Assembly (NCBI GenBank): GCA_018653365.1
Contig: JABIAG010000001.1
Location: forward strand, 514,951 to 578,950
Direction of reading: 5' to 3'
DNA length: 64,000 nucleotides
Source of the DNA: Candidatus Woesearchaeota archaeon
Lineage (GTDB): Archaea; Nanobdellota; Nanobdellia; Woesearchaeales; JABIAG01
Shown here: piece after piece, positions 1 through 64,000 of the stretch
Layout of the letters: the number at the start of each line of letters is the position of its first letter
Numbering within the stretch: position 1 is the first letter of the stretch
The notes under the pieces: model-generated
Database searches by the model: none
Seen by the model: the letters and a program-made list of their open reading frames with translations, nothing else
What the model was told of the DNA's origin: nothing
Program-made: the position numbers and the translations under genes

Positions 1-51
1 TTGGAAGAACTTAACCTAGAAAAGGATGTTAAGAAAGGAAAGAAAAAATGA
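1..51 (+). CDS. 3' end of an unidentified gene (partial)
   Basis: The reading frame is open from the first base and ends at TGA, giving a lysine-rich tail (LEELNLEKDVKKGKKK). The stop overlaps the ATG of the next gene as ATGA, so the two are probably translationally coupled in one operon. Nothing about function can be said from 16 residues. Confidence 0.55.
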   Translation: MEELNLEKDVKKGKKK

Positions 52-299
52 GCAAAAAAACAATTGAAATAAAAGCTGGAGTGACTGAAAAAGGAGTTTT
101 GGAAAGGGTAACTATTGATCTAGATGGAGTAAGGTTACAAGTCGCAGCAGCGGCAGTACTTGGGTTGATATGTAATAAATGTATGAAATTTGATAAAAAA
201 GATGCGCGTAATGCTTTGCATGCGTTTAAGACCCTGAATGGTTTGAGTCCAGATGGCATTGAACTTCATCGAACTCTTAAGCAATTTGCTGAAGATTAA
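48..299 (+). CDS. small conserved-looking hypothetical protein
   Basis: This 83-residue protein starts at the ATG that overlaps the previous stop by four bases. It has a mixed alpha/beta look: a charged first third (KTIEIKAGVTEKG), a hydrophobic alanine-rich stretch (QVAAAAVLGLICNKC) with a CNKC pair, and a helical C-terminus. It is soluble, with no clear membrane helix. I do not recognise the family. The overlap suggests it works with the upstream gene, which lies outside the window. Confidence 0.6.
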   Translation: MSKKTIEIKAGVTEKGVLERVTIDLDGVRLQVAAAAVLGLICNKCMKFDKKDARNALHAFKTLNGLSPDGIELHRTLKQFAED

Positions 300-395
300 A
301 GTTTTACTAAATTTAATCTTGTAATTGTAGCTCCTCTACTTAATTGATCAGGTCTTCCGGGAGTTGGATGTTCTTTAACTACATATGGCTTCATA

Positions 396-968
396 TTAAA
401 AAAGAATCTTTTGTAATTTATCAAGAGTTTTATTCTCTTTATACTTTTTTAGCGAGCGGATTAACTTCTTAGTTCTTTTTACTAACTTTTTACTAACCAT
501 GAATTGAACTAGTTGAGTAACGTTCTTTGGACTATTGGAATAATGACAACGCTCAAAATCAATTAAAACAGGTTGATTATACTTCTTAATAATAACGTTT
601 TTCAGAGGACGATGAAATTCTTCTTTGTTAATGCCTAATTTATCTAAAATATGAGCTTGTTTGAATAACTTTTTCAAAATAGTTTTGATTTTTGTTGTAT
701 TGTTGGTTTTAAGAACCTCTTTGAAAGAGGGTCCTTCCTGAAATTCGTAAACAAAATATGTGTTGGTATTCTTTAGTAATTTAGGTCCGATGTTGTACAT
801 GTTAAGAATTTTCAAGAATATGATTTCGTTCTGTATTCTCTTTTTAGCTTTAGATTTTGGGTTTTTTTTCTTAATAGCTATTGACTTGCCTTTGAGTTTT
901 CCAGTGTAAATATGGCCTCTATTGCCCTTAGCAAAGAACTTAATATTAGTTATGCCTTTAATTTTCAT
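396..968 (-). CDS. archaeal Ser/Thr protein kinase (COG2112-like)
   Basis: At 190 residues this is a minimal protein-kinase fold. Visible elements are a glycine-containing loop (FFAKGNRGHIYTG), the ATP-binding lysine (SIAIKKK), a helix C Asn-Glu, a catalytic-loop equivalent HRPLKNVII near residue 120, and the metal site IDFER near 137. The compact loop without a standard HRD and the DFE in place of DFG are typical of the archaeal COG2112/Bud32-like group rather than signs of decay. The substrate is unknown. It stands alone on the minus strand, facing away from the next gene. The lysine-rich composition matches the core genes. Confidence 0.75.
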   Translation of the reverse strand: MKIKGITNIKFFAKGNRGHIYTGKLKGKSIAIKKKNPKSKAKKRIQNEIIFLKILNMYNIGPKLLKNTNTYFVYEFQEGPSFKEVLKTNNTTKIKTILKKLFKQAHILDKLGINKEEFHRPLKNVIIKKYNQPVLIDFERCHYSNSPKNVTQLVQFMVSKKLVKRTKKLIRSLKKYKENKTLDKLQKILF

Positions 969-1032
969 GGTGTGTGTAGAGTGTAATGCTATATGAAAGT
1001 ATTGTTGTTACTGCTAAGTGGTGTTAAAACAA

Positions 1033-1045
1033 AACATTTATATAG
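1033..1045 (+). promoter_or_regulatory. TATA-type promoter for the 1067 gene
   Basis: The AT-rich element AACATTTATATAG ends about 21 bases before the ATG at 1067. No Shine-Dalgarno lies between them, so the mRNA is probably leaderless. This favours ATG 1067 over the TTG at 1049 used in the ORF track. Confidence 0.5.
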
Positions 1046-1066
1046 TGGTTGGACTATTCTAATGTT

Positions 1067-1567
1067 ATGACATCAAACAAACAAAGAAAAAGACGTGGAA
1101 AGGGACAACGAAAAAGATTTGAAGATTTAGGTCCTAAAAAAGTTAGATTAGCTGGACGTGTAACTCCACAAGTATTTTTAAGTCCTATTCTAAGACATGC
1201 AAGAGCTGGAAACGATTTTACTGGTGCATACGAACAACCTACGTTAACTGCTAGAAAACTGGGAGTTGATGTCGAAGGAATCCCTGGAAGAGAAACAGGA
1301 TTAACAATGCATACCTCTGATTATGTTGCACCAAAAGAGGGATTGACTGTTGGTGGAGAGGCATTTCCATATGAACAAAGTGGAAAAGCACTAACCGTAG
1401 AAGTAGGTCCTGTACAAGATGTACTGCACTTAACTACCGCTAAAGGAACAAGAAATTTTGGTAATTCTGACCGAGCTAGACGTACAGGTCAATTATTTGA
1501 TGATCAAGTAAGAGAGGCAAGAAAGTTGGCATTACAAGAAATGCAATCTGATCCTGCATACGCATAA
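1067..1567 (+). CDS. hypothetical basic protein
   Basis: The start is placed at ATG 1067, not TTG 1049, because the TATA element would put the transcription start at about the ATG. The 166-residue product begins with a very basic segment (KQRKRRGKGQRKR) that could bind nucleic acid or be unstructured. Glycine-, threonine- and valine-rich sequence and a helical C-terminus follow. I do not recognise the family. It heads a run of three orphan genes on the plus strand, though 1601 has its own TATA element. The sequence after the basic head is arginine-rich and lysine-poor, like many orphans in this window. Confidence 0.65.
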   Translation: MTSNKQRKRRGKGQRKRFEDLGPKKVRLAGRVTPQVFLSPILRHARAGNDFTGAYEQPTLTARKLGVDVEGIPGRETGLTMHTSDYVAPKEGLTVGGEAFPYEQSGKALTVEVGPVQDVLHLTTAKGTRNFGNSDRARRTGQLFDDQVREARKLALQEMQSDPAYA

Positions 1568-1600
1568 ATTTTATAAACTTCTTATTATTTTCTTTAATTT

Positions 1601-2614
1601 ATGCCTTATAGAGAAATCGACTTAAATCATTTAAGAGATACATCTAATGAAGAGGTAGTAAGCTTTCTACAAAATGGAGTTGGACAATTAGCAACAGGAT
1701 ATATTGACGGTTACGTTTTAGCAATGGGGCCAACCCCTGATGAATACTTTCAACAAGCACATTTTTCTGAACAACCTACACAAAAAACAGTGGTAAATAA
1801 AGAACTTGCACTTGCAGCAATAGAATGCATGGGAAATGAAACAGGAGCAGTTTATAGTCTTGGTAAATCATTAAATCATCGGGGAACAGCAATAATCTTT
1901 GAGGGTCAACGCAGACAAGCATATGCTAATTTTAGAAAAGTTCGCACACTAGAGGGAAGAGAGGTTGGACACTTAATGTTCATACAAGCAGAAGAATTTT
2001 ACTTACCTAATGGAACACTAGATGAACTAGCACTTTACGATCCAATACCAATACTGCCAGAAATTGATCTTGAAGACATGAATCCTGAAACAGATGCTGA
2101 AAGATTACTACATCAAGAACTAAGAAGACTTGTGGATGGAAGAAGCGGACAATATAGTTTGATACATTTTGGAGATGCAGCCATACAAGCAAATTATTCA
2201 GAAACGATTCTAGCAGATTTTTTAACCTCACAACAATCAAGAAGAACAGCATTAGCAGAAACAACAATAAATCTCATGGCAAACTTTTTGGGTGCAGTGT
2301 ATGAACCTACTTTGGAATTCGATACTGCGGTTAAATTAACAGAAGGAGAAGAAAGTTGCGAAATACTCGCAAGATTGGGGGATTTATCACACGCAAACAT
2401 GCAACAATCAGGAATGATACTAAGAAGAGTGGGTTGGAGTAAACCAACCCCTGCAGAAGTAGAGGAAAGACGAGTGGCAGAAGAGGCAGAAGGCTGGCAA
2501 ACTTATAAAAAAAGTGGTTTAGATGCACTTCCTTTAACTGAACCCGACATACGCCTGCCTGGTGAAGAAGAACCAGTACCCTCAATTCCTTTCCCTGATG
2601 AGGAGGACTTTTAG
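1601..2614 (+). CDS. hypothetical protein, acidic
   Basis: This 337-residue soluble, acidic protein has no recognisable domain. A TATA-like element (TTTTATAAAC) lies about 25 bases before the ATG. The sequence looks mostly alpha/beta, with helices such as ERLLHQELRRLVDG and a proline- and glutamate-rich C-terminal tail (LPGEEEPVPSIPFPDEEDF). There are only a few lysines against many arginines. The gene is followed one base later by the 2616 gene, whose Shine-Dalgarno lies inside the end of this one, so the two form an operon. Confidence 0.65.
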   Translation: MPYREIDLNHLRDTSNEEVVSFLQNGVGQLATGYIDGYVLAMGPTPDEYFQQAHFSEQPTQKTVVNKELALAAIECMGNETGAVYSLGKSLNHRGTAIIFEGQRRQAYANFRKVRTLEGREVGHLMFIQAEEFYLPNGTLDELALYDPIPILPEIDLEDMNPETDAERLLHQELRRLVDGRSGQYSLIHFGDAAIQANYSETILADFLTSQQSRRTALAETTINLMANFLGAVYEPTLEFDTAVKLTEGEESCEILARLGDLSHANMQQSGMILRRVGWSKPTPAEVEERRVAEEAEGWQTYKKSGLDALPLTEPDIRLPGEEEPVPSIPFPDEEDF

Positions 2615-2615
2615 A

Positions 2616-3020
2616 ATGTTAGATAGTTTAATGAGAAGTGCATTTAGAGCAAATGATTCAAGAACACTATTACCCACGGTAAAACCTTTAATGGAAGCAC
2701 TAGAACAAAGAGGATTTGATATGGCAAGTGAAGTGGATGATGATGGAAGCTTTTTTGTACACTATGGTATAAGAAGAGTTCCAACTTCAGTTTCAATTGG
2801 CGTGGACTTAATGGGAGAAGAAGGCGAATATATAATGGATTTTAACATACCTTTAAACCATGACGGAGAAACAATCTCACTTGCACCTGAAGAAAGAATG
2901 GAAGTTCCAGACTATCATCGAACATTCAGAGAAGAAGTAATGCCTCAAGTATTACAAGCACTAGACTACCATTTACAACATACTGGCGTGTCAGAATACT
3001 ATCCTAAAGAAACAGAATAA
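2616..3020 (+). CDS. hypothetical protein, coupled to the 1601 gene
   Basis: The ORF track begins at 2562, but GAGGAGGA about eight bases before ATG 2616 marks the true start, one base after the upstream stop. The 134-residue product reads as helix, then several beta strands (FFVHYGIRRVPTSVSIGVDLMGEEGEYIMDF, quoted only in part here as FFVHYG and SVSIGVDL), then helix. Such an arrangement is common in small chaperone-like or secretion-partner folds, but no family is recognised. It ends inside the 3' end of the convergent methyltransferase gene (22-base overlap). Confidence 0.65.
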   Translation: MLDSLMRSAFRANDSRTLLPTVKPLMEALEQRGFDMASEVDDDGSFFVHYGIRRVPTSVSIGVDLMGEEGEYIMDFNIPLNHDGETISLAPEERMEVPDYHRTFREEVMPQVLQALDYHLQHTGVSEYYPKETE

Positions 3021-3511
3021 AGAATTATATCTTCAAAACTAATGTGAACTTTGTCTACTTCTTCAAATTTCCAATTATTCTTAGTTAAGAATTCATCTAT
3101 TTTATCTTGTTTAGTAAATGATGAGAATACTAATAATATTTTTCCGTCTGCTTTAAGAAATTCTTTGGCTTGAGAAAAAAACCTAAAAATAGTTTCATGA
3201 CCTTCCTTGCCACCATATAATGCAGGATCTTCAATGCCTTCATCATTAGGCAAATAAGGTGCGTTAAATAGAATTAGATCAAACTTTATTTTAGGAATGT
3301 TACTAAACAAATCAGACTCAATAAACTTGACTCCTTCAACACGTTTAGCATCTGGATTAATATCTGCAGCATAAACCGTTTTAGCATACTTTAAGGCTTC
3401 TTTAGCTAAAATACCTGAACCCGTACCCATATCTAAAACAATGCCTCTAGCAAAATCTTTAATATGTTTTTTAATCAGTTCAGAATCTTCTGCTGGTTCG
3501 TAAACATCCAT
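2999..3511 (-). CDS. HemK/Mtq2-type class I SAM methyltransferase
   Basis: The 170-residue protein opens with VYEPAEDSELI, typical of the HemK family. It has the SAM-binding loop VLDMGTGSGILA near residue 26, the acidic motif II (YAADIN), and the substrate motif NAPYLP where most relatives have NPPY. Archaeal and eukaryotic members methylate the glutamine of the GGQ motif in release factor aRF1/eRF1; that role is inferred here from the family. The Pro-to-Ala change in NPPY is seen in some archaeal HemK relatives. The gene converges on 2616 and follows 3542 in the same direction. Confidence 0.8.
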   Translation of the reverse strand: MDVYEPAEDSELIKKHIKDFARGIVLDMGTGSGILAKEALKYAKTVYAADINPDAKRVEGVKFIESDLFSNIPKIKFDLILFNAPYLPNDEGIEDPALYGGKEGHETIFRFFSQAKEFLKADGKILLVFSSFTKQDKIDEFLTKNNWKFEEVDKVHISFEDIILYSVSLG

Positions 3512-3541
3512 AACAATTGTGTTAAATAGAACTTTATAAAT

Positions 3542-4000
3542 TTACTCGTCTAGTGCCTGAAAATATTCTTTAACACGATCTTTAATACTAGTCAAATAAT
3601 ATTTTTCAATTTTTTCAGTAAAAATATCTTTCAAAGAAGCATTCTCATTAATACGATAATTATTAGCAACCTTTTCAACTAAAAACATATCTCTTAAACG
3701 TAATAATTGTCTTCTTACATTAGAAGAGGCAATACCTAACATTGGAAGCTTTCTTCGCTTCCTATTCTTAGTAACTTCATAACGAATCTCTTCAGAATTA
3801 AGCATTTTTTTCTGCTTTTGCATAGCAACTAAAACATGAAGAATATCAACAACAACATCTCTTGAGTCACCAGGTTGTAACAATCCAGTAGAAAGACACA
3901 ATTTTCTTACTAATTCTCTTTGATCTAGTTTGCCTGGCTTTTCATATTTTCTTAAAGTAATTTCAGCTAAAGGAGTATCTCGACTTATAGTAGTTGCCAT
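3542..4000 (-). CDS. winged-helix DNA-binding protein, archaeal
   Basis: This 152-residue protein is well ordered and lysine/arginine balanced. The central part (STGLLQPGDSRDVVVDILHVL, then NSEEIRYEV and GIASSNVRRQLLRLRD) reads as a winged-helix domain with a recognition helix near SSNVRRQLLRL. A C-terminal helix (IEKYYLTSIKDRVKEYF) may dimerise. I associate this pattern with a conserved archaeal putative transcription factor, but its targets are unknown. A TATA-like TTTAAATC lies upstream of the start (plus-strand 4000-4035). Confidence 0.6.
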   Translation of the reverse strand: MATTISRDTPLAEITLRKYEKPGKLDQRELVRKLCLSTGLLQPGDSRDVVVDILHVLVAMQKQKKMLNSEEIRYEVTKNRKRRKLPMLGIASSNVRRQLLRLRDMFLVEKVANNYRINENASLKDIFTEKIEKYYLTSIKDRVKEYFQALDE

Positions 4001-4084
4001 TGATTAAATAGTTTAAGAAATACTATATAAACTTTGTTATTTAACAAAAGTTATGCGTAGAATTAAATTTAAAATAAAAAAAAT

Positions 4085-5476
4085 TTATTTTTTCTTCTTT
4101 TTAGCAGCAGCTTTTCGTTCAGCAAGCTTCTTCTCTTTAGCATCAATTGAGGCCTTACGCTTTTTCCAATCGTCCTCATAAAGTGCTGAAACTTCTTTAG
4201 CATACTTATCAACTTCTTTCATGACCTTCTCATCTTTTAAGATGTCATCTGCACCCTTGTGGGTTGCATGAAGTTTATGCTTTTTATGAAGATCTCTACT
4301 AACCTCAGGGTTATCAATCCACTGACAGGGCAAGTACTGATTATCATTATAAGGCTGTCTAGATCTCAAATCCTTAAAGTAAGGTGAGTTAAAACATTCT
4401 TTTAATGATTTATCCTTAATGTTCCCGTCAGAGAAGTGAGTAAAAATACAAGGTTCTACCCAACCTTCTGAAGTAATATGTGCGTAATGCTTACCTGCGA
4501 TACATCCTCCAACAAAAGGAGCGTCATTCCAGAAATCAATAATGAAAATTTCTTTAGTTCTTCTGATTTCATCTCCACGTTTAAGCATGTGTTTTCGTTG
4601 TGCAGGAGTTGGCATTAAACTCAAATCAGGCTTTGCATGAACTGGCATGTAAAGGAAGTACCAAACCATTAAAGCACCCTTAGCAATAAGGAAGTCAATA
4701 AATTCATTACTGAAAATTAATTCTTCGTTTTTGTTAGTAACACAGGTAGAACATCCAAAAGGAAGCCCGTATTTGTTTAACAAATCCATTGCTTTCATAA
4801 TTTTAGCATAAGTTCCTTTGCCTCTACGTTCATCAGTTTCTTTTTCCCAACCCTCAATACTGATTTGTAACATAACATTACCTAATTTCTTAAGTTTTTT
4901 ACAAACCTCTTCAGTAATTAAGGTGCTGTTGGTAAATACTTGAAAGTAAAGATCATTATGTTTCTTAAACAGTTTAAAAAGGTCTTTTCTAACAAATGGT
5001 TCTCCTCCAAGAATAGTGTAAAAACCAATACCTAGGTCTCGTCCTTCATTCATTAACTTATCAAGAACTTCAAAAGGAAGATCATCAGCTTTATTGTACT
5101 CATTAGCATAACAACCAACACAACGAAGATTACATCTCATAGAGGGAGAGATTAGTAAAGTAGCAGGAACGCCTTCACCTTTTTCAAAAGCAGCCTCTCT
5201 AACCTTAACATTTTCTAATAATCCTCGAACAATAAGATTTTCCATGAATTTCTTAATGCTCTTTTTACTTCTTTGTGTGGTAAGTTTTTTAATAAAATTA
5301 ACCATTGGATGATTAGCTTCAAGAGCTTTAATAATAAAATCAATTCTGGCTTGATCCTCAATTCGAGAAACTCTTTTTAAACCACCAATCATTTTAACTA
5401 AACTTTTTTTGCCGGCTTTTCTAGATGCTGAATATATTGCTTGTGTTAATATTTTTCTTTTTAGTTTTTTAAGCAT
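4085..5476 (-). CDS. radical SAM protein with SPASM-type C-terminal domain
   Basis: The 463-residue protein has the iron-sulfur/SAM motif CNLRCVGC near residue 114, followed by YTILGGEPFVR (the GGE motif). After the radical SAM barrel comes a segment with further cysteines (GGCIAGKHYAHI, VEPCIFTHF, LPCQWID), as in SPASM/twitch domains that bind auxiliary clusters. A lysine-rich tail (KKLAERKAAAKKKKK) ends it. Members of this group modify peptides, cofactors or lipids; the substrate here is unknown. It lies nine bases downstream of ileS with TGAGGAC as a likely Shine-Dalgarno, so the two are co-transcribed. Confidence 0.85.
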   Translation of the reverse strand: MLKKLKRKILTQAIYSASRKAGKKSLVKMIGGLKRVSRIEDQARIDFIIKALEANHPMVNFIKKLTTQRSKKSIKKFMENLIVRGLLENVKVREAAFEKGEGVPATLLISPSMRCNLRCVGCYANEYNKADDLPFEVLDKLMNEGRDLGIGFYTILGGEPFVRKDLFKLFKKHNDLYFQVFTNSTLITEEVCKKLKKLGNVMLQISIEGWEKETDERRGKGTYAKIMKAMDLLNKYGLPFGCSTCVTNKNEELIFSNEFIDFLIAKGALMVWYFLYMPVHAKPDLSLMPTPAQRKHMLKRGDEIRRTKEIFIIDFWNDAPFVGGCIAGKHYAHITSEGWVEPCIFTHFSDGNIKDKSLKECFNSPYFKDLRSRQPYNDNQYLPCQWIDNPEVSRDLHKKHKLHATHKGADDILKDEKVMKEVDKYAKEVSALYEDDWKKRKASIDAKEKKLAERKAAAKKKKK

Positions 5477-5485
5477 TTTTAGTCC

Positions 5486-8400
5486 TCATTTTTGATCGAA
5501 GTAAATGGTAAACTTCTGATTTTTTATGTTTATTTCTCCAATTTTGTTCATTTCAGATTCAACATTGGAGATCGTAATACCCGAAACACCGCATTTATCT
5601 TTGATGTGTTCAGAGTATAATTCAATATCTTTAAACTCGGTTTGAATGTGGAGCTTTATTAAGTTTTTCCTTTCCAAACCGTTATCTTTTCTTAGTTGTT
5701 GTACATGACGCATAAGCTCACGAGCAAATCCCTCAGTTTCGAGATCTTTATTTCTTTCAGTATTAAGAAAAACTGTTCCTTTAGAAAATTCAGAAACCTT
5801 AAAATTATCAGGTACTTTCTTCTCAAAAACTAGTTCTTCTTGAGTTAATTCAAATTCTTGATCGTCAATTTTCGTAATAAATTTTCCCTCTTTCTTCAAA
5901 CAATCCTGAACATCATTACCATTTAGTTCTGCAAGTTTAGCAATAACTTTAGGAAGATCTTTACCGAATTTTCTACCTGCAGTTTTATAATTGATTTTAA
6001 CATCATAATCAACCTCAATTTCCTTGTTAAGATTGATCTCTTTAACATTGATTTGTTTCTTTAAAACTTCATCCAACTCATCCAACCCATTTTTTACAAA
6101 AGGATCTTCTGAATGAATTATGATCTCTTTAACAGGCCACCTAAGAGAAACCTGGGCTTTTTCTCGAGCAGCTAAAGAGGATTGAATAATTCCTTGCGCA
6201 CAACTCATATGATTCTCAAGATCTGAATTAATAAGGCTTTTATTAGATTTAGGCCAAGAAAACAAATGAATACTTGCTTCTTCTGTGCCAAAAACAGGTT
6301 TTAGTTCCTGATACATTTCCTCTGCCACAAATGGCGTTATTGTTGAAAGCATTTTTAGTATGTCAAGTAAACAGGTTTTAATAGTTTCTGATATCAATAA
6401 TTTATCAGCATCACTGCCAAGCGCAGCTTTTTCACGAATCATCTGAATGTAAGTTCTAGACAATTCAAGGAAAAGATCCTCAATATCTCCAATTGTTTCA
6501 TCCAATCTGTATTGATTAAATTTCTCTTCAACACTCTTAATTGTCGAGTTAAGTTTAGAGAGTATATACTTTTCCTCTATCCCCTTTTCAGCTCGTTCTC
6601 CCTTTTTTAATTGTATGTTTAAGTCTAAAAGATAATTTTTAACATTCCATAGAACATTAAGGTTTCTTTGTTTAAGTTTAACAGTATCCCAATTAAAGTT
6701 AATATTCTTGCCTGCAGCAGTCTGACACATGTAATACCTAAGAATGTCAGCACCATACTGATCTACAACCTCATAAGGAGAAATAATATTTCCAAGAGAC
6801 TTAGACATTTTAGTACCCTGATAATCTAAAATCATACCATGACAATAAACATTATTGTACGCTGATTTGTTAAAAACAATAGCAGAACCCATTTGTAACA
6901 TAGTAAACCACAATCTTGTCTGTTCTGTTGCTTCAAGAACAAGATCTGCAGGAAATAAACTCTTTAATAGATCTTCACGTTGAGGGTATTCTAAACAATT
7001 CCAAGAAGTTGTTCCAGAATCAAGCCAGACATCCAATACATCAGGAACACGAGCCATTTCTTTCCCACATTTACACTTAATCTTAACTTCATCAATCCAT
7101 GGTTTGTGTAAATCAGCAGGTAGTTCACCAATTGCTTTCTCCTCTAATTCCCTAGAAGAACCAATTACCTCAATACTTCCACACTCACACTCCCAAATAG
7201 GAACAGGACAACCCCAAAAACGTTGTCTTGTGATACTATTATCTTTAAGATTCTCAATCCACAATTTAAAACTATTATTGGATTCTTCAGGAACCCAATT
7301 AACATCATTGTTAAACTTAAGAATTTGTTCACACAAATCTTTAGTTTTCATAAACCATTGCTCTGTAGTTCTAAAAATAACAGGTTTGTGACATCTCCAA
7401 CAGTGAGGATACTCATGCTCTACTTTAGTAACAGCAAGCAAAAAACCTTTTTCTTTAAAGATGCCAATAAGTTTCTTATCATCTTGTTTAGCAACAATTC
7501 CGGTGTAAGGACCCATATCTTCATATTCGCCCTGTTCATTTAATTTATTGAATGGTTTGATGTTATTTTCCATACCCACATCATAATCCTCAGGACCACA
7601 CCCCGTCCCCATATGAACTAAACCACTACCTGACAGGGTATCTACATAATCTTTACTTAACACAATAGAGTGCATATTATCTGTTTTAACTTCATCAAAC
7701 GGAATTTCATCTCTAAGAGGATGAATGTAATGTTTACCCTCTAATTCAGTACCTTTAAATTCTTCAACAACCTCAAATTGTTTATCTAAAACAGTATTAA
7801 GAAAAGGTCCTGCTAAAGACTTAGCAATAATCCAAAACTCATCTTCAACCTTAACTTTAACATAATCTACATCCGGATTAACCATTATTCCCATGTTAAA
7901 CGGAATAGTCCAGGGAGTTGTAGTCCAAATTATGACATATTCATTCTCAGTATTTTCTAATTTAAATTTCAAAAAGATAGAATCATCAGAAACGTTTTCA
8001 TACTCTAATTCATGCTTAGCTAATGCAGTTTCACAACTTCTACACCAGGTCATAACCTTTTTACCCTTATACAGTCTATCCTGCTCAAAAGCTTTCTTAA
8101 TCAACAACCATTCACCTGAAATAAATTCATTCTTAATTGGCCAGTACGCGTGTTCATAATCCATCCAAATGCCCAGCCTTAAAAGATCTGCATCCATTTG
8201 TTTAGCATTAGTTTCAGAAAAGTTTCTACATTCTTTAATGAACTTGTCTAATCCGAATGCAACAATATCTTCTTTTGTTTTAAGTTCGAACTTGGCTTGA
8301 ACCTTGTTTTCAGTAGGAAGACCATGCATGTCATAACCGGCTCGATCCCAAACATCAAAACCTTTCAAACGTTTAAATCTCAAAATCATATCTTTCATAG

Positions 8401-8566
8401 AATTGTTCCAGGCATGACCAATATGTAATCTTCCTGAAGTATAGGGAGGGCCTTGAAGAAAATAAAATTTTTCACCACCCTTATTTTTAGCATTAACCTT
8501 ATTATGAATATCTTTATCTTTCCAGAGTTTCAAAATCTTTTCTTCAACTTCTTTAAAGTTATACAT
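5486..8566 (-). CDS. ileS: isoleucyl-tRNA synthetase
   Basis: This 1026-residue class I synthetase charges tRNA-Ile. It shows LHIGH near residue 48, HGLPTE just after, the editing (CP1) domain with WTTTPWTIPFN, and GTKMSKSLGN near residue 587. Zinc-type cysteines (CEC, CKC) occur in the middle. The C-terminal anticodon-binding and appended domains are of the archaeal/eukaryotic length. The start MYNFKEVEEKILKLW is the usual one for the family. The radical SAM gene follows in the same transcript. Confidence 0.97.
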   Translation of the reverse strand: MYNFKEVEEKILKLWKDKDIHNKVNAKNKGGEKFYFLQGPPYTSGRLHIGHAWNNSMKDMILRFKRLKGFDVWDRAGYDMHGLPTENKVQAKFELKTKEDIVAFGLDKFIKECRNFSETNAKQMDADLLRLGIWMDYEHAYWPIKNEFISGEWLLIKKAFEQDRLYKGKKVMTWCRSCETALAKHELEYENVSDDSIFLKFKLENTENEYVIIWTTTPWTIPFNMGIMVNPDVDYVKVKVEDEFWIIAKSLAGPFLNTVLDKQFEVVEEFKGTELEGKHYIHPLRDEIPFDEVKTDNMHSIVLSKDYVDTLSGSGLVHMGTGCGPEDYDVGMENNIKPFNKLNEQGEYEDMGPYTGIVAKQDDKKLIGIFKEKGFLLAVTKVEHEYPHCWRCHKPVIFRTTEQWFMKTKDLCEQILKFNNDVNWVPEESNNSFKLWIENLKDNSITRQRFWGCPVPIWECECGSIEVIGSSRELEEKAIGELPADLHKPWIDEVKIKCKCGKEMARVPDVLDVWLDSGTTSWNCLEYPQREDLLKSLFPADLVLEATEQTRLWFTMLQMGSAIVFNKSAYNNVYCHGMILDYQGTKMSKSLGNIISPYEVVDQYGADILRYYMCQTAAGKNINFNWDTVKLKQRNLNVLWNVKNYLLDLNIQLKKGERAEKGIEEKYILSKLNSTIKSVEEKFNQYRLDETIGDIEDLFLELSRTYIQMIREKAALGSDADKLLISETIKTCLLDILKMLSTITPFVAEEMYQELKPVFGTEEASIHLFSWPKSNKSLINSDLENHMSCAQGIIQSSLAAREKAQVSLRWPVKEIIIHSEDPFVKNGLDELDEVLKKQINVKEINLNKEIEVDYDVKINYKTAGRKFGKDLPKVIAKLAELNGNDVQDCLKKEGKFITKIDDQEFELTQEELVFEKKVPDNFKVSEFSKGTVFLNTERNKDLETEGFARELMRHVQQLRKDNGLERKNLIKLHIQTEFKDIELYSEHIKDKCGVSGITISNVESEMNKIGEINIKNQKFTIYFDQK

Positions 8567-8604
8567 AAGATTAGAATAAAGGTAATTATTTAAAAAGTTT
8601 TAGT

Positions 8605-9216
8605 TTATTCGTGCATAAACTCTGCTCGTGGTTCAGAATGGAATCCTTGAGTGATTGTTCTTAAATGTTGGGGGTCGGCTTTATTATATCTTTGCCAAAC
8701 ATCCTCATCAACTCTTTCATCCTGGTCCCAATCTGCGCCTTTTTTAATATTTAAATGCTCCGTATAACTTCTACAAAGATCACGTAAAGCAATAAAATTT
8801 GGCTTGGGTCGAACAAAAGGCACTCTATCTGCCATCAGAAGCATGTTTTCATCTGCTAATCTACAAGCATGAAGAAATAGGTTTCGTTGGTTGCAGGGGC
8901 TTTTAGTTATTTCATAATCGCGTCTACGATAAAGTAATTTCATCTGAGCTCTACTACATTCCTTATAAACTCCTAAAGGAACAATCGCCCTTCCGTTTTT
9001 TAATAAACCTTGTTCAAACTTTAAACGGTCTACAAACCGTTCTAAAGCTGGGACCTCTAATGAACGATAGTTCTTCCGGGGATCAAAAATAACCTTCCCC
9101 GATAATTGTTGACGATTTTCTCCTGGAACAACAAATAAAACAGAAGAATCCAAAACAACATACGCGCCAGAATCTAAGAAATCTTTTAGGGTGCGAGTGT
9201 CTGTCTTAGGCGTCAT
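8605..9216 (-). CDS. hypothetical protein, possible PIN-like domain
   Basis: The 203-residue protein starts with a hydrophobic strand ending in an acidic residue (YVVLDSSVLFVV), which resembles the first active-site aspartate of PIN nucleases (usually D-T/S-S-x-L). A later strand-glutamate (VPLGVYKEC) and ADENMLLMADR could supply other acidic residues. The match is weak and no VapB-like antitoxin partner is adjacent. The promoter (TTTTTAAATAACC) overlaps the end of polB. An AGAGAT-T-ATCTCT inverted repeat lies between promoter and start. Confidence 0.5.
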   Translation of the reverse strand: MTPKTDTRTLKDFLDSGAYVVLDSSVLFVVPGENRQQLSGKVIFDPRKNYRSLEVPALERFVDRLKFEQGLLKNGRAIVPLGVYKECSRAQMKLLYRRRDYEITKSPCNQRNLFLHACRLADENMLLMADRVPFVRPKPNFIALRDLCRSYTEHLNIKKGADWDQDERVDEDVWQRYNKADPQHLRTITQGFHSEPRAEFMHE

Positions 9217-9236
9217 TAGAAAGAGATAATCTCTGG
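9217..9236 (-). promoter_or_regulatory. inverted repeat between promoter and start of the 8605 gene
   Basis: The sequence AGAGATTATCTCT has 6-base arms around a single central base. It lies between the TATA-like TTTAAATAA and the start codon of the 8605 gene, where a bound repressor would block initiation. No regulator is assigned. Confidence 0.3.
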
Positions 9237-11663
9237 TTATTTAAAAAACTTATTCAGATTTTCTTGTTTATGATCTGAAGTAATGTCCTCTTTTTTGAAA
9301 CCTAGTACCTCAAAAATCTTCTCAACGGCAGGAATAACCTGGTTATTAATGTAATATTCAGCATCATATTCGCCTTGTTTTAATTCTTCAGGCAGCCTTG
9401 CTTTATCTCTAATAATACCTGCAACTTCAGTGATAACATAACTAACTCTTGTTCCTGCACCAACATCAACACCCTTGCTTTTCATTCGTTTAGCAACAGC
9501 AACGTGAGGACCAATAGCATCATATTCATCCAATTCTTTTGATAATCTTGTATGAATTATAACATCTTCATTTTTAATTTTCTTTTCCTTTAAATCATCC
9601 AAAACATCCTTAACATAATTCAAAGCCTTATCTTTATCTTTTTTCTCAAGAACTATTCTTAGAACGGCTTCTTGAGTTTGTTTAGCAATTGGAGAAACGT
9701 TTCTTCTAACTGCCTCAAAACCAGTAACTTTTAATTTATTTTTCTCATTTAAAAGAGCATAACGCTTTTTAGCACCATACGCACCCTGTTTAGCAGAAAC
9801 AAATATCCCTCGCGGGTAGTGTCCCTCATACTCTAACTCCATTAATTCAGGAAGTTCAGTGTTGATATTATCCACTAATTTCAGGGCAGACTCCTTAGGT
9901 TTGCCATCAAGTGTGATGAAAATAGAATCAGTATCCGAATAAATAATCTGAAAACCATTATTAGAGGCTTCATCAATTACTTTCTTAATATAATGCCTAC
10001 CTAGTGAAGTAACAGTTTCTGCACACTCTAAACAATACCATCTCGCACCAAAAAAGCCAAGATAACCATAAAACGAGTTAGATAATAACTTAAGAGTTCC
10101 AACTCTTGCCTTTAACAAAACATCTTCTGGATTCTGTTTAAGTAATTCTTTAATACGCATTCTTCTACGAACTAATTCCTCTAAAATTTGAGAAATAAAA
10201 CCTGGCTTGTTGGTACAAAACCAAATGTCTTTATTGTCTGGGTTCTGATTAGCTTTATCTTTACAACATTCACAATTTAATGCGCCTGGAGAGATGTTAT
10301 GAGAGGTAATAATTGTGGGGTACAGACTTCTGAAATCAAAAATAACAATGTCATCATACAATCCGGGTTTGGGTTCAAAAACAAATGCTCCCTGAAATCG
10401 AGTTGTTTGTCGACCCATAACCTCATTGTGGCCTGGTTTGTTTAAAATCAGTTCATTGAAATTCTTAGTTTGTTTTATAATAAATGCTTCAACTAATTGT
10501 GAAAAACCTTTTTGATTAACCTCATAAGGAGTAAGATTAGTAATTTTAACCATTTCAACAATGTTAGGGAATATAGTTTCCATTAACTTAAAAGTTAATT
10601 TAGCATCTTGTAAATTATACTTAGCAAAAGTTGAAAGTTTTTCAGGATCATTATCCCAAACTTCAGCCAAATTATCTAAATCAACATCATGCTTTTTTTC
10701 ATTTAAAATTTCAGAAGCAACATCATCCAAACTAAAACTATCAGTATCTAAAGTTCTTCCCATAACACGTCTAATAAACTTAATTATGTCAATGTGGGGA
10801 ATACCCCAAATGTTTGCTTTCTCATCTCTTACAGTTAATTCAGAGCCATCAACACCTAATTTTAACTTAATTTTGTGATGTTTTGCTCGAGTTTTAATGT
10901 ATGGGAAGTCAAAACCATCAGAATAATACCCTGTTATAATATCTGGATTTAATTGTTTTATGATTTCTTGAAAACGCATTAATAAACTAGCTTCACCATC
11001 AACAAACTCCACATCTTTATTATCCTTAAAAGGTTTCCAGGTAATAACTTTTTTGAACTTTTTTGAATAAAGTGCAATCATCAAAATAGGATGCTCTTCA
11101 GGAATAAACCTTTTTCCTAATGGATTATAAGTTTCAATATCTATTGCAAGAACATTAAGATCTGTTAAAGGGGTGTCAGTACCCTCAAGAGATTGAATTT
11201 CAAAACAAGGGATGTTTAGATTAAAAGGCACTTTTTTAACTTCAGCTTCTAACCTGTTTAAAGGCGTTATTCCTTTATCGAGTAAGTACTTTTGTGTAAA
11301 CTTAATATCATATTCAAATGTGTTTAAAGTCGCGTCCTTGATGGCATTTCTTACTTTGGGAATGTCTCTTGGAAGTTGGCAGGTAATCTTAATTAATGCT
11401 CTTTCCTGTCCTAAAACATTTTTTTTAACTTGCTTAACACTAACTACCTTAATAGTTCTACCTTCTTCCTCAAATGAAAGCTTAGAAATCTTATCAGTTA
11501 CCTCAATATTATCTACTTCAGCATAAAAATAAGGCTGAAACGTTCTATCTATCAAACACACCTTTTCACCTTTGTCTGTTTTCCCAATTAAATGAATTAC
11601 TGGTTTGTCATCTAATACTTTATACAAAACATCTAAAGGAAAAAAGCTAATTTTCATATTCAT
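9237..11663 (-). CDS. polB: family B DNA polymerase, single chain
   Basis: This 808-residue replicative polymerase contains the 3'-5' exonuclease motifs LAIDIETYNP (near residue 173), YYSDGFDFPYI and YNLQDAKL, and the polymerase motifs DFRSLYPTI (near 442), KLLSNSFYGYLG and YSDTDSIF (near 576). A KKRYALL segment follows in the thumb. Both catalytic aspartate pairs are present, so it should be active and proofreading. It is uninterrupted by inteins. The second methionine (MKISFF) is an equally good start. Confidence 0.97.
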   Translation of the reverse strand: MNMKISFFPLDVLYKVLDDKPVIHLIGKTDKGEKVCLIDRTFQPYFYAEVDNIEVTDKISKLSFEEEGRTIKVVSVKQVKKNVLGQERALIKITCQLPRDIPKVRNAIKDATLNTFEYDIKFTQKYLLDKGITPLNRLEAEVKKVPFNLNIPCFEIQSLEGTDTPLTDLNVLAIDIETYNPLGKRFIPEEHPILMIALYSKKFKKVITWKPFKDNKDVEFVDGEASLLMRFQEIIKQLNPDIITGYYSDGFDFPYIKTRAKHHKIKLKLGVDGSELTVRDEKANIWGIPHIDIIKFIRRVMGRTLDTDSFSLDDVASEILNEKKHDVDLDNLAEVWDNDPEKLSTFAKYNLQDAKLTFKLMETIFPNIVEMVKITNLTPYEVNQKGFSQLVEAFIIKQTKNFNELILNKPGHNEVMGRQTTRFQGAFVFEPKPGLYDDIVIFDFRSLYPTIITSHNISPGALNCECCKDKANQNPDNKDIWFCTNKPGFISQILEELVRRRMRIKELLKQNPEDVLLKARVGTLKLLSNSFYGYLGFFGARWYCLECAETVTSLGRHYIKKVIDEASNNGFQIIYSDTDSIFITLDGKPKESALKLVDNINTELPELMELEYEGHYPRGIFVSAKQGAYGAKKRYALLNEKNKLKVTGFEAVRRNVSPIAKQTQEAVLRIVLEKKDKDKALNYVKDVLDDLKEKKIKNEDVIIHTRLSKELDEYDAIGPHVAVAKRMKSKGVDVGAGTRVSYVITEVAGIIRDKARLPEELKQGEYDAEYYINNQVIPAVEKIFEVLGFKKEDITSDHKQENLNKFFK

Positions 11664-11769
11664 TTAATAGTAACTGTGTATAAAAAGATTGTGGATATTT
11701 AAGATTGTGCAGGATTACTCTCTTATTCAACACTAACTTTAAATACTTCTGCAAATAAGGTTTTGTAAA

Positions 11770-12645
11770 ATGTATGATCTAGTAATTGTTGGAGGGGGAA
11801 TTGCAGGTATTTCAGCAGCAATATATGCAAAAAGATATGACCTGAATTTTGTGATGGTCGCAAAAGATGTTGGAGGAATGTTATTAGAAATAAGTAAAGT
11901 GCACAATTATCCTGCATATGATGGAAAAACCGGACCAGAAATGGTAACCGAACTAAAAAAACAAATTAGTGATGTTGATGTTATACGAGATCAGGTAATC
12001 AAAATAGAAAAAGGATTTAAAATAGGTTTAGAAAATGGAATGAAATTACGATCAAAAAATGTAATATTAGCAACAGGAACACACAAAAAACATCTAAAGT
12101 TAGATGGCGAAAAACGATTTTTAGGAAAAGGAATTTCTTATTGTGCAACATGTGATGCTCCAATGTTTACAGGAAAACACGTAGTTGTTTATGGAGGAGG
12201 AAATGCGGCAGCATATTCTGCAATGGTACTCTCACCGTATGCTAAATCAATAACAATGATATGCAGAAGCAAATTTAAAATCGACGCAGAAACAAGAAAA
12301 AAACTAAAGAAAAAAGAAATTAAATTAGTTATTGGGAAAAAAATAACTAAATTAAATGGAGAAAACTTTCTTGAAGAAATAGAACTAGATGATTCTCAGA
12401 AGATTAAATGTTCAGGACTGTTTGTAAATATAGGCAGTGTTCCAACAACAGAAATGTTAAATGGATTGGGTTTGAAACATGATAAACAAGGATTTCTAAA
12501 AACTGATTGTCTAATGAAGACTTCGGTTGAAGGAGTGTACGCAATAGGAGATGTAGTAAGTAAACAATTTAGACAATTAGTAACAGCAGCAGCAGACGGT
12601 GCTAGAGCAGTTAATGCAATATATACGCTTAACGATTCAAAATAG
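11770..12645 (+). CDS. trxB: thioredoxin-disulfide reductase
   Basis: The 291-residue flavoprotein has the FAD-binding VIVGGGIAGISAA at the N-terminus, the redox pair CATC near residues 124-127, a second nucleotide-binding glycine motif (VVYGGGNAAAY) and the FAD-closing GVYAIGDV. It would reduce the thioredoxin encoded at 14295 or the DsbA-like protein. The second GxGxxA-type motif is GGGNAA, and HRR-type NADPH phosphate-binding residues are not obvious, so NADH or ferredoxin-linked donors are possible. It converges with the 12629 gene (17-base overlap). Confidence 0.93.
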   Translation: MYDLVIVGGGIAGISAAIYAKRYDLNFVMVAKDVGGMLLEISKVHNYPAYDGKTGPEMVTELKKQISDVDVIRDQVIKIEKGFKIGLENGMKLRSKNVILATGTHKKHLKLDGEKRFLGKGISYCATCDAPMFTGKHVVVYGGGNAAAYSAMVLSPYAKSITMICRSKFKIDAETRKKLKKKEIKLVIGKKITKLNGENFLEEIELDDSQKIKCSGLFVNIGSVPTTEMLNGLGLKHDKQGFLKTDCLMKTSVEGVYAIGDVVSKQFRQLVTAAADGARAVNAIYTLNDSK

Positions 12646-13168
12646 AATTAATTAATTCAATACTATACTGAAGATTTGCCTTTCTATCCTTTTGAACTTG
12701 CTCAAATAATTCTTCAATTTGTTCTGTTTGTAAAACAATCAATTCTTGCTTTTCTTCTAAAGAAATATCCAACGCATTAATCTTATCAATTTGTTGTTGA
12801 ATAACCTGATTCTTAGCATCAACAATAGAGGTAGATTCTAATAATTTATCAATCTCTTCTCGAGATAGTTCTGTTGCTCTTCCCTCAGTAGTTCTATTCA
12901 TTGAAAACAAACCTAGTGAAGCAACAATAACAGCTAAAATTATGATTACTGTAATAACAGACTTCATTGGAAAACCAAAATTCTTAGAACGATACTCCTT
13001 AGTTTTGGGACGTCTAACTTTAGTATGGGTTTTCATCCCACCAGAATTAATTAAAGCCCTATTAATTATAAACTCCTGATGTCCTGCCTTTTTCAACGAA
13101 CTACGAATATATTCATCACTAAATCCTTTAGATCTACACAACTTAATGTACGAGAGTAATTTATCCAT
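12629..13168 (-). CDS. membrane-anchored coiled-coil protein with N-terminal helical module
   Basis: This 179-residue protein has three parts. Residues 1-45 (LLSYIKLCRSKGFSDEYIRSSLKKAGH) form a small helical module that also opens the 774-residue protein at 32056. A basic linker and one membrane helix follow (VITVIIILAVIVASLGLF). The rest is a charged coiled coil (EEKQELIVLQTEQIEELFEQVQKD). The module would be cytoplasmic by the positive-inside rule. Its upstream region carries a striking repeated promoter element. Function unknown. Confidence 0.7.
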   Translation of the reverse strand: MDKLLSYIKLCRSKGFSDEYIRSSLKKAGHQEFIINRALINSGGMKTHTKVRRPKTKEYRSKNFGFPMKSVITVIIILAVIVASLGLFSMNRTTEGRATELSREEIDKLLESTSIVDAKNQVIQQQIDKINALDISLEEKQELIVLQTEQIEELFEQVQKDRKANLQYSIELINSILNR

Positions 13169-13191
13169 AGTTTATTTTTGTATAACTTGTA

Positions 13192-13265
13192 TTTAAATGT
13201 ATCTGTGTTTTTAGATACATTTAAGTTCAGAACGTAGTGATGTTGTTTAAATGTATCTGTGTTTT
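13192..13265 (-). repeat. duplicated promoter element with inverted copy
   Basis: TTTAAATGTATCTGTGTTTT occurs at 13192-13211 and again, identically, at 13246-13265. Between them AGATACATTTAA (13213-13224) is an inverted copy of the core, so AAATGTATCT/AGATACATTT can pair as a 10-base stem. Read on the minus strand, the gene-proximal copy supplies the TATA element (CATTTAAATA) about 26 bases before the start of the 12629 gene. Three sites for one regulator is the simplest reading. Confidence 0.65.
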
Positions 13266-13272
13266 ATTAAGA

Positions 13273-13752
13273 TTATTGTGTTATGTAATTATCTGGATTC
13301 TCAAAAAAACTAACTAGCACGTCAAGTATTTGTGATGCTATACTAAAGTTTTCAATTACTGACTGAGAAACCGGACTTGAAAATTTAACTCCTACGCGAT
13401 CATTTGCTGCCCAGGTTTCAAGTTGAGCATAACTTTCCAACTCTGCAACTTTTTGACGTGTTGTAGGGGTTCTAACGCGATCATAAAATTCAAAAGCCAC
13501 TTCTCCCATGCGAGGAACGTGCTCTCGCAAACAAAAACCCAGGTTAAACATTTGTTGGGTAAGGACCTCTCGCCTTAGCGGAATGTTTTTTTCAAGGCGT
13601 ATTGCTGGCTGAAAATCACGACATAAATAATTAACTTCAGCATTATCATTATTGTACCCTGTAATCTCTCTGTCCCGTCCGTTAATTCTCATAACCTGCA
13701 TTTTTAGAGGGAATCTAATTTGTTTTAAAAAGATTTCTTGAAAACGAACCAT
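13273..13752 (-). CDS. hypothetical protein
   Basis: This 159-residue protein has no recognised family. It is arginine-rich and lysine-poor (for example GRDREITGYN, RVRTPTTRQKVAELE) and looks alpha/beta with a helical C-terminus. There is no signal peptide or membrane helix. The start is divergent from the NYN gene at 13781, with only 28 bases between them, so promoters must overlap. Confidence 0.6.
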   Translation of the reverse strand: MVRFQEIFLKQIRFPLKMQVMRINGRDREITGYNNDNAEVNYLCRDFQPAIRLEKNIPLRREVLTQQMFNLGFCLREHVPRMGEVAFEFYDRVRTPTTRQKVAELESYAQLETWAANDRVGVKFSSPVSQSVIENFSIASQILDVLVSFFENPDNYITQ

Positions 13753-13780
13753 TTAAATAGGTAAAGTTCTGAGGAATAAC

Positions 13781-14329
13781 ATGGCACAACACAAAAATCA
13801 AAGAGTAGCAGTCTTCGTAGACGTACAAAACATGTACTATTCAGCAAAACAATTATACAAGTCTAAAGTTAACTTTGCAAAAATATTATCTGATGGTGTA
13901 GCAGGAAGACAACTAGTAAGAGCTTTCGCATACGCAATTTCAGCAGATGTTGGTAAAGAAGAAGAATTTCACGAAGCACTATCAAGAATAGGATATGAAG
14001 TAAAACTAAAAGACCTACAAATATTCTACGGCGGAGCTAAAAAGGGAGATTGGGATGTTGGCATAGCAATGGACGTCCTAAAAATGGCAAACAAAGTAGA
14101 CGTAATCATACTAGTTTCTGGAGATGGAGATTTTAAAGAATTACTAGAATACGTAAAACATCAAGGATGTAGAACCGAAGTAATGGCGTTTGATAAAACA
14201 GCATCTTCAAAAATAAAAACCGAAGCAGGACAATTCACAGATTTAGGAAGCTCAAAAAAATATTTAATACCTAATAGAACAGTGGTTAAACAAAATGGAA
14301 AACCTAACCCCGGGAAAATTCAAAAGTAA
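13781..14329 (+). CDS. NYN-domain (LabA-like) protein, putative RNase
   Basis: The 182-residue protein carries the NYN/PIN-like fold: VAVFVDVQNMYYSAK at the start with the first aspartate and the Asn, DVGIAMDVLKMA with two aspartates, and VIILVSGDGDFKELLEY with the SGDGDF motif. These acidic residues would bind metal for RNA cleavage. It is close in pattern to LabA/DUF88 proteins. A TATA element (ATTTAAATAG) precedes it. Its last 35 bases overlap the thioredoxin gene in another frame, so the two are likely co-expressed, as is tpiA. Confidence 0.85.
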   Translation: MAQHKNQRVAVFVDVQNMYYSAKQLYKSKVNFAKILSDGVAGRQLVRAFAYAISADVGKEEEFHEALSRIGYEVKLKDLQIFYGGAKKGDWDVGIAMDVLKMANKVDVIILVSGDGDFKELLEYVKHQGCRTEVMAFDKTASSKIKTEAGQFTDLGSSKKYLIPNRTVVKQNGKPNPGKIQK

Positions 14330-14609
14330 AATAAAAACTGGAAGCACAGTAGTTGAGTTCTGGGCAGAGTGGTGTCGCCCATGTAAACAAATGTCTAAAG
14401 TATTTGACGAACTAGAAAAAAAGTTTGCAAAAAAAGTGAAATTTGGACGAGTAAACGTAGACACACATTCTAAACTCGCATCAGAACAAGTAATAGTATC
14501 AATACCCACATTTATCCTCTACAAAAGCGGAAAAGAGGTAGAAAGATTAGTGGGAATTGTTCCAAAAGAAGTTCTAGAAAACGAAATAACTGAACGAATA
14601 AAAAAATGA
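14295..14609 (+). CDS. trxA: thioredoxin
   Basis: The 104-residue protein has the thioredoxin fold order: VVEFWAEWCRPCKQM with redox motif WCRPC near residue 27, the KVKFGRVNVD strand and the cis-proline loop VSIPTFILYKSG. It would be reduced by the nearby TrxB. The ATG lies 35 bases inside the NYN gene. No earlier in-frame start fits better, because the first residues already correspond to the usual beginning of thioredoxin. The stop overlaps the tpiA start. Confidence 0.93.
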   Translation: MENLTPGKFKSKIKTGSTVVEFWAEWCRPCKQMSKVFDELEKKFAKKVKFGRVNVDTHSKLASEQVIVSIPTFILYKSGKEVERLVGIVPKEVLENEITERIKK

Positions 14610-15223
14610 AAATATTTGTTAACTTTAAAACATATAAGCAAGGAAGTGGATTGAACGCTCTTAAATTAATGAGAAAACTTCAGAAAGCAAAGACAGATGT
14701 TACTTTCTGTTTACAACCTGGAGATGTACATCTAAGTAATAAAGTGCGTAAACCAGTATGGGCACAACATGTAGATGCAGTAAAGTGCGGACAATCTACC
14801 GGATGGATACTGCCTGAAAATATGAAACAAAATGGGGCGTCTGGAGTGTTAATAAACCATTCTGAACACAAAGCTAAAGATATTGGAAAAATCGTTGCTA
14901 GATGTAAAGAAGCTGCATTACAAACGATGATATTAGTACCCACTGCATCAGAAGTTCTAAAAGTTAAAAAATTCAATCCAGATTACATAGGAGTAGAACC
15001 TCCAGAATTTATTGGAAGTAAAACACATTCAGTAACATCAAAACCAAACATAATATCACATGCAGTAAAGAACGCAGGTATGATTCCATTAATAGTTGGA
15101 GCAGGAATAAAATCAGAACATGATATTATTGTTGCCAAAACTCTTGGTGCAAAAGGAGTACTAGTAGCATCAGCAATTGTTAAATCTACAAGACCTTTGG
15201 AAGCGCTGAAGAAACTTTACTGA
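14606..15223 (+). CDS. tpiA: triosephosphate isomerase, archaeal type
   Basis: At 205 residues it is of the short archaeal kind. It shows the substrate Asn-Lys (VNFKTY), the catalytic histidine in VLINHSEHK, the catalytic glutamate in YIGVEPPEFIG and the phosphate-binding VGAGI and KGVLVASAIVK. The enzyme interconverts dihydroxyacetone phosphate and glyceraldehyde-3-phosphate. The start overlaps the trxA stop as ATGA. Its composition (by hand 27 Lys, 4 Arg) is typical of this window's core genes. Confidence 0.95.
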   Translation: MKIFVNFKTYKQGSGLNALKLMRKLQKAKTDVTFCLQPGDVHLSNKVRKPVWAQHVDAVKCGQSTGWILPENMKQNGASGVLINHSEHKAKDIGKIVARCKEAALQTMILVPTASEVLKVKKFNPDYIGVEPPEFIGSKTHSVTSKPNIISHAVKNAGMIPLIVGAGIKSEHDIIVAKTLGAKGVLVASAIVKSTRPLEALKKLY

Positions 15224-15900
15224 ACAATAACACTAAACGTAACAAAACCATACGCATTTTCTAAATTACCATAATTAGCAGCATTACACTCATCAATAGC
15301 CATTCCTCCTGCAGTGGGTTTAGTAGTACATTCTACAGGGAAAGTATCCCCATCACCATTACAAACACACACATTATAGAAATACTGACCAATACCTGCA
15401 TAGAATTCATTCTGTTTAGGTTGAACCCCGAAATTAATAGCCTTAACCTCATTCTCTCTAATATTAAACTTTTGTGCAATAGAAAACCCTCCTAATGGAT
15501 TAAATTCAGGGATTATGAGTGCCTCTCTTAACGCACCACTCTTACAGGCATCAGTAGTACAAATCTCTGCACCACTCTTCTTAATGGCCTTATTAAAAGA
15601 AATAATCACATGAAATGATTCATTTCCTTGAGTAACAAAAGGATCATTCTTAACACCCAAATTAAAAATAGTTAGGTCTTTAGCTCTCCCCCCTTTAGTA
15701 CTTGAAGGAATTTCAACAATTTTACCTGAAGAAAGCGCTTTCTCTAATTGATCCTGAGTTTGTTGCGTAATTCCCGGTAAATGAGCATCAGCCGTGTTAA
15801 CAACGTTAAATGCAATAGTAACACCTAATCCCAGAATAACCAATGAGATAATAATGATTACAACCTGATTAATCGCAATAGATATCCCTTTATTATTCAT
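15217..15900 (-). CDS. pilin-like secreted protein with N-terminal helix
   Basis: The 227-residue protein begins MNNKGISIAINQVVIIIISL, a short basic head with Lys-Gly followed by a long hydrophobic helix, as in archaeal type IV pilin-like proteins processed by PibD-type peptidase at the glycine. The exterior domain has several cysteine pairs (ICTTDACKSG, NVCVCNGDG) that could form disulfides. It converges on tpiA (7-base overlap). Two more pilin-like genes lie at 17037 and 18193. The start resembles theirs, but the region after the helix does not. Confidence 0.7.
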   Translation of the reverse strand: MNNKGISIAINQVVIIIISLVILGLGVTIAFNVVNTADAHLPGITQQTQDQLEKALSSGKIVEIPSSTKGGRAKDLTIFNLGVKNDPFVTQGNESFHVIISFNKAIKKSGAEICTTDACKSGALREALIIPEFNPLGGFSIAQKFNIRENEVKAINFGVQPKQNEFYAGIGQYFYNVCVCNGDGDTFPVECTTKPTAGGMAIDECNAANYGNLENAYGFVTFSVIVQ

Positions 15901-15934
15901 AATAATTTATTATGCGGGTAGTATTTAAATTTTG

Positions 15935-16945
15935 TTAAAAAAGTCTAGTATATGAAATATGAAATCTTACTTCTGTTTGGTATGCATCATGTTCATCGGA
16001 GTTATCAGAATCTTCAGGGAATCTTCCACCTGTAACTCGCATAGAAAATGCACTTTTGCCCTTGTTTTCACGAGAAAGACTAACTCCCCCAAAACATGTT
16101 CTATCACCATTTAACGGTATTCTTGAATTTGCTCTGAGATACCATTGTTCGCTTAAAGCCTCTTCAAGACTCATGCAAAGAAATGTGTCGGAGTTTTCTT
16201 GGGTTTGTTCAACAGTAAGTTCATCCCATTCAACTTTCAACATATTAAAACTTCTTAAACGACCATAAACTACTGCCTCAAAACCATCAGTTCTAGGTTT
16301 AAATTTGATTCCGCCCTTAATCGAATAGGTTTTACCAAATTCTCCATCCTCTCGCGAATATCTTGTAGCGGTTTCGTCTGCTAAAGCATCCTCTCTTGCT
16401 TTTTCAGCAAGAGTGGGAGGTAGTTTATCGGGATTCACTTCAGGTTTTCCTTCCTCACCAAACATCTCTATTTCCCACTTAAATAAACTACCAATATCTC
16501 TAATTAAATCACCAGTTTCTAAATCAACTCTCATTCCAGGAAGAGCATCTTCAGCCCAATCCTTAACTAAGTTCTCTGCATCTTCTTCATCTTGTCTTAA
16601 AAATAAGTCATCCCGAGGATGATATCCTGGTTGAGTTCTATTCCAAATTTCAGATTGGAGAATTAAAACACGACCATCAACACGATCATAAGATTCTTGA
16701 ACCTGAAGGTGGAACTCACGTTCAAAAGCAGCAGGTAGTTCTGGAATATCCGCAGAAAGAGTTTCAGGTAAACGATTAAGATTAAACCACAACCGTTTAA
16801 ATCTTTCACTCATACTTAAATTATCACGATCCTCAAGAACATATGCTGGAACTTTATCTTTTGGCTCAACCGTTTCTTGTGCAGTAGCACACGCTCCAAC
16901 TAGAGCAGCACCAGCCAACATCCATCTTAGTTTTGGTCTAAACAT
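15935..16945 (-). CDS. putative lipoprotein with beta-rich C-terminal half
   Basis: The N-terminus MFRPKLRWMLAGAALVGAC ends in a bacterial-type lipobox (LVGAC), so Cys-19 would be lipidated. The remaining 317 residues are arginine- and glutamate-rich with few lysines. The C-terminal third reads as alternating strands (AVVYGRLRSF, FSMRVTGGRF, EVRFHISYTRLF) ending in phenylalanine, recalling bacterial outer-membrane barrels; this similarity is only pattern-level. It sits between pilin-like genes on the same strand. Lgt is encoded at 21121. Confidence 0.65.
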   Translation of the reverse strand: MFRPKLRWMLAGAALVGACATAQETVEPKDKVPAYVLEDRDNLSMSERFKRLWFNLNRLPETLSADIPELPAAFEREFHLQVQESYDRVDGRVLILQSEIWNRTQPGYHPRDDLFLRQDEEDAENLVKDWAEDALPGMRVDLETGDLIRDIGSLFKWEIEMFGEEGKPEVNPDKLPPTLAEKAREDALADETATRYSREDGEFGKTYSIKGGIKFKPRTDGFEAVVYGRLRSFNMLKVEWDELTVEQTQENSDTFLCMSLEEALSEQWYLRANSRIPLNGDRTCFGGVSLSRENKGKSAFSMRVTGGRFPEDSDNSDEHDAYQTEVRFHISYTRLF

Positions 16946-17036
16946 TACTATCTGAGAAATAATAATGATAATACTACTATAAAAACATTTGTATTATAAA
17001 AATTATAAAGAAAAAAGAAAAAAAATTAAGTAGAAT

Positions 17037-17813
17037 TTATTCGACTTCAATAAAAACAGTTCTACTAACGTCGTCACTAAACTTCAAATTACAAGCATAC
17101 TTGCCTGGAATTGTAGAGCCATTGATTTTTAATCGAGCAGGAATACTTTTAGTATCTCCTGGAGCAACACTACCAACTGCAGTTTGTAAGTCATAAGTAA
17201 ATCCTGAAGGAGAACAGGTTAACAAATCACTACTTCCAGATTCACAATTAGTGCCTGTAGTCCAGGTACAACTTCTATAGTTTTCACAAAATGCTTTTTT
17301 ATCTGCGTTATCTAAATTAGCCCATGTTTCGGCTGCCGCAGCATTAGTGTCTTTCGTATTAGGAAGTGCGATGTCTTCACATTTAGTAAGATTAGATTGT
17401 CCACCAGTACAAGGAGTTAATTGAAATGACAAACTTGGAATTGTAACTGCAGTAGCCCCATTAGTACAAAGAAAGTCTGCATCACAATCATCGTTTTGTC
17501 CAGTATACATATCACTACATGCAGCACCAGTAAAAGCACCACTAGTACTAATAGTAGTGGCTGAAGGATTATATATTTTAAGTTCCATAAGAGTCTCAGT
17601 TTTCTTACTTAATTGTAAGGTATTTCTTCCACCAGGAAGAGTAATTGGTTGAGATGATGTTGGTTCTGGGGTTTCTTCATTAATAGTTAGTTGAGAAGAA
17701 ACATCTCTAAATTTACTGACAGCAAATCCAATAACTAGACCTAATACTGCCAGAGCAATAATTAGAATTACAATAGCATTAACAGAAAGTTCTAAAGCAC
17801 CTTTTTTATTCAT
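17037..17813 (-). CDS. pilin-like protein, Cys-rich
   Basis: The start is ATG 17813 (MNKKGALELSVNAIVIL), chosen over the GTG at 17822 because GAGGTG sits eight bases upstream. KKG followed by a long hydrophobic helix is a type IV pilin-like signal, and the first 35 residues are nearly identical to the 18193 protein. The exterior domain carries about ten cysteines and ends in beta strands (YACNLKFSDDVSRTVFIEVE is C-terminal). Compared with 18193 it has an inserted Cys-rich segment. Likely a surface fibre or S-layer-associated subunit; that is inference. Confidence 0.75.
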   Translation of the reverse strand: MNKKGALELSVNAIVILIIALAVLGLVIGFAVSKFRDVSSQLTINEETPEPTSSQPITLPGGRNTLQLSKKTETLMELKIYNPSATTISTSGAFTGAACSDMYTGQNDDCDADFLCTNGATAVTIPSLSFQLTPCTGGQSNLTKCEDIALPNTKDTNAAAAETWANLDNADKKAFCENYRSCTWTTGTNCESGSSDLLTCSPSGFTYDLQTAVGSVAPGDTKSIPARLKINGSTIPGKYACNLKFSDDVSRTVFIEVE

Positions 17814-17891
17814 TGTACACACCTCGTAAATATGTTAAGAATAAAATTGTAGTGCTGCTATATAAATATATTGGTTTAAAGAAAAAATGCT

Positions 17892-17927
17892 CAAAAATCT
17901 TTTTGATTTTTGGCACCCATAAATGGG
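17892..17927 (-). terminator. double hairpin followed by T-run
   Basis: CAAAAATC and GATTTTTG pair over a five-base loop (17892-17912), and CCCAT pairs with ATGGG (17916-17927). On the minus strand these follow the stop of the 17941 gene and lead into GAGCATTTTTTC. This fits a terminator or an mRNA 3' stabiliser separating the 18193-17941 operon from 17037. Confidence 0.55.
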
Positions 17928-17940
17928 AAAAATAAAAAAA

Positions 17941-18180
17941 TTATTTAACTTTTTTAATTTCGTAGCCCTTAACAATTATACGAACTAACAATAGTAATAA
18001 TACTATTCCACCAATCATCCAAAGGATGCCAGCAAAAACATCATAAACTATTGCTGCTTTGTAAACCCCATAAATCATGAGTACAAAACCAATCCATAAA
18101 AATTTGTTAAGTACAAGTTTGAAAACCTCAAACTCTTGAGCGGCATTTAACTTCCTCTTTTTTTTGCCTCTTTTAAACAT
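17941..18180 (-). CDS. small two-helix membrane protein
   Basis: The 79-residue protein has a basic head (KRGKKKRKLNAA) and two predicted membrane helices (FLWIGFVLMIYGVYKAA and ILWMIGGIVLLLLLVRIIV). GGGGTGA just upstream is a good Shine-Dalgarno. It lies 12 bases downstream of the 18193 pilin-like gene and so is in its operon. It may help anchor or assemble the pilin-like proteins, but no family is recognised. Confidence 0.65.
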   Translation of the reverse strand: MFKRGKKKRKLNAAQEFEVFKLVLNKFLWIGFVLMIYGVYKAAIVYDVFAGILWMIGGIVLLLLLVRIIVKGYEIKKVK

Positions 18181-18192
18181 TATTTCACCCCT

Positions 18193-18690
18193 TTATTTAA
18201 TATCAACAAATACTGTGTCAGTTATAGTTCCATTAACTGAATTGCTCATTACAACTTGTCCAATTTGCATTGTACATGACCTTTGACCGGTTGCTTCTGT
18301 ACCTTCAACTTCAACTCTAACTGGCAGTTCTTTAACAGTACCTGCAGCAATAGTCATAGCTGGTGCAGTAAAAGTACCACTTGCTAAATTACTTGGTGCA
18401 CAAGTAAAACTTATTGCAGAAGCATTGACATCATCGACTCCAGCATTATAAACACTAATAGCCATTGTTCTAACCTTATTCTTTTCTAAAGACAAAGTAC
18501 TAACGCCACCAGGTAAAACAATCGGTTGAGAAGCAGTAGCTTCTGGAGTTTCCTCTGTAGTACCAATTTGGCCAGAAACATCCCTAAATTTACTAACAGC
18601 AAAACCAATTACTAATCCCAAAATAGCTAGAGCAATAATTAAAATAACAATAGCATTAACAGAAAGTTCTAAGCTCCCTTTTTTATTCAT
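18193..18690 (-). CDS. pilin-like protein
   Basis: The start is ATG 18690 (MNKKGSLELSVNAIVIL), eight bases after GAGGTGG; the ORF track's 18699 start lies within that site. The Lys-Lys-Gly head and hydrophobic helix match the 17037 protein almost residue for residue, so the two are paralogues. The 165-residue product has a beta-rich exterior domain ending in TDTVFVDIK, paralleling RTVFIEVE of the paralogue. A small membrane protein follows in the operon. Confidence 0.75.
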   Translation of the reverse strand: MNKKGSLELSVNAIVILIIALAILGLVIGFAVSKFRDVSGQIGTTEETPEATASQPIVLPGGVSTLSLEKNKVRTMAISVYNAGVDDVNASAISFTCAPSNLASGTFTAPAMTIAAGTVKELPVRVEVEGTEATGQRSCTMQIGQVVMSNSVNGTITDTVFVDIK

Positions 18691-18823
18691 TATATCCACC
18701 TCTCATGTTTAATAGTTCAAACTTGATACTCCATAATTAGAGAAATAATATATAAATGTTTCGTTATAGTCAGAGCATAAGAAAGAGTAAACTTTATAAA
18801 CCGGATCTAAGTTTTGCTTTATT

Positions 18824-19456
18824 ATGGCAAAAACAAGGAAGTTTTCAGCATACAGAAGTTTAGACAAACCATATACTCGTACTTCAAAGTATCGGGCTAA
18901 ATCTTATATTCGTATGACAAAAAATCCTCGAATTGTAAGATGGCACATGGGAAGTCCACAAAAAAAATATGCTTACGTTTACAAATTAATTTCTAAAGAA
19001 GCACTACAAATAAGAGATTTAGCAATAGAGAGTTGTAGAACAGTAGTTAATAGACATTTAGAAAAATATATTGGAAAAGAAAATTACTATTTACACTTAA
19101 GACTATATCCTCATCACATAATTAGAGAACACGCACTAGCTTCTGGAGCAGGAGCAGATAGAATGTCCTCAGGAATGGCACGACCATTTGGAAAACCAGT
19201 ACACATTGCTGCACAACTAAAAAAACCCGGACAAACCTTATTTGAGGTATTTGTTAATAAATCAGGATTGGCTGAAGCAAAAAAAGCAATGAACAAAGGT
19301 AAAACAAAATTACCTGGAACTTACACAATCCAATTCGAAAAAGTAGAAGTAAAAGAAGTTACTGTTAAAGCAGCAAACAAAATCAAAGTACAAAAAGCTG
19401 TTGAAGAAAAAGCACAGGCTGTAAAAGCAGCAAAAAAAACTATTGCGGCTGAATAA
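18824..19456 (+). CDS. rpl10e: ribosomal protein uL16, archaeal L10e type
   Basis: This 210-residue large-subunit protein matches the archaeal/eukaryotic L10e form of uL16: KFSAYRSLDKPYTRTSK, the RLYPHHIIREHALASGAGADRM segment (quoted here as YPHHIIREH and GAGADRM), and GMARPFGKP. It lies near the peptidyl-transferase centre. A lysine/alanine-rich tail extends the C-terminus. A TATA element (TTTATAAACC) precedes the ATG at the leaderless distance. It converges with nog1 (17-base overlap). Confidence 0.96.
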   Translation: MAKTRKFSAYRSLDKPYTRTSKYRAKSYIRMTKNPRIVRWHMGSPQKKYAYVYKLISKEALQIRDLAIESCRTVVNRHLEKYIGKENYYLHLRLYPHHIIREHALASGAGADRMSSGMARPFGKPVHIAAQLKKPGQTLFEVFVNKSGLAEAKKAMNKGKTKLPGTYTIQFEKVEVKEVTVKAANKIKVQKAVEEKAQAVKAAKKTIAAE

Positions 19457-20339
19457 GTTCTAATTCCTTTTTTAATTCCACCAAACTTAATGGTTTATAT
19501 TTTTTAAATTCACTAACATCTTCTTGAACATCGGTCTTACTAACATATACTAAAACGGGTTTGTCTAATTTTTTAATTTTATTGTATAATGTTATTTGCT
19601 TTCCTAATTCTAAAGTTGGATCAAAAACAAATACAAAAGAGTTAGCTAAATACTTAATTGCTAACTCAGAAACTAGTTCGATTTTATTTGAAACCTCACG
19701 ATTTAGGGTTCCAGGAGTATCTAATAATTGAATGTTTTCCATGTAAGAAATGTTAATCCCCTTAGTTGTAAACGCATAAGGTTTAATATCTGGTTTACTC
19801 CCTGTTAACTTGAACAATAACGTTGTTTTACCCACATTTGGAAATCCAATAATACACACAGTGTTCATTGCGGTCTTAATCGTTGGAAACTGAGAAAAAA
19901 CCTTTCTAGATGCCTCTAAAATAGTTAGATTATCTTTAATTTGTTTGACAATAGAATTGATTCTGCCGTAAAATTCAGTTCTTAAAGAATTCAAACGTTT
20001 AGGTTCATCCGCATGAGTTTTTTTAAGTTTAATGGAGTATTGTTTGTGAAAAAAAGTTACTTTCTTTAATGCCCACGCCACACCACCTAAAGACTTCTTA
20101 ATGTCTGCATATTCTAGTGTTTGTTTGAACAATTCCTTATAAAATGGATCTAATTCATCAATGTTGGGATAGGTATTCATAATTTTTATTAGACGTGCAA
20201 TAACATACTCTTTAACCAAATCAATCTTATTTAGTTGTCGATCTTTTTGATTCCTAGAATTAATCTTTTGAGCACGCTTAAAAGCAGTATCAATAAATAC
20301 CTTATAATTCTCTATAGGTGGAACGTCTTTGAAAGCCAT
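19440..20339 (-). CDS. NOG1-type GTPase, ribosome assembly
   Basis: The 299-residue protein starts with the helical NOG1 N-terminal domain (FKDVPPIENYKVFIDTAFKRA) and continues with a GTPase domain: P-loop GFPNVGKTTL near residue 170, switch II LLDTPGT and a base-specificity motif VSKTD in place of NKxD. It lacks the long C-terminal extension of eukaryotic NOG1, as is usual in archaea. The role in 50S subunit maturation is inferred from the family. It faces the uL16 gene tail to tail. Confidence 0.9.
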   Translation of the reverse strand: MAFKDVPPIENYKVFIDTAFKRAQKINSRNQKDRQLNKIDLVKEYVIARLIKIMNTYPNIDELDPFYKELFKQTLEYADIKKSLGGVAWALKKVTFFHKQYSIKLKKTHADEPKRLNSLRTEFYGRINSIVKQIKDNLTILEASRKVFSQFPTIKTAMNTVCIIGFPNVGKTTLLFKLTGSKPDIKPYAFTTKGINISYMENIQLLDTPGTLNREVSNKIELVSELAIKYLANSFVFVFDPTLELGKQITLYNKIKKLDKPVLVYVSKTDVQEDVSEFKKYKPLSLVELKKELELIQPQ

Positions 20340-20373
20340 GAGCGTAAGAAAATGAATTGCTTAATTAATGTTC

Positions 20374-20724
20374 TTATTGTTTTCTTGAAGTGTTTGGAGT
20401 ATACGGTCTTCTCTGTAAAGTTCCTCGTATTTCGTCTGCGAGAGATACTCCTGCAGCATGTCGTACTTCACAAGAATATTGAGGGACAGAACTAGGTGTT
20501 CTTAAAGTAGAGGCCCTTCGATGATCACCTCTTGCTTGTCTGATTTCATCCCCTAAACTTATGCCCGCTGCTTGTCTTAATGCACAGGCATATATTGGTT
20601 TTGTTGTTTGCGGGGGCGGGTTAGTTGAAGAGGGATTTGAAAACTCTCTTGCGGATTGAGGTCTAGGTTGAACTGTTTGTGGGGGTACATTCCTATTTAC
20701 TAAACGTTTTAACCATGCTTTCAT
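20374..20724 (-). CDS. hypothetical protein with duplicated C-x-x-R-x-A-A-G motif
   Basis: The 116-residue protein is proline-, arginine- and serine-rich. It contains two copies of a roughly 20-residue motif: YACALRQAAGISLGDEIR and YSCEVRHAAGVSLADEIR, about 46 residues apart and separated by disordered sequence. The repeated unit (Cys, Arg, Ala-Ala-Gly, Ser-Leu, Asp-Glu-Ile-Arg) looks like a short helical binding motif. No family is recognised. It is upstream of nog1 on the same strand. Confidence 0.55.
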   Translation of the reverse strand: MKAWLKRLVNRNVPPQTVQPRPQSAREFSNPSSTNPPPQTTKPIYACALRQAAGISLGDEIRQARGDHRRASTLRTPSSVPQYSCEVRHAAGVSLADEIRGTLQRRPYTPNTSRKQ

Positions 20725-20887
20725 TTTAGTTCATCTCATTAAAATACTAAGATAATTTATGTTTTCCGTAACCATTTATAAAGCTAACTGATTTTTACCA
20801 CCTAACTGAGACAATGACAATAAATGATTCTTTTACAACAATATTTAAATAGGAATTCTTCAATAAACTTACTAGGAGGTAAAAAAT

Positions 20888-21124
20888 ATGGAAGAAGAAA
20901 TGAAAATGACAGACGAACAGGATCTAGAAATTAAAGAGCCCGAAGAAAACAAAGAAGAAGAGCTAAAACAACTAGAGACTGAAGGAATAGTAGAAAAAGA
21001 GCCAATTCACGTCGAAGAATTTGAACCAACACAAAAAGATGCTGAATCAGGATTTAAGAAATTTGTAATCGTTTCCATCATAATAATCATAATACTTTTA
21101 ATACTATTAATTTTTATTAAGTGA
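20888..21124 (+). CDS. acidic tail-anchored membrane protein
   Basis: The 78-residue protein is almost all glutamate, aspartate and lysine for its first 55 residues, then has one C-terminal helix (FVIVSIIIIIILLILLIFIK). With no other hydrophobic segment it should insert as a tail anchor with a cytoplasmic acidic arm. TAGGAGGT precedes the start. The stop overlaps the lgt start (GTGA), so the two are co-translated. Function unknown. Confidence 0.65.
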   Translation: MEEEMKMTDEQDLEIKEPEENKEEELKQLETEGIVEKEPIHVEEFEPTQKDAESGFKKFVIVSIIIIIILLILLIFIK

Positions 21125-21885
21125 AAATGTTTACACATACCCTAAACCCAATACTTTTACAAGTTGGGGCTCTGGAAATCAGATGGTACGGGCTAATGTA
21201 TGTAATTGCATTTATTATAACATACTTCTTTATCTTAAAATTCTCGAAAAAATTCGGATTAGAACTAAGTAAAGACGACGTGGGCGATTTTGTGCTGTAT
21301 TCTGTTGTGTTAATGGTTATATGTGCAAGACTCGTGGAAGTACTATTCTATAATCCAAGTTATTACTTTTCTGACCTTTCTAAAATATTTGCAATATGGG
21401 AAGGAGGGTTAAGTTTTCATGGTGGACTATTAGGCATAGTATTAGCAGGATGGTTATTCAGCAAGAAGAAAAAAATATCCTTCTTAAAATTAGCAGATCT
21501 AGTTAGTTTACCCGCAGTGTTAGGATTAATGTTAGGAAGACTAGGCAATTTCATAAATGGAGAATTAGTTGGAAGAATTACTTCAGTTCCGTGGTGTTTT
21601 AACTTCAGAGGATATGAAGGATGCAGACACCCCTCACAATTATACGAAGCAGGGAAAAATCTATTAATATTCTTAATACTATTTCCTATGACGGGAAAGA
21701 AAAAAGACGGATTTATATTCTTTTTATTTCTTATATTATATGCAGTTTTCAGGTCAATAATAGAACAATATTGGAGAATGCCTGCAAGATACATACTTGG
21801 TTTAACCGAAGGACAATTCTTAAACGTGTTTATACTAGTCATTGGACTAATTGGAATGTGGTGGATACATAGAAAAACTATTTAG
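21121..21885 (+). CDS. lgt: prolipoprotein diacylglyceryl transferase
   Basis: The 254-residue multi-spanning protein has the bacterial Lgt signatures in order: LEIRWYGLMY near the start, WEGGLSFHGGLLG (containing the essential His), GRLGNFINGELVGR (the Lgt signature) and HPSQLYEA. It transfers diacylglycerol to the lipobox cysteine in bacteria. The donor in an archaeon is uncertain. GTG 21121 overlaps the previous stop; ATG 21127 (MFTHTLNPILL) is the other option. Three lipobox proteins occur in the window. Signal peptidase II is not seen here. Confidence 0.93.
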   Translation: MKMFTHTLNPILLQVGALEIRWYGLMYVIAFIITYFFILKFSKKFGLELSKDDVGDFVLYSVVLMVICARLVEVLFYNPSYYFSDLSKIFAIWEGGLSFHGGLLGIVLAGWLFSKKKKISFLKLADLVSLPAVLGLMLGRLGNFINGELVGRITSVPWCFNFRGYEGCRHPSQLYEAGKNLLIFLILFPMTGKKKDGFIFFLFLILYAVFRSIIEQYWRMPARYILGLTEGQFLNVFILVIGLIGMWWIHRKTI

Positions 21886-22297
21886 GCCAATTACCCATAT
21901 CTGTATCAACAAAACCAGTTATTGCATGCTGTCTTTTACGCATATCTGGAAACCAAAACGGGTCTTCATTAGTATTTGTTGAACAAGCTTCAGTTAATGC
22001 GGTTTCAAACTCTAATTGAATTTCTTGAGATCTAGCAGGAGTGGGCCTGTACTCAGTACACATAACATGATCTTTAAGTCCTGGATGTTTATCATCTACT
22101 GCAAGAGCAACCAAAGAGGGATGCCAATACGGTTCTTCATCCTGACCAATTAAGGTCATTAACTTATTTTGAACAGGACAATTGCCAGTACTATAACAAG
22201 TTCCACAATAAGTACGAAAAAAAGGTTCAGACGTCTCACCTGTAAACTCTTGGTTGGGATGTCTTCTATAACCTGCCGGTAAATCTTCAGTATTCAT
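21878..22297 (-). CDS. hypothetical Cys-containing protein
   Basis: The 139-residue protein has a cysteine cluster CGTCYSTGNCP near residue 31 and single cysteines later (VMCTEY, EACST), which could bind zinc or an iron-sulfur cluster. It is acidic, proline-rich and lysine-poor. The 3' end overlaps lgt by 8 bases in the opposite sense. I recognise no family. Confidence 0.55.
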   Translation of the reverse strand: MNTEDLPAGYRRHPNQEFTGETSEPFFRTYCGTCYSTGNCPVQNKLMTLIGQDEEPYWHPSLVALAVDDKHPGLKDHVMCTEYRPTPARSQEIQLEFETALTEACSTNTNEDPFWFPDMRKRQHAITGFVDTDMGNWPK

Positions 22298-22381
22298 GTT
22301 TGTTAAAGAACATAACTAATTTATAAAGGTAACTACTAAAGAACAACTAAGCTTTTAAAAAACAAGTAGTTAACACTCTTA

Positions 22382-22915
22382 ATGAAACGCCGACAGAGTA
22401 TGTGCCTGACAGCAGCAGTGATTTTAGCAGGATGTAGTACTGTAAAACCTCCGATTAATAAACCTGAAAAATATTTCTTAATTCTTGGAACTGAGGGAGC
22501 AATGGCAACAATGTACAACTGCGTAACTGAATTAAATCCCGAACGACATTTAACCGTAATAGATGGATGGAGCATGCATTATCCCTCTGATCAGGAACCA
22601 ACAAGAAAAAACATGTTACGAACACTAAGAAGATTAGCAAAACAAGTCGACGCCAACGATTCATTTTATGTTTTTGTTGGAAGAGGAGTTTGGAATAAAG
22701 GATTGTTAACACAAGAAGAACTAGATTCATTACTTGACAAAATCCGACCTGAAGATGGATTACAATTCCAAATGCAATCAACAACAAGATGCTACATTCG
22801 CAAAAAAAGTGTTGGCCAAGGATGGTATGACTGGAAAAGAAGAAAAACTCTTAATTTTAAACATCACTCTCCAGCGTATAGAGAAAGAAATAGACGAAGT
22901 AATCAGAGAATATAA
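22382..22915 (+). CDS. putative lipoprotein with degenerate caspase-like pattern
   Basis: The N-terminus MKRRQSMCLTAAVILAGCS has a clear lipobox (LAGC). The rest (about 160 residues) follows the layout of caspase/C13-C14 peptidases: a first strand (KYFLILGTEG), PTRKNMLRTLRRLAKQ, then a strand NDSFYVFVGRG where active relatives have ..F.xSGHG. The catalytic histidine appears to be replaced by arginine, so this would be inactive. The family call is weak. The C-terminus is basic and may be disordered. A second frame (22734-22961) is a shadow. Confidence 0.5.
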   Translation: MKRRQSMCLTAAVILAGCSTVKPPINKPEKYFLILGTEGAMATMYNCVTELNPERHLTVIDGWSMHYPSDQEPTRKNMLRTLRRLAKQVDANDSFYVFVGRGVWNKGLLTQEELDSLLDKIRPEDGLQFQMQSTTRCYIRKKSVGQGWYDWKRRKTLNFKHHSPAYRERNRRSNQRI

Positions 22916-22979
22916 TTTTATCATTCTGAACACCCTCTTATCACAAATATTTATAAACTGATTATGTTCTCTGGAATAT

Positions 22980-23819
22980 ATGACAAAGTTAACAGAACAC
23001 ATAGAAAAAAAAGTAAGAAAAACAATCCGACAGTATAAACTTTTCAATCACAAAAGTAAGATTCTAATGGCAGTATCTGGAGGAAAAGACTCCACAGTTT
23101 GTGTGTATTTGTTGAAGAAGTTAGGGTATGATGTTGAAGCAATAACAATAGACGCATCAATTGGAGACTATACTGAAACAAACTTAAAAAATATTAAGAA
23201 AGTATGTAAAAAATACGAAATTAAACTGCACGTTATCTCATTCAGAGAAGAATTTGGAAAATCACTATGTTATATGCGAGATGTATTGCGCACTAAAGGA
23301 CACAAATACTCCTCTTGTATGCTGTGTGGGATACTTAAACGTTATTTACTAAATAAGTACGCTAGAGAATTAAAAGCAGATGTACTGGCAACGGGACACA
23401 ATTTAGATGATGAAGCACAAGCATTCTTAATGAACGTATTTAAGAACGATTTCTTCTTAGCAAAAAAGCAAGGACCTAAATCAGATCAGGTCTCAAAACG
23501 ATTTATACCTAGAGTAAAACCACTTTATTTAATTAGCGAAGAAGAAGCATTACAGTTTTCTAAACAAATGAAGTTCCCAGTAAAATATGGAATTTGTCCC
23601 TGTTCTGTTGGAGCCCATAGAAGAAAACACAAGAACATACTTGACGAATTAGAAAAGAAAAACCCTGGAGTAAAGTACTCAGTAATACGTTTCCAGGAAG
23701 AAATGAAACTTAAACTGAAAAAAGTAAAAAAAGCAAAAGTAAACTTATGCGAGTGTGGAGAACCTACAAAAGTAAAAATTTGCCGTGTATGTCAAATATT
23801 TAAAGAATTAGAACTTTGA
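22980..23819 (+). CDS. tRNA 2-thiolation enzyme, Ncs6/TtuA family
   Basis: The 279-residue protein has the PP-loop SGGKDSTV near residue 34, the iron-sulfur cysteines SSCMLCG and the matching CPCSVGAHRRKH, TGHNLDDEAQ for the nucleotide, and a C-terminal zinc ribbon (CECG...CRVCQ). In the usual N-terminal zinc position the ribbon is absent; here it is at the C-terminus. It activates tRNA by adenylation and inserts sulfur at U34 or U54. A TATA element (ATTTATAAAC) gives a leaderless start. The nearby sufS may supply sulfur. Confidence 0.9.
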   Translation: MTKLTEHIEKKVRKTIRQYKLFNHKSKILMAVSGGKDSTVCVYLLKKLGYDVEAITIDASIGDYTETNLKNIKKVCKKYEIKLHVISFREEFGKSLCYMRDVLRTKGHKYSSCMLCGILKRYLLNKYARELKADVLATGHNLDDEAQAFLMNVFKNDFFLAKKQGPKSDQVSKRFIPRVKPLYLISEEEALQFSKQMKFPVKYGICPCSVGAHRRKHKNILDELEKKNPGVKYSVIRFQEEMKLKLKKVKKAKVNLCECGEPTKVKICRVCQIFKELEL

Positions 23820-24373
23820 TTTTGTTGTAACATTTTAAGACGTTCAACTTCCCGGACATGATAATGGTATCTTGCAAGTACTGATTGAAAAAAAACAACT
23901 CTTTCTTGAGGCTGAGAAACATAATTTAATTTAATGCCTTCTTTCTTTCCACCAGTTGTTTCAATAATGATGCTTCCTGCACCAAATAACGCAGAAATTC
24001 CTTTTTTAGTATAATTAACCTTGACAATATTTGCCATGTCAACATCCTCTCTCTTAAAACCACAAGAACAAACAAGTTTATCAGAAAAAATATCCACCCT
24101 CTTCATAACTGCAGTAATAGTGTTGTAAAACGAAACAATAAACACTAAGAAAAAAATAACTACAACTAAATATTGCATAACCGTATCTGCACTAGCATTA
24201 AATCCTAAAAATTGTAATGATTCAAACACAATAGAAAAATCAACCAAAGTATTCACGATAAATAATGCACCAAGTAATATTAATGCGGGAAACGCCCACC
24301 CAATAAAAGAAGAGAGGAATCCCTTAAAACCATTAGATTCAATCTTACCAACAACTAAAGGTTCATTTTCCAT
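23792..24373 (-). CDS. membrane protein with bacterial PH-like domain
   Basis: The 193-residue protein has two or three membrane helices (AFPALILLGALFIVNTL, YLVVVIFFLVFIVSFY). A bPH2/YdbS-type domain follows, of which RVDIFSDKLVCSCGFKREDVDM is the first half and SIIIETTGGKKEGIKL the second. Such proteins are membrane scaffolds; the ligand is unknown. It converges on the Ncs6 gene (28-base overlap). Confidence 0.65.
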   Translation of the reverse strand: MENEPLVVGKIESNGFKGFLSSFIGWAFPALILLGALFIVNTLVDFSIVFESLQFLGFNASADTVMQYLVVVIFFLVFIVSFYNTITAVMKRVDIFSDKLVCSCGFKREDVDMANIVKVNYTKKGISALFGAGSIIIETTGGKKEGIKLNYVSQPQERVVFFQSVLARYHYHVREVERLKMLQQNQSSNSLNI

Positions 24374-24404
24374 AATAAGTTAATGAAGAATAGGTATATA
24401 AACT

Positions 24405-24713
24405 TTACTTATCAATCTCGGCCTTAATCTTCTTAAGAACTGCATCTAGAGCAAAATATAAATTACGATCTACAACTTGAGAAGCAAATACTTTTCCATT
24501 ATCAGTAACCTTAGCATGAAGTTCTACTTGCTTGTTTTCAGAACCAATATGTTTTAATTGTAAATGTAACTTTTCAAAATTAGAACAAGAATCTTTGAAT
24601 TTTCTAGCGTAATTACCAACAATCTTATTGATAACAACATTATTAATTTTCTCGACCTCACGAAACCCAGAAAGTTCTATGTTTCCACCCAAAGTAATTA
24701 CTTCATCTGTCAT
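24405..24713 (-). CDS. HPF/RaiA-like small protein
   Basis: The 102-residue protein reads as strand-helix-strands-helix. The end, VFASQVVDRNLYFALDAVLKKI, resembles the S30AE (hibernation factor) pattern in which a strand ends in an acidic residue before ..YAAID..vdKL. The preceding strands (LHLQLKHIG, VELHAKVTDNGK) also fit. This suggests a ribosome-associated or RNA-binding beta-alpha fold; the specific role is inferred. A TATA-like TTTATATATT gives a leaderless start. Confidence 0.6.
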   Translation of the reverse strand: MTDEVITLGGNIELSGFREVEKINNVVINKIVGNYARKFKDSCSNFEKLHLQLKHIGSENKQVELHAKVTDNGKVFASQVVDRNLYFALDAVLKKIKAEIDK

Positions 24714-24830
24714 AATTGATAATATGTGGACTTTAGAATATATAAAGTTTAGTTATATAGTTTCTATATATTTGCGGTTGAGTAAGATTTAAATACTAGT
24801 TGAAATATGGATGATAAAAGAGGTGAGTGC

Positions 24831-25535
24831 ATGGAACTAATATTAACAAAAAAACCAAAGAACGTAACAATAATTGAGGGCTTTCCTGGTTTTGGACTTG
24901 TTGGAACCATAACAACAGAATTTCTTACTAACCATTTAGAGTGTGAACCCATAGGACAAATAATAGTAAAAGATGTAGCACCAATAGTAGCAATTCATAC
25001 AGAAAAATTAGTTAAACCAATCTCTTTATTCTATAACAAAAAATATAATTTGTTGATTATACATTCAATATCTCCTGGAACAAAAGCAGAATGGAAAATT
25101 GGAGAGGCAGTAAGCCAAATTATAAAACAAACTCAAGCAAAACAAATAATAAGTTTAGAAGGAGTGATGAATCAAACTCAACCAAACGAAAACGTATTCT
25201 TTTATAGTAATAATGCTAGTGTTTCTAAAAAATTAGAATCATTAAAATTATTAAAAATGAAAGAGGGAATTGTAGTTGGAGTAACTGCAGCATTACTAAC
25301 AAATACTTCAAGTAATTTCTTAGCATTCTTTGCAGAAACACATACAGACATGCCAGACTCTAGAGCCGCTGCTCGAATGATAAAAGCATTAGATGTTTAT
25401 TTGGGGCTAAAAGTTGATTATAAGCCATTAATAAAACAAGCTGAACTGTTTGAAGCTAAAATCAAAAACATTGTTGAGAAAGGCAATGCCGCTGCAGTGG
25501 TTCAAAAAGAAAAACAGATTAGTTATGTTGGTTAA
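24831..25535 (+). CDS. PAC2-family proteasome assembly chaperone-like protein
   Basis: Start ATG 24831 (MELILTKKPKN) is preferred over 24807 because GAGGTGAG lies five bases upstream. The 234-residue protein shows the PAC2 features IIEGFPGFGLVGTIT at the start, LLIIHSI and the MPDSRAAARMI helix near residue 187. Archaeal PbaB-type members help assemble the 20S proteasome; that function is inferred. It converges on the 25532 gene (4-base overlap). Confidence 0.85.
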   Translation: MELILTKKPKNVTIIEGFPGFGLVGTITTEFLTNHLECEPIGQIIVKDVAPIVAIHTEKLVKPISLFYNKKYNLLIIHSISPGTKAEWKIGEAVSQIIKQTQAKQIISLEGVMNQTQPNENVFFYSNNASVSKKLESLKLLKMKEGIVVGVTAALLTNTSSNFLAFFAETHTDMPDSRAAARMIKALDVYLGLKVDYKPLIKQAELFEAKIKNIVEKGNAAAVVQKEKQISYVG

Positions 25536-25999
25536 ACTATTGTTACAAAGTTATATGTTTGGCTTAAATCACGTAATGCGTCGTCTAATTTGGCATTGGC
25601 AGTACTGATTCTGGAAAAATAATTATCTTTATGATCATTTAATAAAATTAATGAAACGCTTTTTGGAAATGTTCTTCTAGGAATAGCACTTAAACTTACT
25701 AATCTTGCAGATTTTAATAGTCCCATAAGACCCCTAAATTCCCTTGCATTACACCCGCCATTAAATGAAACAAAAAAGTCAACAGGAAATTGAGGTAAAA
25801 CTAATTGAACACTATCTCTTGTTAAAACATAACTTGTTTTAACCAGTTTTCTACGATCCTTTTTAAGCAAACAAAAAGAGTCAGAAAGAACTAGCTCAGT
25901 AGCTGTTGTTTTTTGAACTTCATATCCTTGATCGTGGGCATATAAAATACTTTTAACATGCCGTGTTAAAATATCTTCGGGGGTGTTTTCTAAATTCAT
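25532..25999 (-). CDS. hypothetical protein
   Basis: The track start at 26062 is upstream of the TATA element (CTTTATAAAATC on the minus strand), so ATG 25999 (MNLENTPEDILTRHV) about 25 bases further is the likely leaderless start. The 155-residue product is alpha/beta with arginines around an FNGGCNAREFRGLMG segment. I recognise no family. Its upstream region contains repeated TGCACA elements. Confidence 0.55.
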   Translation of the reverse strand: MNLENTPEDILTRHVKSILYAHDQGYEVQKTTATELVLSDSFCLLKKDRRKLVKTSYVLTRDSVQLVLPQFPVDFFVSFNGGCNAREFRGLMGLLKSARLVSLSAIPRRTFPKSVSLILLNDHKDNYFSRISTANAKLDDALRDLSQTYNFVTIV

Positions 26000-26324
26000 A
26001 TTTGTTGGTTTAAGGCGGATTTTATAAAGATTTTTAGCTTTGCACATTAACTCATAATGCACAAAAAGGGTTTAGAAGGGTTGTGCGTAATGGATTCAAA
26101 TAGTAACAAATAGTTTTTGTGCAAACCCAGGCAAGAGATTGCACAATAAGTCGATCTAATTGTTTTCATCAATTAAGAGAAAAAATCAAGTACTTTTTGA
26201 AAAAACGTCCGATTATTCGTTTAATAGTGGTTATACGTAATTAAATTTAATTTTCTCATCTAGAAAAAGGGAAGTTTCTCTTTAAGTTAGAATGGCAATT
26301 TCTTAAAAAGAAAGAGGAGTGTTA
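26000..26324. other. intergenic region with five TGCACA-type elements
   Basis: This 325-base stretch has no supported gene. Copies of TGCACA or its complement lie at 26041, 26059, 26082, 26118 and 26140. The last two form a stem (TTGTGCAA/TTGCACAA over a 14-base loop). Towards 26,300 TTTCTTAAAAAGAAA gives a T-rich minus-strand signal just downstream of the 26325 gene, probably its terminator. No tRNA or known RNA structure was recognised. Confidence 0.5.
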
Positions 26325-27344
26325 TTAATTTCGCATGCTATTATGCACTACTAATTTAATTGAATATCCTTTTTCTTTAATCAACTGCTTTGTCATATCA
26401 AGTTTTTTAAAATCCATTGAAGATTCTATATAATAATCAATCCTATAAGCATATTTTTTTATATTTAAAGGGAAAAAACTAACTCCTGCATCATCTCCAG
26501 GATGAGCGCAAATAAATTTATTAGGAACTTTCATGTGGATCACATGCCCATAATACTGCTTGGTGTCTGGATATTTTTTAATTTTATGGGGGGAAACATT
26601 AAAATAAATAGCCTGTGCCCTAAGTTCGTGTAGTCCAACCTGTTTAATGTAATCGTAAATATGTCCAAAAAAGTTATCCTCTTCGGCTAATTTATCAAGT
26701 GCCCCTTCCAGTGATTCTGTTCCATATTTTTCACAATAATGTTTAACAAACTTTTCATCTCTAGCAATTTTTCCAAAAATTTCTGCTATTTCTTCAGGCG
26801 TAATATTATCCTCATATGCTGAAATAAAATATCCTATAGCGGTTAAAAAATAAAGCGAATCAGTATTATTGTATTTACCTGACGGGTAAAGAAATCCAGA
26901 CTTAAGAGGTGCTATTAGTGAAGGAGTTCCATGTTCTATATATGATTTTCCCGCTAACCAACGTCTACCTCCTGTGTGTTTTGCTAAGAAAATTCCTTTT
27001 TCTAAAATTTCTTCAAATTGTTCTTTATTTTTATCTATCGATAATTCTGTTTTATCAAGTTCTTTAATCTTTTCTAATAATGCTTTAATTCCCTCAAAAC
27101 TAGAAAAATTATCATCTCTAAGTGCTTTAATTAATTCATCGACGTTTATCATTAATTCTTGTAGGATGGTCTTAAAACTCGTAGGATATCCTTCTGGTTC
27201 AATGAGATAGAATATACTTCCTAAATGTTCCTTTATTTTCTTTGCAGCACCAATAACTCCTTTTAACTTTTTTTTATTAAGACAATTTTCAATTAATTGG
27301 ACTAATGCTAATATTCTTTTAAGATCCTTACCCGTTCTATTCAT
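26325..27344 (-). CDS. hypothetical protein, lysine-rich
   Basis: The start is placed at ATG 27344 (MNRTGKDLKRILA), because AATATTTAAATGC about 26 bases upstream acts as the TATA box; the 47 residues added by the track's 27485 start have no such support. The 339-residue product has a helical N-terminal half (ELIKALRDDNFSSFEG), then a stretch with conserved-looking motifs (TGGRRWLAGKSYIEHGTPS, HPGDDAGVSFFP). The second part suggests a catalytic or ligand-binding domain, but none is identified. Long intergenic regions flank it on both sides. Confidence 0.6.
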   Translation of the reverse strand: MNRTGKDLKRILALVQLIENCLNKKKLKGVIGAAKKIKEHLGSIFYLIEPEGYPTSFKTILQELMINVDELIKALRDDNFSSFEGIKALLEKIKELDKTELSIDKNKEQFEEILEKGIFLAKHTGGRRWLAGKSYIEHGTPSLIAPLKSGFLYPSGKYNNTDSLYFLTAIGYFISAYEDNITPEEIAEIFGKIARDEKFVKHYCEKYGTESLEGALDKLAEEDNFFGHIYDYIKQVGLHELRAQAIYFNVSPHKIKKYPDTKQYYGHVIHMKVPNKFICAHPGDDAGVSFFPLNIKKYAYRIDYYIESSMDFKKLDMTKQLIKEKGYSIKLVVHNSMRN

Positions 27345-27757
27345 AATAACATTTAAAAGATTCAAAGCATTTAAATATTTCCATTTAATATAATACGAAA
27401 CAGTTGAAGAAAAAGAAGAAGAATATTTATGTGGGATAAATGTGAAGACGAACAGGTCTATAAAGTACCCCTTGTTCTCGTTCACGCGTATTTTAAACTA
27501 GACATTCAATTCTTATGGTAAAGTTTTTGTGTAAAGCCAAGATTTTTGATGAATAATTAGTTTAGTTGTTGCTAGAAGGTTTTAGACACATATTATTCGG
27601 TCTTGTCTTAAATCTTTTGTCTATGCTTGAATGTAGTTGAGTTAAAGGTTTTAGTCTTTGCTTAAATGTTTTATTAAGTATTTTCTTACTTTAAAATTAG
27701 TTTAAGAATTAATAAATTTACCGTTTTCTTTATAAAAACACCCAAATTAACAATCTC
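27345..27757. other. 413-base intergenic region with degenerate repeats
   Basis: No gene is supported here apart from the discarded extension of the 26325 ORF. From about 27569 to 27675 related elements recur: TTGCTAGAAGGTTTTAG, AGTTAAAGGTTTTAG, TGCTTAAATGTTTTATT and weaker copies near 27606 and 27624. A TATA element (CTTTATAAAAAC) near 27730 serves the 27758 gene. The element AGTTTTTGTGTAAA at 27522 resembles AGTTTTTGTGCAAA at 26112. Confidence 0.5.
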
Positions 27758-28459
27758 ATGATCCCACCAAGATATCCCGAACCCAATTTACCTCAAATTG
27801 CAGAAATATATAGACAAATCACCATGAAAACACGAGGTAATGTTGCTGAAATAGGGCCATTATTGGCAGAAGCTAGACTGCGCCGAATAGTTGATGTGTG
27901 TTGTGGAGTGGGAGATTTAACCGTAATATATGCCGACAGCTGCCAACAAACAGAAGTAATAGGGATAGATAATGATCCTAAATCACTTGATATCGCAAGA
28001 AGACATTTTATGAGACCAAACATAACCTATGTGGAAGGAAACATTTATGATTTGGACTACCTGGGTGCAGATTTTGTTCAATGTAGTGACGCATTGCATC
28101 ATTTAGATCTTTTGCCTGCAATAAAAGCAATGAAAAAAACATTAAGACCGGGAGGGATTCTTGGAATAAGAGATTTTGATAGAACACATACATTTAATGG
28201 AAGTTTAGCAGAAATCCTGCCCGTAATGTATAAAGCAAGAAAATTTGGAGAATATCCTTTTCTTTGTTTTCTTAATCAATCGGGCCTGTTGGAAGATTCT
28301 TGCTTACCTCATTTAGTTTCAAAAATGGCAGCATATACTACTGCTGAAGTAGTCACAGTTTTAAGAGAAGAAGGAATGTTTGCAGGAGAAACAACAAACA
28401 CAACCGCTCTAGGATCAGAAGAAGTATTAATGGGTATAGCGGTTACAAAACGAGATTAA
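27758..28459 (+). CDS. class I SAM-dependent methyltransferase
   Basis: The 233-residue protein has the SAM-binding motif IVDVCCGVGDLTVIYA near residue 43, an acidic motif II (VIGIDNDPKSL), motif IV region FVQCSDALHHL and post-I LRPGGILGIRDFD. It is closest in pattern to UbiE/Methyltransf_11-type enzymes acting on small molecules or lipids. The substrate is unknown. A TATA box gives a leaderless ATG. It converges with 28443 (17-base overlap). Arginine-rich, lysine-poor composition. Confidence 0.8.
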   Translation: MIPPRYPEPNLPQIAEIYRQITMKTRGNVAEIGPLLAEARLRRIVDVCCGVGDLTVIYADSCQQTEVIGIDNDPKSLDIARRHFMRPNITYVEGNIYDLDYLGADFVQCSDALHHLDLLPAIKAMKKTLRPGGILGIRDFDRTHTFNGSLAEILPVMYKARKFGEYPFLCFLNQSGLLEDSCLPHLVSKMAAYTTAEVVTVLREEGMFAGETTNTTALGSEEVLMGIAVTKRD

Positions 28460-28700
28460 ATACATTGGCATATCTTGGACATTCTCGTTCCAAAGCAGAA
28501 ACTGTTCGAACATCATAATTACCTGCAACTTTAGCCATTTCACCAAATTCATTAACAACTCTGGGTTTAGCATTATCTTCATCACCCCAACGAGAAATTT
28601 GATCATAATCAAAACCAAGAAACTTAGCAGCAAACGCATTAAACGCCCAAGTTTCATAAGTTCCATTTTCTAATTCATGAATGTCTGAATACCTACTCAT
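28443..28700 (-). CDS. small hypothetical protein
   Basis: The 85-residue protein is acidic, aromatic-rich (TYETWAFNAFAAKFLGFDYDQ) and predicted helical. It could be a small adaptor or antitoxin-like protein, but no family is recognised. The two frames on this strand here compete; this one is kept because it has a reasonable start and ordinary composition, whereas 28427-28666 is hydrophobic nonsense. Confidence 0.5.
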   Translation of the reverse strand: MSRYSDIHELENGTYETWAFNAFAAKFLGFDYDQISRWGDEDNAKPRVVNEFGEMAKVAGNYDVRTVSALERECPRYANVFNLVL

Positions 28701-28853
28701 ATGAAAAAAGTAATTAATTCAAAAATATAAAGATTAGGGAAGTTTAGTAGGGGTTTTCAACCCAAATAAGGGTATCGAGGCCGTTTTAGCTATAAAGTTC
28801 GCATAATACTGACTATGAGAAGGTTTAAATAGTAGAAGTGTGCTTGATTTGGT

Positions 28854-29663
28854 ATGAAAGTAGAAAAAATGCATGAATATGTTGAAAAAGTAGGGGTTGA
28901 ACTCAAATTAAGGGGGTGTTCGCCAAGAACCATAGATTCATATTTGTTTTTTCTAAAACCTTTTCTAAAATCAATAGATGATCCTGAAACCATAACCTTA
29001 GATCAGGTAAAAGTACATTTAGCTAGTTTAATAGATATATATTGCAATAAGTCGCGTTCTTTAGCAATATCAAGTTTAAGGTTCTTTTTCAAACGAGTTG
29101 TTGATAGACCAGATATCTTTGTAAAATTAGAAACCCCAAAGAAAGAAAAGCATTTACCTACTGTTTTGAGTAAAGAAGAGGTTGGAAAACTAATTAAGGC
29201 AGCATCCTGCGATAAATCAAGAACAATGATAAAAATGTTATATTCATCTGGATTACGAGTATCCGAACTAGTTAATTTAACGCCTCAAGACTTAGATTTA
29301 GATCAAAATATAGGCTGGGTTAGGAAAGGAAAAGGATCAAAGGATAGGCTGTTTAAATTAGCTGAAAAGATCAAGGATGAATTGGATTTGAGTGGTAAAT
29401 ATGTGTTTTCTAAGAAGAAAGCATTATCCACGAGAAATGTACAACAAATCGTTAAAAAGGCAGCGTTTAAGGCAGGAATTAACAAAAAAGTAACTCCGCA
29501 TACTTTGCGACATAGTTTTGCCACACATTTACTAGAAAATGGGGCTAATCTGTTAGTTATCCAACAACTATTGGGACATGAAAATTTAGAAACAACACGA
29601 ATATACACACATATAAGTCAAGATCAGATAAAAAGTGTTAAAAGCCCATTAGATGATCTCTAA
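28854..29663 (+). CDS. xerA: tyrosine recombinase XerA
   Basis: The 269-residue protein has an N-terminal SAM-like core-binding domain and the catalytic domain of Xer recombinases: the first arginine in SSGLRVSELVNL near residue 135, HTLRHSFATHLL with HxLR, LGHENLETT and the nucleophile tyrosine in RIYTHIS near 252. Archaeal XerA resolves chromosome dimers at dif without a partner. A TATA element (GTTTAAATAG) precedes the ATG. No insertion-element ends flank it, so a housekeeping role is favoured over a transposon or phage integrase. Confidence 0.92.
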   Translation: MKVEKMHEYVEKVGVELKLRGCSPRTIDSYLFFLKPFLKSIDDPETITLDQVKVHLASLIDIYCNKSRSLAISSLRFFFKRVVDRPDIFVKLETPKKEKHLPTVLSKEEVGKLIKAASCDKSRTMIKMLYSSGLRVSELVNLTPQDLDLDQNIGWVRKGKGSKDRLFKLAEKIKDELDLSGKYVFSKKKALSTRNVQQIVKKAAFKAGINKKVTPHTLRHSFATHLLENGANLLVIQQLLGHENLETTRIYTHISQDQIKSVKSPLDDL

Positions 29664-29947
29664 GAATATGCATGAATAAGAGCTAGTTGATATGTAGCAA
29701 AGGCTTTGGCAACTCTTCTACCAAGCGGTTTTGAACGATAATCTGGTTTACAAACCATACTCCCCCAGTTTTCAAAGACCTCTTCGCCTTCTTCATTTCT
29801 AACTGCGGTTTTCAAAGCTAAACGCGCTGGTAAGTCTGGAACTCCTCTCCTTCTATGAATTGCTAGAGTTATTCCCATAACCTCAAAAGAGGTGCTTTTA
29901 GAGTGAGCTGCTGCTAATTGTTCTATTTCTTCGGGGGTTACTACCAT
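29660..29947 (-). CDS. small hypothetical protein
   Basis: The 95-residue protein is arginine/alanine-rich with helical ends (PEEIEQLAAAHSKS, RRVAKAFATYQLALIHAYS). It overlaps the xerA stop by four bases tail to tail. No family is recognised; an adaptor or DNA-associated role is possible but unsupported. Confidence 0.5.
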   Translation of the reverse strand: MVVTPEEIEQLAAAHSKSTSFEVMGITLAIHRRRGVPDLPARLALKTAVRNEEGEEVFENWGSMVCKPDYRSKPLGRRVAKAFATYQLALIHAYS

Positions 29948-29990
29948 AAGACTAGTTAATAAAGGTTAATTTAAAAAGATATCTTGATAA

Positions 29991-30272
29991 TTATAAAATA
30001 CTCTCAATATACTCTTGAGTTCTTTCAAAAGCAGCATAAACTTCATCATTGACAGGAATATAAGGGCAAATCTTGGTTAGAGTGCCCGAATGCATTAACC
30101 AACCAACTTTTCCAGGGAATTGAGCATCAATAGCGTGTATTAGCTTAACCGTTAGACTATTCCATTCCCAAAACTGTTTAGTTGGATTACCACTAAAATT
30201 AACAATATAATCATGCTTTAGCGTGGTTAAAACTCCTCTTAAGGTGAGTTTTAGTCGTCTAGGTTCATCCAT
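29991..30272 (-). CDS. small hypothetical protein
   Basis: The 93-residue protein is mixed alpha/beta with tryptophans (FWEWNSLTVKLIHAID, VGWLMHSG). It follows no operon partner and its promoter lies in the repeat-bearing region upstream. No family is recognised. Confidence 0.5.
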   Translation of the reverse strand: MDEPRRLKLTLRGVLTTLKHDYIVNFSGNPTKQFWEWNSLTVKLIHAIDAQFPGKVGWLMHSGTLTKICPYIPVNDEVYAAFERTQEYIESIL

Positions 30273-30504
30273 TTAATTTGGTAGTTTAAAATTATATAAA
30301 AAACTAACCGATAATTGTTTTAATTAATGCTTAAAGGTTTTATGTTTGATATATCTAGTTAAAGCTTATAGGTTTATCTTGAACATTGTTATAGCAAAAG
30401 CTAATGGTTTCAATGATAAGTTTTAATGCTAAAAGTTGTAAGCAAAAGGGATAACCTTTAAAAAAACATAAAAGTTCCAAATTTGTACTTAGATAGAGAC
30501 AAAA
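30273..30504. repeat. intergenic region with spaced degenerate repeats
   Basis: Four related elements occur in the same orientation: ATGCTTAAAGGTTTTAT (from 30327), AAGCTTATAGGTTTATC (30362), AAGCTAATGGTTTCAAT (30398) and ATGCTAAAAGTTGTAAG (30426). Spacing is about 35, 36 and 28 bases. They match the elements near 27569-27675 (consensus close to TGCTTAAAGGTTTTA). The region also holds a TATA-like AACCTTTAAAAAAAC for the 30505 operon. Confidence 0.55.
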
Positions 30505-30846
30505 ATGAAAGAAGACGAAGAAATTATAACAGAAGAATTACAGGTAAAAGATAGACTATTTAGAATTCCAACTCCCGAATTTGTAAGAATCTGGATCACA
30601 CAAGGAATTGAGAATGTATTAACCACCACCCCCTTTTCTTTTAACATAAAAGGAAACAAAGGTTTAATCTGTCCAGAATGCTTATTCCAAATACCTACTG
30701 AATGCGTTTATGACAGTCCAGTAATAAGACATACTCATGTGGGAGATAAAGGAACAAGAACACCCTATAATTGTGCAAGAAACTTTGAGGCAATACGATT
30801 ACTCACAGAAGAGGGACTATTTGATGACTATGAGGTTAAGAGATGA
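30505..30846 (+). CDS. hypothetical protein with CPEC and His residues
   Basis: The 113-residue acidic protein contains LICPECLFQIPTEC, HTHVGDKG and a later cysteine (YNCARN), so a small zinc site is plausible. It opens a three-gene operon with a GNAT acetyltransferase and a methyltransferase-like protein, overlapping the next gene by four bases (ATGA). No family is recognised. Confidence 0.55.
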   Translation: MKEDEEIITEELQVKDRLFRIPTPEFVRIWITQGIENVLTTTPFSFNIKGNKGLICPECLFQIPTECVYDSPVIRHTHVGDKGTRTPYNCARNFEAIRLLTEEGLFDDYEVKR

Positions 30847-31400
30847 ATCTGCAAGTATGGAACAATGAACAGTTAAGTGCATATATTGGTACCAAAAAAT
30901 TAAGAGCAAGAGAAAGAGTGCCAGGATTTAAAATTTTATGCGCAGACACAGTAATGGGAAGAGATCATGTTTTTCAGTGCGACCCATACAGTCAAACCAC
31001 AAGCTTATCGCATTTAGAAATGCAACCAGACACAACACTATCAAATGGAGCCTATGATAGACATTTAGTTGCATTAGATGCAGGACAACTTATTGGAATA
31101 GTTGCGTTTGCCTGGACAAATGCCCTACCCCAATCATCTGACCAAACATTCTGGAGAAATTATTTAAGATTTATTGAGGTAAGAAGAACAGAAAGAAGAG
31201 AGGGCATAGCAACAACAATGATCGATGCGTTAGATGAATTGGAGTTTATACAAGGAAAAGTCTTACAACTAAGTGGGTACACCAAACAAGGAAAAAGAAT
31301 AGTAAAACCTAAAATTCAAGCTTCACTAAAAGCACAAAATTATGCAGTAATATCAAGAGCACACACAACTGAAATCCCAAAAGGATATGGGTGGCATTAA
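30843..31400 (+). CDS. GNAT-family N-acetyltransferase
   Basis: The 185-residue protein has the GNAT core: a strand (HLVALDAGQLIGIVAFAW), then YLRFIEVRRTERREGIATTMI, which is the acetyl-CoA motif A (R-x-x-G-I-A). The C-terminal part would carry substrate contacts, and nothing in it names the acceptor. ATGA overlap links it to the gene before, and ATG 31403 of the next gene is three bases after its stop. Confidence 0.7.
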   Translation: MNLQVWNNEQLSAYIGTKKLRARERVPGFKILCADTVMGRDHVFQCDPYSQTTSLSHLEMQPDTTLSNGAYDRHLVALDAGQLIGIVAFAWTNALPQSSDQTFWRNYLRFIEVRRTERREGIATTMIDALDELEFIQGKVLQLSGYTKQGKRIVKPKIQASLKAQNYAVISRAHTTEIPKGYGWH

Positions 31401-31402
31401 AA

Positions 31403-32008
31403 ATGGCATATGAAGTACTAAAAGATACTGAAAAAAGATTCTGGATAAAAGATACTCAGGCACAACTTAGACTTGATATGCATAAAACACGAACAGATAT
31501 CTGGTTATGTGCCATAAAAGATCTAACTACTGGTTGGATAACCACTGCAAGACCTTTCTCAAAATATCCTGCTGCAATTTCACAACTTCACTTAAATAAT
31601 ACAACCTGTTTAATGGAATCTTGTGCAGGACTGGGAGGGTTAATGCCTCAACTAACAAGACTAAACGGTTCAAGACCGGGAAGGCTGGTTGTGGTAGATA
31701 TGGTGAACTATGAAGCAATAAGATCTTTTTTAGAAAACATAAACGGATACAGAACAGCACCCGATGAACAAACCTTTTTTAATACACTAATAGGAAGATG
31801 TGAGTTCATGCTTGGATCAGAAATAGAATTACACAATTGTACCATAAAAGAAGCACTACAAGATCCTTCCTTGATTGGATCCGTAGATGTTTTAGTAGAA
31901 AATCATGGACCCGCAAGTAAGTCTTATAGACAAAAGGCCCATAAACGAATGGATCCTGCAGTTTATGATCCGTTTTTAAGACCCAATGGAATAAAAATAA
32001 TTAATTAA
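31403..32008 (+). CDS. methyltransferase-like protein
   Basis: ATG 31403 (MAYEVLKDTEKRFW) is preferred to GTG 31391. The 201-residue protein has a glycine-rich segment (CLMESCAGLGGLMPQLTR) followed by LVVVDMVNYEAI, which is the order of SAM-binding motifs I and II in class I methyltransferases. VDVLVENHGPAS sits where motif IV would be. The match is moderate; the motif I glycines are one fewer than usual. It ends the 30505 operon. Confidence 0.55.
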   Translation: MAYEVLKDTEKRFWIKDTQAQLRLDMHKTRTDIWLCAIKDLTTGWITTARPFSKYPAAISQLHLNNTTCLMESCAGLGGLMPQLTRLNGSRPGRLVVVDMVNYEAIRSFLENINGYRTAPDEQTFFNTLIGRCEFMLGSEIELHNCTIKEALQDPSLIGSVDVLVENHGPASKSYRQKAHKRMDPAVYDPFLRPNGIKIIN

Positions 32009-32055
32009 AGTTTCTCAACACAGAATTTAAATATTAGTTATCTAATAGTTAGGTT

Positions 32056-34380
32056 GTGGTAGATAAAAAACTTGTTGAGTGGATAAAAGTCCAAAAAGCA
32101 GAAGGGTATGATAACAATACCCTAAAGACATATCTAATAAGCCACGGATACGATGTTTTGGTTGTTAAAGAGGCACTAAAGTCTTTAAAGAAAAAACCCC
32201 TAAAACTGCCCCTTTTAACTAAAAATAAAGGAGAGATCAAGGGTTTAATAACTGCCAAAAAATACAATATATTATTAGCGTTTTTAGCTGGCTTTTTTAT
32301 CTATGGAATTTTTATACTTTTAACAGAAGACCTTTTTGAAGCAATACTTGCAGGCATAGGATTTGGGTTGGGAACAGGACTTATTTACTTTTTTGACAAT
32401 GCCTACATAAAAAACAAAAAACTATTCTCATTTAAGTTTATTTTAAACAAACTTGGGAAATGGAACATCTTATTATTTAGCGGTTCTCTGGTATTTATGT
32501 ATTATTTTATGGCAAGAACACATCGCAATTATGGACGGAACTTACCTGAAATCTTTGTTACATTATTACTAATTATTTTCATTTTTTCTTTAGCTACGTT
32601 ATTTTTTAGAAAATATAATAAAAAGACATCAAGCATAGTATTCTTATTTGCAATTATTATTGCTGCTTGGTCGTTCTTTTCTATCTATGATGATAATCTC
32701 CTTTTTTTTATATTGCCAATCCTTGCACTACTACACGCCCTAAAATATTACTTTTGTTCTTCAAGAAAAGAAGACTTCTTATCAACATTTTCTGTTTTAC
32801 TTGTTAGCCTGACATTTGCTGCAGTTATTACTGAATTGTTCTACCTCTTTGTGGTTTATGTACCTCTTGAGATTATTGGAATTGTTCATATGATTAACCT
32901 ATCACTAATTATGAGCCCAGTAATTATTGTATTTTTGATTTCTTACTTTTTGATATCTAAAAAAATGTTAGAAAAATGTTTTGGAGAATTTAATCACTTT
33001 GCATTCTTTAGATTTAAACATATCCCGGGTAGAATACTTAACTTCCTTTCTAATAAGGAAGGAAACTTAAAGAAAACTATTATCAAAGCAACAGCAATTT
33101 TGTTTATTATAATATTGTTAGCATTTGTCATATTTGTTTCAATCTGGGGAACTGCGATGATGACAAGGCAGAATGACCAAAATAATCAGCAATTAGAACG
33201 AAATAGATTTATAGATGCAAAAAACCATTATGAAAGAGGTTTTTACTTAAACGGATTTGAAATAAATAAAACAGTACCTATGATTTTGGACTTAACAACT
33301 AACCTTATAACTGTACCAAATGGAATGTTGAATGGGGTAAACTTGATCTTTTATGATTGCGTAAATTTAAATTGTAAGAATATAACCCTCAATCCAAATC
33401 AAAACCTTGCTCAACAAATAAACTTGCAAAAAATTCTAAACAAAGAGGATTCAGATGAACAAATCTTCTTTGAGACTACCCTTATGACTAAAAGCAATCA
33501 AAAAATTATTTTTATACCTTCACAACTTACATTTGAACAGGTAAAACAATTAGACCCTTTCGAATTTGAAAATTTAGAACTAAAAAACTCATTAATTGTT
33601 AATGAGATAAGAGAAGACCTAAAGAAAGCTTACGCTTTCTTTGACGTAAGAATGAACACTCCTGAAAGCGGATTTGAAAAGTTTATATACTTTTATGGCG
33701 GCCAAGGATATGAAGATATAACAGCCTCTGCTACGGGTTTAATCGAACTCAGTCTTAGACTTGGTCGAGCAACCAAAAGTAGAAGTAACCTTCGGCAAGA
33801 CTATGCGCTATTGAAAGAAGAAATAAAAACAAACCAATTTTATGATGGAACAACCAACATAGACCAACACATTCAGGTCCTAAAAACTAGTATTGAATTG
33901 TTTTATCCAGCTTATAAACAAGAACTGGATGCTAAAGAAAACAAAAGGTCTGAAGTATACCCTGATTACTGGTTTGGTGCAGTAACAGTATATGAACGAG
34001 CAAATTCTAAATTAGCAGAACATACTCTGTTGGTGGAAACTTTTGAAAAGGTTGGTGAAGAAGTAAAACGGTTATTAAAAACAATAGATACTCACACAGT
34101 TAATGAATATTCTAAATTGAACATACAAGAAAGCAAGATAAGTAAAGTATTGAGACTTAGAATGTTAAACAAGGTCTTAATAAGTAAACGTATTGATAAT
34201 TGTAAAAATGACTTTAGTTGCCAAAGACAAGTTATTTACAAAAGTAAAGATGTAAGTTTTTGTCGTCAGGCGCTACGAAATGAGCAAACCCAATGTTATT
34301 CACAACTATCTCTAAATAATAAAAAAGCGTGTAAAAGAATAATAGACCATCGGTTTCAACAAGAATGTTTAGCTTCATGA
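32056..34380 (+). CDS. large multi-spanning membrane protein with Cys-rich C-terminus
   Basis: The 774-residue protein starts at GTG 32056 with TTTAAATATT about 28 bases upstream. Residues 1-45 (LVEWIKVQKAEGYDNNTLKTYLISHGY) are the same helical module seen in the 12629 protein. About ten membrane helices follow to residue 370, then a long exterior domain. The last 60 residues carry regularly spaced cysteines (DVSFCRQALRNEQTQCYSQ, KKACKRI, FQQEC), a pattern often seen in exterior proteins of DPANN archaea. Function unknown. Confidence 0.7.
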   Translation: MVDKKLVEWIKVQKAEGYDNNTLKTYLISHGYDVLVVKEALKSLKKKPLKLPLLTKNKGEIKGLITAKKYNILLAFLAGFFIYGIFILLTEDLFEAILAGIGFGLGTGLIYFFDNAYIKNKKLFSFKFILNKLGKWNILLFSGSLVFMYYFMARTHRNYGRNLPEIFVTLLLIIFIFSLATLFFRKYNKKTSSIVFLFAIIIAAWSFFSIYDDNLLFFILPILALLHALKYYFCSSRKEDFLSTFSVLLVSLTFAAVITELFYLFVVYVPLEIIGIVHMINLSLIMSPVIIVFLISYFLISKKMLEKCFGEFNHFAFFRFKHIPGRILNFLSNKEGNLKKTIIKATAILFIIILLAFVIFVSIWGTAMMTRQNDQNNQQLERNRFIDAKNHYERGFYLNGFEINKTVPMILDLTTNLITVPNGMLNGVNLIFYDCVNLNCKNITLNPNQNLAQQINLQKILNKEDSDEQIFFETTLMTKSNQKIIFIPSQLTFEQVKQLDPFEFENLELKNSLIVNEIREDLKKAYAFFDVRMNTPESGFEKFIYFYGGQGYEDITASATGLIELSLRLGRATKSRSNLRQDYALLKEEIKTNQFYDGTTNIDQHIQVLKTSIELFYPAYKQELDAKENKRSEVYPDYWFGAVTVYERANSKLAEHTLLVETFEKVGEEVKRLLKTIDTHTVNEYSKLNIQESKISKVLRLRMLNKVLISKRIDNCKNDFSCQRQVIYKSKDVSFCRQALRNEQTQCYSQLSLNNKKACKRIIDHRFQQECLAS

Positions 34381-34863
34381 CATCTTAATCAAATTCTCTT
34401 TAGCTTGCAGTTCTTTAAACTCAGAATCAAGTTCAATAAATATCTGATTGTTCTTAAACTTTTTAGTAAGCGGAATGCCCTTAGCAATAAGATTAGTAAC
34501 GTACTCTTGAACCATAACCTCTTCAAAATTAGTTTTCTTAGAAAGTTTGTCATAAGTAGTCTGGGTATCAGAAGCGTATAATGCAAAGAAAACTTCCTTC
34601 TCTCTTTTAGTAAGGGGTTCTATGCGAAAATCTAAAACCTTCTTCTTCTTAGGTTCTAACTTAAGATGAATTTCATCCACCCTAGAAGACATCTTCTCAA
34701 TCTTTTCTTCTAACTCAGTTAATAATTCATAAATAGACTGAATCTCATTAGTATTAGAATTAATAGACTCTAAATGATCATTAAGTTCGGTCTCTACCCG
34801 TCTAAAAGAGATCTTTAACTTACCAATAACTTCCTTTGATAATAAGTTCTTAATAACACCCAT
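34375..34863 (-). CDS. coiled-coil plus winged-helix DNA-binding protein
   Basis: The 162-residue protein has a long N-terminal coiled coil (about residues 20-70, LTELEEKIEKMSSRVDEIHLKL). A helix-turn-helix resembling sigma-70 region 4 or related archaeal regulators follows: LTKREKEVFFALYASD then YDKLSKKTNFEEVMVQEYVTNLIAKGIPL. It is likely a transcription regulator. The stop overlaps the end of the 32056 gene by six bases tail to tail. Confidence 0.65.
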   Translation of the reverse strand: MGVIKNLLSKEVIGKLKISFRRVETELNDHLESINSNTNEIQSIYELLTELEEKIEKMSSRVDEIHLKLEPKKKKVLDFRIEPLTKREKEVFFALYASDTQTTYDKLSKKTNFEEVMVQEYVTNLIAKGIPLTKKFKNNQIFIELDSEFKELQAKENLIKMS

Positions 34864-34898
34864 AATTGTAAAGAATCTTGATTAGTTTTTAAATATTT

Positions 34899-35531
34899 TT
34901 ATGATTTAGGTACTGAAGACTTTGAGGCCCGCTCTTGTCGAACCTCCTCTCTTAATTCTGGGCACAACGCTTCCAGGTCAGGATTGTCAATTCTACTATT
35001 ACTTAAACCAATTCTTTTACCCTGAAAAGCATAATTAGCACTAACCCACTCAGGAAACATTCCATGGTAAAGACCTGCTTTCAATACTTCCATACCACAG
35101 TTATCAACAAATTCATCTGCGTTAGGTGCTGTTGTTCGGTTTTCAGCTTTTACACCTACACAAACATAAACAAAACCAGGTTTACACCCTAAACGAGTAC
35201 TTTCTGAAGTCTCAGGAACAAACAGAAACAAATTTTGTCTACAATCCAATAATCTTCTACGCTCTTCAGTTAATAAACTTGTTTGTGCCACTAACCTTTC
35301 CCCAATAGAGAGAACAAGATCTAACTGGCTTGGGTATTGATTTAAACCCGACCACAAACCCCCTTCCCTAGAGTGATTAGACCAGATGTCATCAAATTTG
35401 TAAGCAAAAGCAACCGCATAACTTCCCTCATTAAGGTTTTCAAAATCAAATTTTGCACGCCCCCATAATGCAAAATCCTGTTGAGAATTAATTTCTGCGA
35501 CTTGTCTAATCCTTCCATCTGTAAGGGCCAT
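34899..35531 (-). CDS. hypothetical protein
   Basis: The 210-residue protein is arginine-rich and lysine-poor with beta-rich segments (SYAVAFAYKF, GFVYVCVGVKA) and cysteines at LLDCRQ, LGCKPG, DNCGM, LCPEL. No domain is recognised. It is read away from the METTL5-like gene, with 44 bases between the starts. Confidence 0.55.
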   Translation of the reverse strand: MALTDGRIRQVAEINSQQDFALWGRAKFDFENLNEGSYAVAFAYKFDDIWSNHSREGGLWSGLNQYPSQLDLVLSIGERLVAQTSLLTEERRRLLDCRQNLFLFVPETSESTRLGCKPGFVYVCVGVKAENRTTAPNADEFVDNCGMEVLKAGLYHGMFPEWVSANYAFQGKRIGLSNSRIDNPDLEALCPELREEVRQERASKSSVPKS

Positions 35532-35575
35532 AAAAAAAGAGAAATGTTTTAAATGTTATAAAGATTTAGGTGATA

Positions 35576-36163
35576 ATGACAACAAAAAAACAATTAGCAA
35601 TTACGTTATCTAAGTTAAAAGACTTTTCTAACCCAAAAGCAACCTTAGAACAGTATACAACCGATTCTAACATAGCTGCAGATATTTTATGGAATGCACA
35701 TATGTTAAACGACTTAACTAAAGTAGCGGATTTAGGGGCAGGAACAGGCGTTCTAGGAATAGGAGTGCTAGAGTTAGAAGGGAAGGTTATCTTTGTTGAA
35801 AAGGATGAAGATGCCATAAGTGTATTAAAAGAAAATTTAGAAGGATATTCTAATTATGAAATAGTTGAAAAAGATATTGGATTGTTTAATAAAAAAATAA
35901 ATACTGTAATAATGAACCCTCCATTTGGAGTACAGAACAGAAAGGCAGACAAAAGATTTGTAGAAAAAGCATTTGAGATAGCAAAAACAACTTACTACAT
36001 AGGAAAGGTAGAAAGTAAAACATTTATAGAAGCCATAAGTAAAGATCATAATAAAAAAATAACACATTACTGGGAATACGAAATGCCTTTAAAGAAAACA
36101 ATGCAACATCATACTAAAAAGGTAAAGAAAATAATGGTTGGGTGCTGGAGAATACAATGTTAG
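35576..36163 (+). CDS. METTL5-like rRNA adenine methyltransferase
   Basis: ATG 35576 (MTTKKQLAITLSKLK) is taken, with GTG 35570 as an alternative. The 195-residue protein has EQYTTDSNIAADILW, SAM motif VADLGAGTGVLGIG and the catalytic MNPPFGVQNRKADKRFVEKAF of the METTL5/COG2263 family, which forms N6-methyladenosine in rRNA. Eukaryotic METTL5 needs TRMT112; no partner is seen in the window. The end overlaps the 36157 gene. Confidence 0.88.
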   Translation: MTTKKQLAITLSKLKDFSNPKATLEQYTTDSNIAADILWNAHMLNDLTKVADLGAGTGVLGIGVLELEGKVIFVEKDEDAISVLKENLEGYSNYEIVEKDIGLFNKKINTVIMNPPFGVQNRKADKRFVEKAFEIAKTTYYIGKVESKTFIEAISKDHNKKITHYWEYEMPLKKTMQHHTKKVKKIMVGCWRIQC

Positions 36164-36555
36164 TTCCAATTCAAGACGTACGAGCCCATCATGTGCGTGA
36201 GATGTTTTTTGACTTCATCTGGTGGGAAACCTTTCCTTTAAGGGAATATCGAAGTCCAAAGGCAAGACCGTTTTTATTTCCAATCCACATAACAGATACC
36301 GTGGATGATATTTGCGTACAATGCAGATCATATCCTGCAATTAACCTTTGTAAAGGATCGAAAATGAAAAAAATGGACTCGGTTTCAGCGGAAATACTAG
36401 GAGTAAGTATTGGAAATTCATATTCATTAGTTGAATTAAAACAAAAATTTGATGAACTTGCGTTGGGCGACAATTGGAAACCGCCACGCGCTAGACTTCA
36501 CCACAATGATGCGATGCAAAGATTTTACGGTGAAGATTGGAGGCAATACACATGA
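36157..36555 (+). CDS. hypothetical protein
   Basis: ATG 36157 (MLVPIQDVRAHH) overlaps the METTL5 stop; GTG 36142 is less likely. The 132-residue protein contains IWWETFPLREYRSPKARPF and a CVQCRSYPAINLCKG segment that could bind a metal. The stop overlaps the yqhQ start as ATGA, so three genes are translated as a chain. No family recognised. Confidence 0.55.
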   Translation: MLVPIQDVRAHHVREMFFDFIWWETFPLREYRSPKARPFLFPIHITDTVDDICVQCRSYPAINLCKGSKMKKMDSVSAEILGVSIGNSYSLVELKQKFDELALGDNWKPPRARLHHNDAMQRFYGEDWRQYT

Positions 36556-37379
36556 ACTACGGAGGACAGGCAGTAATAGAAGGGATCATGATGCGATCTA
36601 AAGACAAGATGGCAGTAGCAGTAAGACTAGAAAATGGAAAAATAAAAGTAAAAAAGCAAAATATCAAACAAAATATTCTTTCTCGCATATTTTTTATTCG
36701 CGGAATCTATAACCTAATTGAACAATTAATATTAGGATACAAAACCCTAAACTGGAGTGCAGAACAACAAATGGACGAAGAAGAACAAGAAAGTTCAGGT
36801 TGGATCACAATTGGGGCTACAGTATTAGGAATTGTAGTAGCGATTGCGTTGTTTAAGTTATTTCCCCTGGGAGTTGCTAAAATGGTAGACCCAGACAGTT
36901 TGTTTGTGTTCAACCTAATAGATGGAGTTGTGAAGTTGTTAATATTTTTAGGATACTTATGGTTTATTGGCAGATTTAAGGATGTAAAACGAATATTTAG
37001 CTATCATGGAGCAGAACATAAAGCAATAGGATGCATAGAAGCAGGAAAGAAGTTAACTGTTGAGAACTGCATTAAATACGCAAAAGAACACAAAAGATGT
37101 GGAACCAATTTTCTTTTCATAGTAATTGTAGTAAGTATACTAGTTTATTTAGTTATTCCACTAAATATGGACTTTTGGGCTAAATTTGGGCTAAGATTGT
37201 TATTCTTACCAATCATAGCAGGGATCGGATATGAACTGATTAAGTTGAATAAGAAAGATAATTGGTTCTCAAAAATAATTAACTCGCCAGGAATACTAAT
37301 ACAAAAGCTAACCACTGCCGAACCAGATAAAAAAATGTTAGAAGTTAGCATAGTTGCTCTGAAAGAAGTAATGGATTAA
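36552..37379 (+). CDS. DUF1385/YqhQ-family membrane protein
   Basis: ATG 36552 (MNYGGQAVIEGIMMR) is the start; it overlaps the upstream stop by four bases. The 275-residue protein shows all YqhQ hallmarks: GGQAVIEGIMMRS, several membrane helices, SYHGAEHKAIGCIE, HKRCGTNFLFI and the end SPGILIQKLTTAEPDKKMLEVSIVALKEV (quoted in parts). YqhQ is widespread in Firmicutes and other bacteria and is of unproven function; the conserved His, Glu and Cys suggest metal chemistry. Confidence 0.88.
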   Translation: MNYGGQAVIEGIMMRSKDKMAVAVRLENGKIKVKKQNIKQNILSRIFFIRGIYNLIEQLILGYKTLNWSAEQQMDEEEQESSGWITIGATVLGIVVAIALFKLFPLGVAKMVDPDSLFVFNLIDGVVKLLIFLGYLWFIGRFKDVKRIFSYHGAEHKAIGCIEAGKKLTVENCIKYAKEHKRCGTNFLFIVIVVSILVYLVIPLNMDFWAKFGLRLLFLPIIAGIGYELIKLNKKDNWFSKIINSPGILIQKLTTAEPDKKMLEVSIVALKEVMD

Positions 37380-37384
37380 GAACA

Positions 37385-37927
37385 CTAAGGATTAAAAACT
37401 TTTTGTATTCCTTTTCTTCCTTCCGAAGATTGCCTAAGCCTTCTTATGTCTTCATCAGTTAGATTTACACGGGACATTGCAGCTTTTATGGCCCCTTCAT
37501 CAATTATTCTTCTCACTTCAGCTTTTCTAGCTGTTAGTGCAGCGTTAACATCAGTAATAGCATTAGAATATGCTTGATTAGGATCTTCATCTTGTTCAAG
37601 ACCCTCTGCACAATCTTTTTTTCCCAACCCATCAAAATCATGATCTACAAATCTGCGTGTTTTTCCTGTAGCTGAATCTTCAACTAATATTTCTAGAGCA
37701 TTTCCTTTTCGAACCCCTCTTTTTTTTGCTAGATTCAGTATAGTTAGAGTGTGCTTTTTCCCTTTATATTCTATTACTCTTGTGCTTCCTTTTGATGCGC
37801 TTGCTACCCACGCCACATCTGTAACTCTTTTAAGAGGAGTATATTTTTTAAAAATACCTGCTTTAGCATAAGGAGAAAGTGCTAATACGGTACAAGCAAC
37901 TGTAAGTGCTTTTCTTAAGTATGTCAT
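37385..37927 (-). CDS. secreted hypothetical protein
   Basis: The 180-residue protein has a Sec-type signal peptide (LRKALTVACTVLALSPYAKA) with an Ala-x-Ala-like cleavage site after residue 23. The mature part is charged, arginine/lysine mixed, with an acidic DHDFDGLGKKD loop reminiscent of calcium sites and a helical C-terminus (DEDIRRLRQSSEGRKG). No family is recognised. It faces yqhQ tail to tail. Confidence 0.6.
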   Translation of the reverse strand: MTYLRKALTVACTVLALSPYAKAGIFKKYTPLKRVTDVAWVASASKGSTRVIEYKGKKHTLTILNLAKKRGVRKGNALEILVEDSATGKTRRFVDHDFDGLGKKDCAEGLEQDEDPNQAYSNAITDVNAALTARKAEVRRIIDEGAIKAAMSRVNLTDEDIRRLRQSSEGRKGIQKVFNP

Positions 37928-38071
37928 AAACTTAGAGGAGTATAACTAGTATATAAATGTTTTGTTTTGTTACTACGATAAAGTGGTATACTTGATTTTG
38001 ATAATATAAGAAATCTTTATAAATAAAGTATCATTCAAGAGTAGTAATATGTACTTGGGGGAAAGGTCAAA

Positions 38072-39256
38072 ATGAAAAAATTACTAATTTTAATGATTCT
38101 CGTAGCAGCATTACTAGTATTTACAGGTTGTCAAGAAGAGGACCCATATGATGATTTCATAACTGGAGACATAAATTTAGATGGTGATGATGACACTGAC
38201 GATACAGACGATTCTGATGATGACACAGACGATGCAGACGATTCTGATGACGATGATGATACAACTGATGATGCAGACGATTCTGATGACGATGATGACA
38301 CAACGGATGATACAACCCCAACAAGAAAAGATGAAAGACCATTTGGAGAAAAATTACAATCTTACATTGAAGATGAAAACAATAACATATTCGATATTTA
38401 TGACTGCCAAAATGGAATGGTAGAATTTGCAGAAAACTACAAATATGATGTAGAAGACAGAATAGATGATAAAGAAAGAGACATAGATGATCAAGACGAC
38501 GAAATAAGCGATGCAGATGACGAAGTAGACGATCTAGAAAGAGACTTAGTTATTCTAGAAGCGGATCTAGTAACACTTAAAGCACTAAAAAGCAATCAAA
38601 CCCACTGGGACGGACTAACAAGTACCCAACAAAACGCACTAACTGACGATATAAATGACAAAGAAAAAGACATTGAAAACAAAGAAGATGACATCGATAA
38701 CGCAGATGATGACGTAAAAGACGAAGAAGATTACCAAGAAGACCTAGAAGATGAACTAAACACACTTGAAGATGATCTAGATGATGCAGAAAACGCATAT
38801 GATAAAATTGAAAACTACTGTTCATTCCTAATAAGTTCAGAAGGAGAGAGCGAATTAAACATTAATTTAGCAAGATGTGACGATATAATCGACGATCTAA
38901 AAGATGACATAGATGACGCAGAAGACGATGTAAACGATGCTGAAGATGATGAAGATGCTGAAAAAGATGATCTAGATGATGAAGAAGATTTGTTAGAAGT
39001 AATGGAAGATCGACTAGACGAACTAGAAGATAACCTAACATCAATGAAAAACTTCAACTCGTCCGACTCTAGAATACCTGGAGTAGAAAGACAAATCGAA
39101 GACCTTGATGACGACATAAAAGATCAAAAAGATGAAGTAAGAGACGCAGAAGACAATGTCGACGAAGCAGCATCAGATCTAAGAGACGAAGAAAGAAAAG
39201 AAACTGATCTTAAAAGAAGATTAAGAGAAGTAAGAAATCTTTGTGCTCGAAGCTAA
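38072..39256 (+). CDS. Asp-rich coiled-coil lipoprotein
   Basis: The 394-residue protein starts MKKLLILMILVAALLVFTGC with a perfect lipobox (VFTGC). Next comes a near-pure Asp/Thr/Ser linker (DDTDDTDDSDDDTDD) of about 40 residues made of tandem repeats. Two long stretches of charged coiled coil (DKEKDIENKEDDIDNADDD, DDIDDAEDDVNDAEDDED) follow, with three cysteines in the remainder. It is a very acidic surface tether, probably binding cations. GGGGGAAAGG precedes the start. A hairpin pair follows the stop. Confidence 0.75.
   Translation: MKKLLILMILVAALLVFTGCQEEDPYDDFITGDINLDGDDDTDDTDDSDDDTDDADDSDDDDDTTDDADDSDDDDDTTDDTTPTRKDERPFGEKLQSYIEDENNNIFDIYDCQNGMVEFAENYKYDVEDRIDDKERDIDDQDDEISDADDEVDDLERDLVILEADLVTLKALKSNQTHWDGLTSTQQNALTDDINDKEKDIENKEDDIDNADDDVKDEEDYQEDLEDELNTLEDDLDDAENAYDKIENYCSFLISSEGESELNINLARCDDIIDDLKDDIDDAEDDVNDAEDDEDAEKDDLDDEEDLLEVMEDRLDELEDNLTSMKNFNSSDSRIPGVERQIEDLDDDIKDQKDEVRDAEDNVDEAASDLRDEERKETDLKRRLREVRNLCARS
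38231..38308 (+). repeat. 39-base tandem repeat inside the lipoprotein gene
   Basis: GATGCAGACGATTCTGATGA and the next 19 bases occur at 38231-38269 and again, with few changes, at 38270-38308. A shorter, related copy precedes them. Each unit encodes 13 residues of the Asp-rich linker (D-A-D-D-S-D-D-D-D-D-T-T-D), so the linker could grow or shrink by whole units without a frameshift. Confidence 0.75.
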
Positions 39257-39268
39257 AGCTTTTTACAA

Positions 39269-39321
39269 CATAATTGTGTTTAACCCAATTATGAGCATAA
39301 AGCTTTCTGAGAAAGCTTTTT
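39269..39321 (+). terminator. two hairpins and T-run after the Asp-rich lipoprotein gene
   Basis: CATAATTG pairs with CAATTATG (39269-39293, 9-base loop), and AAAGCTTTC pairs with GAAAGCTTT (39299-39319, TGA loop), followed by TTTAAATT. This fits transcription termination for the 38072 gene. The TTTTTAAATTAC at its end may also be the TATA box of the 39350 gene. Confidence 0.6.
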
Positions 39322-39349
39322 AAATTACATTTTATTCTTTTTTCTTATA

Positions 39350-39721
39350 TTGGCAAAGATAGCGATAGTAGAACGAGACCCAGGTCCAGGAAATGTTTCA
39401 GCTCTTCAAATAGTTCTAGAACAACATTATCACGAAGTTTCAGACACTCAAAAACCGGATCTTATCGTATATGAAGATCGTGAACGCAATGGCCTTCCGG
39501 TTCATGACTTAAAAACACTAACAAGATACGATGTTCCTGTAATAATACTTTCAAATAGACAGGACTGGAATCGTCTTTTACCAAGAAAATCAGTTGTTTT
39601 TAGACGAACTGCAGAAGATGAAGGGAAAAACCAACCAACTACTGTAAAGGCATTAGAAACAATGTGTAACTTCCTACCCGCAATGCTTACCGTGGATTAT
39701 TCCTGCGTTGTTTGGCAATAA
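39350..39721 (+). CDS. hypothetical protein, possible degenerate receiver fold
   Basis: The 123-residue protein starts at TTG 39350 about 27 bases after TTTTTAAATTA. The order KIAIVERDPGPG, KPDLIVYEDRERNGLPV, VPVIILSNRQD resembles a response-regulator receiver, but the phosphoacceptor position reads VYED rather than L-L/D-D and no partner kinase is near. Arginine-rich, lysine-poor. The 3' end overlaps the 39687 gene by 35 bases tail to tail. Confidence 0.5.
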   Translation: MAKIAIVERDPGPGNVSALQIVLEQHYHEVSDTQKPDLIVYEDRERNGLPVHDLKTLTRYDVPVIILSNRQDWNRLLPRKSVVFRRTAEDEGKNQPTTVKALETMCNFLPAMLTVDYSCVVWQ

Positions 39722-40259
39722 AACGTTCTAAACTATCCACCTTACGCAAGAGTTCTAATTTCTCCTGATTACCCTCATCTAACGTTTTAGCATACTTAGA
39801 CAGGTCAAAATCTCCTTTTTTTACTGTCTGAGCAATGTTAATAAACTTAGCAATCTCAGACTTCATATTAGATGAATCTTCTGACATTGCATCTATTTTA
39901 GTTTTAAGCTCCTTAAAAGAATCTAGATCCTCAGTAAGAGATTTAGTACGTGCTTGCATTTCTGTAGAGAACTCTACACTAAGATCATTTACTAAATCCT
40001 TTTTAGCTTTAGAAAGAAATAATTTAGTATCAGAAAGTTCTGAACGAAATTCAGAATTAATTTGCTTAAATGTTTCTGTTAAAAAATTCAATTGCTCAGC
40101 TAATGCCTTAAGATTATTTCGAGAATCATCTAACTCTTGGGTAAGCTCTTCATTAGACTCTTTTAATCTAGCAAGTTCAATATTCTGATTCTTAACCCTG
40201 CCATTAAGCGAATCCAATAAAGATTGCATTTCAGTTATTTTCTCTTTGTTAACGAACAT
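39687..40259 (-). CDS. coiled-coil protein
   Basis: The 190-residue protein is one long charged helix with heptads (LARLKESNEELTQELDD, LKALAEQLNFLTETFKQ), with a few breaks. It has no membrane helix or signal. It may be a structural or scaffold protein; no family is recognised. Divergent from 40339. Confidence 0.65.
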   Translation of the reverse strand: MFVNKEKITEMQSLLDSLNGRVKNQNIELARLKESNEELTQELDDSRNNLKALAEQLNFLTETFKQINSEFRSELSDTKLFLSKAKKDLVNDLSVEFSTEMQARTKSLTEDLDSFKELKTKIDAMSEDSSNMKSEIAKFINIAQTVKKGDFDLSKYAKTLDEGNQEKLELLRKVDSLERFIAKQRRNNPR

Positions 40260-40338
40260 ATAATTAGAATGAATTAATGATCTTTTAAATATTTAGATTG
40301 TGAAAAATCTTTATAAAAACCATAACACCCCCAACTTC

Positions 40339-40794
40339 ATGACATACACTCATTTTAATGAGGGAGAGGTTCAAGTATTTGAAGCGGGGGCATACTCAAC
40401 AAATTTTCGAAGTTGTTTATTCTTAGCTATATGGACTCCAACAACAGCAAGGTTTGTAGCAGCACATGCACGAGCTTTAACAAATGATAAAAATTCACCA
40501 CACTTTTTAAGGGGAGATTTTACTGAATATGGCCGAGCATTCATATTAGATCATGGAGTGCATTTAGGCAATGTTAGTCGAAGAGCAATAGAATTATTAC
40601 CTGAAGCAGAATACATGAAAATAATTGCATCCACAAGAGATACTTTAGAACCAGTACTAGCAACAGTCCCTGACGAAATTAATTTAGCTTTTAGAATTGT
40701 AGGAAAAGATCTCAAACGCATATACTTTGAAGATGGAAGAGCAAGAATAGTATATTGTGAAGGACCTAAACGTGGACAAGAAGAATTATTCTAA
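40339..40794 (+). CDS. hypothetical protein, faint CheD-like pattern
   Basis: ATG 40339 (MTYTHFNEGEVQVFEAG) is preferred to GTG 40300 because CTTTATAAAAACC at 40308 makes it leaderless. The 151-residue protein has a strand with Cys (NFRSCLFLAIWTP) followed by a strand ending in His (FVAAHARAL), the order of the Cys-His pair in CheD glutamine deamidases. There is no chemotaxis gene in the window, so the assignment is weak. The stop overlaps DUF655 by four bases. Confidence 0.5.
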   Translation: MTYTHFNEGEVQVFEAGAYSTNFRSCLFLAIWTPTTARFVAAHARALTNDKNSPHFLRGDFTEYGRAFILDHGVHLGNVSRRAIELLPEAEYMKIIASTRDTLEPVLATVPDEINLAFRIVGKDLKRIYFEDGRARIVYCEGPKRGQEELF

Positions 40795-41357
40795 CCTCTA
40801 ACAAAAATCTTATGTTTCTCTGAACCAGATAACTCTGCTAAAATACGTTTCACTACTAATTTCTGTGGGTCAGGCATTAAATGAACTCTCTTCTTAATAT
40901 CAGCAAAATCTTTGAAAGGCTCTTTTCGCTCCTCAATAATTTCCCACATATGCTTTTTACCCAAACCAGGTAAAAGCTCTAACTGATGCATTCTAGTAGA
41001 CAAAGGCTGAGCTTTATTAAAAAATTCAACGAACTTTGCTTCTTGTTGTTTAACAACATCAGTGATAACAAAATCTAGTTCTGAACGTGCAGTAGAGCTA
41101 AGTTTTTCCATTTCTAACTTACCAATAATATGATGAATTTTATCACGTTTTCCTTCTCCAATATATACTATTTCATAAGGTTGAAGAAAAACTCCTTTTT
41201 TAGGAACTAATTCCAATAACATAAAATGAGTTTTACCAATAGCTTGAGCTATAGCAGACTTCAAATGTGAAGGTCTACTATCTGAGTGATACCCATTTTG
41301 AAGGAAATCCAAAACGATGGCTTCCTCTTCTCTATCCGAATATTGTTCTTGTTCCAT
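40791..41357 (-). CDS. DUF655 protein with helix-hairpin-helix
   Basis: The 188-residue protein matches archaeal DUF655: FMLLELVPKKGVFL as an OB-fold core, GEGKRDKIHHIIG, FVEFFNKAQPLSTRMHQLELLPGLGKKHMWEII with the HhH motif LPGLGKKH. It is an RNA- or DNA-binding protein almost always encoded next to rpoF and eL21, as here. Function in translation or tRNA maturation is inferred. Confidence 0.9.
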   Translation of the reverse strand: MEQEQYSDREEEAIVLDFLQNGYHSDSRPSHLKSAIAQAIGKTHFMLLELVPKKGVFLQPYEIVYIGEGKRDKIHHIIGKLEMEKLSSTARSELDFVITDVVKQQEAKFVEFFNKAQPLSTRMHQLELLPGLGKKHMWEIIEERKEPFKDFADIKKRVHLMPDPQKLVVKRILAELSGSEKHKIFVRG

Positions 41358-41447
41358 TCTATTAACTATCTAAAATTGATTAGTTTGCCCCCTAAGCTAT
41401 CAAATTCTAATATAAAAAGGGTATGCAGATATATAAAGGTTGTTAAA

Positions 41448-41804
41448 TTACTTCTTCTTAACCGGAACAAGTTCATTAACAGTAGAAATAATCTTTTTTA
41501 GATTATCAGCCTTAACAGTAATTGTGTAACCTTGTAATACTACCTTAAGTTCATCAGTACTTCTTGGTAACGTATCAACAATTTTTGAAATATGAATTTC
41601 TTTAACTCTAGGTATTTCAAGACCAATAAGTTTTTTTGTTAATTCTGCACCTAGTTTAGAATCAATAGCAAGAATAGAATTAAGGTTTTCTTCAGTTTTA
41701 TTAGCTCTAAAATTAAGTTCTTCATCTCTTTTCTTAATTCTTTTAAGCTCGTCCTGAACCTCTACCATAGTTAATGGTTTTTCTTCAATTATTTCGGGAT
41801 GCAT
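41448..41804 (-). CDS. rpoF: RNA polymerase subunit Rpo4 (F)
   Basis: The 118-residue protein has the order typical of archaeal Rpo4: PLTMVEVQDELKRI, a middle helix with ELTKKLIGLEIPRV, then KIVDTLPRSTDELKVVLQGY and a final helix. Rpo4 forms the RNA polymerase stalk with Rpo7 (not in this window). The ATG overlaps the end of the eL21 gene by 16 bases in another frame. Confidence 0.85.
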   Translation of the reverse strand: MHPEIIEEKPLTMVEVQDELKRIKKRDEELNFRANKTEENLNSILAIDSKLGAELTKKLIGLEIPRVKEIHISKIVDTLPRSTDELKVVLQGYTITVKADNLKKIISTVNELVPVKKK

Positions 41805-42088
41805 TTTTTTAAATGAACAGGATGTGATACCAAGATTTTCTCTTTGTTTCCATCCTTGATCTTAACCTCATAACATATTTTCTTCTTACCTACAATTTCA
41901 CCAGTTTTACCCAAAAACCGAGGAAAATACATGCCTTTTTGAACTGCAGGTTCAACACATAAATGTACTTTTTCTCCAAGTTTGAAGACTTGAAAAAATC
42001 TAGAAATACTAATTTTACCTTTTTCCCGGCGCTCTTTCTTCATCTTATAACGCGTTTTCGTTCTAAAAGTACCTTTGTTTCTAGCCAT
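41789..42088 (-). CDS. rpl21e: ribosomal protein eL21
   Basis: The 99-residue protein has the eL21 signs: basic start (RNKGTFRTKTRYKM), QVFKLGEKVHLCVEPAVQKGMYFPRF (quoted in part) and FLGKTGEIVGKKK. It is a 50S protein found in archaea and eukaryotes. It heads the operon eL21-rpo4-(gap)-DUF655. The promoter region (ACCATTTATAAATG on the plus strand near 42107) gives a leaderless start. Confidence 0.95.
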   Translation of the reverse strand: MARNKGTFRTKTRYKMKKERREKGKISISRFFQVFKLGEKVHLCVEPAVQKGMYFPRFLGKTGEIVGKKKICYEVKIKDGNKEKILVSHPVHLKKCIPK

Positions 42089-42120
42089 ACAAATCAGGAG
42101 ATATAAACCATTTATAAATG

Positions 42121-42549
42121 TTATTGTTTAATTTGCTTAACCATCATGTACCAAGAACCATGATCCTGAGAAATAGAAAAACCCTTTTTTTCAAACAAAC
42201 CCCTGCTCTTAATATTAGTTGCGCCAACTCCTGCTTGAACAAACGGAACGGTGTTTTCTATTGAAAGCTCCAAAGCACAATCCAACAAACCACAACCAAT
42301 CCCCCTGCGTTTATGGGATTCAGCAACCCCAATATAATCAACGGTTGAATGAGTTGAATAAATATCCAATACACAAAAACCCAATGCAGCATTATTTTCT
42401 AATGCCAAGCAAACCTGTGTACCTCTATCTTGAAGGTAACTTCCTACCAGTCTTGATGCAAAATCTCTAGGGGCACACCTACAATGCATAAAAAGATCAA
42501 TTAATTGTGCTCTTCTTATTTCATCAATATCCAGTGTAATCTCTATCAT
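42121..42549 (-). CDS. GNAT-family acetyltransferase
   Basis: The 142-residue protein has CLALENNAALGFCVLDIY, VDYIGVAESHKRRGIGCGLLDCALE (motif A, R-R-x-G-x-G) and a final FEKKGFSISQDHGSWYMMVK as in RimI-like enzymes. It likely acetylates an amine on a protein or small molecule. It is six bases per codon rich in cysteine for its size (FMHCRCAP, VCLAL), which may be structural. Independent of the eL21 operon. Confidence 0.85.
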   Translation of the reverse strand: MIEITLDIDEIRRAQLIDLFMHCRCAPRDFASRLVGSYLQDRGTQVCLALENNAALGFCVLDIYSTHSTVDYIGVAESHKRRGIGCGLLDCALELSIENTVPFVQAGVGATNIKSRGLFEKKGFSISQDHGSWYMMVKQIKQ

Positions 42550-42582
42550 AACACAAAAGAAACAAACAACAATTTTAAAAGA

Positions 42583-43581
42583 TTACCTAAGAGTACCAAG
42601 TCTGACTAAAAATCTGCCCCAGAAAGAGTTAATTACATTAACAGTTTTATCATACGTTAGTGTTTCAATTCTCTGCTCAGTTTTGGTTCGAGTTACCTCT
42701 CTTGTTTTAGTCTCATCCATTATCTTGATATTATCATTTGGAACAAATTTAAAACTTACACTATCCGGATCAATTTTAGCAAAATAAGGAAGATCTTTTG
42801 GCGAATAGACAACATGAGTCCTAAGATCCTTAGAAGAAGAAGCAGGAATTCGTACAACACCATAATTTTCAGATTCAGTATCTGCTAAACTAGTTGGACC
42901 ATCCACCTGGTTTTCATAAATTAAAATATTATAAGATACATCAACGTCAACATCAAAATTGTTTTTCAAATTAAGTACTGCGATAGACAACTTACAACTT
43001 ATATCAGGGCATTCGACCAATTTAGGATCAGACACTCCAATGGGCTCAAGAAATTTGCCAGATATAACAACCGGAAACGACAGGGTTTCTGTAACGTTCT
43101 CTAAATATTCAACATCAAAACTAATTGTTTTATCCTCTGTAACTGAGAATGTTTGTTCAGTTGTCTTGAAATCCAATGCGTTAATGATTGAAACGTAAAG
43201 GTTGGTATTAGTGTCTAGTTCTTGATCAACATGTATGAACGTGTCAGTTATAACAAACCTTCCCAAATCAGTATTTGGAACAAAAATGCTGAGGACTAAA
43301 GAGAACAACATAAAAATAAAAGCTAGTGCAAAAATCCGCAACATCCATTTTGGAAAATAAGAATGTGGATCAGGATTAAAAGTTATGATAATTAACCAAA
43401 TTAAGAATACAATAAAAACAATTGCGGAAACAATAAAAAGTAAATTTAAAAGTAAAAAAAGTAAGAGAAAAATAATTGCATAAGGAATCAAACTTGGCCA
43501 GGAAAGTTTTTGCTTTTTTGAAAAAGGTTTCTTAAGAGTCTCTAACAAAACTTCGCCAACTGCTTTCAAAAATTTAGTCAT
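42583..43581 (-). CDS. membrane protein with beta-rich exterior domain
   Basis: The 332-residue protein has three or four membrane helices in the first 115 residues (LLFLLLNLLFIVSAIVFIVFLIWLIII, MLRIFALAFIFMLFSLVL). A predicted exterior domain of beta strands follows, with a Cys pair (LVECPDISCKL). The pattern of tandem strands with conserved-looking VSYNILIY suggests an Ig-like or similar fold. No family recognised. Convergent neighbours are absent; it is read with the sufS group. Confidence 0.6.
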   Translation of the reverse strand: MTKFLKAVGEVLLETLKKPFSKKQKLSWPSLIPYAIIFLLLFLLLNLLFIVSAIVFIVFLIWLIIITFNPDPHSYFPKWMLRIFALAFIFMLFSLVLSIFVPNTDLGRFVITDTFIHVDQELDTNTNLYVSIINALDFKTTEQTFSVTEDKTISFDVEYLENVTETLSFPVVISGKFLEPIGVSDPKLVECPDISCKLSIAVLNLKNNFDVDVDVSYNILIYENQVDGPTSLADTESENYGVVRIPASSSKDLRTHVVYSPKDLPYFAKIDPDSVSFKFVPNDNIKIMDETKTREVTRTKTEQRIETLTYDKTVNVINSFWGRFLVRLGTLR

Positions 43582-43615
43582 GGATTTACATTAATAAAGA
43601 GGTATATAAACTTTT

Positions 43616-44797
43616 CTAAGACAGGAGTTCAATTACTTTCTCAACTTCATCAACAATTTTATTCACTTCCTCTTCAGTATTGTAAATGTAAAGAGAGATT
43701 CTTGTTGAAACAGGCAAGTTCTTTGCATTATAATACGAATGCACACAGTGCTGCCCAGAACGAGTTGCAATATTCGCCTTAGAATCTAAAATAGAAGAAA
43801 AATTATGCATGTCAATGTTTTCTATGTAAAAGTTGAAAATTCCCCCTCTTAACTCAGGATCTTCTGGACCGATAAGAGTTACTCTATCTTTTAACCTTTC
43901 AGTTAAGATTTTGTTTAATGATACTTCGTGTTTATGAATTTTATCTGGATTAGTTTTCATTAAAAACTTAGCTGCCTCTCCTAAACCAACAATACCTGCA
44001 TAATTTTGTAAACCTGCCTCAAACTTTTCAGGAACTTGCTCATAAGAAACACTATCATGTGTTGTGTCAGTAACTGTTTCGCCACCAACTAAAAAAGGGT
44101 CTAACTTATTGAGTTCTTCTGTTTTACCATACAAAACGCCAATACCACTAGGACCCATCATTTTATGACCTGAAAAAGCAAGAAAATCAACATCCAATTT
44201 CTTCACATCAACAGTTATGTGCGGAAGTGATTGAGCAGCATCAAGAAGCACTTTAATTCCGCTTTTATGTGCTATTTGGATTATTTCTTTAGCAGGAATG
44301 ATTACCCCATCAATATTAGAAGCATGATGAAATGAAACTAATTTAATGTTTGGGTTATTTTCTAAAGTGGTTTTGTATTCCGCTAAATTAAACGTACCAT
44401 CATCATTAAGCTTTTGAATTATTAATTGAATACCTTTTTCTTTAAGTTTAAGCCAAGGAACCAAATTAGAATTATGTTCCTTTTCAGTTATAAGAACTGC
44501 ATCTCCCTCTTCTAATTTAAAAGAATTTGCAACAAGATTAAGACCCTCAGTTGTGTTCTTAGTGAAAATAATCTCCTTTTCAGATTTAGCGTTTAGAAGT
44601 TTTTGTATTAATTTTCTAGCTCGTAACACTTCTGTAACTAATGTGTTTGCTAATTTGTGATTAGATCTACCAGCACACACAGGATACTCTTCATAATACT
44701 CTTTTATTTTATTGATAACACAATCAGGTCTTAAACTCATACAAGCACTATCTACATAAATAATATTTTTTTGTAGTACTTTGAATTGTTCTCTCAT
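43616..44797 (-). CDS. sufS: cysteine desulfurase, SufS type
   Basis: The 393-residue PLP enzyme has YVDSACMSLRP at the start, FTKNTTEGLNLVA, the histidine-rich loop VSFHHASNIDG, the PLP lysine in FSGHKMMGPSGIGVLYG and the catalytic cysteine in RSGQHCVHSYY. It takes sulfur from cysteine for iron-sulfur clusters or for tRNA thiolation (the 22980 enzyme). Its start overlaps the end of the DsbA-like gene by four bases (ATGA). Confidence 0.94.
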   Translation of the reverse strand: MREQFKVLQKNIIYVDSACMSLRPDCVINKIKEYYEEYPVCAGRSNHKLANTLVTEVLRARKLIQKLLNAKSEKEIIFTKNTTEGLNLVANSFKLEEGDAVLITEKEHNSNLVPWLKLKEKGIQLIIQKLNDDGTFNLAEYKTTLENNPNIKLVSFHHASNIDGVIIPAKEIIQIAHKSGIKVLLDAAQSLPHITVDVKKLDVDFLAFSGHKMMGPSGIGVLYGKTEELNKLDPFLVGGETVTDTTHDSVSYEQVPEKFEAGLQNYAGIVGLGEAAKFLMKTNPDKIHKHEVSLNKILTERLKDRVTLIGPEDPELRGGIFNFYIENIDMHNFSSILDSKANIATRSGQHCVHSYYNAKNLPVSTRISLYIYNTEEEVNKIVDEVEKVIELLS

Positions 44798-45711
44798 TTC
44801 AATGCCCTCTTGTAAACACGATACGGTTTAGGACCAACAAAAGGCTCGCCATTAATAAATATTGTTGGAGTTCCATACACACCAAGAGCAGTTAATGCAT
44901 TAAATTGCTCTTGTGCTAATTGAACAGACGCATTCAAACCAATACACTCAGTATACGCTGCCAAATCTAAATTAACATGTGTTAAAGCCGCACTACAAGT
45001 ATCAACAGTACACTGATCAACCTGATTACTAAACATATAATCATTAAACTCCATTAATTTAGTGGATCCCTCTTTTTCAAAAATACAATTACCATACTCA
45101 GTAAAAGATTCTAAATCATGATTAATCGGCAAATGAGCAAAAATAACAGTAGGATTTTCCTTCTCTATAAGCTTCTTAATAACAGGATAAGTTTCACGCG
45201 TGTACTCACACTCATAACACCCAATAAAAAAAACAATATTATCATCTCCTTGATTTAAAACAGGAAATAAAGAAGTGTTAAGTTGATCTAACGAAAGTTC
45301 TTTATCAACCTCCTCAGTACTACAAGAAAGCTGATTCAAAGGAGAAATTTCAGAATTGTGACCCGTAGGATCAAAAATACAAAAACCATCCTCATTAGGA
45401 CCATTACAATTACCATACACATAAAAATTATAACCAGAAATTCCAGTTTGAACAATACTCCAAATTAACAAGATAATGAAAATGAATTCAATAACATGAA
45501 AGTACTTGTAGGTAAATTTGGCAGCAGGCTTAGAAACCTTCATTAGCTTTCCAGTAATTTGTGAACGAGCTCTTTGATCTAAACGGCTTTGACACTTTCT
45601 CAAAACCAACCTTCTAAAAACACAATCAAAAGCCTCAATAGCAATACGCCTATACGATAGAGAAAAAATTCCCAAAATACCAAATACGATTAGTGCAATA
45701 ATGCATATCAT
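44794..45711 (-). CDS. membrane DsbA/thioredoxin-like oxidoreductase
   Basis: The 305-residue protein has an N-terminal membrane helix, a basic loop, a second helix (FIFIILLIWSIVQTGI), then a thioredoxin-fold domain. That domain has the CxxC motif FFIGCYECEYTRETYPVIKKL near residue 165 and a cis-proline end VYGTPTIFINGEPFVGPKPY. An internal Cys pair (QCTVDTCS) is a likely disulfide. It may form or reduce disulfides outside the membrane, fitting the Cys-rich secreted proteins in this window. Coupled to sufS by ATGA. Confidence 0.85.
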   Translation of the reverse strand: MICIIALIVFGILGIFSLSYRRIAIEAFDCVFRRLVLRKCQSRLDQRARSQITGKLMKVSKPAAKFTYKYFHVIEFIFIILLIWSIVQTGISGYNFYVYGNCNGPNEDGFCIFDPTGHNSEISPLNQLSCSTEEVDKELSLDQLNTSLFPVLNQGDDNIVFFIGCYECEYTRETYPVIKKLIEKENPTVIFAHLPINHDLESFTEYGNCIFEKEGSTKLMEFNDYMFSNQVDQCTVDTCSAALTHVNLDLAAYTECIGLNASVQLAQEQFNALTALGVYGTPTIFINGEPFVGPKPYRVYKRALK

Positions 45712-45747
45712 AGATTAAAAAATAAAAAAGAGATTTATAAAGGTTTC

Positions 45748-47139
45748 TTACCTTAACTCTGAAGGATTAAAATCAGGCAATCCCCGCTCGTTCTGAACAA
45801 CTTGTTCTAAAGTTTGTCTTACCCTCCCCACAACAACCTCACCATCAGGCATAAGTAAAACTTCCGGAGGTTGAACATCAGAATTATAATTAGCAGGAGT
45901 CATAGTAGAACAATACGCACCACACCCCCCAACTACAAAATAATCACCCATACCAGGATCAGCCATAAATCGCGGCATAACATGCTCTTCAATCTCCCCT
46001 GCCTCATTAACATTTCTTATTAAAGCCCAACTATCACCCGACTCACACTTTGTTCCAACAGGGATTACAAGACTAGCATTAATCTGTGATAGTTCGCGTT
46101 CAGTTGAAAGGATCTTACCATCTGTTCCAACAACATAAAATGGATGTTCAGAACAATACATTGCTGGGCGAGCATTAAGAGTCATACAACCCCCCTCAAG
46201 AACTATAAAGTCAAAACCATCTGCACCAGTAGATTTTTTATCAACAACCTTGGTTACAACATAACCCGCATTAGCAACCATATAAGTTCCAGGTTCTATT
46301 TCCATAGTCAATCTTCGACCAGTTTTTTGAGCAAAAGATATCAAGCACTGTTTAGCGTATCTTCCTAATTGATTTAAATCTGCACGTTCTTCACCAGGCA
46401 TTCTACCCTCTTTAACTCCCCCACCAAAGTTAATATTTTGTAAATGAGGAAGTAAATCAAGATTAGCTTCAATAATCTCTGGCAGCCGATCAACATTAGC
46501 CTGCCATTTAGCAGGACTGCCCCCAGAACCAATATGATCATGGACTGTGACAATTCTTAAATCACAGGCATCTTTTAATGCATCTCTAAATTCACTAATA
46601 TGAATTCTGAAACAAGAATAATGATCTGCAGTATTTCTAGTCCCAGACTCACCAGAACCGCCCTCTCCAGGATGAACTCCCATGGCAACAGGCAAATTAT
46701 TTGTGGCTGCAAAATCATGAACTAATTCCAACTGAGTTCGAGAACAAATATTGTAAATCATTCCATCCTGCATGAAACCTTTTAAGTCAGTAAAATTTCG
46801 TTTACTTGAAGGAACTTCCTGTGAAGTAAGCATAGCCCTATTAACAGGAATGCCTGCCATTCTTAATCTTCGCACTTCATTCAAAGTACTACAATCAAAA
46901 TACCAACCTCTCTGAGCAAGAAATTGTAAAACTGAACGATTAGAATTAGCCTTCATAGCATATCTCGGCCTTAAACCAAAAGCGTTAGGCATGTTTTTTA
47001 CAGCAACGTGTTTAGTATTAACAACCTGCATATCATAAACATAAAATGGTGGTTCAAACATCTCTGTAAGCTCAACTAACTTTTTCCCAGTCAACTGACC
47101 AAAGCCAGACATACAAGTATGATCATATCCAGTTATCAT
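45748..47139 (-). CDS. lysA: diaminopimelate decarboxylase
   Basis: The 463-residue PLP enzyme has the first-domain lysine in RPRYAMKANSNRSVL, VHDHIGSGGSPAKWQ for the phosphate, INFGGGVKEGR and a C-terminal substrate half ending in MTPANYNSDVQPPEVLL. It decarboxylates meso-diaminopimelate to lysine, the last step of the pathway. It is the last gene of the dap operon, with a 4-base overlap to dapF. Arginine-rich, lysine-poor like the other three dap genes. Confidence 0.93.
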   Translation of the reverse strand: MITGYDHTCMSGFGQLTGKKLVELTEMFEPPFYVYDMQVVNTKHVAVKNMPNAFGLRPRYAMKANSNRSVLQFLAQRGWYFDCSTLNEVRRLRMAGIPVNRAMLTSQEVPSSKRNFTDLKGFMQDGMIYNICSRTQLELVHDFAATNNLPVAMGVHPGEGGSGESGTRNTADHYSCFRIHISEFRDALKDACDLRIVTVHDHIGSGGSPAKWQANVDRLPEIIEANLDLLPHLQNINFGGGVKEGRMPGEERADLNQLGRYAKQCLISFAQKTGRRLTMEIEPGTYMVANAGYVVTKVVDKKSTGADGFDFIVLEGGCMTLNARPAMYCSEHPFYVVGTDGKILSTERELSQINASLVIPVGTKCESGDSWALIRNVNEAGEIEEHVMPRFMADPGMGDYFVVGGCGAYCSTMTPANYNSDVQPPEVLLMPDGEVVVGRVRQTLEQVVQNERGLPDFNPSELR

Positions 47140-48005
47140 TCTAACACCTCTCTTAAACGTTCAACGTTTTCAATTGTTTTACCAAGATCAGTCATATAAA
47201 ATTCACCACAATAGTTTGCAGTACCAGTCATTCTAATCTCATTTCTTTCATTAATTTTTATTTCTAAACTACCAATAGGAAAGTTAACTTGCACAGAACT
47301 ATCCAACACTCCGGATTTGTAACCGGCTAAAGCAACAGCACAAGCACCAGTACCACACGCTAAAGTGTAACCCGCACCACGCTCCCAAACTTCAACATCA
47401 ACCGTTTGCCTATCCCGAGGAATAACAAATTCAACATTAGTTTTTTTAGGAAAGTGCGGATGAGTTTCAACATCCTTTCCCAAAGTTTTAGTTAAATGAC
47501 ACAATCCACTTACCGGAACTTCATCATCTGCAAAAACAACAAAATGAGGATTGCCAACACTAACTTCATGACCCCTAAGTTCTCTATAACCCAAATCTAA
47601 TTCAGTTTCTCCACCATAAACGCCTTTGCCCATGTTCAAAGAAATCGTATCATCATCATTAAAACGACCAAACTTATTGCCTGCAAGTGCAGTAGAAATT
47701 CTAACAGTTTTTCTTCCCTTAGGAAGTAAATGATCTTTTGCAAGAAGAGCTAAACACCTAGCTCCATTACCACACATCTCAACCTCTTCACCATCAGGAC
47801 CGTTATAAATAGACATGCCAACATCAACACCTCGCCAAGGAATTGTCTGCCAAACAATCATTTGATCCGCAGCAACACCATAAGTTGGATTACAAACAGC
47901 CCGAGCTATCATATCATAACCAATTGCTTTAAGGCTATCCGAAGCCCTAACTAAAGCTTGAGTATTACCCAAACCTTCCATTTTAACAACATGTAATTGA
48001 CTCAT
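47136..48005 (-). CDS. dapF: diaminopimelate epimerase
   Basis: The start is ATG 48005 (MSQLHVVKMEGLGN), which matches the usual KMhGLGN start and is preceded by GAGGTAATA; the 29 residues added by the track have no basis. The 289-residue enzyme has both catalytic cysteines: EMCGNGARC and YTLACGTGACAV. It interconverts LL- and meso-diaminopimelate. By hand count it has 14 lysines and 16 arginines. Confidence 0.95.
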   Translation of the reverse strand: MSQLHVVKMEGLGNTQALVRASDSLKAIGYDMIARAVCNPTYGVAADQMIVWQTIPWRGVDVGMSIYNGPDGEEVEMCGNGARCLALLAKDHLLPKGRKTVRISTALAGNKFGRFNDDDTISLNMGKGVYGGETELDLGYRELRGHEVSVGNPHFVVFADDEVPVSGLCHLTKTLGKDVETHPHFPKKTNVEFVIPRDRQTVDVEVWERGAGYTLACGTGACAVALAGYKSGVLDSSVQVNFPIGSLEIKINERNEIRMTGTANYCGEFYMTDLGKTIENVERLREVLE

Positions 48006-48015
48006 TTGTATTACC

Positions 48016-49341
48016 TCAAAACTCAAAGTTATGTCTTCCCAGCCTAATGTATAACTCGGATAACACCCGTTCATCAGCTTCTGCACAACCAATTAACTTA
48101 TTACGTTCACCACTATCAAAAGTAGCAGAAAATCTCAAATAAGCACCAGCATCATCCCAAGGAACAGTAGATATTCCATCTCTTAACAATACTTGAGAAG
48201 CTGCTTCAGCAGGTCCTAAAAGCTTACCAGGGTTGGCTAAATCAGGAACTCCCTCCATGGAAACACCATCAATACTAACTGGAGCAGGAACATACATGAA
48301 AAAAGTGCCTCCAGGCATTTTAACATCAAATCCATTGTCATTTAACACATCAGCCATACCCAACAAACGTCGATGGTACTTTTCGGTGATTTGTGGTGTG
48401 ATATGTGGAAAATTGTTTAATGTATCACAAGCACCCCTCTGAATAAATGGGCTTTGACCAGAATTGGCATTATCTTTAACATGAGCATAAGCAGCCATAA
48501 ACCTTGGATGCCCAACAACCCAACCCAGTCTCCAAGGAATTTCATTACCCATTTTAGACATAGAGTACATTGCAAGAGTACAATCCATACCTCTATCTGA
48601 TAATAATGGGCTGGTTGTTTCTTCTTGGAAATTAATTCCTGCGTAAGCAGCATCATGAGCTATAATAAACCCTAAATCATGAGCCATTCCGACAACATCA
48701 TCATAAAACTCCTGAGGAGCATCCGCACCAGTAGGATTATTTGGGTAATTAAGATAAACTAACTTAACTCTGCCAGTATCTTCACGTTCATTAAATTTCT
48801 CAACAGTATTTCTTAAAACCGTTAAGTTTGGAAGAAAACCATTTTTTTCTAACAAAGGCACAGTTAATTTTTTACCACCAAAATATTCAGTCCATGTACC
48901 CATCACACCATAACCCGGAACAGTCATAACAGATGCATCACCAGGATTAACAAAACAAGCAGGCAATAAATGCAAAGCATCCTTAGAACCAATCGAATGA
49001 ACTAAATAATTTTTTATTCCAGAATCATTACCTGGAAGCGGAACACCGAAAGCACGCTTCATATACATTGCAGCAGCACGTTGAAACTCAATAATACCAT
49101 TATCAGCATAATCATTACATTCAGGATTATCAACATGACGTTTAAGAGATTCTCTTGAACTTTCAGGTGCCAAACCATCATGCGAACCAACCCCAAAATC
49201 CAAAATTTCAACATCAGGATGTGCTTCCTTAAATGCAGCCTTTGCTCTTTTAATCTTTTCAAACTTATAAATTGCTGTATCCTTACCAAACTCAGGTCCA
49301 TCAATTCTATCTGCAAACATTTCTTCAGGTATTAAAGCCAT
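48016..49341 (-). CDS. dapL: LL-diaminopimelate aminotransferase
   Basis: The start ATG 49341 (MALIPEEMFADRI) lies one base after the dapB stop and about eight bases after GGAGGA. The 441-residue class I/II aminotransferase has DFGVGSHDG, LVHSIGSKDALHLLP, YLNYPNNPTGA, the PLP lysine in MYSMSKMGNEIPWRLGW and the closing STVPWDDAGAYLRFS. The pattern matches DapL, which makes LL-diaminopimelate from tetrahydrodipicolinate in one step and replaces DapD/DapC/DapE. Arginine-rich, lysine-poor. Confidence 0.9.
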   Translation of the reverse strand: MALIPEEMFADRIDGPEFGKDTAIYKFEKIKRAKAAFKEAHPDVEILDFGVGSHDGLAPESSRESLKRHVDNPECNDYADNGIIEFQRAAAMYMKRAFGVPLPGNDSGIKNYLVHSIGSKDALHLLPACFVNPGDASVMTVPGYGVMGTWTEYFGGKKLTVPLLEKNGFLPNLTVLRNTVEKFNEREDTGRVKLVYLNYPNNPTGADAPQEFYDDVVGMAHDLGFIIAHDAAYAGINFQEETTSPLLSDRGMDCTLAMYSMSKMGNEIPWRLGWVVGHPRFMAAYAHVKDNANSGQSPFIQRGACDTLNNFPHITPQITEKYHRRLLGMADVLNDNGFDVKMPGGTFFMYVPAPVSIDGVSMEGVPDLANPGKLLGPAEAASQVLLRDGISTVPWDDAGAYLRFSATFDSGERNKLIGCAEADERVLSELYIRLGRHNFEF

Positions 49342-49342
49342 T

Positions 49343-50257
49343 TTATTCATCCTCCGCAACAGGTAATCCAACCCGTAAATTTCTATTATAAACACCAGGT
49401 GCTTGTTCTAATAATATTGGAACATCATCAAGTGCACCATCAACATAATCCCTTCTTCCTTGAGAAACTTCTCTAAACGTTTCTACAATGTCTCCACTTC
49501 TTTCATCCATGAAATAAACCTGATGAATACCTGCAACATCACCAAAACGAACAGCAACAAGAGGAAGTCTTCCACTTCTCAGTGTCCTTGCTTCAGCCAC
49601 TTTCTTTCTAACCTCTCGGGTAAGTGCAATATAATCCCAATCAGGCATATCTGGATCGGCATTTAAATCAAGTTGATACTCTTCAAAGCCCTCAGGCCAA
49701 ATAGCTCTTTCAATATCAAAATCCAACCCATCAAAAGTTTGCCCAACAGATTCATAACCTGCCATGATTAACCTACCAAGAGTTTTAGCAGTACCAGAAA
49801 CGTCATTAGTTTTACCTTTGTGATGAACTTCAACAACAAAAGGTTGATAACCTTCTTGAGCCATTTCAGGAGAAATATCTTTTATCTTTCTAAAAAAAGC
49901 ATTAACAGCAGGAGAAAAATTAGCAGCATAAAATAAGCGTTTACCCCAAGTAACAGCATCAGCATGTAACGCAGAAAGTTTTTCTATATCCTCACTACCA
50001 TCATACAATTCACAAAATTCAGTAGTACCTAAAACAACATCACAACCCGCACGCATGCATTCCTGAGCAACATCCCTTCCAGTTCCTGGCGGAGTAAAAG
50101 CAAAAGCAAGATCTGCATCTCGTAAGCGGTTATGATTCCAGTTTGACATTCCATTAACATGCGGATCAACAATGTCAATAATATTCATCCCTCTTTCTTT
50201 CATAACTTCTTGAAATAACTTTCCCATTTTACCAAAACCAATAATTGCATAGTTCAT
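49343..50257 (-). CDS. dapB: 4-hydroxy-tetrahydrodipicolinate reductase
   Basis: The 304-residue protein has a nucleotide-binding IIGFGKMGKLF, the loop FAFTPPGTGRDV, and the substrate motif EVHHKGKTNDVSGTAKTLG of DapB. It makes tetrahydrodipicolinate for DapL. GGAGGAA lies five bases before the start, and a roughly 60-base leader carries a 14-base palindrome. It is the first gene of the operon dapB-dapL-dapF-lysA. DapA must be encoded elsewhere. Lysine-poor. Confidence 0.9.
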   Translation of the reverse strand: MNYAIIGFGKMGKLFQEVMKERGMNIIDIVDPHVNGMSNWNHNRLRDADLAFAFTPPGTGRDVAQECMRAGCDVVLGTTEFCELYDGSEDIEKLSALHADAVTWGKRLFYAANFSPAVNAFFRKIKDISPEMAQEGYQPFVVEVHHKGKTNDVSGTAKTLGRLIMAGYESVGQTFDGLDFDIERAIWPEGFEEYQLDLNADPDMPDWDYIALTREVRKKVAEARTLRSGRLPLVAVRFGDVAGIHQVYFMDERSGDIVETFREVSQGRRDYVDGALDDVPILLEQAPGVYNRNLRVGLPVAEDE

Positions 50258-50300
50258 TCTATTCCTCCATCAAGACAACTAGAAAAAATCCCTAAGAAAC

Positions 50301-50314
50301 CAGTAACGTTACTG
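50301..50314 (-). promoter_or_regulatory. 14-base palindrome in the dap operon leader
   Basis: CAGTAACGTTACTG is a perfect palindrome. A TATA-like TTTAAATAAC on the minus strand (about 50340-50350) would start transcription close to 50318, so the palindrome lies at the first transcribed bases. This is a good operator position for a repressor responding to lysine. As RNA it could form only a short hairpin, so it is not a classic lysine riboswitch. Confidence 0.5.
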
Positions 50315-50368
50315 TCTCGCATATCCACGAGTAATATGATGTTATTTAAAAAGATTTATCTTCTAGAC

Positions 50369-51244
50369 TTATTTTAATTTCTCAACTAATTTCTTTTTTC
50401 TCAAATCAGCATCCTTAATAGAAATATCAACATGAGACAATGGTTTGATCTTAGTAACTAATGCGTGTTCGAGCTTTTTAATTTTTTTAGCAGCATCTTG
50501 AACTTTCATTTTAGGGGGGAGAATAATTTTAACATCTGCAGAAAACTTAACCCCTCTACGTTGAGTTTTAATATTAACAACCTCTAACTTTCTTCTTTTC
50601 AAAACATCTCTAATCAACTCTTCTTTGTCATCCCCTGCAGAAGCATCAATTAAGTTATGAAACGCCTCTCTTCCTAACAAAAATGCTTGGAACAGTACCC
50701 AAACTCCAACAATTAATGCAATTAAAGGATCTAAATAAATCCAAAAACGAGAAAACAAAATACCAATAAAAACAGCAGCCGAAGTAAGAACATCAATTCT
50801 AGAATGCGTACCATCAGCAATTAATGCTAAACTATTTTCTTTCTTCCCAACCTTAAGTTTAACTCGCGCACTAATCTCATTCATAATTGCAGAAAACGCC
50901 ATAATACCCAAAGCAACATAACTATGTTGAAGAATGGTGGGTTGAGTGAAACCAATAAATGCCTTGTAAATAATATATAAAGCAGACAAAAAGATGATAA
51001 TTGTGACAATCAAACCAGTAAGAACCTCAACCTTATAATGACCATAAGGATGTGTTTTATCTTTAGGCTTTTTAGAAATTCTAATACCTGCATAATTAAT
51101 TGAAGAAGCGAAAATATCAGAACCAGAATTAACCGCGTCAGCCAAAACCGCATAAGAACGAGAAAAAATACCAATAACTAACTTCAATGCAAATAATAAA
51201 AGATTAACAAATATTCCAGTTAACGCAACACGCTCTGTTTTCAT
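50369..51244 (-). CDS. cation diffusion facilitator (CDF) transporter
   Basis: Start ATG 51244 (MKTERVALTG) is preferred over TTG 51250. The 291-residue protein has six membrane helices with the metal sites LADAVNSGSD and LIADGTHSRIDVLTS (the latter is H-x-x-x-D, the former D-x-x-x-D-like with Asn-Ser), THPYGHYKVE in a loop, and a C-terminal cytoplasmic CDF domain. It exports zinc, iron or manganese. Confidence 0.92.
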   Translation of the reverse strand: MKTERVALTGIFVNLLLFALKLVIGIFSRSYAVLADAVNSGSDIFASSINYAGIRISKKPKDKTHPYGHYKVEVLTGLIVTIIIFLSALYIIYKAFIGFTQPTILQHSYVALGIMAFSAIMNEISARVKLKVGKKENSLALIADGTHSRIDVLTSAAVFIGILFSRFWIYLDPLIALIVGVWVLFQAFLLGREAFHNLIDASAGDDKEELIRDVLKRRKLEVVNIKTQRRGVKFSADVKIILPPKMKVQDAAKKIKKLEHALVTKIKPLSHVDISIKDADLRKKKLVEKLK

Positions 51245-51322
51245 TAACAAACAATTAGAATAAGAGTATATAATAGTTTTGATATTACAACCTTTAAAAG
51301 TTAAATAACGATTCCATACACT

Positions 51323-52300
51323 ATGTTACAAGCAATAGATAGAGAAAGAATTCTGCAAGAAGAAAACCCTCTTTGGGAAGAATTAGAACAACTCTTATTT
51401 CAACAAATTGATGATCATTATACAAAACAAGCGCGAGCTTCTTTACATAAAGTAGACCTCAGATGGGGCGATACTCCAGAATCATTAAGAACTGCAGACA
51501 ACAGACAAAGAACCATTGTGGATGTTTTATTCGAAGAATCTTTTAAACGAGTGAAAAAAGAAATAGGACCTAGAATTGTAGAATTGACAAGCACGCCAGT
51601 TGAATTCATGCAACACTTTAGTGAAGTGTATGCAAGAGCCGACGCAGAAGTAAAAAGAGCAATGAAATCTGGAGAAATAGATTTAACAGGTGTTCGAAAT
51701 GCAGAAGAATTTATGCAAGAATATGATGTAGAAAACGACATTGAAATAACACATGCAACATTTGAAAATCAGCAAACAACAAGTACACAAACCGAACTTG
51801 CATACCAAAAAGCAGTAAAAGAAAAAAGGTATGAAGATGCAAGCACAATTCTTGACGGATTAAGAGTAATTGCAAGAGAAAAAGAACTAAGTTATCAAAG
51901 TCAAATACTAAACTGGGGAATAAACCTTGCAGTAGAAACCGGAAATGTAGCTGCATTCTTAGACAGACTAAGAGAGGCCGATGCATTACATACTCCAGAC
52001 AATGGTGGCGTAGATAGAAATTATTTCAAAACTGTGACATCAGCACTAGTAAACAAAAGATACTTAGTGGGATTTTTAACAGCTGCTGCAAGACCACTGA
52101 CGGATTTACAACAAAGAGAACTAATAGAAATGACAAATGGACAATTTCACGAAAGACTACTACAAAGATTTTTTGATTTAGAAAAGGTTCCCTCAGAAAG
52201 CACATTCGAAGAATTAGTGAAAACAACTGCGCGAGAAGTATGTGATGGAATTTCAAGATTACACCCCGAACCAATAAGAATAAACCCAGTATATCACTAA
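51323..52300 (+). CDS. hypothetical helical protein
   Basis: The 325-residue protein is predicted almost entirely helical (ALHKVDLRWG region, AYQKAVKEKRYEDASTILDGLRVIAREKEL, AAFLDRLREADALH). It may be a TPR- or ARM-like repeat protein. By hand count it has 26 arginines against 15 lysines. A TATA element (ACCTTTAAAAGTT) precedes the ATG. No family is recognised. Confidence 0.6.
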   Translation: MLQAIDRERILQEENPLWEELEQLLFQQIDDHYTKQARASLHKVDLRWGDTPESLRTADNRQRTIVDVLFEESFKRVKKEIGPRIVELTSTPVEFMQHFSEVYARADAEVKRAMKSGEIDLTGVRNAEEFMQEYDVENDIEITHATFENQQTTSTQTELAYQKAVKEKRYEDASTILDGLRVIAREKELSYQSQILNWGINLAVETGNVAAFLDRLREADALHTPDNGGVDRNYFKTVTSALVNKRYLVGFLTAAARPLTDLQQRELIEMTNGQFHERLLQRFFDLEKVPSESTFEELVKTTAREVCDGISRLHPEPIRINPVYH

Positions 52301-52965
52301 GTCTTTACAGCAAAAGTACTTGGAGCAAATCTACCAACCTTTGGACCATCATGAACATCTAGCTGGGCTGCACGCATTGCATCCCTAACCTTTCTTGCAC
52401 AAGAATAAGTCGCAATAATAGAATTAGGTTGCATTCGCTTACTAATATCTTTAATAAAAGGTTCTGACCACATTTCAGGACAGGTTTTAGGAGTGAAAGG
52501 ATCAAGAAATACTGCATCGTACAGATCTGTTAATTTGTTAACTGACTTTCTAGCATCATCCAAAATTAAAGTAATTTTAATGTTCTTATCTTTCTTGTTG
52601 GGAAGGCCAAGACAGGCCTTAGCAGCTTCCTGAATTATTTTATACTCTTGTTTTAGATCATCTTTAAACTTCATCTTAATTATTTGTTCAATAACTTCCT
52701 TATCATTTTCCAATCCAACAATTTCTATTTTTACTTTAGGGTTGGACTGTTTAGCTAAATGAATTGCTAACAAACTATTATAACCAATACCAAAACAAAC
52801 ATCTAATATTTTTATACTACCTGTTTTAGCAAGTTCAGGAATCTTAGTAGGAATAACAAATTTCTTCTCAGCTTCCTCCATAGCACCAGTAACAGAATTA
52901 TAAACATCCTGAAAATACTCATTAAAAAAAGTTATGCTACCATCCTTAGTTTTGACTTCTTTCAT
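52297..52965 (-). CDS. MnmC-like (DUF752) methyltransferase
   Basis: Start ATG 52965 (MKEVKTKDGSITFF) is supported by ATTTATAAAGAT about 26 bases upstream; the 46 extra residues in the track are spurious. The 222-residue enzyme has the DUF752 pattern: EYFQDVYNSVTGAMEEA, SAM motif ILDVCFGIGYNSLLAIH, VFLDPFTPKTCPEMW and the ending IATYSCARKVRDAMRAAQL with VGRFAPSTFAV. It likely methylates a tRNA wobble base. Convergent with 51323 (4-base overlap). Confidence 0.85.
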   Translation of the reverse strand: MKEVKTKDGSITFFNEYFQDVYNSVTGAMEEAEKKFVIPTKIPELAKTGSIKILDVCFGIGYNSLLAIHLAKQSNPKVKIEIVGLENDKEVIEQIIKMKFKDDLKQEYKIIQEAAKACLGLPNKKDKNIKITLILDDARKSVNKLTDLYDAVFLDPFTPKTCPEMWSEPFIKDISKRMQPNSIIATYSCARKVRDAMRAAQLDVHDGPKVGRFAPSTFAVKT

Positions 52966-53016
52966 GATTATAGAAGTAAACAAATCTTTATAAATTATTG
53001 CAAATTCTTCTACAAA

Positions 53017-53985
53017 ATGGGACGACGCGGAAGTCAACGAAGAAAGAGAACAAACGAAAAACGAAACCGTTGTAATGAAGGAATGAGAAGAAAGACCGAA
53101 CAAGGTTCAAGTTCTACAAAATACACGCCAGGAGTTTCATATGATGACCGTTCAGGTCAAAATTTTAGAAACATAGATCCAAACAGAACAAACCTTGCAA
53201 TGCTAGAAAAAGGCCTAGCAGAAAAAAGAAGAAATGAAGGAATGCAAACAAATGGAATACCTCGAGGCAGCGTTGGACTCGATACAGTCCTAGTATTTCA
53301 TGGATCACAATACATTCCAGGAAGAGAAGTATTGGGTGGGGGCATAATGATGGCTGTTGAAACAAGAGGAAGAACAGAACAACAACTATCAATCATACAC
53401 GATTCTAAATTAAGTTCAAACGGCTACAGACAATTAGCAGCAGAACAACAATGGGTGACGGGAGATAATCTAACCACCGAATTGGGCTTACCAAACGGAA
53501 TAACCGGAATACAGTATGCAATTAGATGTCTACCCGAAGAAGCAACAGCACTATTAGAACAAAGTATTGGTGAAGTAACAGAATTAAAGATGGATGTACG
53601 ATCCACAGAAGGAGCAAAAGCAATACAATCACACTTTATTGATTTAACTAAACAACAACAAGGTTCTTCAACACAAGGAAGAGTTTACGCAATGATGTTT
53701 TACGAAGGTTATCCTGACCCTGACAGAATTTATGTAATACATGACCGAGGATTTGAACTTAGCATGCTGCCTGAAAATTTTTTAAGAGCTTGTTCTGGAA
53801 GAGAGACTGGAGTTAATAGAATTCCAATAGTTGAGGGATTCTTTGTAAGCGGATACCAAGGAAATGATATGGAAAGCGTTACTTACGACACAGCAGATGC
53901 ATTAAACGTAAGATGTGGAACTCTTTTATTTCCTGACGATGCAGAAGATCAAGCAAGAAAAATCATCCCAACACTACAACCCTAA
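53017..53985 (+). CDS. hypothetical protein with basic N-terminus
   Basis: The 322-residue protein starts with a very basic segment (GRRGSQRRKRTNEKRNR) like the 1067 gene. The remainder is alpha/beta (SVGLDTVLVFHGSQ, GGGIMMAVETRGR, VYAMMFYEGYPDP). No family is recognised, though a glycine-rich middle hints at an enzyme. The start is 51 bases from the divergent MnmC-like start. Lysine-poor after the first 30 residues. Confidence 0.6.
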   Translation: MGRRGSQRRKRTNEKRNRCNEGMRRKTEQGSSSTKYTPGVSYDDRSGQNFRNIDPNRTNLAMLEKGLAEKRRNEGMQTNGIPRGSVGLDTVLVFHGSQYIPGREVLGGGIMMAVETRGRTEQQLSIIHDSKLSSNGYRQLAAEQQWVTGDNLTTELGLPNGITGIQYAIRCLPEEATALLEQSIGEVTELKMDVRSTEGAKAIQSHFIDLTKQQQGSSTQGRVYAMMFYEGYPDPDRIYVIHDRGFELSMLPENFLRACSGRETGVNRIPIVEGFFVSGYQGNDMESVTYDTADALNVRCGTLLFPDDAEDQARKIIPTLQP

Positions 53986-54017
53986 TTTTTTAAATATAGC
54001 AAGATTCATTTTACAAA

Positions 54018-54377
54018 ATGACAAAGCCAAGAGAAAGAACAATTAGAGAACGATTACCCTCACTCCATGCAGTTGTAGGCGGAATTGCCTGCGCAGCAAT
54101 AGTAGTTGCAATCGGGATTGCTTCTAGAAAGTCATATTTCTCAGACCAATTAAGAAGACTAATTCCTACCGCAGATAGCCAACCAGGAATAAGTGACGTG
54201 GACAAGGCATATTTTCTCGCAACAGCAACTGAAAACGGAGTAGAATTATCCCAAGCAATAGTGGGAGCAGAAACTCAAGACTTCTTAGAATACACAACCA
54301 AACAAGTAAAAGACATTGTAACAGCATATCGAACCGCTCAACAAAGAAGACGAGACACTGCACGTCTTGATAGATAA
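54018..54377 (+). CDS. small single-helix membrane protein
   Basis: The 119-residue protein has a basic head (KPRERTIRERLPS), one membrane helix (VVGGIACAAIVVAIGIA) and a charged helical exterior or cytoplasmic arm (VKDIVTAYRTAQQRRR). TTTTTTAAATATAG upstream gives a leaderless start. Convergent with lysS. No family recognised. Confidence 0.55.
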   Translation: MTKPRERTIRERLPSLHAVVGGIACAAIVVAIGIASRKSYFSDQLRRLIPTADSQPGISDVDKAYFLATATENGVELSQAIVGAETQDFLEYTTKQVKDIVTAYRTAQQRRRDTARLDR

Positions 54378-54380
54378 TAA

Positions 54381-55949
54381 CTAAGCGTTAGCAAATAACG
54401 CAGCAACTTTTTCTTTACCAATAATTAAAACAAAACTAGCTAAACGTGGACCTTTTTCTTTGTTAATAAGAACATTATATGCTGCTTTAAAAAAGTCCCC
54501 AACATTTAACTCAAGATCTTGAGTAATCTTATAAAATCCATCATGAAGTTCAACTTCATTCTTGATATTTGTTTTAAGTAGGTCTGCAGCTTTGTGAAGT
54601 GCTTCCTTTTGTAAATCAGTTAATTCTAAATCAGCAGAAATTGAATCTTGTACTGAAAACTTAAAATCTTCAGGGGCATGATTTTCTAACCAATTCAGTG
54701 CACAATTAAGTCTAACATCAAAACGTGCTTTATCTTCTTCAGTTTTTATTTCATCTTTAAAGTACTCGGAAGTTTTCTCTAAGTCTTTACCATAAACTTG
54801 CAAGATACTAGTAAGATGCCTTAAAGAGGGTTGGAAAGGTAATTCTTTAGGTGGTTGATCAACACAAGACAATTCATAAATCCGTTTTTGTTTAGAATAC
54901 GCTTTTTCATCAGCCTCTTCTGCTTTAAAATATATTCTTTCACACTTATCAAACTCTTCATAAATATTAAGAACGTCCAAATCAAAAGATATGGCAAATT
55001 CTGCATCAGGTCTTGTTGAAGCAAACAACCAACGAACAATTTCAGAAGGGTAAACTTCTAATGCATTGTTAACAGTCGTAGCATTACCTGAAGAACTAGA
55101 AAATTGTTTTCCACCTTTAATACCAATCCATTCATATCTAATTGATGTAGGTCTTAATCCACCATACACGCTTTTAATTATTTCTGCACCAGTACAAAAA
55201 CTTCCTCCTGCAGCAAAATGATCTTTACCACCAGACTCAAAATCAACCTTTTCATAATGCCAACGAGCAGGCCAGTCAATTCTCCAAAGAAGTTTAATAA
55301 TGCCTTTTTTTCTTATATCAAAAGAATCATTATTACCACACTCACAAGTGTAAGAAACATCATACCCGCCATTATAAACGACTGCTTTAGTCTCTTTTCC
55401 ACACTTTTCACAATAAATCATAACAGGCATCCAAGAATCTTCCAAAGGTTCTTTACGATACTTTTCAAGAACAGATTTTATTTCATCTTTTTTTTCTAAT
55501 GCTTTTTTAATCTCTTCAGCATAAGAACATTTACGATTCATTTCAACCTGCCGAATAAATTCTGCCTCAACTCCCACACGAGGAATGGATGATTCCATTT
55601 CTTTCTCATTATGTTCAGCATAAGAAGAGTGTTTACAATCAAAAGTATCGGGCACATCAGCCAGAGGCAATCCCAAACACTCATTCAATTTATCCGGTTG
55701 TGGCATGTTCTTAGGAACTTTACGAAATACATCATAATCATCCCAAGAATAAATAAATCTGACCTTTTTCCCTAAAGAAATTAGTGCGCGTTTAATTAAT
55801 TCAACAGTTATAACTTCACGAAAATTACCAATATGAACAGTACCTGAAGGAGTAATACCTGCAGCAAGAGTGTACTCAGCTTTATCGCCTTTCTCTGAAA
55901 TAATCTTTTGAGCCGCTTGATCAGCCCAATGAATAACTTCCTTTTTCAT
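54381..55949 (-). CDS. lysK: lysyl-tRNA synthetase, class I
   Basis: The 522-residue synthetase belongs to class I: GTVHIGNFREV near residue 36 (HIGH-type), IYSWDDYDVFRKVP, zinc cysteines (CEKCG...CECG) and KGGKQFSSSSGNATT as the KMSKS equivalent. Class I LysRS is typical of most archaea. It charges tRNA-Lys. It lies near the lysine operon but with genes between. Confidence 0.95.
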   Translation of the reverse strand: MKKEVIHWADQAAQKIISEKGDKAEYTLAAGITPSGTVHIGNFREVITVELIKRALISLGKKVRFIYSWDDYDVFRKVPKNMPQPDKLNECLGLPLADVPDTFDCKHSSYAEHNEKEMESSIPRVGVEAEFIRQVEMNRKCSYAEEIKKALEKKDEIKSVLEKYRKEPLEDSWMPVMIYCEKCGKETKAVVYNGGYDVSYTCECGNNDSFDIRKKGIIKLLWRIDWPARWHYEKVDFESGGKDHFAAGGSFCTGAEIIKSVYGGLRPTSIRYEWIGIKGGKQFSSSSGNATTVNNALEVYPSEIVRWLFASTRPDAEFAISFDLDVLNIYEEFDKCERIYFKAEEADEKAYSKQKRIYELSCVDQPPKELPFQPSLRHLTSILQVYGKDLEKTSEYFKDEIKTEEDKARFDVRLNCALNWLENHAPEDFKFSVQDSISADLELTDLQKEALHKAADLLKTNIKNEVELHDGFYKITQDLELNVGDFFKAAYNVLINKEKGPRLASFVLIIGKEKVAALFANA

Positions 55950-55983
55950 ATTATTCAGAGGGAAGAGCTATTATTTAAAGTTT

Positions 55984-56052
55984 CTTAAAAAGAAACCGCA
56001 GCATTCTTTCGCCAATGCGAAGCGACGTATGTCTCCTTACGGTCGAGCATAC
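55984..56052 (-). terminator. GC-richer double hairpin after the ferredoxin gene
   Basis: On the minus strand the ferredoxin stop is followed by CGACCGTA..TACGTCG (one bulge) and by CGC..CATT..AATG..GCG, then GTTTCTTTTTAAG. The stretch is clearly richer in G and C than its surroundings. It is flanked by copies of CTTAAAAAGAAA (55984-55995, 56052-56063). Terminator or stable RNA end is the simplest reading. TTTCTTTTTAAGAAA also lies after the 26325 gene. Confidence 0.55.
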
Positions 56053-56256
56053 TTAAAAAGAAATAGCATCCTTAGGACAGGTTTCAATACAAGCACCACA
56101 ATCAATACAGGTATCTGCATCCACTACTGCGGTCTTATCACGTTTAATTGCATCAACAGGACAAACATCAGTACAACATTTACTCTCTGCACAACAACCA
56201 CAAGTACACTTACCATCCTTCCAACCACACTTTTCTGAATCGATTTTAACTGTCAT
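56053..56256 (-). CDS. small ferredoxin, two cluster motifs
   Basis: The 67-residue protein has a standard CIDCGACIETCP motif for a [4Fe-4S] cluster and a first cluster region with unusual spacing (CGWKDGKCTCGCCAESKCCTDVCP). It has 15 cysteines or so for 67 residues, more than two clusters need. It may serve the radical SAM protein, tRNA thiolation or thioredoxin reductase. The strand is the same as lysK. Confidence 0.85.
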   Translation of the reverse strand: MTVKIDSEKCGWKDGKCTCGCCAESKCCTDVCPVDAIKRDKTAVVDADTCIDCGACIETCPKDAISF

Positions 56257-56428
56257 AATTATAAATTCGTTAATGAGTTTAAAAAGATTTTCTTTAATAG
56301 TTTAAGCAACCAATTAATTTTTGAATTACAGAATATGTCCTCCCGAGTATATTCTATAAAACCAAAACATTTAAATAACTCCCAATAATCTAAAATTACA
56401 TATAAAATACGCTTATCGGAGGGATAAA

Positions 56429-56833
56429 ATGGGTTTTTTTTCACAAGTAAAAGATAAAATGAAAAGAGGGGAAGTTTTAGAGGAAGACTTCACAGAATCA
56501 GGCGGAGAAGGAGAGTACGTAGAACTAGGAAGTGATGAAGAGTTAGAAACCAGTTCAAAAATCATTGTTAAACCATTCACATTAGTGGATTTTGAAGATA
56601 TAAAAGGCGTTGTAGATTCTTTAAGAGAGGGTAACACCATTTCAATAATTAACATCAAACCCCTAAAAGAAAAGGACATAAACGAATTAAAAAGAGCTAT
56701 TGCAAAACTAAGGAAAACTTGTGATGCATTAGAAGGAGAAATAGCTGGATTCACAGAAGACATAGTTATTGCAACATCTGCAATCGCAAAAATACACAAA
56801 ACAAAGCAGGTCGAGGAACTAAGCACAGAATAA
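56429..56833 (+). CDS. sepF: SepF, cell-division FtsZ anchor
   Basis: The 134-residue protein has the amphipathic membrane-binding start (MGFFSQVKDKMKRG), an acidic linker with EYVELG, and the SepF core: IIVKPFTLVDFEDIKGVVDSL, ISIINIKPL, KLRKTCDALEGEIAGFTEDIVIATS. Archaeal SepF anchors FtsZ to the membrane. CGGAGGGA precedes the start. rimB follows after 11 bases. The C-terminus VEELSTE ends in glutamate. Confidence 0.88.
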   Translation: MGFFSQVKDKMKRGEVLEEDFTESGGEGEYVELGSDEELETSSKIIVKPFTLVDFEDIKGVVDSLREGNTISIINIKPLKEKDINELKRAIAKLRKTCDALEGEIAGFTEDIVIATSAIAKIHKTKQVEELSTE

Positions 56834-56844
56834 TTCTGAAAAAA

Positions 56845-57195
56845 ATGTTTGAAAATCGAACAGTAGTAGGACTAATAGAAGAGGTGATTATTCTAAACGG
56901 AAAAGAGCGTAAGATAAAAGCTAGAATTGACACTGGCGCAACAAAAAGTTCTATTGACGCAACCCTACTAAAAAAATTAGATGACGTGGAAGAAAAAGGA
57001 ACAACCACAATCAAATCATCACATGGCGTATCAAAAAGAAGAGTTGTACACCTGAAAATAATACTTGGAGAACAAGAAGTTGAGGGTGAATTTTCAGTAT
57101 TTGACCGAGGACACATGACATATCAAATTCTAATCGGACAGAACATATTAGAGCAAAACTTTATAATAGATCCAAAAAAAGAGGTAGAAGAATGA
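56845..57195 (+). CDS. RimB-like retropepsin-type aspartyl protease
   Basis: The 116-residue protein has the retropepsin triad IKARIDTGATKSSID, VVHLKIILG and the ending FDRGHMTYQILIGQNIL. Such single-domain proteases are encoded beside RimK-type ligases (ATP-grasp) in bacteria and archaea and are thought to trim added residues. The family's activity is not fully established. The gene overlaps rimK by four bases (ATGA). Confidence 0.85.
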   Translation: MFENRTVVGLIEEVIILNGKERKIKARIDTGATKSSIDATLLKKLDDVEEKGTTTIKSSHGVSKRRVVHLKIILGEQEVEGEFSVFDRGHMTYQILIGQNILEQNFIIDPKKEVEE

Positions 57196-58259
57196 AGATA
57201 GCAATGTTTAGTATGGGAAGTGAATCATCAAAAAGAATAATTGAAGCTCTAAAAGAACATTTTGACGAAGTAACACACTTTGATGTAAGAAGAGTTGAAA
57301 TGCGAATTGGAAAAGGAAAACCCGAACTATTCTATGAAGAAAAAGAATTAAACGAAGAATTCGACTGTGTCTACCTAAAAAGTTCATTTAGATATGCAGT
57401 AATGCTAAAAGCACTAGCATCATACTATGATGGACACGCATACATGCCAATAGCACCCGAAGCATTCACAATCGTACATGACAAAGTTTACACTCACATA
57501 AGTTTAGAAAAAGCAGGAGTAAAAACTCCAGAAACATACATAACCCCCTCAGTAAAAGAGGCAAAGAATTCACTAGACAAATTAAACTTCCCAATCATAC
57601 TAAAAATACCTGGCGGAACACACGGAAAAGGTGTGATGTTCGCAGAATCACCGGCAGCAGCAGCTGGAATCTTAGATACGCTATCAGAACTAAGACAGGC
57701 AGTAATGTTACAAGCATACATAGAAACTGGCGGAAGAGACCTAAGAGCAATAGTAGTGGGAGATAAAGTTGTTGCAACCATGGCAAGAAAAGCAGCAAAA
57801 AACGAAAAAAGAGCTAACGTACATGCAGGTGGAACAACTGAAGCAGTAGAACTCGACAGTCATGCTAAAAAAATGGCAGTAAAAGCAGCAAAAGCCCTAA
57901 AAGCAGAAATTTGCGCAGTAGACATTCTTGAAAGCGTTAAAGGACCTCTAGTACTAGAAGCAAACATTTCACCAGGACTGCAAGGAATAATGGCAGCAAC
58001 AAAAAGAGACATTCCAACAGACATAGCCAAATTCTTAGCAAAAGAAACAAAAGAATTCCTAAACGAAAAAAAATCAGAAGAACACGCAGAAAAACTAATC
58101 GAAGAAACAAATGAGGCACAACAGATTATAACAAAATTAGATTTCAGAGGAGATAGAGTTTTACTACCTGAAGTAGTATCCAAAATGGCATCACTAAAAG
58201 AGGATCAAGAAGTAATTCTAAAAATTAGTAAAGGTAAAGTCGAACTAGAAAAAAGTTAA
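57192..58259 (+). CDS. rimK: RimK-family ATP-grasp ligase with AbrB-like tail
   Basis: The 355-residue protein has the ATP-grasp core: AGVKTPETYI, FPIILKIPGGTHGKGVMFAE, LQAYIETGGRDLRAIVVG, NVHAGGTTEAV, AVDILE and LEANISPGLQG. RimK-type enzymes add glutamate to the C-terminus of a protein (uS6 in bacteria). The last 45 residues (DFRGDRVLLPEVVSKMASL, then EVILKISKGKVEL) look like an AbrB-type swapped-hairpin domain. Convergent with the APH-like gene (4-base overlap). Confidence 0.88.
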   Translation: MKIAMFSMGSESSKRIIEALKEHFDEVTHFDVRRVEMRIGKGKPELFYEEKELNEEFDCVYLKSSFRYAVMLKALASYYDGHAYMPIAPEAFTIVHDKVYTHISLEKAGVKTPETYITPSVKEAKNSLDKLNFPIILKIPGGTHGKGVMFAESPAAAAGILDTLSELRQAVMLQAYIETGGRDLRAIVVGDKVVATMARKAAKNEKRANVHAGGTTEAVELDSHAKKMAVKAAKALKAEICAVDILESVKGPLVLEANISPGLQGIMAATKRDIPTDIAKFLAKETKEFLNEKKSEEHAEKLIEETNEAQQIITKLDFRGDRVLLPEVVSKMASLKEDQEVILKISKGKVELEKS

Positions 58260-59545
58260 GAATACTGACATACTGTTTTTACCAATCCATTAAATGCATT
58301 TATTTTTTCTTTAGCATTAACCGGTGCATCATCATAAACTGCTTTTAATCCGCAATTAAGAGCATTAGTATACGCCTTTCTACGAAATCTCATTGCACTC
58401 AAATCTTCAGGTGTAAACATGTTAGTTGCTCTTAAACGCGTACTTAAAATACCTAAAACTTCCAAGTTACGAGTATTTTCTACAACGGTTCTCAGACCAC
58501 GATTCTTAACATCATATTTATCAAATGCTAAATTCCAGATTTCATCTGCTTCATCAGCTTGAGACATACCGCAGAAAAGCCTACAAAAAGTGACATAGTT
58601 CGCAGCATCAAAGAACGGATTGCCCTTGCTTACATGACCCATATCTAACAAAGCATAACGTGTACCCTCAAATTCTCTCCAATTAATTAATACATTAAAA
58701 GGGGTGAAATCTCCATGAATCATAACTTCTGGCGCATCAAGAATTTGAGGCAAGTAAATCTCTTTAAACAAACGCGAAATGTTTTTTAAAGTACTATCGT
58801 GACAAGGAACAGATCTTGATTCATTTATTGATCTAAGAGCATTTTCGAAGTCCGCCAGGTATTCTCTTTTACCATAACGAAACAAGCCCTTATTCATATT
58901 CAAAGTTTGTGTTGCAACATCTTGAAAATCCAAACCCATACAAAAAATTCTTAAGAAATCATTAGATCTTTCTGCATCAGAGTCGAAAAGGCAGCCTCTT
59001 TCTTCATGCAACTCTCTTATTGAGGGTTTAAGTCTAACCCCCTTAGGAGTTTGATCCAAACGTCCATATTGATGCAATTCCATGACCGATCCTTGCCTAT
59101 AACAATCAAAATTTGGAAATTCTTGTGATCCCAATAATTCTTTCTCTAGCATCAAAGCATCCTCAGACATCCCTGCATAAACATCTGACATTACTGCTCC
59201 CTGCCTATATTCAAGACGAAACCGTATGGTGCCGTCAGGAGTTTCTTTTGATGATGTTGCACCCAATAAACGAGGCACCATGGGCGCGGTTTTTGCATCT
59301 TTTAACGCCTTAAGAACACTCAATTCACGTAGAAAACGTCGCTGATCAGTAGCAGTATACTCTTCAGTACTTACAGGAAAACGTTTCTCAATAAAAACAG
59401 ATGGAAGAAGTTCAGACCCCTGTTGAACATCCTGTTCAACACGAACAACTAACCCTCTTGTGACACTAAGAACCTTCTCCTCAGTTCTTCTCGCCCAACC
59501 ATTACTGCATCCGTTGGTGTTACCACTGCTTCCTGACATGTTCAT
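58256..59545 (-). CDS. aminoglycoside phosphotransferase-like kinase
   Basis: The 429-residue protein has the APH/choline-kinase catalytic loop VMIHGDFTPFNVLIN near residue 275, the metal site YALLDMGHVSKGNPFFDAANYV (D-M-G for D-F/x-G), and an N-lobe with FIEKRFPV as the likely ATP lysine. It may phosphorylate a small molecule, sugar or lipid. The N-terminus is odd (MNMSGSSGNTNGCSNGWARR) and probably disordered. Arginine-rich, lysine-poor. Promoter TTTTTAAATCAAG upstream. Confidence 0.8.
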   Translation of the reverse strand: MNMSGSSGNTNGCSNGWARRTEEKVLSVTRGLVVRVEQDVQQGSELLPSVFIEKRFPVSTEEYTATDQRRFLRELSVLKALKDAKTAPMVPRLLGATSSKETPDGTIRFRLEYRQGAVMSDVYAGMSEDALMLEKELLGSQEFPNFDCYRQGSVMELHQYGRLDQTPKGVRLKPSIRELHEERGCLFDSDAERSNDFLRIFCMGLDFQDVATQTLNMNKGLFRYGKREYLADFENALRSINESRSVPCHDSTLKNISRLFKEIYLPQILDAPEVMIHGDFTPFNVLINWREFEGTRYALLDMGHVSKGNPFFDAANYVTFCRLFCGMSQADEADEIWNLAFDKYDVKNRGLRTVVENTRNLEVLGILSTRLRATNMFTPEDLSAMRFRRKAYTNALNCGLKAVYDDAPVNAKEKINAFNGLVKTVCQYS

Positions 59546-59587
59546 CTAGAAAGAAAACCCGACTTGATTTAAAAAGATTACTCCAAA

Positions 59588-60517
59588 CTAGCTATAAATC
59601 CGATGTAAAATTTCATGCAATTCGAAATAGGTCCAAACAAGACGTTCACCGATTCGTTTTAGACTTTCTGTTTTGGGTTTAAGTTCAGCATTTATGATGC
59701 TAACTTCTTTATCCCGTATGCCTGTTAACTCATAAGCTTTATCTGGATTTTCAAGATGCATTGCTTTTAAAATCTTAACATAATTATCAGAAAGGCTCCC
59801 TATAAACCCCTGTATTTTCTTCTTATCTGCAGCATTGACCTTCCCAATATTTTTCGCAATAACATTCAAACAATTGGATATTCTCTGCAATGCAATATTA
59901 TACCTATAAAATGCTAATAAGTCCTCTGACTTTATATCTAATTTCTTCATCAAAGACAAATCTTTTAAAACTGCTTTAAATATTTTCAATAATAACAAAT
60001 ATGCTCGCTTAACATTAAGCTGACGATCCATCAATTCTTGATAATTTGTAAATGTTGGGTCTTTTAGGTCAGTAAGTGTTGACCTAATAACAATATCTGC
60101 CTTTCTCAAATAATCTTTAACACTAACATCCTCAACACGTAAAAAATCTTTAGCTACAATCTTCTCACTAGTTTGCTCAACGATCTCCAGAGCTATAAGC
60201 CGATGGATGAGATCAGTTAACTCTGTTGCGTACTTTGCAACCTCTTTACCTTCTATAACAATCTTACTATTATAATTCAAAAAACCAGAATAAATTTCTC
60301 GCTTTATCCGACTCAAATCTTTATTATCAATATTTACCAAAATAGTGCTTTCTTCTTTTTCTGTATTTTTTTCTTTTGGAACTAGCATTAACTTATCTTC
60401 TTCTTGTTCAAGAAACACAACATCGCCTTTAATCAGTTTGTTAGCTTCCAGCCAGGCTTTAGGGAGAGAAATAACAAAAGAAGACTTTCCAAATGCAATA
60501 ATTTTTCTAAATTCCAT
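59588..60517 (-). CDS. AbrB-PhoU regulator protein
   Basis: Start ATG 60517 (MEFRKIIAFGKSSFVISLP) with GGGGA upstream is preferred to TTG 60529. The 309-residue protein has an N-terminal AbrB-type DNA-binding hairpin (KIIAFGKSSFVISLPKAWLEANKLIKGDVV in parts), then two PhoU-like helical bundles. Archaeal proteins of this layout are thought to regulate phosphate uptake; no phosphate transport gene lies in the window. The start faces the 60621 gene. Confidence 0.82.
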   Translation of the reverse strand: MEFRKIIAFGKSSFVISLPKAWLEANKLIKGDVVFLEQEEDKLMLVPKEKNTEKEESTILVNIDNKDLSRIKREIYSGFLNYNSKIVIEGKEVAKYATELTDLIHRLIALEIVEQTSEKIVAKDFLRVEDVSVKDYLRKADIVIRSTLTDLKDPTFTNYQELMDRQLNVKRAYLLLLKIFKAVLKDLSLMKKLDIKSEDLLAFYRYNIALQRISNCLNVIAKNIGKVNAADKKKIQGFIGSLSDNYVKILKAMHLENPDKAYELTGIRDKEVSIINAELKPKTESLKRIGERLVWTYFELHEILHRIYS

Positions 60518-60620
60518 ATGTTTCCCCAAAATGTAAATTCACTATATGTTTGATATATACCATATGAATCGACTATATATTAATAAAGATTTCTATTATA
60601 ACTATATGCGGGGTGTAAAA
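60518..60620. promoter_or_regulatory. divergent promoter region with ATATAG/CATATG repeats
   Basis: Between the AbrB-PhoU start and the 60621 start the sequence holds ACTATATG at 60540 and 60600, ACTATATA at 60571 and CATATG at 60514 and 60562. TTTGATATATACC and TTAATAAAG provide TATA-like elements for the two directions. This looks like a regulator-binding region, possibly for AbrB-PhoU itself. Confidence 0.4.
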
Positions 60621-60773
60621 ATGAAAGAAGAAATAGATGCATATAGTGAAGGGCTAATTGAGGAACTGCAAGAAGATATCTACGACGAAGACTACAGAGA
60701 AGAACTCTTAGAAAATGATGAAATAAGTCTAGAAGAAGAAGCTTTCCTTAAAGGATATGAAGAAGCATATTAA
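60621..60773 (+). CDS. very small acidic protein
   Basis: Start ATG 60621 follows GCGGGGTGTA; the track's 60546 start has no Shine-Dalgarno. The 50-residue product (for example YSEGLIEELQEDIYDEDYREELLEN) is over a third Glu/Asp and helical. It faces the AbrB-PhoU regulator across a shared promoter and precedes gyrB. It could be a protein-level partner of the regulator; no family is recognised. Confidence 0.5.
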   Translation: MKEEIDAYSEGLIEELQEDIYDEDYREELLENDEISLEEEAFLKGYEEAY

Positions 60774-60870
60774 ACAAAAAAATAAGTAATTTGTCGTCTT
60801 TAAAATAGATATTTCTATATGGTATAAATCATCAAAAACTTTATAAAGCCAGTTAATTTTGAATTTATAG

Positions 60871-62733
<1,863 letters not shown>

Positions 62734-62777
62734 TGCAAACCTTTTTAAATAGTCCGAATTTTTCTCAAATAAGAAAC

Positions 62778-63494
62778 ATGGCAAAAACAAGAAAGAAAAC
62801 TAAAGTAGTAGTGAAGAAAAAGACCTGGGTTAAAATAATGTCTCCCGACAATAGAGAATTGGGAGAATGCCACATAGAAGAACCTAAAAACATTATAGGA
62901 AGAAGAGTAAAAGTAAACCTAATGAATTTCTTAAATGATCCTAAAAAAAGAAAATACAATGTTTCATTCATAGTAACAAATTTAGAAGGAACCACCGCAA
63001 AAACCAAGATATTTGGATACGAAACACAACCCACATCTATCAAAATGGCAATAAGGAAAAACCAAGATAGAGTTGATGATAGATACGCTCTAAAAACAAA
63101 AGATGCAACCATAATTATCAAACCCTTAATGATCACAAGAAGAAACGTAACAAACTCAGTTAAGACTGCATTAAGAAAAGCATGTCACGCAGAATTCAAA
63201 AAAGCACTAAGTGCAATTTCAACTGAAGAAATGTTCAAACAATTAATTATACAAAGAATACAAAGAGAAACTAAAAAAGCATTAGCTAAAGTATACCCGC
63301 TAAAAGCAGTTGAAATCAAAAAAGCAACAATTGTACTAGCAAAAGAAGAAATAGGTAAAAAAATCCCAGTAAAAGAAGCTCCTGTTGAAGAAGCGGTAAA
63401 AGCACCTGTAAAAGAAGAAGCTAAAGCACCAGTGAAAGAAGTTAAGAAAGAAGCAGTAGTTGAAGAAAAAGCTAAAGAAGAAAAGAAAGAATAA
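62778..63494 (+). CDS. rps3ae: ribosomal protein eS1 (S3Ae)
   Basis: ATG 62778 (MAKTRKKTKVVVKKK) is preferred to ATG 62733 because CTTTTTAAATAG lies about 30 bases upstream. The 238-residue 30S protein shows the archaeal eS1 core: WVKIMSPDNRELGE, IIGRRVKVNL, VTNLEGTTAKTKIFGYE and RDALKTKDATIIIKPLMITRR-type sequence. A repetitive C-terminal tail (VKEEAKAPVKEVKKEAV) of about 40 residues is unlike most relatives. Confidence 0.93.
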   Translation: MAKTRKKTKVVVKKKTWVKIMSPDNRELGECHIEEPKNIIGRRVKVNLMNFLNDPKKRKYNVSFIVTNLEGTTAKTKIFGYETQPTSIKMAIRKNQDRVDDRYALKTKDATIIIKPLMITRRNVTNSVKTALRKACHAEFKKALSAISTEEMFKQLIIQRIQRETKKALAKVYPLKAVEIKKATIVLAKEEIGKKIPVKEAPVEEAVKAPVKEEAKAPVKEVKKEAVVEEKAKEEKKE

Positions 63495-63496
63495 TT

Positions 63497-64000
63497 CTAA
63501 TCCGTTACACCATAATTCTTAGCAACATCAAATAAAGCATCACTAAACTGTTTATACCTTCTTACAAGATCAGGAGGCATCATTCTCAAACAGGGCCAAC
63601 CCAAAGGTTTTAACTCAGCACTCGCTCTAATAACCCTATCTGAATCTCCCTTATACGCACCAAAAAACAAACTTCTTGCTTTTGATTCAAAACTCTCACT
63701 CATAGAATAACGCATAGTCCTATGCAAACTCACAAGACATTCTTCAGAATCCAAACTACCACCAAAGACTGCCCCGCTCAATAACGCAAGCTTTACTTTA
63801 TCACGTTCATGTCTGTTTAATTCAATATCCCACACTCGTGCACCAACACCGCGCTCATAACCCCTAGCAAAAGCCACACAAACAGAATTCGAACTCAACG
63901 CAGAAACAAGATGAACATTCTTTTGTGGAATTATGCCCTGTTCGATCAACCCCGCTAAAGTTCTTTCAGGATTGGAAGAAGCACATACCTTTTCTTGAAC
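63497..64000 (-). CDS. hypothetical protein, partial (5' end outside window)
   Basis: The track begins at TTG 63949, but the frame stays open to the window edge (17 further codons, no stop), so the gene is cut by the window. The visible part is arginine-rich and lysine-poor, with NPERTLAGLIEQG near the edge and a C-terminal helix (RYKQFSDALFDVAKNYG). No family is recognised. It converges on eS1, with two bases between stops. Confidence 0.55.
   Translation of the reverse strand, partial: VQEKVCASSNPERTLAGLIEQGIIPQKNVHLVSALSSNSVCVAFARGYERGVGARVWDIELNRHERDKVKLALLSGAVFGGSLDSEECLVSLHRTMRYSMSESFESKARSLFFGAYKGDSDRVIRASAELKPLGWPCLRMMPPDLVRRYKQFSDALFDVAKNYGVTD

What the first reader, a model, noticed from the sequence alone, without database searches (positions are those of the whole stretch)
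21121..21885. Bacterial Lgt in an archaeal genome with matching lipobox proteins
Seen: a complete Lgt with its signature motifs, and three proteins with clean bacterial lipoboxes (LVGAC near 16.9 kb, LAGCS near 22.4 kb, VFTGC near 38.1 kb). Established: Lgt puts diacylglyceryl on such cysteines in bacteria; most archaea lack it. Inference: this archaeon makes true lipoproteins, with a donor lipid that is either scavenged bacterial-type or an archaeal ether lipid. Lgt is coupled to an acidic tail-anchored protein of unknown role.
Basis: partly seen in the sequence, partly recalled or inferred. Interest (0 to 1): 0.75.

Follow-up and report, generated by a model that had tools for sequence, protein, structure and literature searches.

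The report
Bacterial-type lipoprotein pathway in nano-archaea
This small archaeon, like nearly every member of its order, carries the two bacterial enzymes that attach a lipid anchor to surface proteins and trim them, plus a set of proteins bearing the matching tag, although recent papers state that archaea lack the first enzyme.

Summary
Window 21127-21885(+) encodes a full-length Lgt (PF01790, 230 bits); all active-site residues of the E. coli enzyme are kept and the predicted fold matches 5AZB. It sits among archaeal genes on a 762-kb contig of a 95%-complete, 0.24%-contaminated genome. Lgt occurs in 207 of 279 sampled genomes of the phylum (named relatives: Nanoarchaeota/Woesearchaeota) and 155 of 166 of the window's order. 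Lgt and LspA co-occur strongly; five Lgt+ genomes have lipoboxes (36/295) that five Lgt- genomes almost lack (2/199, p=5e-7). Archaeal Lgts lie between bacterial groups in trees, so contamination or recent transfer is unlikely. The genome lacks Lnt, GGGPS, G1PDH, CarS, PlsY and PlsC, so the donor lipid is probably scavenged; its chemistry is unknown. The enzyme is ordinary; its phylum-wide presence contradicts a 2026 claim that Lgt is absent from archaea. The coupled acidic protein is real but not conserved.

The parts
21127..21885 (+). lgt: prolipoprotein (phosphatidylglycerol) diacylglyceryl transferase, 252 aa from ATG 21127 (254 aa if the GTG at 21121 is the start)
   Evidence: PF01790 230 bits; 5AZB by sequence and by fold, TM-score 0.86; active-site residues kept
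21535..21573 (+). Lgt signature motif GRLGNFINGELVG, equivalent to E. coli G142-G154, including R143, N146, E151
20888..21124 (+). 78-aa acidic protein with a C-terminal hydrophobic tail, stop 2 nt before the lgt ATG; probably co-transcribed with lgt; not conserved beside lgt in relatives
15935..16945 (-). putative lipoprotein, lipobox VGA|C, marginal hydrophobic core, no Pfam match
22382..22915 (+). putative lipoprotein, lipobox LAG|C, no Pfam match
38072..39256 (+). putative lipoprotein, lipobox FTG|C, very acidic, probably coiled-coil mature part

Best explanation
The gene encodes a working bacterial-type Lgt, the first enzyme of a canonical two-step lipoprotein pathway (Lgt, then LspA, no Lnt) that is an old, mostly vertically inherited trait of this order of archaea. 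Proposed route: prolipoproteins are exported; Lgt binds a phosphatidylglycerol-like lipid through its conserved Arg pair and transfers the lipid-glycerol moiety to the lipobox cysteine; LspA then cuts before that cysteine, leaving a lipid-anchored surface protein such as an ABC-transporter substrate-binding protein. Shown here: genes, motifs, predicted fold, co-occurrence of the two enzymes, lipobox excess. Inferred: catalysis, order of steps, and that the donor is a lipid taken from a partner cell, because none of the tested gene families for making lipid cores is found.
For: Full-length Lgt with all essential residues and the Lgt fold. LspA with catalytic-Asp motifs on the same contig. Lgt in 207 and LspA in 199 of 279 genomes, 189 with both, Fisher p 9e-35. 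Lipobox cysteines in 36/295 signal-like N-termini of Lgt+ genomes against 2/199 of Lgt- genomes, p 4.9e-7. Lipobox on three Peripla_BP_6 proteins beside ABC permease and ATPase genes. Lipobox proteins encoded next to lgt in relatives L011, L014, L016, L022. Archaeal Lgts not nested in any bacterial group; one clade not rejected.
Against: No activity or lipid has been measured. 18 genomes have Lgt without a detected LspA. The contrasts are not corrected for shared ancestry, and the lipobox caller is a heuristic run on samples, not whole genomes. One Lgt- genome has a convincing lipobox (L074).
Confidence: 0.88

Rival explanations
1. Contamination or a recent, isolated transfer: the lgt gene or contig comes from a bacterium and says nothing about this archaeon.
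For: The family is bacterial in all reference genomes (control list).
Against: 762-kb contig with archaeal-type genes on both sides; genome 0.24% contaminated; Lgt in 155 of 166 genomes of the order; closest sequences are other Nanoarchaeota/Woesearchaeota; archaeal Lgts are not nested in a bacterial group.
Confidence: 0.01
2. Lgt is kept for another role, for example another transferase or a lipid-head-group reaction, and the lipoboxes are incidental.
For: No activity has been measured; 18 genomes have Lgt without a detected LspA.
Against: Co-occurrence with LspA and with lipoboxes; in the window's order 9 of the 11 genomes without Lgt have LspA, which points to assembly gaps rather than decoupling; substrate-binding residues unchanged.
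Confidence: 0.06
3. Donor sub-hypothesis A (within the best explanation): Lgt uses an archaeal ether lipid such as archaetidylglycerol (glycerol-1-phosphate type) taken from an archaeal host, so it tolerates ether chains and the opposite stereochemistry.
For: No lipid-core genes found, so the lipid is imported; Haloferax lipoproteins carry a diphytanylglyceryl group (PMC13251419), so ether-lipid anchors exist; known hosts of cultured nanoarchaea are archaea (own knowledge).
Against: Donor-binding residues are those of bacterial Lgt, and Haloferax uses unrelated enzymes for the ether lipid.
Confidence: 0.5
4. Donor sub-hypothesis B (within the best explanation): Lgt uses bacterial phosphatidylglycerol, obtained from bacterial partners or debris, so these archaea have at least partly bacterial-type membrane lipid.
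For: Unchanged phosphatidylglycerol-binding residues; some relatives have PlsC or PlsY homologues.
Against: PlsY and PlsC are absent here and rare in relatives; CarS, an ether-lipid enzyme, occurs in 13 of 31 Lgt+ relatives examined.
Confidence: 0.35

Closest known systems
Bacterial Lgt (PF01790; E. coli Lgt, PDB 5AZB/5AZC)
   Same: Whole fold, active-site and phosphatidylglycerol-binding residues, HGGL and GRLGNFINGE motifs
   Different: Found in archaea whose genome lacks the tested lipid-core enzymes; TM5 has the shorter form shared with Gram-positive, fusobacterial and cyanobacterial Lgt, not the proteobacterial one
Bacterial LspA, signal peptidase II (PF01252; PDB 6RYO, 5DIR)
   Same: Whole domain, catalytic-Asp motifs VVDF and FNxADS
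   Different: Nothing notable; archaeal context
Haloferax volcanii AliA/AliB lipoprotein pathway
   Same: Lipid modification of lipobox cysteines in an archaeon (PMC12186497; PMC13251419)
   Different: AliA/AliB are described as not homologous to the bacterial enzymes; here the enzymes are true Lgt and LspA. AliA/AliB homologues were not searched for
Two-step lipoprotein pathway of Firmicutes (Lgt and LspA without Lnt)
   Same: Same two enzymes, no Lnt above cut-off, ABC-transporter binding proteins among the substrates
   Different: Archaeal cell, lipid probably scavenged

Membership tests
Lgt (PF01790) | Full-length match to the family profile | tested here: met
   230 bits, positions 1-240 of 240, cut-off 24.9
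Lgt (PF01790) | Essential residues Y26, H103, R143, N146, G154, R239 | tested here: met
   All present; invariant in 30 phylum members except one Q at H103
Lgt (PF01790) | Lgt fold | tested here: met
   pLDDT 88.8; 5AZB the only significant PDB match, TM-score 0.86
Lgt (PF01790) | Transfers diacylglyceryl from phosphatidylglycerol to a lipobox cysteine | not testable with these tools
   Needs a biochemical assay
Lgt/LspA lipoprotein pathway | LspA with its catalytic Asp pair | tested here: met
   PF01252 121 bits; VVDF and FNVADS motifs align to 6RYO
Lgt/LspA lipoprotein pathway | Excess of lipobox cysteines after signal-peptide cores | tested here: met
   36/295 in Lgt+ against 2/199 in Lgt- genomes; position-specific in this genome
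Three-step pathway (with Lnt) | Lnt N-acyltransferase | tested here: not met
   PF20154 not found in this genome, none above cut-off in 30 relatives
AliA/AliB archaeal pathway | AliA/AliB homologues | not tested
   The defining paper was not held, so no reference sequence was used

The most novel reading that the evidence does not exclude
An archaeal order that makes none of its lipid cores runs an old bacterial-type Lgt/LspA pathway on scavenged host lipid, with Lgt accepting sn-1 ether archaetidylglycerol and forming dialkylglyceryl-cysteine: an Lgt working across the lipid divide.
Probability: 0.4. Interest if true: 0.85.

Novelty: new member of a known kind. Interest (0 to 1): 0.62.

Why it matters
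A 2026 study states that Lgt is absent from archaea (PMC13251419; PF01790 in RefSeq genomes, February 2021), and a 2025 review says no homologues of bacterial lipoprotein enzymes have been identified there (PMC12186497). The present data show Lgt plus LspA as a near-universal trait of one large archaeal order. That gives two unrelated solutions for lipoproteins within archaea (Lgt against AliA/AliB) and makes the donor lipid, and so the membrane lipid type, of these mostly uncultured symbionts testable through one enzyme.

Tried and rejected
Contamination or recent transfer: rejected (tree, neighbours, distribution). A conserved lgt partner: the acidic tail-anchored ORF has no equivalent beside lgt in 29 relatives. 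A one-residue-shorter TM5 next to R143 first looked like an archaeal adaptation to another donor lipid, but Gram-positive, fusobacterial and cyanobacterial Lgts share the short form, so it was dropped. Three CDP-alcohol phosphotransferases in the genome looked like lipid head-group enzymes but sit in a cluster that reads as glycosyltransferases and sulfate activation. A search centred on another archaeal contig was not accepted, so archaea outside this phylum were not surveyed beyond the archaeal control genomes, in none of which Lgt rings. Literature searches combining DPANN or Woesearchaeota with prolipoprotein, Lgt or LspA found no description.

Full report
Observation. The window is bases 514951-578950 of contig 1 (762 kb) of a 1.09-Mb genome, 94.9% complete and 0.24% contaminated. 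ORF 21121-21885(+) matches PF01790 over its whole length with 230 bits and E. coli Lgt (5AZB) with E 2e-37. Relatives begin at 'MF', so the start is probably ATG 21127. Directly upstream, ORF 20888-21124(+) has a strong Shine-Dalgarno and encodes a 78-aa acidic protein with a C-terminal hydrophobic tail; its stop is 2 nt before the lgt ATG. Nearby genes are archaeal: a ribosomal L10e-type protein at 18824-19456 (read from its sequence) and a NOG1-type GTPase at 19440-20339.

The enzyme. Residues essential in E. coli (Y26, H103, R143, N146, G154, R239; list from PMC13251419) are all present. In 30 Lgts of the same phylum they are invariant except for one Q at H103. Residues that contact the lipid in the crystal structure (R143, E151, Y235, R239; PMC4728403) are also kept. 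AlphaFold with a 12-sequence alignment gives pLDDT 88.8, and the only significant PDB match is 5AZB, TM-score 0.86. As a protein this is an ordinary Lgt.

The pathway. LspA (PF01252, 121 bits) is on the same contig at 658967-659365, with both catalytic-Asp motifs. Lnt is not found in this genome and not above cut-off in 30 Lgt+ relatives, so a two-step pathway giving two-chain lipoproteins is predicted.

Distribution. Of 279 genomes sampled from the phylum 207 have Lgt and 199 have LspA: 189 both, 18 Lgt only, 10 LspA only, 62 neither; Fisher p 9e-35, not corrected for ancestry. In the window's own order, counted from the rows, 155 of 166 genomes have Lgt, and 9 of the 11 without it have LspA, which points to assembly gaps. 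In the rest of the class Lgt is patchy (52 of 113). Named relatives from public genomes are Nanoarchaeota and Woesearchaeota; the Lgt of phylum member G092 is identical to that of 'archaeon SI037_bin53'.

Substrates. Genes were called on stretches (464 kb) of this genome and on stretches of four other Lgt+ and five Lgt- genomes of the phylum, and N-termini with a positively charged start, a hydrophobic core and a following hydrophilic stretch were scored. A lipobox cysteine occurs in 36 of 295 such N-termini in Lgt+ genomes and 2 of 199 in Lgt- genomes (Fisher p 4.9e-7); every Lgt+ genome exceeds every Lgt- genome (Mann-Whitney p 0.006). In an earlier, stricter scan of this genome Cys was at +1 in 14 of 57 cases and at no other tested offset in more than 3. 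The best substrates are three Peripla_BP_6 binding proteins with textbook lipoboxes (MKKLITILLLLTLITLIG|C and others), lying with two permease genes and an ATPase gene in a Liv-type ABC cluster at about 261-267 kb of contig 1 (permease and ATPase identities are read from sequence). In several relatives a lipobox protein is encoded just downstream of lgt (L011, L014, L016, L022).

Origin. In trees with proteobacterial and Gram-positive, fusobacterial and cyanobacterial Lgts the archaeal sequences lie together between two well supported bacterial groups and none is nested within either; one odd archaeal row (L002) attaches at the base of the proteobacterial side. Holding all archaeal sequences in one clade is not rejected (p-AU 0.675). 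An old acquisition followed by mostly vertical inheritance fits best; direction and donor are not resolved, and the bacterial sampling is limited.

Donor lipid. GGGPS, G1PDH, CarS, PlsY and PlsC are all undetected in this genome, and GGGPS and PlsY are each found in only 2 of the 51 genomes examined. Unless an unrecognised pathway exists, the lipid is scavenged. Whether it is an archaeal ether lipid or bacterial phosphatidylglycerol cannot be decided from sequence: the donor-binding residues are the same as in bacteria. A TM5 difference from proteobacterial Lgt that lies next to R143 is shared with Gram-positive, fusobacterial and cyanobacterial Lgt and so says nothing about donor choice.

Relation to what is known. 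The enzymes are members of known families. A 2026 paper states that Lgt is 'absent from archaea', from a PF01790 search of RefSeq genomes in February 2021 (PMC13251419), and a 2025 review says no homologues of bacterial lipoprotein enzymes have been identified in archaea and describes AliA/AliB in Haloferax (PMC12186497). The primary AliA/AliB paper was not held. No paper in the searched library was found to describe Lgt or LspA in these archaea; automatic annotations in public databases may well list them. The news is the phylum-wide pathway and the donor question it opens, not a new kind of enzyme.

Limits. No experiment; lipobox calls are heuristic and from samples; contrasts are not tree-corrected; other archaeal phyla were not surveyed.

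Noticed in passing
window 15935-16945, 20374-20724, 21878-22297, 22382-22915; also L042:5382-7922: A second gene class in this genome: Arg-rich proteins (K/(K+R) under 0.5 in 67 of 400 sampled ORFs of 100 aa or more, mean GC 0.386 against 0.327 for Lys-rich ones), many of them orphans; almost absent in relative G004. Two of the three quoted lipoproteins belong to it. Origin unknown.
   Followed up: partly
L223:12113-17085 (relative G076): A tandem array of at least six similar-sized lipobox proteins (about 195-216 aa each) in an Lgt+ relative.
   Followed up: no
L048:1243-7362 (G000 contig 1, about 261-267 kb): Liv-type ABC transporter cluster with three lipobox substrate-binding proteins, flanked by two similar regulator-like proteins of about 240 aa.
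   Followed up: partly
window 17037-17822(-), 18193-18699(-): Two paralogous proteins with near-identical N-terminal hydrophobic segments (NKKGxLELSVNAIVILIIALAxLGLVIGF), resembling archaeal pilin-type signal sequences.
   Followed up: no
L006, L008, L011, L014, L018, L022, L027, upstream of lgt: A membrane protein of about 260-280 aa is encoded just upstream of lgt in several relatives, instead of the acidic tail-anchored protein seen in the window.
   Followed up: no
L124:4681-16091 (G000 contig 2, about 165-176 kb): Surface-glycan-like cluster with three CDP-alcohol phosphotransferase-like proteins, glycosyltransferase-like genes and sulfate-activation-like genes.
   Followed up: partly
L074:2233-3231 (relative G032, Lgt- and LspA-): A protein with a clean lipobox (MKNLALFLLLLTIAG|C) in a genome without detected Lgt or LspA: a chance match, a missing contig or another lipidation route.
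   Followed up: no
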